From positions 1 to 24,291 of IMG/VR virus record IMGVR_UViG_3300025138_004320: a DNA stretch of 24,291 bases; one strand, written 5' to 3'. The notes below the pieces were generated by a model. That model was not told the origin of the DNA and made no database searches. It saw only the letters and a list, made by a program, of their open reading frames with translations. Numbering within the stretch: the first letter of the stretch is position 1; each line of letters begins with the position of its first letter. Shown here piece after piece: positions 1-24,291 of the stretch. The translations under genes and the position numbers were made by a program. Source of the stretch: a virus.

Positions 1-1
1 C

Positions 2-673
2 TAACTTATTAGTCCACCAAGTGGGTAACGAAGCTTCTCCATCTTTAGGAAGTGCTCTGATTATATCTTGAGCATCTTCAATAATTGTCATACACATTCT
101 ACGTGATGACGCTACGTCAGTGTGTCCATCTTTTTCAATCATTTTTTCTCTATCAAATGCTTTTCTCTCTTGAGGCATTTCTTTTAAGTTATCCTCCCAC
201 CAACTGATTTGAGGATCTAATACATTATCATTAATTATTCTTGTAATTCTACGATCATACTCTTCTTCTGTTGGAGGTGCATTACCATTTACAGCATCTA
301 TAACAAACTGAACTGTTGCTGCCGCAATCGTTAAACTAGAACATTTACCCGTAACAAGCTGATTTAACTCATCAATCATAATAGTAGGTGATGCTGCTTT
401 AAGTGGTCCAACCATAGATTTTGGTACAGTAAAGTATAAACTACCTTCTACATAAATTTTTGCAGGATAAGGATGTAGTTTATTTGTATTTGAATCTACA
501 ATTTTAACTATGTCAAATCCGTCAATATTTTTGTAAGTAACAGAATTTGCTTCACCATTATCAGGATTTTTCTCAACATACTTAGGAGTGCCAAAAGTAT
601 CTATCAACTTTATAACAAAGTCTTTAGGTCCTTCATACTCCCAGTTACCTATGTCTATACCTTTATACTCCAT
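2..673 (-). CDS. Unrecognised protein, C-terminus cut off by the window edge
   Basis: An uninterrupted reading frame starts at the ATG at 671-673 and runs off the left edge without a stop, giving at least 224 codons. It begins MEYKGIDIGNWEYEGPKDF and the visible part ends at PTWWTNKL. A good ribosome binding site (AAGGGA) sits about seven bases before the ATG, which supports this start. The product looks soluble and mixed alpha/beta. It has no signal peptide, no obvious membrane segment and no catalytic motif I recognise. A central hydrophobic helix-like stretch (SLTIAAATVQFVIDAV) is followed by a charged region rich in Glu, Asp, Arg and Lys. It lies downstream of the tail-fibre and radical SAM genes and is separated from them by an 83-base gap, the largest gap between genes in the left 23 kb. 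It may therefore belong to another transcription unit. I do not assign a function. Confidence 0.8.
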   Translation of the reverse strand, partial: MEYKGIDIGNWEYEGPKDFVIKLIDTFGTPKYVEKNPDNGEANSVTYKNIDGFDIVKIVDSNTNKLHPYPAKIYVEGSLYFTVPKSMVGPLKAASPTIMIDELNQLVTGKCSSLTIAAATVQFVIDAVNGNAPPTEEEYDRRITRIINDNVLDPQISWWEDNLKEMPQERKAFDREKMIEKDGHTDVASSRRMCMTIIEDAQDIIRALPKDGEASLPTWWTNKL

Positions 674-706
674 AGCTTATCCCTTTACAAATTAATTCTT
701 ACATGT

Positions 707-735
707 AGAATACTTTAATTTTTTGGTTATGGCAA
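707..735 (-). promoter_or_regulatory. Possible sigma70-type promoter
   Basis: In the gap between the radical SAM gene and the leftmost gene, the minus strand carries TTGCCA (730-735; five of six match the -35 consensus), a 17-base spacer, and TATTCT (707-712; four of six match the -10 consensus). Transcription would begin near 700, about 25-30 bases before the ATG at 673. The gap is very AT-rich, so a chance match is possible, but the spacing is ideal and this is one of only two sizeable non-coding gaps in the window. Confidence 0.35.
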
Positions 736-756
736 ATTTTTAAACTTAGTATTAGA

Positions 757-1746
757 CTAATTTCCCATTTGATTATCTGAACCAAAAAATGTTCGTTGCC
801 CTGTTGCTAAGTTTTCTTCTGTTTTCTCAATAGAAGATACTATTTTACCACACTGTGATTTACAAAGTTTAAAGGATCTGTCATACCCTTTTAAGTAATT
901 TTGTAGTTTATTCCAGTAGTCGTAACTTAAAATCTTTTCTAAAGGAACATGAAAACCATTAAATAAATTTTCAAATTTAGGAGGATAGTAAAAATTATAC
1001 TGTTGCTCATCATAATAATGACCACCAGTCCAACAACATCTAAATACTAAACCTTCTGGAGAAATATACCATTTTCCCCAATTATCCCATACACATTTTA
1101 TAACTCGTTCAGCTTTGTCCATATTTTCTTTACTCTTTTTAGAGTGTACAAATTTACCTGTTTTAGGAGCAAATACATCTCTAGAAGTTTTAACAGTAGA
1201 AAATGTATGAAAATTATGATCTAAAGCCATTTGTCTAGCTTCTTCTACCTGATGTTTATTGTGCTCAAATACTATATACTTCCAATGTACTTGTGCATTA
1301 TTAGTTTTAATTACAGAACAAGCATTATTAAATACATTCTCAAATTTAGTGTTAATCCTGTATTTAGAATGAGTATCCGATAAACCATCCATATCAAAAT
1401 TAATAATATCACGTTTTGTTAGTATGTTACCAACATCAGTCCAATAGTTATGATCATGTATACCACCATTAGTATGTATTAAAATTCTAGTATCATGCTG
1501 TTTAACATATGTTATAATTTCACGAAACTGTTTATTCATAACAGAATCACCAAAATTACCATTAATAACTAGCCATTCTAAATTTCTAAGTAGTTCAGGG
1601 TAAAATAATTGTTTAAAGCTATCTAATGATATAGTATATTTTTTATCATTTAAATTAATACGAAGAGGCTTAACTCTATGACAAGCAGGACATTTAGCAT
1701 TACATCTAAAAGTTAATTCAGTGGTAAGTTGTTTATATTTTCTCAT
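757..1746 (-). CDS. Radical SAM/SPASM-type protein downstream of a tail fibre
   Basis: A 329-residue protein. Near the N-terminus it has the radical SAM cysteine motif C15-x3-C19-x2-C22 (LTFRCNAKCPACHRV), which binds the [4Fe-4S] cluster that cleaves S-adenosylmethionine. The usual GGEP region appears as INGNFGD (about residues 60-66), a variant seen in some SPASM-type enzymes. The C-terminal third carries further cysteines (C217, C236, C237, C294, C298), with KWYISPEGLVFRCCWTGG resembling a SPASM/twitch auxiliary-cluster region. Its ATG shares one base with the stop of the upstream fibre gene (TAATG), so its translation is probably coupled to the fibre. The protein is Lys/Asn/Tyr/Phe-rich and the gene looks more AT-rich than the fibre next to it, a possible sign of separate origin. 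The substrate is unknown; modification of a fibre or other tail protein is inference from context only. Confidence 0.88.
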   Translation of the reverse strand: MRKYKQLTTELTFRCNAKCPACHRVKPLRINLNDKKYTISLDSFKQLFYPELLRNLEWLVINGNFGDSVMNKQFREIITYVKQHDTRILIHTNGGIHDHNYWTDVGNILTKRDIINFDMDGLSDTHSKYRINTKFENVFNNACSVIKTNNAQVHWKYIVFEHNKHQVEEARQMALDHNFHTFSTVKTSRDVFAPKTGKFVHSKKSKENMDKAERVIKCVWDNWGKWYISPEGLVFRCCWTGGHYYDEQQYNFYYPPKFENLFNGFHVPLEKILSYDYWNKLQNYLKGYDRSFKLCKSQCGKIVSSIEKTEENLATGQRTFFGSDNQMGN

Positions 1747-2990
1747 TAGGTTGGCGGATTAAAAGAAGTAATCTGCACAATTAAGCCATCTGGAATTAAT
1801 GCATCTTTAAAAGTAACTTTACCTGAACCAGCAGTATATATAAAATCTGTTGTCTTAGCTTGCATTATCCCATTTATACTTACAGAGATATTATCAATAG
1901 CAGTGGGATTACCTCCTGCTGGAGTAGCTACAAAAAAATTATTATTACCTGAGCCTTCTCCATCTGCACTTGATATTACATTTACTTTTCTTGATAGGCC
2001 CACAGCAACATTACCAGATACTACATTAATATTAGCATTTAGTCTTTGAAAAGTTACAAAATCATTAGCAGCAGAAGCAGTAGTAGCTATTTTTGCATCC
2101 AACTGAGTTTGAATAGCACCGCTAACACCATCTAGATATCCAAGCTCAGTCGAAGTTACATCAGAAACAATAATCTTACCGCTTCCATCAGAAACTACGG
2201 CACGAGAAACTGTAAGATTATCTTTGTATACAGTAGATATAGCACCTGAGCGATTATCTGTGATAGCAGTATTTAAATCTGCCCCATTATATTTGAGTGT
2301 GCCTACTACTAAGTTAGCTAAACCTGTAGGACTAATAATAACATTAGAGTCGGGATCTCTAGTCTCTGCTACTGTAAATGATTTAGTAGATTCATCATAA
2401 AAAAGAGCAGCGTTACCTGATGTACCCCTATTCATAAAGATACCTACATCGGCGCTGGGTGCTCCTGTTACAGAATTAGCTAAAAGTATAAATCTATCCT
2501 GAACAACAGAGTTAAGAGTATTAGCAGTAATACTGTCACCAAGTACAGTCAAATTACCTTGAATAACCAGATCATCGCTCATATTTACTTGGCCAGTAAA
2601 TGTGCTACCATCAAGTATACCTGCAATATTAGCTTCTGCAGCATCTACATTAGCTTTAACAGAATTTACATTAGCTTTTAAATTAATTTGTAACTGTATG
2701 GTATTAGCTGCGTTAAGATTTATATTAGCAAGCATTGCAACGCCTGTATTAGCGCTAACTAAAGCTACATTTAGTTGTGCTGCTGCTATATTAGCAGTAG
2801 TTTGATTTAAATTAGCAGTCAGTAAATTTATATTAGTAGTAAGACTAAACGCATTAGCGCTAGTAGCAAAGTGTTCAGCTTCAATCGATTTTACACCATA
2901 GAGTCTCGTTACTAGTGATCCATTAGCCATTTTTTCTGCAGATACTGCATTTGCTTCTAATACTGTAGATGTTACACGCGTTAGCGCCAT
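1746..2990 (-). CDS. Tail fibre protein with Ala/Asn-rich coiled-coil stalk
   Basis: A 414-residue predicted fibre. Residues about 1-45 form a short virion-attachment-like start (MALTRVTSTVLEANAVSAEK). Residues about 50-125 are a low-complexity, heptad-like segment with recurring AN pairs (TANLNQTTANI, KANVNSVKANVDAAEANI), as expected for a trimeric coiled-coil stalk. Next come beta-rich segments (FTGQVNMSDDLVIQGNLTVLG) and the motif ELGYLDGVSGAIQTQLDAK, which recurs in many phage fibres. The last 60 residues (ISVSINGIMQAKTTDFIYT to the end) look like a small beta domain that also occurs at the start of the distal-tail protein here. AAGGAG five bases before the ATG supports the start. The gene lies 16 bases after the acidic repeat protein and overlaps the radical SAM gene by one base. 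No chaperone or depolymerase domain is seen. Confidence 0.8.
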   Translation of the reverse strand: MALTRVTSTVLEANAVSAEKMANGSLVTRLYGVKSIEAEHFATSANAFSLTTNINLLTANLNQTTANIAAAQLNVALVSANTGVAMLANINLNAANTIQLQINLKANVNSVKANVDAAEANIAGILDGSTFTGQVNMSDDLVIQGNLTVLGDSITANTLNSVVQDRFILLANSVTGAPSADVGIFMNRGTSGNAALFYDESTKSFTVAETRDPDSNVIISPTGLANLVVGTLKYNGADLNTAITDNRSGAISTVYKDNLTVSRAVVSDGSGKIIVSDVTSTELGYLDGVSGAIQTQLDAKIATTASAANDFVTFQRLNANINVVSGNVAVGLSRKVNVISSADGEGSGNNNFFVATPAGGNPTAIDNISVSINGIMQAKTTDFIYTAGSGKVTFKDALIPDGLIVQITSFNPPT

Positions 2991-3006
2991 ATTAGCTCCT
3001 TAAATA

Positions 3007-3612
3007 TTATACTTCATCATCATCTAATTGTTCAAAGAACTCAGCTAAAAAGTCTACTGTTTCTAATGAAGTATTATTAAATCTTTTTTCTATTCTATCA
3101 TTTAATGTATTATCAGAATCTTCGTCAAAAAAAGTAGCTAACGGATCATTCTGTTTTGGAGAGTTTTGTTCTAGTGGCTCTAACTCTTCAAAAAATTCAG
3201 CTAAAAAGTCTTTTTGTTCTAGCGGTTCAGAATCGCCTTCTTCAAAAAATTCTTTTATAAAGTCTTCAACTTGTTCATCGATTGTTGGAGGCTTTAGTAA
3301 TTCATCATACACTTCTTCTATACATATCTTCTTTACTAGAGCTATAATCCAGGTAATCACTTCCTCTTCTAGAGGCTCAATCCTATCAATCCATTGTCTT
3401 TCACTGGTAGAATTATTACCTCTTTGCTCATAATAAATTCCTATAATAGAGCCATCAACTAATTGTTGAATTTTTGGTTCTTTTTCTATAATTTTAGCAA
3501 AAGGAAAAGCTCTAGATATAAGTGGTCCTTTTGTGTCTTCTTCAATTACTCTGTACTCACAGAATACAAATTCTTGTTCCATTTCGTCTATGTGAAATTT
3601 TATATATTCCAT
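3007..3612 (-). CDS. Acidic protein with four DFLAEFF-type repeats, unknown function
   Basis: A 201-residue protein that I do not recognise. The N-terminal half (residues 1-110) looks like a compact mixed fold with no known motif. The C-terminal half is strongly acidic, probably largely unstructured, and contains four spaced copies of an aromatic-acidic motif: VEDFIKEFFEE (115-125), QKDFLAEFFEE (133-143), QNDPLATFFDE (154-164) and TVDFLAEFFEQ (185-195). Linkers of 7 to 20 residues separate them. This layout suggests several docking peptides for one partner, or repeated substrate sites for a modifying enzyme. AGAGGG five bases before the ATG supports the start. It sits nine bases after the collar-fibre gene and 16 bases before the next fibre, so a role in fibre assembly is plausible but unproven. 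Confidence 0.78.
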   Translation of the reverse strand: MEYIKFHIDEMEQEFVFCEYRVIEEDTKGPLISRAFPFAKIIEKEPKIQQLVDGSIIGIYYEQRGNNSTSERQWIDRIEPLEEEVITWIIALVKKICIEEVYDELLKPPTIDEQVEDFIKEFFEEGDSEPLEQKDFLAEFFEELEPLEQNSPKQNDPLATFFDEDSDNTLNDRIEKRFNNTSLETVDFLAEFFEQLDDDEV

Positions 3613-3621
3613 AATATCCCT

Positions 3622-4881
3622 CTATGTTTTTATTATATATCTTGCAACAGCATGTGGAATCACTGCTGTATGTGTATGGCCCCCTGCACTAACTGCTGTT
3701 AATACAGTTATACCACCTGCATCTTTTACACCAGTAGATGCTGAACCTGTTGAAGTAGATAAAGAAGCAGATCCAGATGCAGTAGTAATAGTACCTCCTG
3801 ATGCTAAAGTTCCTGCACCGTTTCCGTGACTAGTAACAGCTCCGCCTTTACCTACTAAGGTTTTATCTCTTAAATCAGGAGCACCAAAAGTATTACCAGC
3901 ATCAGCACCTGCTCCATAGGTAGTCCCTATTGCAGCAAATAATGCTGGATAAGTAGCCCGAACTAAACTTTGACCGTTACAATGTGCCCAACCTGCAGGA
4001 GTAGAATCTGGTCCATAAGCTACGATAGTTCCTACAGGAATTAAAGGTACGGGTGCTGTACCCGAACCTGTAATCGCAGAAGATAATATAACATTAGCAG
4101 CTATAGGTGCATAGGTACCATCCTGTTGTATAATATTTAAACCATTTTTAGTAGTTGCAACACCTGGTGTATGTGCTAAAGATACATTAGCGCTAGAGCT
4201 ACCAAAATTAAATAGTATAGCAGTATTGTCACTAGAACCTATACTTGATATTTTAAGAGCTGCGTGACCTACTCCTGTAGCTTCTGGAAACCATTTCTTA
4301 CCTCCACCAGCTGTGGTCGCAGTTACTGATAAATTATTTGTACTTACTCCACTTGTTGTTAAATTAACTCTATCAGAAGTAACACCACTAATAGCAATCA
4401 TAGTATTAACAACTTGACCAGTTCCTGGAGTTCCAATATCAAAAAATGAAGCATCAGCAGCGGTATTACTTGTTTTTAAATAGACTCTAGAATTAGCAGC
4501 TAGTGTACCGTTTTCAGATACAGTAGCTACAAGCTCACCTATATCATAATGACTAACATTAGACATTAAAGATACAATACCGTTTTCTATTCTATGGCCT
4601 ATACCTACTCTAGTAAAGTTACCACCAATATGAGAACTCTTTTTACTAGTAGAATCAGAAATAAATAGAGCATTAACATTTGCATTAGCAAATTGCATTA
4701 TAGTTCCATCTGGTACGGAAATACCATCACCAGATGCAGTAATATTTACAGTAGCAGGAGGGCTAGAGCTTCTAAAATTAGTTAAAAGTGACCTCATAGA
4801 GTTATTGAACTGAGTACGAGCACTATTTAATGCTGTACCTGCTGTTGGTTCAATATATGTATTTGAATCTTGTAAAGCCAT
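3622..4881 (-). CDS. Tail fibre protein with phage tail collar domain
   Basis: A 419-residue fibre or tip protein. Residues about 281-345 match the phage tail collar family (PF07484): IPVGTIVAYG, PAGWAHCNGQSL, YPALFAAIGTTYGAG and FGAPDLRDKTLVG in the usual order. The extreme C-terminus (GGHTHTAVIPHAVARYIIKT) has the His-x-His motif and the IIK ending common to short tail fibres, where it helps trimerisation or metal binding. Residues 20-270 are beta-rich and Asn/Ser/Thr-rich, and residues 355-390 are Gly/Ser/Thr low complexity. The ATG follows directly on the stop of the gpJ-like gene with no base between. GGGAG inside the gpJ-like gene acts as the ribosome binding site, which implies coupled translation. 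It probably forms an accessory receptor-binding fibre attached to the tail tip. Confidence 0.88.
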   Translation of the reverse strand: MALQDSNTYIEPTAGTALNSARTQFNNSMRSLLTNFRSSSPPATVNITASGDGISVPDGTIMQFANANVNALFISDSTSKKSSHIGGNFTRVGIGHRIENGIVSLMSNVSHYDIGELVATVSENGTLAANSRVYLKTSNTAADASFFDIGTPGTGQVVNTMIAISGVTSDRVNLTTSGVSTNNLSVTATTAGGGKKWFPEATGVGHAALKISSIGSSDNTAILFNFGSSSANVSLAHTPGVATTKNGLNIIQQDGTYAPIAANVILSSAITGSGTAPVPLIPVGTIVAYGPDSTPAGWAHCNGQSLVRATYPALFAAIGTTYGAGADAGNTFGAPDLRDKTLVGKGGAVTSHGNGAGTLASGGTITTASGSASLSTSTGSASTGVKDAGGITVLTAVSAGGHTHTAVIPHAVARYIIKT

Positions 4882-7800
4882 TTATACTCCCGTTGCTGTC
4901 ATCATTACAGACATACCTGAAGATGTTGATCCTGCACCTCCATCGTCACTCTTAAATACTTGATAACTAACTGCCTCATTGGAAGCTGCAGTAGTTACTA
5001 CTATATGAGGTTTGTTAGAATCTTCATTTATCATTGAGTAACTTATAACAGGTCTAGTTAAAAAACCTGCACTAGTAATATCAATAGTTTTAGTAGTAGC
5101 ATTATATGCAGTAGTATCTGTAAAAGTAACTGTATCCTTTTCTATAGTATACCTAAATTTATCAATTGTAAAGTCAAATTCATCAGGTTGGTTATTTTTG
5201 ACAATAAATTTTAGTTGAAATTGTCTAAAGGTTCTACTACCTGCTTGGTATGTTTGAAAACCGTCGTTAACTGCTGAACCAACAAACTCATTTATATTAA
5301 CATTACCATTAGCATAATATAATTCAGCATTTGCAGCAGTAGTAGTTCTAATTAGAGTTTGACTAGTAACAGCTCCTAAAGTACCTGCAAAAGTATCACC
5401 AGAACCAGTATCAACATACTGTTTAAAATTTACTAACTTATAACTACTTGCAGCAGTTGTTATATTTGCCAATACATTTCCACCAGTAGCATCTCCATTT
5501 GCAAAATAAGAAGCTCCTAGTCTAATTTCATCTGCATCTACAACACCTGCTATTAACGCATAGGAATTAGCATTTGCATAGTCACCTTGATCTAAAACAC
5601 CAGAAGATGTATATGTGCCAAAACCACTTGAATTAAGTGCTGCACTCCTAGCAGCATTAGTATATAATTGAACACTAGTAGCATTTACTCTATTAACATA
5701 TAGCTCTCTATCATTTATCTGAGTCATACCATTTACATCATGAATAATAATTCTATTACCATTTACTAATCCATGCTCACTACCACTAGTAGTTACAACG
5801 GCGGGACTAGCTTTTGTAATTCCTGTAATAGTTATCACATTACCTGTGTACTTACCGTCGTCCCAGATAGCAAATACATTACCTGAAGCACCACCTGTCA
5901 TAAAAGTTTGATTATTAGAATCAAATCTAGGATTTACTACTGCTGTATTACTAAATCCTAGTACATGACCAATTCCTCCAAAACTTGCATCTTTTAGTAC
6001 ACCAGCAGTACCTGAAGCATCAGTAACACCAGATAAATACGTTTCTTTAGAATCATTAAAAGTAGTTTCTACTGCTTGAGTTCCTTCTATATCTACAAAT
6101 ACTGCTCCTGTAATAGTAGCCCCTGCATCTCTAATTGATGTTATATACTCTGCAGACTCACTAGCTAATAAATCAGTAGCAGAACTAGTAGCTGAGAAAC
6201 CAGTAGCAGTACCATTTGCATTATCAACAATAGAACTAGGGTGCCCATCACCTTTATTTACATAGGCTAGTCCACCACTATTAGAAGTTGTAAAAGAGGG
6301 AAAATTAGTCTCTGCACTATTATCATTAGTTATACCGGCAAAAGTAGTAGTAGGTGAATCCTCATTATAGGCTTTTATTACAGTACTTCTAATAGGTCTA
6401 CTAGTAGTTAATGTTATAACTACTACATCATCACTAAAATTACCGCTGGTATCTCTAGTTCTAGCTAAGTAACTAAATTCTCCAAAAGTATCAATAGGAA
6501 TTGATTTACGAGCAGTACCTGCTGAGACAGTAACTAAATCGTCTGCAACAACAAAATTTTCAATAGTAGCTGCTTGAATTCCTGATAGGCGTTTTATTAC
6601 CACTTCTTTTAAATCAATATCTGCTAATTCTCCATCACTAGTACGAGGATAAGACCATAGTAGGGTAATTTGATCAGTTTGTTGTCCTCCTGTAAAATTA
6701 AATATATTAGCAGGTTTAGCTGTTTTACCAATAATAGATTTACTTATACTAGCAGTTATACCTCTTATTTCTTTGTTTAAAGGTACAATTCTAAATACAA
6801 TATTTCTGGTATCACTAGTTTGGCCTCTATTTACTCCATTAACAGTAAACCTAAGTTTACCATCAGAATCTACACCAGTAGCAGGAACTTTTACAGTATT
6901 AAAAGAAGTTAAATCAGTACCACCATCGTCTACACCAACATCATCTACTGAGTCTAATTTATATGATATTTCATAATCTGTAACATTTTGCTGTAGAATA
7001 TGATCGAATTGTATAGTAACACGTACAGCTACCCCACCAGTTTGCTCACGGTATAAAGATTCTACAATATTAATATTTTCTACTTTTTGTATAGGGATAG
7101 GATCAATATTTAAGGATTTACTATTAAAAGCACTAGTCCTTCCACCTCTAGTTTTATTTCTAGCTCTTATAGAAGTAGTTCCTACATCTAAGTCTTGTAT
7201 TAGCATATCTTTAGTTAGAAATATAGATTCAAAATCAGATCCAACTTCTAATTTATATACTCTATTATTAGCTAAAACAAATCTACCTGGAAAAGTAGCA
7301 GTATCATAGTCAAAAGTACCTGAACCTCCTGAAATATTGCCTAAAGAACCTACAGGATCAGGACTTATATTAGTAAAGGTAAATCCTGCTAAATTAGAAT
7401 TAGGTTTAGAACCTGTATGTATTCTAAATATAGAGTTAGCAGTTAATGCGGCATTATACTTAGGAGATGTAGGATCATAACTATTAGTAGCTACACTAAA
7501 TACATTAGCATGTGAAGATTGTACATTATCTCCTATCTCAAATACAGGTACAGTGTAATAATCTACTTCTGCTCTAAAAGCTGTTTCAGTAGCAGTACTT
7601 GTATATACTATATTTGCATTATTTAAGGGAACTGTATCATTTTTGTTAAATACAAACTGACCAGAACTTTTTAAAGTACCATCTACAAATAATCTAATAA
7701 AAGCTTTATCTCTAGGTGTAACAGGTAGATCAATAGTACTAGTAACAGCACCATTTATTTCACCACTTTTTATAAAAGTATCTTCATAGCCAGATACGTA

Positions 7801-10800
7801 AAAACTATTATTAGAATAATGTCTGGAATCTAAAAGTTGATTTAAAGTAACATAAAAAGGAGCTTCAGGTATTTTATTAACTAATGTTACATCACTGGTT
7901 CTTTTATTTTCTATCTTTAATTTATCTGTAGCAAGAGTATAACCAGTAATAGGTTGACTTAAATCAGTTATAATACCTGCAAAGCCTACAAAATTTAATA
8001 AGCCCTGTTGTTGATCTTTTTCTTTAATAGGAATAGTAACATGATCAGTACCTTTTAAAGCTCCAAAAACAGAAGCATCATTAGCATCTAACAAATCAGT
8101 TTGAAAATTTTCATCGAATACCTGTCCAAAACCAGATAAAGTTAATTCTATATTACCATCTTGAGTACCGCCAACAGTATCTACAACATTAACAGCAGTG
8201 CATAGTAATTTGACCTCACCCACAATACTACTAAAACCATTTTTACCAGACAAAGTTATAGGATTTACATCACCTATTAGTACATTTGCATGTTCTACAT
8301 GAATAACTTGGTTATTAATACCAGATAAATTTGCATTTGCTACTAAGGTAGCTCCTAATGGTTTAGATAACTCATATTCTGTAACATAAGTAATACCAAA
8401 ACCAGCTTTTTCTGTTGATGTTTTTATTAAACCATCAATAACTACTGATCCATCTAGTTTTCTTCTAGCACTAGTAACAAAATCAAATTGAGGAACAGGA
8501 GGTACTGATAATGCAGATTGTATATCTGTATACGCAGTAGGTTTGTAATCAATAAAAGTATCAGAATCTACATATACATTAGATATATATTCAACAGCTT
8601 GTAGCTTAACTTCTTCATCATCCATTTCTCTTTCTATTTGTGTTACTTTAAATAGTTTATCACTTTTAGCTCTATATATATCACCTTCAGAGTCTATTTC
8701 TCCGAAAGTCCATAAATCTCCCTTAGCAGGAGCTGTATTAGCAGTGAAAGCAGTATAGTTATCCCATACCTTAGTAATAGGATTATATCTTTTAATAGGG
8801 TTTACAATAGCTTGATCTATACCAGAATTTACAGCATCAGTAGTTGTTAATGCAAATTTAGTTTTAGATAATATGTATACATCAATCTTATCATTAACCA
8901 TTTTTATAACTCTAAGTACTAAAGGACCAGTATTAGCAGTAAAATTTGTAGAAGCTAAAGAAGGAACAGTATAGTGTTCTAAAAATACATTAGTATTACT
9001 TGATTGAACAGGAGAATCTGCTCTTATCTTACCACCAAAACCATAGGCCACACCATTAACTTGTTGTGATACTGCAATTACATCTCCAGGTACTAACTGT
9101 AGCGCATCAGTACTAGTAGTAAAATTACAAGTTCTTCGTAAATATCTAGACGAAGCAATCTGATATTGAGCATACCTAAGAGCTTGCCCTCTTCGAGTAA
9201 CGCCAGGCACGTCTAATGACGCTAAGTTTTCTATTTCAGTTTTTTTAATACCATCATTACTTCCTAGTTGATCTATACGTACTGTTTCTCTTTTATAATG
9301 ATTACCGGGATCTACATAGCTAATATCTGCCCCTGTTAATACATCACTTTCTTTATTACCGGCTATTATAAAAGTATCTTCTTTTATATTAGTCTCATTA
9401 AATACCATAACAGGAGTTTCATCAGGTAAGTCACATGCCATAGTTATCTTACCGTGTGCATATATTAGAGCTCCTCTAAAACTAGCAGCTAAAGTATTAA
9501 TAGTGTCAAATGATTGTTTTTGATCTGCAATAACACAGTTTAAGGTAAATCTTCTTTCTTTTATCTTGGTACCTTGAGCTATACCTAGTTGATTTTCTCG
9601 TGTACTTGTAAAAGTATTTCTAGGTTTACTTCTAAAAGTACCGTCAGCAATACCATCTACTCCTATAAAATTACCAGTAGTATAGTCACAAGCATCACAA
9701 AACTGAGCTATTTGATAAAACCTATATTTATCAATATTACCTTCTGGTACGCCTAGTCCATATGTTTTATTTGTTAATATATCATATATAATCCATACAG
9801 GATTTTGTGACCATGAATATACAAAAGTACCGTCCCAGGTGCCATTATATATGTTAATAGTAGAACTAGTTTGAACAGCTGTTCCTGTTTGTTGTAGATA
9901 ATAACCAGCTGTTGCAGCACTATCAGCACCTGTAGCAGGAACTTCTATATGTCTCCAATCAATTTCTCCATTAACTAATGTAGGTTGATTATAGTTAGTA
10001 GGAACCTTATGTAGTAAACCTTTTACTAAGCTAGTAAAAGTAGGAACACCACTATGTTCGTCAGTAGCTTTTAATGCAAAACCTATATGAGCAGTTCTAG
10101 GATATGCTTGTGGAGAATTTTCTATCTCATTCCATCCAATTAGTCTCACATCATCAGTAGTACCTGAACTAGTAGAATCACTAGATGTCTTACTAACTGA
10201 AAATTTATAACCATTGGTGTTTTTACTAGCTTCAGGTATTTGAATCTTTACAGCAAATTTAAAACTAACAGTTGTTTTACCACTAACAGTTTTACTAGCA
10301 CTGGCAATTTGAGCTGCACCAGTGCTATCAAAAACTGTAATACCTACTGATAAACTGTGCCGTAACACATCGCCTTTATCTGTAATTCTTTGTAGAGATC
10401 CTATTTGAAATTGAAATTCCAAAGCATCCCAGTCTTTAGCAGAAGTTTCTTGTAAAGTAACTCCAGAGGCAGGTATACCACTACTACCACTTTTTAATGA
10501 AACAGGAGATGCAAAGTTTTGTGGAGTAGTTGTAGTTTCACCAAATACATCTAATCTACTTTGTACTGGTGTGCCAGTAGTAGATAGTGTTTTAAATTTT
10601 TTAGTTTGTTCAAGTCCATCTCCATCTAAATTAACTAAATCATCAATGGAACTATCTCCAAGTTCTATGTCTTGAGGACCATTAGGATTGATTCTATATA
10701 GCGGACCCTCTCCAAGACCTACTACTACAAAAAGAATATCAGTAGAAAATAAACTTTGCGGATCTTCTACTGGAGTATGCGGTTCTTGTTGTGCCCCACC

Positions 10801-10872
10801 TTTACCGCCTTTAGCACCTTGTATTTGGGGAACAAGAGTATTTGAATGATTAACAAAATTTCTAATCGCCAT
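4882..10872 (-). CDS. gpJ-like tail tip / host-specificity protein (central tail fibre)
   Basis: A 1996-residue protein in the position of lambda J, directly after the gpI-like gene and overlapping it by 11 bases. Residues about 1-130 (Gly/Lys-rich start, then FSTDILFVVVGLGEGPLYRI) resemble the N-terminus of the J family. Around residues 354-390 it has the diagnostic NPVWIIYDILTNKTYGLG, matching the 'P.W...D.LT..ryG.G' signature of J-like tip proteins. Residues about 1260-1430 look like fibronectin-type beta domains. Residues about 1680-1765 contain an FCCH-like beta module (VVTTSGSEHGLVNGNRI, GMTQIND) that also occurs in the gpL-like protein. The C-terminal 250 residues are Asn/Thr/Ser-rich and probably carry receptor specificity. 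It is nearly twice the length of lambda J (about 1130 residues). By family knowledge it closes the tail tube and contacts the host outer membrane receptor. Confidence 0.9.
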   Translation of the reverse strand: MAIRNFVNHSNTLVPQIQGAKGGKGGAQQEPHTPVEDPQSLFSTDILFVVVGLGEGPLYRINPNGPQDIELGDSSIDDLVNLDGDGLEQTKKFKTLSTTGTPVQSRLDVFGETTTTPQNFASPVSLKSGSSGIPASGVTLQETSAKDWDALEFQFQIGSLQRITDKGDVLRHSLSVGITVFDSTGAAQIASASKTVSGKTTVSFKFAVKIQIPEASKNTNGYKFSVSKTSSDSTSSGTTDDVRLIGWNEIENSPQAYPRTAHIGFALKATDEHSGVPTFTSLVKGLLHKVPTNYNQPTLVNGEIDWRHIEVPATGADSAATAGYYLQQTGTAVQTSSTINIYNGTWDGTFVYSWSQNPVWIIYDILTNKTYGLGVPEGNIDKYRFYQIAQFCDACDYTTGNFIGVDGIADGTFRSKPRNTFTSTRENQLGIAQGTKIKERRFTLNCVIADQKQSFDTINTLAASFRGALIYAHGKITMACDLPDETPVMVFNETNIKEDTFIIAGNKESDVLTGADISYVDPGNHYKRETVRIDQLGSNDGIKKTEIENLASLDVPGVTRRGQALRYAQYQIASSRYLRRTCNFTTSTDALQLVPGDVIAVSQQVNGVAYGFGGKIRADSPVQSSNTNVFLEHYTVPSLASTNFTANTGPLVLRVIKMVNDKIDVYILSKTKFALTTTDAVNSGIDQAIVNPIKRYNPITKVWDNYTAFTANTAPAKGDLWTFGEIDSEGDIYRAKSDKLFKVTQIEREMDDEEVKLQAVEYISNVYVDSDTFIDYKPTAYTDIQSALSVPPVPQFDFVTSARRKLDGSVVIDGLIKTSTEKAGFGITYVTEYELSKPLGATLVANANLSGINNQVIHVEHANVLIGDVNPITLSGKNGFSSIVGEVKLLCTAVNVVDTVGGTQDGNIELTLSGFGQVFDENFQTDLLDANDASVFGALKGTDHVTIPIKEKDQQQGLLNFVGFAGIITDLSQPITGYTLATDKLKIENKRTSDVTLVNKIPEAPFYVTLNQLLDSRHYSNNSFYVSGYEDTFIKSGEINGAVTSTIDLPVTPRDKAFIRLFVDGTLKSSGQFVFNKNDTVPLNNANIVYTSTATETAFRAEVDYYTVPVFEIGDNVQSSHANVFSVATNSYDPTSPKYNAALTANSIFRIHTGSKPNSNLAGFTFTNISPDPVGSLGNISGGSGTFDYDTATFPGRFVLANNRVYKLEVGSDFESIFLTKDMLIQDLDVGTTSIRARNKTRGGRTSAFNSKSLNIDPIPIQKVENINIVESLYREQTGGVAVRVTIQFDHILQQNVTDYEISYKLDSVDDVGVDDGGTDLTSFNTVKVPATGVDSDGKLRFTVNGVNRGQTSDTRNIVFRIVPLNKEIRGITASISKSIIGKTAKPANIFNFTGGQQTDQITLLWSYPRTSDGELADIDLKEVVIKRLSGIQAATIENFVVADDLVTVSAGTARKSIPIDTFGEFSYLARTRDTSGNFSDDVVVITLTTSRPIRSTVIKAYNEDSPTTTFAGITNDNSAETNFPSFTTSNSGGLAYVNKGDGHPSSIVDNANGTATGFSATSSATDLLASESAEYITSIRDAGATITGAVFVDIEGTQAVETTFNDSKETYLSGVTDASGTAGVLKDASFGGIGHVLGFSNTAVVNPRFDSNNQTFMTGGASGNVFAIWDDGKYTGNVITITGITKASPAVVTTSGSEHGLVNGNRIIIHDVNGMTQINDRELYVNRVNATSVQLYTNAARSAALNSSGFGTYTSSGVLDQGDYANANSYALIAGVVDADEIRLGASYFANGDATGGNVLANITTAASSYKLVNFKQYVDTGSGDTFAGTLGAVTSQTLIRTTTAANAELYYANGNVNINEFVGSAVNDGFQTYQAGSRTFRQFQLKFIVKNNQPDEFDFTIDKFRYTIEKDTVTFTDTTAYNATTKTIDITSAGFLTRPVISYSMINEDSNKPHIVVTTAASNEAVSYQVFKSDDGGAGSTSSGMSVMMTATGV

Positions 10873-11572
10873 CGAACTGCGCTCCTACACTAATTTGGTC
10901 TCCACTGCCATGAGGAATAGAACTTATATATCCACTTAAAAATTGACCAGCTACTCTATGTTGTCCATATATTAAAGCAATAGGAGTACCACTCTCAGAA
11001 CTATTAGTTAGACTACCAAACATTCCATTATCTCTAGTAGTAGATTCTGTAGTTTTTTGTTGTTGTCTAGCAGCAGGAGACTTAGTAAACATTCTTCCTA
11101 TAATAGACATACCTATATTTAAAGCCACTTGACCAAATAAACTTAAACCTTTACCTGCAGCCATACCTGTTGCTATTTTTGCCTTCAGACCTACTAACAT
11201 AGCTTGTCCAGGAGGGGTCATAGCTAACAGTATAACAGCAGCAATCATAAACATTTTTCTACCTGATTTACCGCCGCCACCACATATATTAGGAACTAAA
11301 TGTATAGTGTCTCCATCTTTAAAATGTTTAAGTTCTAGCATTTCTTCAGTAATCTCTTTTAAATTACTGTCAAGTAGAGAAAAAGATTCATCAGAGTCTC
11401 CAGAACCAATCTGTGTCATATACTTAGAAAATTTAGGGTGTACAGCCTTAAGATAATGCATAACATCCGCTGCAATATACGCATCAAAAGTGTATTCTTT
11501 TTCTTCAAAAAACTTATTATATGCTGAATGTATTTTAATATTAATTAACAAGATGTTCTTCCTTAAACTCAT
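10862..11572 (-). CDS. gpI-like tail assembly protein
   Basis: A protein of about 230 residues lying between the JAB gene and the gpJ-like gene, the place of lambda I (PF06805-type). The N-terminal 85 residues look like the ubiquitin-like fold of this family (YIAADVMHYLKAVHPKF, then FKDGDTIHLVPNICGGGGKSG). A Gly-rich hinge follows, and then a hydrophobic Ala/Met-rich stretch (FMIAAVILLAMTPPGQAM, and LFGQVALNIGMSIIG), which is typical. The C-terminus (GTPIALIYGQHRVAGQFLSGYIS) matches the conserved end, where gpI-like proteins state 'pipliYG...vGs'. The start is uncertain: a TTG-ATG pair lies at 11570-11575, but a better ribosome binding site (AGGAAG, 11558-11563) stands six bases before an in-frame TTG at 11549-11551, which would give 229 residues. 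Needed in assembly of the tail tip; whether it stays in the virion is unclear from family knowledge. Confidence 0.85.
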   Translation of the reverse strand: MSLRKNILLINIKIHSAYNKFFEEKEYTFDAYIAADVMHYLKAVHPKFSKYMTQIGSGDSDESFSLLDSNLKEITEEMLELKHFKDGDTIHLVPNICGGGGKSGRKMFMIAAVILLAMTPPGQAMLVGLKAKIATGMAAGKGLSLFGQVALNIGMSIIGRMFTKSPAARQQQKTTESTTRDNGMFGSLTNSSESGTPIALIYGQHRVAGQFLSGYISSIPHGSGDQISVGAQFDGD

Positions 11573-11912
11573 CAAATATGAGTGCGTCTACATTATGGTC
11601 TAGCCAATATATAAAAAATTTATTATTAAAACCTACTAAAAACTTATATTCTTGAAAAGCTGCACTTACTTTATCTTCTCTACTAGGTATAGGATTATCT
11701 TCACCAGGATGGGAATGAAAAATACCCCATATATTATCATCATTTCTAACTAAATCTGCAGGATCTAATATAAAAGTTGTTTTAGGATAAGGAGAGGTAT
11801 TAGTACAACGTATATAAGTAAAATCATTAGTTATAATTCCTACACATTCTCTAGGATAATCTTGCATAGCATGTGCGTTCATATCCTCAACTAGTTTTAC
11901 AAATCTTTCCAT
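11541..11912 (-). CDS. JAB/MPN (JAMM) metallopeptidase, stand-alone half of gpK
   Basis: A 123-residue single-domain protein of the prokaryotic JAB type (PF14464), equivalent to the N-terminal half of lambda gpK. The zinc site is readable: E22 in YPRECVGII, then H66-S-H68, S77 and D80 in HSHPGEDNPIPSRED. This is the JAMM arrangement, with eight residues rather than the usual seven between the second His and the Ser. GGGGG seven bases before the ATG supports the start. The gene overlaps the NlpC/P60 gene upstream and the gpI-like gene downstream. In lambda the JAB domain precedes NlpC/P60 within one protein; here it is a separate gene placed after two NlpC genes. By family knowledge it is a tail-tip peptidase of unproven substrate. 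Confidence 0.9.
   Translation of the reverse strand: MERFVKLVEDMNAHAMQDYPRECVGIITNDFTYIRCTNTSPYPKTTFILDPADLVRNDDNIWGIFHSHPGEDNPIPSREDKVSAAFQEYKFLVGFNNKFFIYWLDHNVDALIFDEFKEEHLVN
11557..11563 (-). promoter_or_regulatory. Ribosome binding site suggesting a TTG start for the gpI-like gene
   Basis: AGGAAG followed by a six-base spacer and TTG (11549-11551). No comparable site precedes the upstream TTG-ATG at 11570-11575. Using this start shortens the overlap with the JAB gene from about 32 to 11 bases, which is closer to the overlaps elsewhere in the operon. Confidence 0.45.
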
Positions 11913-12322
11913 CTATATACCCCCGTAGTATATTGTTTATAGTAATTCCCATAAGGAGCAATCCAACTTTTATGATCTATCATAGTTTGTAGTATTTTAT
12001 TTCTATCTACATATAAAGCACAATGATTAGTTATATTTGTAGAACCTAAACTCATAGTTATAATATCATAAAGCTGTGGTTCTTTAACTTTTCTCCACCC
12101 TGTCTTCTCGTTTGCGTTTATTTCAAAAAATCTTTCCTGTGTTTTACTATACCAGTCTTCATCTACTATTTTACAAAAGTCAGAAGTAGTATAAGGAAAA
12201 TCTATTTCTAATTCATTTAGATACACTAATTTGCAGAGATTAAAACAATCAATCCCTGTCTCAGCATTATTACCTAAATGTAAGTATGGAAAATCTTTGT
12301 ATTTATTATACCAAGCTGTCAT
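11897..12322 (-). CDS. NlpC/P60-like tail peptidase, second of a tandem pair
   Basis: A 141-residue NlpC/P60-type protein (PF00877), corresponding to the C-terminal half of lambda gpK, a cell-wall cysteine peptidase of the tail tip. The likely nucleophile is C26 in ETGIDCFNLCKLVYLNEL, followed by H100 in ITNHCALYVD; a third polar residue may be Q112 or H117 in ILQTMIDHKSW. The ending VYRWKDL resembles the 'yR' end of phage NlpC proteins. It overlaps the upstream paralogue by 17 bases and the JAB gene by 16 bases, so all three are probably translated together. It is the better candidate of the pair for an active enzyme because the G-x-D-C context is intact. It could assist peptidoglycan passage during DNA entry. 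Confidence 0.85.
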   Translation of the reverse strand: MTAWYNKYKDFPYLHLGNNAETGIDCFNLCKLVYLNELEIDFPYTTSDFCKIVDEDWYSKTQERFFEINANEKTGWRKVKEPQLYDIITMSLGSTNITNHCALYVDRNKILQTMIDHKSWIAPYGNYYKQYTTGVYRWKDL

Positions 12323-12695
12323 GTCTATAAATCGAATGTATACTCTCTACCCAATAGTCTGATAAAGTTTCTACACACGAAATTCCCCCTTCTTCGATAT
12401 GTAACATTTTAGATGGCATTAAGTACATCCCAAAATGTATTACTAAATTTGTTTTTTCTGACTTAAATGCTATTACATCATAATCTTTGGCGTTTGTCAA
12501 ACTTACTTTTTTAGCACATTGAGCTGCCCAATTATCTATACTAGTTGTAGTAAATTGTTTAATCCAATGCTTAGATAGGGGATAATCAGGCAAAGAAAAT
12601 TGTAAGTTTAATTCGTTGTGATAAAAACTTTTAATTAGTGTTATACAATTTATATTATTGTAGGAATGTGGCAGACTTATATACTTTCGTACCAT
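12306..12695 (-). CDS. NlpC/P60-like tail peptidase, first of a tandem pair
   Basis: A 129-residue protein that aligns along its length with the next gene. Around the presumed nucleophile, NINCITLIKSFYHNELNLQF (C17) matches GIDCFNLCKLVYLNELEIDF of the neighbour at nine of 20 positions. Later, YDVIAFKSEKTN...IHFGMYL (H87) matches YDIITMSLGSTN...NHCALYV. H99 in KMLHIEEGG is a plausible third catalytic residue. The fold is therefore NlpC/P60 and the pair are diverged paralogues. GGAG eight bases before the ATG supports the start, and the gene overlaps the radical SAM gene by 19 bases. Having two such proteins is unusual: one may be catalytic and the other structural, or they may act on different bonds. 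I cannot tell which from sequence alone. Confidence 0.78.
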   Translation of the reverse strand: MVRKYISLPHSYNNINCITLIKSFYHNELNLQFSLPDYPLSKHWIKQFTTTSIDNWAAQCAKKVSLTNAKDYDVIAFKSEKTNLVIHFGMYLMPSKMLHIEEGGISCVETLSDYWVESIHSIYRHDSLV

Positions 12696-13888
12696 GAAGC
12701 AAACTCCGGAAAAGTTTTAGTAAAAGATTCATTACGTAGTTTGTCTAATCTTTCAGTTTCTTTTTTAAATATAGGAAGTAAAAAAGAGTCATCAGCACTG
12801 ACCATAAAAGATAACCAACTTTTAATCTGTTCTATATCATTTGATGTTAATATTGTTTTATACTCTTGAATAAACTTTTTATATATACTAAGAACTTGTT
12901 GTTTAGCTTCTTTAGGTAAACAAGTAACTCTTTGAAAAGAAGGTTCTATTTGAGTTGAGCCATAAAAATCAAAGCCATTACGTTTACACCACAATATAAG
13001 ATCGGGCATAGAAGTTATACTATAAATATTTATAACAGAACTAACTGTTTGTATATGTTCTTTAAACAAAATAGCATGTTTTTCAAATTTAGACCAGGAT
13101 AATCCTTTTCTAGAATACTCTACTCGGCTTCCATATCCTTCAACACTAGGCCAGATAGATACTTTTTTAAAATTACCCCATAAGTGGGTAAGATCATATT
13201 TTTTAAATTTAGAATAACTTAGATTTGTATTATAACTAACATGAATATTTTTTGCATAACCTGAGTCTATAAGTACATTAAGCATTTTATAATGACCTTC
13301 TTGTATAAAAGGTTCACCTCCTGCAAAATATACCTCTTCTAAATTAGGGATATACTGAGGTACATCTTTCCAAAAATTCTCATTATCTGTAAAATAATCT
13401 AAGGTCTTAGACCATTTAGGATCATTGCTATCTTTATACCAGCTTGTAGAAGCAGCAGGGCCGCACATTCTACACTTAAAATTACACAAGTTACCAAATC
13501 TAATATCTAAATATGTAGGAGTACTATCCACACTACCATCGCTATTAGTTTTATCTTGTATATAAGCATATTTTTGAAAGCGTTGATTTACTTGTAATCT
13601 ATTACTCCCACTACCTTGTTTTTCTTTATCATAACAAGCATGTACACATTCAGTAGGTATTTTATTTTTTAAAAAATTAAGACGTACTTGCTTATAATCT
13701 AAACTATTCCATATGCTATCTAAAGATTGTTTATGTGTACCCATAATTTTAGTATTAGGTACAAACTCAGCATGACAACACAGATAAAAATTGCCGCTTA
13801 AACTACCAAAAATATGCATCCAAGGAAGTATACAACCTTTTATATTATTGTTTGGGGATTGTTCGTCCTGTTGCAGGGAAGCCTCCAA
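12677..13888 (-). CDS. Radical SAM protein with N-terminal twitch/SPASM-like region, in the tail-tip cassette
   Basis: Up to 403 residues. The N-terminus has an auxiliary Fe-S-type cysteine set (C19 in CILPWMHI, C37-C38 in FYLCCHAEF, C81 and C85 in CVHACYDKE). The radical SAM core follows, with C135-x3-C139-x2-C142 (GNLCNFKCRMCG) and an intact GGEP motif (residues 190-193, YFAGGEPFI) that contacts the methionine of SAM. This resembles the 'twitch domain' radical SAM proteins found in marine phages, whose substrates are unknown. The start is unclear: the frame opens with TTG at 13886-13888, giving a 44-base overlap with the gpL-like gene. There is no ATG before residue 24, and the GGAGG lying over this TTG would serve a start slightly further downstream. 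It sits between the Fe-S tail-tip gene and the NlpC genes, overlapping both, so it is expressed with the tail-tip proteins. Confidence 0.88.
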   Translation of the reverse strand: MEASLQQDEQSPNNNIKGCILPWMHIFGSLSGNFYLCCHAEFVPNTKIMGTHKQSLDSIWNSLDYKQVRLNFLKNKIPTECVHACYDKEKQGSGSNRLQVNQRFQKYAYIQDKTNSDGSVDSTPTYLDIRFGNLCNFKCRMCGPAASTSWYKDSNDPKWSKTLDYFTDNENFWKDVPQYIPNLEEVYFAGGEPFIQEGHYKMLNVLIDSGYAKNIHVSYNTNLSYSKFKKYDLTHLWGNFKKVSIWPSVEGYGSRVEYSRKGLSWSKFEKHAILFKEHIQTVSSVINIYSITSMPDLILWCKRNGFDFYGSTQIEPSFQRVTCLPKEAKQQVLSIYKKFIQEYKTILTSNDIEQIKSWLSFMVSADDSFLLPIFKKETERLDKLRNESFTKTFPEFASWYESI

Positions 13889-16112
13889 AATGTATAGAGT
13901 TATTTCTTATAGTACAAGCTAAAATATTTTTGCCGCATATATCCCCTTCAGGTCCTGAAGCAGTTTGATTATCTACACCAATAGGATTGGTATTAGCAGT
14001 AAGACTAGTACCTGGTATAGTACCACCTCCGGGCCCAGGATACTGACACTCTTCTCCTTTATATTGCCACTGACAAGTATTCTTATAATATTTACGTCTA
14101 GGAGTTACTTGTTTAAAATACTGAAGCCAAGTAACTAAGCCAAAGGCAGCAGTGGTATCACCTAAAGATTCTAATTGATCTATTTTAAATCTATCTTCAA
14201 TGTAGGATTCAGTATCTACATCATCATTTATAATAAAAATAGAATCTCCTATGTTAGTATTAGCTTCTAAATCACCAGATAAGAATAAAAATCTATTTTC
14301 TTCTATACTCTCAATAGTAGCAGAAGTTGAACCTTTTGATGACCTAACATTGTCTCCTACTCTATAAGGCATACTATTATATACTTCAAGTACATTTCCT
14401 GAAACATACTTAACAGAACTATGCTCAGGCCAAACATCTAAAAAATTAGCAAAAGTAGTTTTAATATTAACTACAGCACCTTGTAGATCTCTAGAATCAT
14501 TTTTAAGCTCTCTCCAAGTTCCTTTTACATTCTCAGTTTGTTCTTTTGTAAAAGAAGAATTAGATTGTCCGTAAAAAGATTCTGTCGCTGCACTATAAGT
14601 TAACCCATTGGCTCTTGCTCTAGTTAACGTGTCAAAAGCAATTTCTCCTACATTACCTACTTGTGCAGGAGTAAAATTAATAGTTCTAGGATCAATACCA
14701 TTACAAGGTATACCATTAACATTAGCAACACATGAATTAGAAGTATTGTTACCTACAATAAAAGGATCTTCAACCAGTGCTGATATAATATTATCAACAT
14801 TAAATATTGTTAAAGTAAGTTCATTAATTTTTCCATCAGTGCCTTGACTAATACTTGACACATCTACAGGAAAAGGTGTATAAGAATCTCCATCATAAGT
14901 TACATTATAGTTTAAATCAGAAATTAAATCACCAGCTACATCCGCAAACTTTAAAGGAAAATTAGTAGGCCAAGCTCTACCTTCACCATCTTCTGTAGGA
15001 TTACCTTCGGGAGTGATTGGAAACCACTCACCAGGATAATATATCTCATATAGTCGTACTATAGGATTTTGTGTAAAAGCATTTTTTTCGGCTATAAAAG
15101 AACTAGGAAGTTGTGAGGATATGGTAGCTGATGCAGTTTGTTGAGATGATACAAATATATTAGCAATAAAAGGAATACTTGTTAAACTACTACCTTCGTC
15201 AATAAATAATATTGTTCCATTAGGGATACTATTTGGAGCATCAGATATAGTTAATTGAGTAGTACTATCTACACTAGTAACAGTTTGTGAACTAGTATAT
15301 CCATTACTGTTTGGAGAGTTGACTATATATCCAGCGTTTATTCCTGAAGTATCAGCAACTGTTAAAGTGCTAATAAGACTTGCTGTGCCTGCACTTGAGT
15401 ATGCAGTAAATGAACTAGTATTGACAATACTAAAAGTATCTTCATCTATAACTGTAATTGTGTAAACATTTCCATTAACTTGTGTCATACCTACTACACT
15501 TGAAAATGCAATACGATTCCCTGTACTAAATCCATGTGCAACAGCTGTTACAACACCTGGATTAGCCCTTGTTATGGCTGTAATTGTTTTACTAGTGCCT
15601 GCTGTACCGCCTATATTAGCAATAATAAAAGTTAAAGGATCTGCTCCCCCACTACCCAACTTACTATCTGCTATAGTAATAACATCGCCTATAACAAATT
15701 TATCCCCACCTGCTGTAACTGATACGGCTGCTGCACCTGAACCATTTACTACTACACTAAAAGTTGCACCAGTACCTACACCGGTTTTTGTATAATCAGA
15801 ATCGCTGATAGCATAAGTTCCTGCTGTACGATCAGTATCTGCAGCACTTATACTAGTAATTGTTAATATAGGAGTAAATACCGTGGTAGTAAGTCTAGCA
15901 CCTCCTACAACAGAAGCACTAGAAGTTATTGTCTCACTAGTATGAAACTCTTGTAATACATTATTTAATTTAACTTTTAACTCATTAGTTGTTTGATTAA
16001 CATTAGCAATTAATGCTACAGTAGCACTCGTAGAGCCTACAACAGAATTACCAGGAATAAATCCAATTGCATTGTTAACAGTAAGTATTACGTCATAATT
16101 TCTAGCAGTCAT
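13845..16112 (-). CDS. Enlarged gpL-like minor tail protein with Fe-S cysteines
   Basis: A 755-residue protein whose second half matches lambda gpL (PF05100-type; about 230 residues in lambda). The match covers RLYEIYYPGEWFPITPEG from residue 353, the VSSISQGTDGKINELTLTIFN segment, and a C-terminus with C680-x8-C689 (CQWQYKGEEC) and C726-x6-C733 (CGKNILAC), ending HFGGFPATG. Those four cysteines in that spacing are the [4Fe-4S] ligands of the gpL family. The first 350 residues are extra. Residues 1-65 and about 565-620 look like related small beta modules (GSTSATV / GSTSATIESI). Residues 175-245 form an FCCH-like module (PGVVTAVAHGFSTGNRI, GMTQVNGNVY) shared with the gpJ-like protein. Its ATG overlaps the previous stop by one base (TAATG). 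It would bridge distal tail and tip. Confidence 0.88.
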   Translation of the reverse strand: MTARNYDVILTVNNAIGFIPGNSVVGSTSATVALIANVNQTTNELKVKLNNVLQEFHTSETITSSASVVGGARLTTTVFTPILTITSISAADTDRTAGTYAISDSDYTKTGVGTGATFSVVVNGSGAAAVSVTAGGDKFVIGDVITIADSKLGSGGADPLTFIIANIGGTAGTSKTITAITRANPGVVTAVAHGFSTGNRIAFSSVVGMTQVNGNVYTITVIDEDTFSIVNTSSFTAYSSAGTASLISTLTVADTSGINAGYIVNSPNSNGYTSSQTVTSVDSTTQLTISDAPNSIPNGTILFIDEGSSLTSIPFIANIFVSSQQTASATISSQLPSSFIAEKNAFTQNPIVRLYEIYYPGEWFPITPEGNPTEDGEGRAWPTNFPLKFADVAGDLISDLNYNVTYDGDSYTPFPVDVSSISQGTDGKINELTLTIFNVDNIISALVEDPFIVGNNTSNSCVANVNGIPCNGIDPRTINFTPAQVGNVGEIAFDTLTRARANGLTYSAATESFYGQSNSSFTKEQTENVKGTWRELKNDSRDLQGAVVNIKTTFANFLDVWPEHSSVKYVSGNVLEVYNSMPYRVGDNVRSSKGSTSATIESIEENRFLFLSGDLEANTNIGDSIFIINDDVDTESYIEDRFKIDQLESLGDTTAAFGLVTWLQYFKQVTPRRKYYKNTCQWQYKGEECQYPGPGGGTIPGTSLTANTNPIGVDNQTASGPEGDICGKNILACTIRNNSIHFGGFPATGRTIPKQ

Positions 16113-17725
16113 TAATCATATGTCTCTTGCAATTTAAAACTAACAGTGTAAAAGTTTTCTGTTAAACTAGTACCTGCTGATAAAACTTGAGTTATTTGTA
16201 AATCTCCATCAAATCTTGTACTAATTGTACCAGCTTCATTTAGATGTGACAAGTCAAAACTAAAAGATTCAAATTCTCCGCTTCTAGCATTATAAAAATT
16301 TTCAATTGCAGTTCTTTCTACTCCTGATATATTAGTATATTGTAAATCATAAGCTCTAAGACCTCTTCTAGATTTTAATCGTCTTTTTTCATAACCTGCT
16401 TGTGATGTAAAGGTATTTACTGCAAATTTCTTACTAGTTCCAAATCCTGAATCAGGTTTTCTATCAGCCATAGAATTAAATCTATCACTAACACTAACAG
16501 AAGAATCAAATATTCTAAGAGATAAAGAATCTATTGCATCTATAGATCCTAAAGGTGCTCCACCTATTACTGTAGCAGTAGTAGTTAATGAATTTATAGT
16601 ATCTGTTCTATACCTAGCACCCTCTGCTATACGCACATACTCAATTTTACCTTTGTACCGTTCTTGACTTGCCGCGGAGCCTCCAGATACATCATCATTT
16701 GCCCCAATAGTTAATGCACCTGTGAAAATAGCTACACTAGGATTGTAGTTTACATGTTTAACTAGCCTGTCTTGTACGTATAAACGTAAATTAGCAGTAG
16801 TTTTATCATAAGATACTGCAACACTATACGAGGTACCGCCATTACAGTTACCTCCGTATATTTCTGTTAAGGATCCTCCTTGATTTATGATAAGACCTAC
16901 ATTAGCATTTGATCCTACAGTTCTTAGTGCATAATAATTAGAAGCATCTTGAAAACGTGCCAATACAGTTTGGTTAGAACTCATACTAGCACCTGAATCA
17001 GGAGTTATAATAGTATCAAAAGTAAATGATGTTTCTTGTCCTATATTAAAAGAATTACTTGAAGGAACATTTATAAACTTAGACGCATCTAATACAACAT
17101 TGGACCCACTAAAACTAGCTGAACCACTATTTATAGTAACAGTATGAGCTTTAGGACTTGAATCTGTTAAATTACCAGCAAAATTAGTTAGCAAACCTAC
17201 AGCGGCATTGTCACCTATGTCTATACCCTGAAACCCTAAGTTAACAGAAGGGTATGTGTAAGAAGTTGTTTGTTGAAAAACACCAGAAGCATATACTATA
17301 AAGTCACTAGTACTAATTACATTGACGCTTGCAGGAAAAGAAAAAGACTCAGTAACTCCGTTTACAATATAGTTATTACCATTAATTACTGTAGGGGCTG
17401 TATTACTAAAATCTGCTGCTACTACTTCAGGAAATGTTCTAGTTAATCTATATCTTTCAGGTAGTGTTATAGTTTTTACAACTAACTCAGTAGCATTAGG
17501 AGCTTCTGCAAATGTTATGGTTTGTCCTGCATTAGATAGACTATAGGTAGTAGTGGACTGTAAAATACCATCATCAAAAGCTGTTACTTCTCCTTTACTA
17601 ATAACAGTACTAGGTAAATTAAAAACTACTCTAGTTGTTCCAGTGTTATTAAAAGTAGTAGTAGCTATAACAGAAAAAGCTGTTATAGGAGCTTGCGCAT
17701 CATCAGGGTAGGTAGCAGTAGTCAT
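16112..17725 (-). CDS. Distal-tail/minor tail protein (gpM- or DUF2460-like) with inserted LamG-like domain
   Basis: A 537-residue protein directly after the tape measure, the position of lambda gpM and of distal tail proteins. The C-terminal 110 residues (AGYEKRRLKSRRGLRAYDLQ, IENFYNARSGEFESFSF, then ENFYTVSFKLQE) resemble the gpM/DUF2460 fold that forms a ring at the end of the tube. Residues about 25-90 and 125-160 look like two copies of a small beta domain (EVTAFDDGILQSTTTYSL; DFIVYASGVFQQTTSYTY). Residues about 185-370 have the shape of a LamG/concanavalin-like jelly roll (FTFDTIITPDSG, YYALRTVGSNANVGLIINQG, LRLYVQDRLVKHV, YKGKIEYVRIAEG), likely displayed on the tail surface as a carbohydrate binder. 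AAGGAAA six bases before the ATG supports the start, 11 bases after the tape-measure stop. Confidence 0.8.
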   Translation of the reverse strand: MTTATYPDDAQAPITAFSVIATTTFNNTGTTRVVFNLPSTVISKGEVTAFDDGILQSTTTYSLSNAGQTITFAEAPNATELVVKTITLPERYRLTRTFPEVVAADFSNTAPTVINGNNYIVNGVTESFSFPASVNVISTSDFIVYASGVFQQTTSYTYPSVNLGFQGIDIGDNAAVGLLTNFAGNLTDSSPKAHTVTINSGSASFSGSNVVLDASKFINVPSSNSFNIGQETSFTFDTIITPDSGASMSSNQTVLARFQDASNYYALRTVGSNANVGLIINQGGSLTEIYGGNCNGGTSYSVAVSYDKTTANLRLYVQDRLVKHVNYNPSVAIFTGALTIGANDDVSGGSAASQERYKGKIEYVRIAEGARYRTDTINSLTTTATVIGGAPLGSIDAIDSLSLRIFDSSVSVSDRFNSMADRKPDSGFGTSKKFAVNTFTSQAGYEKRRLKSRRGLRAYDLQYTNISGVERTAIENFYNARSGEFESFSFDLSHLNEAGTISTRFDGDLQITQVLSAGTSLTENFYTVSFKLQETYD

Positions 17726-17736
17726 ATATTATTTCC

Positions 17737-20700
17737 TTATCCACTTCTCAGAGCGTTCCTGATAGGTCCATTGCTTTGTAAATCTCTCATTACAACGTCA
17801 ACTACGATCTTATCAGCATCAAATTTAGGCTGTCCTTGTTGTTCGGCTTCTTTAGGTGATCCTTCATTAACAATGTTAAATTGTACATTACCCATACCAG
17901 CAGCGCCAGTAGCGTTCATCCTACTTAAATTACCTGTTCCTATAGATTTAGCAGCTGGTCTACGCATTACAAACTCACCAGGCTCTAACATGGCAGGTAC
18001 GCGGTCACGAAGAGCATTTACTTGTCCACCAGCTGCCATATTAAGAACACCAGATCGACCAACTAGTCCACCAGTAGCCGCAGCAGGCCCAAATAAACCT
18101 GCTACAGTATTAAATATACTAGCTCCAACACCTGTACCCTGCCCAGTAAATAAGCCGTCCATGAATCCAGATAGGCTTTTCATAATACCGCCTTCTCCAG
18201 TAAATAGCTTTTGAAGAGTGCCGCCTAAACCTCTAAATGTTTCCATGGCTTTGCTTCCAAAGTCACCAAGACTTGATGTTATCTTATCAAATGCTCCTTT
18301 AGCTTTTTCTTTAAATCCTTCAAAGAATCCCATACCTTTTTCTTCTATATCTTTTTTTACTTTTTGTATAGGATCTTCGCCACTCTTAATAGTAACAGGC
18401 ACTGATCCATCTGCAGTAAGCTGAACTGAATCAATGCCTTTTTTATTAAGGTCAAATCCAGTAATATCTCCTATAAAACCCTTCATCATATCTTGAGCAG
18501 GAGTAACAATAGTCTGACTAACAACAGTTTTACGTATATCTTCGTACATTGCTCTTCCTATTTCTGAGATACCATCTTTTATATTCTTACCTCTAGTTGC
18601 AGCATTTTCAAAAAGTTTTTGAATAGCGTTGGCTAGTCCACCATTAATATCATCAGTTACTGCTACTATTAAATCTTTTAATTTTTTTCTAGCACTTAAT
18701 TCATAAGCTAATTGTTCCATTTTCTCTTTGTAGAGTTTTTCTGCTGCTGCACTTTCCATACCATAGTTAGCTAGAGTTTTTCTTAGAGTCTTATCAACAT
18801 TTTTTATTTCTTCATCTAAACCTAGGTGCTTTAATCTTTGCAACTGAAATGCTGCACTTGATTCTACATCGAGATCGTATAAGGCTCTCGTTTGTATATC
18901 ATCTCTAATTTTTTTAATAGTTTTTTCTTTAGCTATTAAATCTTCTATAGCAGCAATTTGATTATCAAACTTATCTTTTTCAGAGGCAGCAGATGCATTT
19001 ATTTGACTCTCTTCTTCTCTAAATTGTGCTAAATTTGTGTTATGCATACGAGAATAACTCTTCATCATTTCTCTAACACCTCTTAATAGGTCATCAGAAG
19101 GATCTGTAAATGTTGTTTGTTGGGTTAACAAACCTGCCATTTCTTCACTTTTCATTTTACCTTCTGCAACTAACAAACTAGCATTATCAGCTATTACTTG
19201 TTTGTCATGTTGGATAGTCATTCTTAATAAGTTGGTTTTATCTCTTTGCACATTAATATCATGTCGTCTTTGAGTATATGCGGCAAGTGCAGCTGCTCGA
19301 TCATCTTTTGCTTTTTTATCTATATTTTCTTTTTGTTGTTTTAGTATGTCTTTTTGCTGTATTCTTTCAAGCTGTGCTAATTCAAACTCAGCTATGCGTA
19401 TTTTATCTTGTTGAAGTAATATTCTTTTTCTGTCTTGTATCTCGTCAAGAGTATTTCTAAACTCTTGACCTACTAGTTTTCTTTTTTCTTCAATAGCAGC
19501 TTTTTCGTCTTTAGCTACTCCTCTAGCTAAAGCAGCTTGTGCCCCTATAGATTTTTTAGCTTCTTGCATTTTTGTTTTTTCTAAAGCTAATTCTACTCTT
19601 AATATGTCTTCCCGCTTAAGAATAGTACGATCTAATATTTTAGCAGTATCATTTTCTGCTTTAGCTACTCTTGCTGCAGAAGCTCCTTGAGCTCCTGCTG
19701 CTGCTGTTTCTCTATCTATGGCAGCTCCTGCTCTTTTAGTTGCATCAAATTTAAATCCCTCTTGCATCAGCCCTGTTAGTCTACTTCTTGCTCGTGCTGA
19801 ATTTGATGCTATAGAGTTTATTTGTTCATTCATAGCTTTAGTTATATCAATTGCATCAGTTCCCATTATGAATCTTTTCATCAGATCCTCTACTTCTACA
19901 CCTGCGAGTTCTAGTTCCACGCCCATAGCACGGATGCCCATTGCAGTATTAGCAAAGTCACCACCTTGCGCAAGAGATTTCCCTCTCATCGCACGAGCGT
20001 CTCTTGGATTACTAGCACCTCTAAGTGTAGATATGTCTTGATCGCCAAATTTACTCGGTGACTTTGCCGGCGACTTGCGCGAATAGCCCCTATCAAACTC
20101 AAGTTGCACACCTCTACGTATATCTGTTTGTAGTTTTGCTTCTTTTTCTTGTATAGCAATATTTCTAGCTAACTCTCTACCTTTAGCTTGTTCTAGTGCA
20201 AGACGTGCTCTAGCAGCTCTTTCCATTTTTTCTAGGGTTTTTAGTTCTTTTTCTACTAAAGGAACACGCTTAACCTGATTTACAAAAGAGGCTTTTGCAG
20301 CTGCAGTCAAGGCTCTTTCTATTTCTCCTATAGTACCAGTCATATCTCTCTGACTTTTTAAAAGATTCATTTTTTGTTGTAAAAGCACTAAATTTTGTGC
20401 TTCATTACGTAATTGCTCTTCTTGATTTTTAGCTATGTCTCCTGTAAGCGCATTTACTGTACCACTGGTAAAAAGATCATCAAAAGCTGCTGCAGCTTTT
20501 TGAAACTTTTTAGCTAGCTTATCAGCTAAAGCATTCATATTATTAAATTCATTAACAACTACCTGTGCTCGTTCTTCTACTTTTGATAGAGCTAGAGCGA
20601 AGCCATCTGCTTCTTGGCCCGGATCTCCTTCAAAGAACCCTTTACCCGTGGTAGCTATTAAATTTTTGCGTATGCCCATTAATTTTTTAGTAGCTGTTTG

Positions 20701-23313
20701 ATTGTTTATAGTACCTGCGGTTAGAGCCTCCATTAACTCAGTTAGCATTTTAATACCACCCGTCATATCTTGGACACCTTGTTTACTCCCATCAGGGACC
20801 ATTCCAGTCTTTGCACTTAGTACTATATCTTTACTAAAGCCTTTATATTCAATTCTTAATGCTTTAATTTGATTATTTGCATCTCTTATAAGTTTGGGTT
20901 GAAAAAAGTCAACATCAGCCAAGGCAATATTATCCGTATCAAGAAATCTTGACATATCTCCTACTAATTGGTCAATTATTTTAGGATCTTCTACAGCATT
21001 TATAATGTCTGTTAGTGCCTTAAATTTTGTTCGTAACGCAACCAACGAATTTGAAGCACCTGATATTTCAGTTTCAAACTCATCAGAACTCATACCAAAT
21101 ATTCTTGATGTCAAAGAACCGGATCCAAATTCTGTATCTATATCTGCAGACATCCCTGTGATGGTGAGCTTCAACTGTGTTATTATATCACTACTTGCTT
21201 TTAGTTTATCGTCTGCCCGCTCAAATTCTTTTTTAAATTGCTCATACTTTACGCGTGCGTCTGTTGCAGCATTTCCTAGTTCTTCAAGTCGATTTTTTAT
21301 ATCAGTAGCGGGAGTGTCAAGACCTGCGGGTAATGCTTTTTCTAATTCTACTGTTTTATTAAATTTTTCCAAGCCTCCAAACTCTATTTGTTGTTTTGCT
21401 CGTAAGCTAGTTCTTTCATTCGCTATCCTCCCTTCAGATGCTATTGCTGCTGCTTCTAATTGCAGTAATTTACTTTTAGTATATTCTGTACTTACGTCAG
21501 TACTACGTTTTTGTGCTTTTGCCATCTGAGCTTCTAAACTAAGTCTTATTTTTCTATGTTCTTCATTGATAGCTAATATATTTTCAATTTCTGCTTCTTT
21601 ATCAAAAATTTGTGTTTGAAGAGAACGTCCCGCAACATCATCTATATCTGAAGCAAATGCTTTAAAATTTGCTCCTTGATACTCTCTCATCAACGCCTCA
21701 GGATCTTCAGTAACAGGTGACTCAATAAAACCTCCCTCTCTCGCAGCATCTACATATTTTTTTAAAGCTGCAGTAGAGCTGTCTACACTACGCTTAACTA
21801 ATTCTTGTCCTTTTGCAAAGTCTTTACCTGCTTTAAAAAAGAAATCATAAGCTTGTTGTAATTTTTCAAATACATCAAAACCAATAATACTACCTAAACC
21901 TTGTAACACAACAAAAGCTATACCAAAAGCGTTAAGAAGTTTAAGACCAAAACTTAATGCTGCACCCAAGCCTCTAGCAGCTAAAGCTGCTACATTTAAT
22001 GATTTAGCAAAACCTCTCGTTAACATATTTGATTTAGCAAGTTGTACATTTATCATTTTTTCCGTAGCCTCTATTGCTAGTCCACGGTTTAAAGATTGTT
22101 GTGTAAGTCTTGCCCCTGTTTCTTTAAAAGAATTGTCTTTTTGTATTCTTTTAGCAATACGCTCTCTGTAAGCTACTTCTTCTTCTAACAATTTTGGTAT
22201 TCTACCCTGTAGTCTAACAGCTTCTCTAGTGCTCAAAGCACCTGATGCTAAACTCTTTTTTAAAGCTGCACCTTCACTAGCATTACCTCCTACAAAAGCT
22301 CCTTGACCTTTAAATTGCTCAGAAATATCTGATGCTTCATTTGCTAATTCACTGGCGCTTTTACGTGCACCACCAAACTGAACAGATAACCCTGCTAAAC
22401 TAGTACTTAAACTAGCTATGCCTGCTGTAGCAAGACCTACTAGAGCAACACGCAAGCTATTAAATACTATTAAACCTATAGAGCCTAATAATAGTATACG
22501 ATTACCTAAATTTTTATCTAAAAATTCTGCTAAAGGAACAAGCTGTTCTGCTACAACAGAGCCTACTATAATAGCTAAGTCTGAAAAATTAGCTACAAGT
22601 TTTTCAAATGTTTCTTGAGTTCCTATAACTGAAGTATCAATGTCTTTAAAAGCTTCTGTACCATCTTTAATAACCTGATTAGCAAAAGCTTGTCTTCTCT
22701 CAAATTGAGTTAGTTGTGCTGCGGACTTTCCTACACTTAGCGCATAAGCATTTACAGCAGGCTCAATACGTGTAAAAATACCAAGTTCGTCTAATAGTTC
22801 TGGTTCAAGTTTAATAGCACCTCTAGCTAGTCTTTGAAATGAATCTCCTAAATCTCTACCTAATGCACGAGAAGCTTTAATAGCAACTGACCCAAGTTGT
22901 TCAATTTGATCAACATTAAAACCAGCGGATAGTGCTAAGTTAGCATTTCTAGAAGCTTCTACTATAGAAAGTTGTCCGGCAGTTATGTCTTTTAGAGAAC
23001 TAATAACTTGGGTAGCACTAGTACCTACGGCTGCAGCTAGTGACTCAGTACCTCTAATAATTGTATCAAATTGTGCGGCAGCGTTTAGTGCTTCAAAAGC
23101 TGCACTAATAGCAAATACGTTAGCAGCGGCAGCGGCATATATACCAACTAATCCGCCCAATCCTTGAGATTGAGCGGAGAAAGAACGTCCAGCAGACGCA
23201 GAACCTTGAGCTAAACGAGTTTGGGCCTTACCAATCTGCTCAGTTTCTTTTACAGTTCTTTGTGCTCCTTTAGTAGTAAACTTAGTTTCTAAAGTATTTT
23301 TTATAGTTGCCAA
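17737..23313 (-). CDS. Tape measure protein
   Basis: An 1858-residue protein that sets tail length and enters the host membrane during DNA delivery. Position after the G/GT chaperone, great length, long Ala/Lys/Glu/Gln-rich helical and coiled-coil stretches, and a Gly-rich end all fit. The N-terminal 200 residues (FDTIIRGTESLAAAVGTSAT, then AIKASRALGRDLGDSFQRLA) are typical of TP901/lambda-H-type tape measures. Hydrophobic stretches at about 271-300 (ILLLGSIGLIVFNSLRVALV) and 434-481 (LSFGLKLLNAFGIAFVVLQG) could form membrane-spanning pores. The segment around 1744-1790 has the recurrent VPAMLEPGEFVMRRPA motif. The start codon is TTG (23311-23313), with AAGGGG seven bases upstream lying over the stop of the GT product; no ATG is available. 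At about 0.15 nm per residue the tail would be near 280 nm. No peptidoglycan-hydrolase motif was seen. Confidence 0.93.
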   Translation of the reverse strand: MATIKNTLETKFTTKGAQRTVKETEQIGKAQTRLAQGSASAGRSFSAQSQGLGGLVGIYAAAAANVFAISAAFEALNAAAQFDTIIRGTESLAAAVGTSATQVISSLKDITAGQLSIVEASRNANLALSAGFNVDQIEQLGSVAIKASRALGRDLGDSFQRLARGAIKLEPELLDELGIFTRIEPAVNAYALSVGKSAAQLTQFERRQAFANQVIKDGTEAFKDIDTSVIGTQETFEKLVANFSDLAIIVGSVVAEQLVPLAEFLDKNLGNRILLLGSIGLIVFNSLRVALVGLATAGIASLSTSLAGLSVQFGGARKSASELANEASDISEQFKGQGAFVGGNASEGAALKKSLASGALSTREAVRLQGRIPKLLEEEVAYRERIAKRIQKDNSFKETGARLTQQSLNRGLAIEATEKMINVQLAKSNMLTRGFAKSLNVAALAARGLGAALSFGLKLLNAFGIAFVVLQGLGSIIGFDVFEKLQQAYDFFFKAGKDFAKGQELVKRSVDSSTAALKKYVDAAREGGFIESPVTEDPEALMREYQGANFKAFASDIDDVAGRSLQTQIFDKEAEIENILAINEEHRKIRLSLEAQMAKAQKRSTDVSTEYTKSKLLQLEAAAIASEGRIANERTSLRAKQQIEFGGLEKFNKTVELEKALPAGLDTPATDIKNRLEELGNAATDARVKYEQFKKEFERADDKLKASSDIITQLKLTITGMSADIDTEFGSGSLTSRIFGMSSDEFETEISGASNSLVALRTKFKALTDIINAVEDPKIIDQLVGDMSRFLDTDNIALADVDFFQPKLIRDANNQIKALRIEYKGFSKDIVLSAKTGMVPDGSKQGVQDMTGGIKMLTELMEALTAGTINNQTATKKLMGIRKNLIATTGKGFFEGDPGQEADGFALALSKVEERAQVVVNEFNNMNALADKLAKKFQKAAAAFDDLFTSGTVNALTGDIAKNQEEQLRNEAQNLVLLQQKMNLLKSQRDMTGTIGEIERALTAAAKASFVNQVKRVPLVEKELKTLEKMERAARARLALEQAKGRELARNIAIQEKEAKLQTDIRRGVQLEFDRGYSRKSPAKSPSKFGDQDISTLRGASNPRDARAMRGKSLAQGGDFANTAMGIRAMGVELELAGVEVEDLMKRFIMGTDAIDITKAMNEQINSIASNSARARSRLTGLMQEGFKFDATKRAGAAIDRETAAAGAQGASAARVAKAENDTAKILDRTILKREDILRVELALEKTKMQEAKKSIGAQAALARGVAKDEKAAIEEKRKLVGQEFRNTLDEIQDRKRILLQQDKIRIAEFELAQLERIQQKDILKQQKENIDKKAKDDRAAALAAYTQRRHDINVQRDKTNLLRMTIQHDKQVIADNASLLVAEGKMKSEEMAGLLTQQTTFTDPSDDLLRGVREMMKSYSRMHNTNLAQFREEESQINASAASEKDKFDNQIAAIEDLIAKEKTIKKIRDDIQTRALYDLDVESSAAFQLQRLKHLGLDEEIKNVDKTLRKTLANYGMESAAAEKLYKEKMEQLAYELSARKKLKDLIVAVTDDINGGLANAIQKLFENAATRGKNIKDGISEIGRAMYEDIRKTVVSQTIVTPAQDMMKGFIGDITGFDLNKKGIDSVQLTADGSVPVTIKSGEDPIQKVKKDIEEKGMGFFEGFKEKAKGAFDKITSSLGDFGSKAMETFRGLGGTLQKLFTGEGGIMKSLSGFMDGLFTGQGTGVGASIFNTVAGLFGPAAATGGLVGRSGVLNMAAGGQVNALRDRVPAMLEPGEFVMRRPAAKSIGTGNLSRMNATGAAGMGNVQFNIVNEGSPKEAEQQGQPKFDADKIVVDVVMRDLQSNGPIRNALRSG

Positions 23314-23324
23314 CGGCTATCCCC

Positions 23325-24094
23325 TTACTTACGTGACTTTGTCTGTTGTGCATAATATTTACCTAGAATAGACTCAGCCTCTTTTAGTAGTTCAAAAACC
23401 TCACGTCTACTCTCAACTTGATATATATCCATAACAGCACTAAGACCAGAGTAATCTTTTCCTAACCAGGTACCATTCATTCCCTCCCAATTATCGGGCA
23501 AAGCATTAAGAATAGTCAGTGCTTGTTGACACTCTAAAGATAAGTTAGTACCATCTTGAGGTAATTCTTCCTCTTTTGGTTCCCAACCCATCTGTTCACA
23601 CATCAATATATATTGATCTGCTGTTAAACCACCACCTCCAAAAGAACTTTGAAGGTAGTCAGTTAGTTTTTTGTGTCAGTTTCTTTCTTTTTTACTGAAA
23701 ACTGTTCAAAATCATTCATGGTATCTGTAACAAACTGATCAAAAATTGTTGAATTTTTCAAAAGTTCAATTGCATCTTCCATAGAATACTCTACTTCTTC
23801 TGTGGCGTCCATTGTTGAAATGTCAACAGGCAAAAGAACCGGTAAATGCTTTACCTTAAGACCTTTCCATCCCGCAATAGATTTTTCTGCATAATTTTCA
23901 AGAAATTTTTCATTGTCAACTTCTTCTTCACGTTGACGAGTTCGCTTATTAAATTTATAAGTTAGACTCTTATTACGAATTTTCATTAGATCTTCGCGCG
24001 TTAAATAACGAAGGTGAATTTCAAAACCTTCAATATCAGGAAACTCAACCCAAGTTGCTGTTTCTTTGGCAATTAAGCCTTTAATTTTACTCAT
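23325..24094 (-). CDS. Tail assembly chaperone GT, made by -1 ribosomal frameshift
   Basis: The longer chaperone is a fusion: 143 codons of frame G (24094 to 23666), then a one-base backward slip on the heptamer at 23666-23672, then 113 codons (LTDYLQSSFGGGGLTADQYI and onward) to the TAA at 23325-23327, about 256 residues in all. The second frame is open only from just before the slip site and has no good start of its own; its first possible codon is a TTG at 23606 without a ribosome binding site. The T part (QYIMMCEQMGWEPKEEELP...) resembles T domains of other phages, which recruit the tail-tube protein. By analogy with lambda G/GT, a few percent of ribosomes make GT, and both products coat the tape measure during assembly and are absent from the virion. 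Confidence 0.9.
23631..23659 (-). promoter_or_regulatory. Frameshift-stimulating hairpin
   Basis: Six bases after the slippery heptamer the message can fold ACUACCUUC (23651-23659) against GGAGGUGGU (23631-23639). That gives a nine-pair stem with two or three G-U wobbles and an 11-base loop (23640-23650). A spacer of five to nine bases before a stem is the standard arrangement for a -1 frameshift stimulator. The GGAGGUGG arm also encodes the Gly run of the T part. Confidence 0.6.
23663..24094 (-). CDS. Tail assembly chaperone G (unshifted product)
   Basis: A 143-residue soluble protein, charged at its C-terminus (FSVKKKETDTKN), lying between the tail-tube gene and the tape measure. It has the usual size and position of gpG-like tail assembly chaperones. 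The ATG at 24092-24094 has a strong GAGGGG ribosome binding site seven bases upstream (24102-24107). Translation stops at TAA 23663-23665, immediately after the slippery heptamer. A 143-base structured leader precedes it, which may set its level low compared with the major tail protein upstream on the same message. By family knowledge it binds the tape measure and keeps it soluble until the tube polymerises around it. Confidence 0.88.
   Translation of the reverse strand: MSKIKGLIAKETATWVEFPDIEGFEIHLRYLTREDLMKIRNKSLTYKFNKRTRQREEEVDNEKFLENYAEKSIAGWKGLKVKHLPVLLPVDISTMDATEEVEYSMEDAIELLKNSTIFDQFVTDTMNDFEQFSVKKKETDTKN
23666..23672 (-). promoter_or_regulatory. -1 frameshift slippery heptamer A AAA AAC
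   Basis: On the minus strand the last codons of G read ACA AAA AAC TAA, giving the canonical X XXY YYZ heptamer A AAA AAC in the correct phase. Slipping back one base places ribosomes in the T frame with CTA as the next codon. The G stop codon follows at once, which is common at such sites and may add a pause. Confidence 0.92.
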
Positions 24095-24101
24095 AGTTTT
24101 T

Positions 24102-24107
24102 CCCCTC
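24102..24107 (-). promoter_or_regulatory. Ribosome binding site of chaperone G, possibly sequestered
   Basis: GAGGGG seven bases before the ATG of G. It is complementary to the CCCCTC of the pseudoknot strand at 24152-24162, so it could be masked when that strand is not paired with its own partner at 24207-24217. Confidence 0.7.
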
Positions 24108-24120
24108 TAGGATAATAAAC

Positions 24121-24217
24121 GAACACCCACTACGTATCTGCTTGTCTTTGGTGAGGGGGAACCTAGACTTGCAAGTAGTGGGTGTTCTTCTGGTTAATAA
24201 TGTGGTGTTCCCCCTCA
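24121..24217 (-). promoter_or_regulatory. Leader with interlocked inverted repeats: predicted H-type RNA pseudoknot
   Basis: Within the 143-base gap between the tail-tube stop and the G start, two perfect inverted repeats alternate. In transcript order: stem 1a TGAGGGGGAAC (24207-24217), stem 2a GAACACCCACTAC (24175-24187), stem 1b GTTCCCCCTCA (24152-24162), stem 2b GTAGTGGGTGTTC (24121-24133). Stem 1 has 11 pairs and stem 2 has 13, all Watson-Crick. Connecting loops are 19 bases (24188-24206), 12 bases (24163-24174) and 18 bases (24134-24151), long enough for both stems to form at once. The GC-rich arms stand out in an AT-rich genome. It starts 20 bases after the tail-tube stop and ends 26 bases before the G start, so it is best read as a cis-acting RNA controlling G/GT or protecting the tail-tube message. 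A DNA-level role is not excluded. Confidence 0.75.
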
Positions 24218-24237
24218 GAAACACATTAATTTTTTAA

Positions 24238-24291
24238 TTAAGCTTTGATAGCTACAATTTCAACTTCTCCACCATCACCTTTATTAGCATC
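24238..24291 (-). CDS. C-terminal end of an upstream gene, probably the major tail (tube) protein
   Basis: Seventeen codons and a TAA stop (24238-24240) of a gene that enters from the right edge, ending GGEVEIVAIKA. The segment is too short to identify by its own sequence. In siphoviruses the gene just before the G/GT chaperones is normally the major tail tube protein, which is the basis of the call. The frame is open to the window edge, and the stop is followed by an AT-only stretch and then the pseudoknot leader. Confidence 0.6.
   Translation of the reverse strand, partial: DANKGDGGEVEIVAIKA

Follow-up and report, generated by a model that had tools for sequence, protein, structure and literature searches.

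The junction between the major tail protein gene and the tail assembly chaperone gene (G) in a large group of uncultivated aquatic T5-like phages carries a dedicated, strongly conserved RNA. From aligned relatives, we conclude that the architecture common to the group is two hairpins with complementary loops, namely H0, which is short and lies on the 5' side, and P2, which is long and interrupted. By its sequence and predicted structure this is a new RNA family, and the analysis yields a precise structural model of it along with a covariance model able to find its members. The element probably determines the output of the genes downstream of it and would give a testable handle on how unequal amounts of product are made from one phage operon.

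The sequence analyzed is a 24.3-kb IMG/VR viral fragment (the window), the minus strand of which carries a siphovirus tail module; all long genes in the window lie on that strand. The intergenic space, read on the minus strand, runs from the major tail protein stop codon (24240-24238) to the ATG of G at 24094. The window holds just the last 17 residues of the major tail protein, and the gene was identified through full-length homologues in the relatives L005 and L297, which match phrog_3575, major tail protein (E 1e-44 and 8e-46, respectively). An earlier sequence-only reading of this DNA had named the neighbors as tail-tube and chaperone genes, in agreement with phrog_3575 in the relatives and with phrog_313 for G. 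The Shine-Dalgarno sequence of G occurs in relatives as GAGAGG, GAGGA, and GAGGGA, with GAGGGG in many. G itself ends in ...ACA AAA AAC TAA (23663-23674, minus strand), which places a canonical -1 slippery heptamer, A AAA AAC, immediately ahead of the stop codon, with the GT frame behind it. Since the terminal K-N residues of G are invariant across 16 homologues, the G-GT frameshift is probably conserved. Two genes for radical SAM proteins also lie within the tail module (757-1746 and 12677-13888, minus strand; phrog_21308 and phrog_14086). Coordinates of the features at the junction are collected in the table.

Table. Features of the junction between the major tail protein gene and G, in window coordinates.
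Feature	Position	Strand	Basis or remark
Major tail (tube) protein stop codon	24238..24240	-	Minus-strand translation; gene runs past window end
Hairpin H0, GUGUUUC-[UGAGGG]-GGAACAC	24205..24224	-	Minimum-energy fold, covariation
H0 loop UGAGGG, putative 5' kissing partner, core of repeat A	24212..24217	-	98.7% of cells pair with P2 loop
A/U-rich linker, variable length, ends ACCAGAA	24188..24204	-	Alignments of relatives
Long interrupted hairpin P2 (contains B:B')	24121..24187	-	Predicted -30.9 kcal/mol; present in 113/113 leaders
P2a 5' arm = repeat B, GAACACCCACUAC	24175..24187	-	13/13 pairs changed on both sides, 99.1% of cells paired
P2b 5' arm UUGC	24171..24174	-	98.8% of cells paired, 3/4 pairs changed on both sides
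P2c 5' strands (GUC, GG)	24162..24168	-	92.8-96.8% of cells paired, changes on both sides
P2 apical loop UUCCCCCUCA	24152..24161	-	CCCUCA (24157-24152) = putative 3' kissing partner
P2c 3' strands (CC, GAC)	24144..24151	-	Covariation with 5' strands
P2b 3' arm GCAG, then conserved GAU-type asymmetric bulge ending 24134	24138..24141	-	Alignment
P2a 3' arm = repeat B', GUAGUGGGUGUUC	24121..24133	-	Covariation with 5' arm
U-rich tail GUUUAUUAU after P2, terminator-like	24112..24120	-	U fraction in relatives
Shine-Dalgarno-like GAGGGGA of G	24101..24107	-	Sequence
Gene G, tail assembly chaperone, 143 aa	23663..24094	-	phrog_313, E 7e-14

The element was originally noticed as two perfect inverted repeats, and these are present as described, one of 13 nt (24121-24133/24175-24187) and one of 11 nt (24152-24162/24207-24217), interleaved as A-B-A'-B'; in minus-strand RNA order, the loops joining them measure 19, 12, and 18 nt. 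Their occurrence by chance had been called very unlikely, which is borne out by 20,000 shuffles of the 150-nt leader that preserved its dinucleotide content: perfect inverted repeats reached at least 11 nt in 0.4% of shuffles and at least 13 nt in 0.035%, and two interleaved 8-mers appeared in 0.4%. For folding energy, the z-score is -3.85 on the sense (minus) strand, with 0/200 shuffles equally good, and -2.46 on the antisense strand. An RNA from the plus strand was rejected on account of this weaker z-score and the minus-strand location of all long genes. The conserved element exceeds the originally described coordinates through the addition of H0, the 5' arm of which (24224-24218) lies outside them. 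P2 totals approximately 22 bp and consists of stacked helices with an asymmetric 3' internal loop; its basal helix P2a reaches 14 bp in some relatives. Each P2a arm contains the palindrome GGTAGCTACC in the leaders of L318, L297, and L332, and the arms in this clade could therefore form hairpins of their own or dimerize.

A search with the G protein gave 80 close viral loci, a pattern built from the RNA alone gave at least 119 stretches, and the diverged G of L275 used as query gave 73 loci, many of which are new clades at 53-66% identity to L275 G. Out of 277 collected sequences, 274 contain G, and the other 3 are short or truncated contigs without a G match. Among 116 distinct leaders, GAGGGG ... 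CCCCUC is correctly placed directly upstream of G in all 113 that come from uncultivated relatives (G 53-100% identical); the 3 leaders without it belong to T5-like isolates. Two scans of divergent clades by nucleotide sequence, in which G was not used, gave 27 matches, and all 27 lie 45-69 nt upstream of a G gene.

A covariance-model search had been proposed as a check in the sequence-only reading. Model R1, built from 12 close sequences, finds the leaders of other clades (E 1e-26 to 0.01), with no match in five T5-like isolates and with member L330 missed. Model R2 recovers the held-out members L330 and L373 and finds the element once, and only once, in every one of 14 phage records (14/14), which range up to 117 kb, always upstream of G, with no copy in the T5-like isolates L196, L197, and L342-L344. 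The nearest isolates are Demerecviridae, and the distant T5-like isolates, with G identity of 33-39%, are without the element; in the five that were inspected, the major tail protein gene is separated from G by another gene, and before G there is an overlap or a gap of 2 nt. Relatives with the same gene order and no element, which had been named as evidence that would count against a conserved RNA, were not found in this group, and in every relative examined the element occurs nowhere but at the junction of the major tail protein gene with G.

Two scaffolds of the SAR86 MAG REDSEA-S09_B4, L275 and L276, carry tail genes of this phage group. Across 203 SAR86-order and 369 same-class genomes, matches were limited to phage scaffold L275 and one chance match, L377, which was rejected as a member as it is without both the kissing loops and G; the 203 SAR86-order genomes held no other copies of the RNA besides the MAG scaffold. 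All members are uncultivated, and the binned phage scaffolds are a weak hint of SAR86 as a possible host.

Covariation among the aligned relatives shows both hairpins. In 63 diverse sequences there are compensatory changes in 29/30 pairs (8/8 pairs of H0 and 21/22 of P2 changed on both sides), with 97.3% of cells paired compared with at most 44% for slid partners, and the covariation score of this alignment is 0.716 versus 0.266 when shuffled and at most 0.132 for slid structures. In the 12-sequence seed, P2a pairs form in 100% of cells, with 8/13 pairs changed on both sides. Since the 63-sequence alignment was fitted to the covariance model, we added a model-free test in which the arms of 41 nonredundant leaders were cut at sequence anchors and each leader's own arms were compared with swapped arms over 20,000 permutations, common descent being left uncorrected. 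Own and swapped arms scored 8.05 versus 4.83 for H0, 12.76 versus 8.28 for the basal P2 stem, 5.98 versus 3.99 for the apical P2 stem, and 9.46 versus 8.39 for A:A', and in each case 0/20,000 permutations, which ignore kinship, reached the observed value. The sequence-only reading was thus right to hold that this is a structured RNA, and the uncompensated arm mutations that would have spoken against it were sought in the relatives, where the arms instead mutate with compensation. G-U pairs are tolerated and mismatches are rare, which suggests conservation at the level of RNA. Two other sources of conservation were rejected. A conserved peptide is incompatible with loop lengths that vary by non-multiples of three and with arms that change in compensation. 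As for a promoter acting at the DNA level, a TATAAT-like box was seen in the U-tract of L314 and in no other clade, and the pairing pattern points to RNA. In the L314 clade, this promoter-like site (TGGATA...TATAAT, L314 1955-1983) overlaps the P2 3' arm and the U-tract.

How the two hairpins relate to each other can be addressed through their loops. RNAfold on the window alone gives H0 and P2 as both the minimum-energy and the centroid structure, with predicted energies of -7.8 for H0 and -30.9 for the full P2, leaving the loops UGAGGG and CCCUCA free to form a 6-bp duplex of about -8.6. These 6 loop-loop pairs are complementary in 98.7% of cells. The loops show one double change, U-A to C-G (L311 and L312), and one mismatch, C-A (L330), and are otherwise nearly invariant, so that the 6-bp core, which hardly varies, gives little covariation. 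Wherever a leader contains a G4 run, it also contains a C4 run (correlation 0.31, p 0.03). The nearly invariant complementarity, together with the one double change, suggests that the two loops probably kiss.

The sequence-only reading had instead described a perfect H-type pseudoknot, consisting of exactly the 11-bp A:A' and 13-bp B:B' helices with no H0. Its two interleaved perfect helices are real and B:B' covaries, and A:A' extends to 10-13 bp in 18 of the 41 nonredundant leaders; alignment positions 19-95 and 20-93 carry 22 double changes. In the window, the 11-bp helix would gain -20.7 but would cost H0 and much of the inner part of P2 (the basal stem alone is -19.7). Such a structure also leaves out H0, a covarying hairpin with a 3' arm in common with A. 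Outside its loop core of 6-7 bp, A:A' is paired in 83% of cells, some double changes among them, and fails in 16.8% versus 2.7% for H0 and P2; the extension is missing in whole clades, A:A' ending at 7-9 bp in the groups of L318, L305, and L278 and in others like them. These data are better fitted by two hairpins with complementary loops, and we regard the exact H-type pseudoknot as the least probable of the readings weighed here. Some clades, that of the window among them, may nevertheless also adopt an extended H-type state, with H-type and H0-P2 forms being alternative states of the same RNA.

The site of the element fits a role in setting the ratio of major tail protein to chaperone. Tailed phages need tail-tube subunits in far greater numbers than chaperones and tape measures. 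The most likely mechanism is an elaborate form of intercistronic attenuator or barrier. We tentatively propose that this cis-acting RNA keeps major tail protein mRNA in excess over chaperone mRNA as a leaky terminator and/or a 3' barrier. P2 and the U-rich tail would form a leaky internal terminator behind the major tail protein gene, and/or P2 would shield the message of the major tail protein from 3'-5' nucleases; part of transcription would read through to G, GT, and the tape measure gene, and the kiss between H0 and P2 would lock the nascent RNA into its fold or set when that fold forms. The single copy per record (14/14), always before G, is consistent with this proposal, as are the predicted P2 folding energies across relatives (-25 to -36 kcal/mol) and the precedent of internal terminators in ABC-importer operons (PMC9045158). 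The 8 nt after P2 have a mean U fraction of 0.67 versus 0.35 in the linker, with at least 5 U in 31/41 nonredundant leaders, and U5-U7 directly follows the GC-rich P2 base in the more diverged clades (L275, L278, L279, L285, L290, L297, L317, L318, L329, and L332). P2 ends 17-36 nt before the ATG of G and need not block initiation there, leaving the ribosome-binding site free.

The earlier statement that no U-tract follows stem 2 holds in part. The tail is interrupted in the window (GUUUAUUAU) and some lineages are without one, but 5/8 nt after B' are U in the window and several other clades have U5-U7. At most 3 U occur in these 8 nt in L252, L272, and L087; the L252/L263/L087 lineages have the complete fold without a U-rich tail, and the tail is weak in L272. 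Compared with textbook terminators, P2 also has more interruptions and a longer apical loop, and a consensus terminator scan did not report it. A simple terminator would have no need of H0, of invariant loops, or of conserved internal loops in P2. Because a few lineages have lost the U-rich tail yet kept the fold, termination cannot be the sole conserved role, and a nuclease barrier, a protein site, or both may be involved besides it. Even as no more than a partial terminator, the element would be unusually elaborate.

Conservation of unpaired positions beyond the needs of pairing (UGAGGG, CCCCUCA, the GAU bulge, and the CUUGC region), along with the single copy strictly linked to G, would also fit an autoregulatory or sensory leader. 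The H0-P2 core of such a leader would be recognized by a phage tail protein (G or the major tail protein), by a host factor, or by a ligand, and binding would govern how G and its downstream genes are translated or transcribed. T4 gp32 and ribosomal-protein leaders are models for such regulation. The G ribosome-binding site is without conserved sequestration, however, the match between the P2 loop and the Shine-Dalgarno sequence falling to 4 nt in the L318 group, and we consider such a leader unlikely. Somewhat doubtful too is the broader notion of a new class of phage regulatory RNA, the kissing hairpins of which would be a sensor or switch that ties how much tail chaperone and tape measure is expressed to the amount of a tail protein or to translation of the upstream gene.

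A direct anti-Shine-Dalgarno switch would have the C-rich P2 loop (A') pair with either H0/A or the GAGGGG of G, toggling translation. The predicted energy of A' with the Shine-Dalgarno region in the window is -13.3 kcal/mol versus -8.2 for the 16S anti-SD, and GAGGGG is found in many relatives. The complementary run is just 4 nt in L318, L317, L332, L297, and L329, however, while the match between the H0 and P2 loops persists there. Judged by these alignments, sequestration of the G ribosome-binding site is not conserved, and there is very little to recommend the switch.

P2 could alternatively be a processing site, with RNase III or another host nuclease cutting it to separate the messages as in T7. 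The intercistronic RNase III hairpins of T7 are long, irregular, and placed between phage operon genes, as is P2 with its approximately 22 bp and asymmetric 3' internal loop. Such cleavage leaves H0 and the loop complementarity unexplained, and processing is an improbable main role. We know of no conserved partner hairpin or loop complementarity in the T7 hairpins. Two hairpins with conserved loops inside a long operon further recall processive antiterminators of the put or EAR type, in which the nascent RNA binds RNA polymerase and aids its passage through, here, the long tail operon (for putRNA, PMC9378689). The position of the element in mid-operon, strictly before G, the lack of an Rfam match, and a U-rich tail suggestive of termination rather than its suppression make this very improbable.

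An Rfam comparison, likewise proposed at the outset, returned no Rfam 15 model (of 4227, among them riboswitches and phage RNAs) at gathering score at the element in the window and 8 diverse relatives; the matches there are weak miRNA or sRNA only. The literature searched, which included few subscription papers, contains no description of an RNA at this junction. Among known systems, the tisB standby pseudoknot is also a structured region upstream of a translation start, but it serves a sequestered ribosome-binding site, whereas sequestration of the G site is not conserved (PMC7708055). The manA and wcaG RNAs are, like the element, structured conserved RNAs known mainly from marine metagenomes and from phages or cyanophages; they go with metabolic and photosynthesis genes (PMC2864571), and the element is without an Rfam match. 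HK022 putRNA, of approximately 70 nt, resembles it in anatomy, which is all that was compared, being a cis-acting phage RNA of two stem-loops. It lies behind early promoters and acts on terminators at least 10 kb away, while the element is in mid-operon before G and has a U-rich tail; the paper on put mentions neither kissing nor a pseudoknot (PMC9378689). Clostridial ABC-importer operons are the nearest parallel to the leaky terminator and barrier that we prefer. In those operons, stoichiometry is set by internal terminators with long stems and few U that follow the gene of the abundant subunit. Termination at them ranges over 21-96%, and the stability of the upstream mRNA likewise changes with their folding energy (PMC9045158). 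These terminators are single hairpins, whereas the element, a putative terminator, has a second hairpin, complementary loops, and internal loops, all deeply conserved. The two share a strong, GC-rich long stem with unpaired stretches, a tail of reduced U content, and a position behind the gene of the product needed in excess (PMC9045158).
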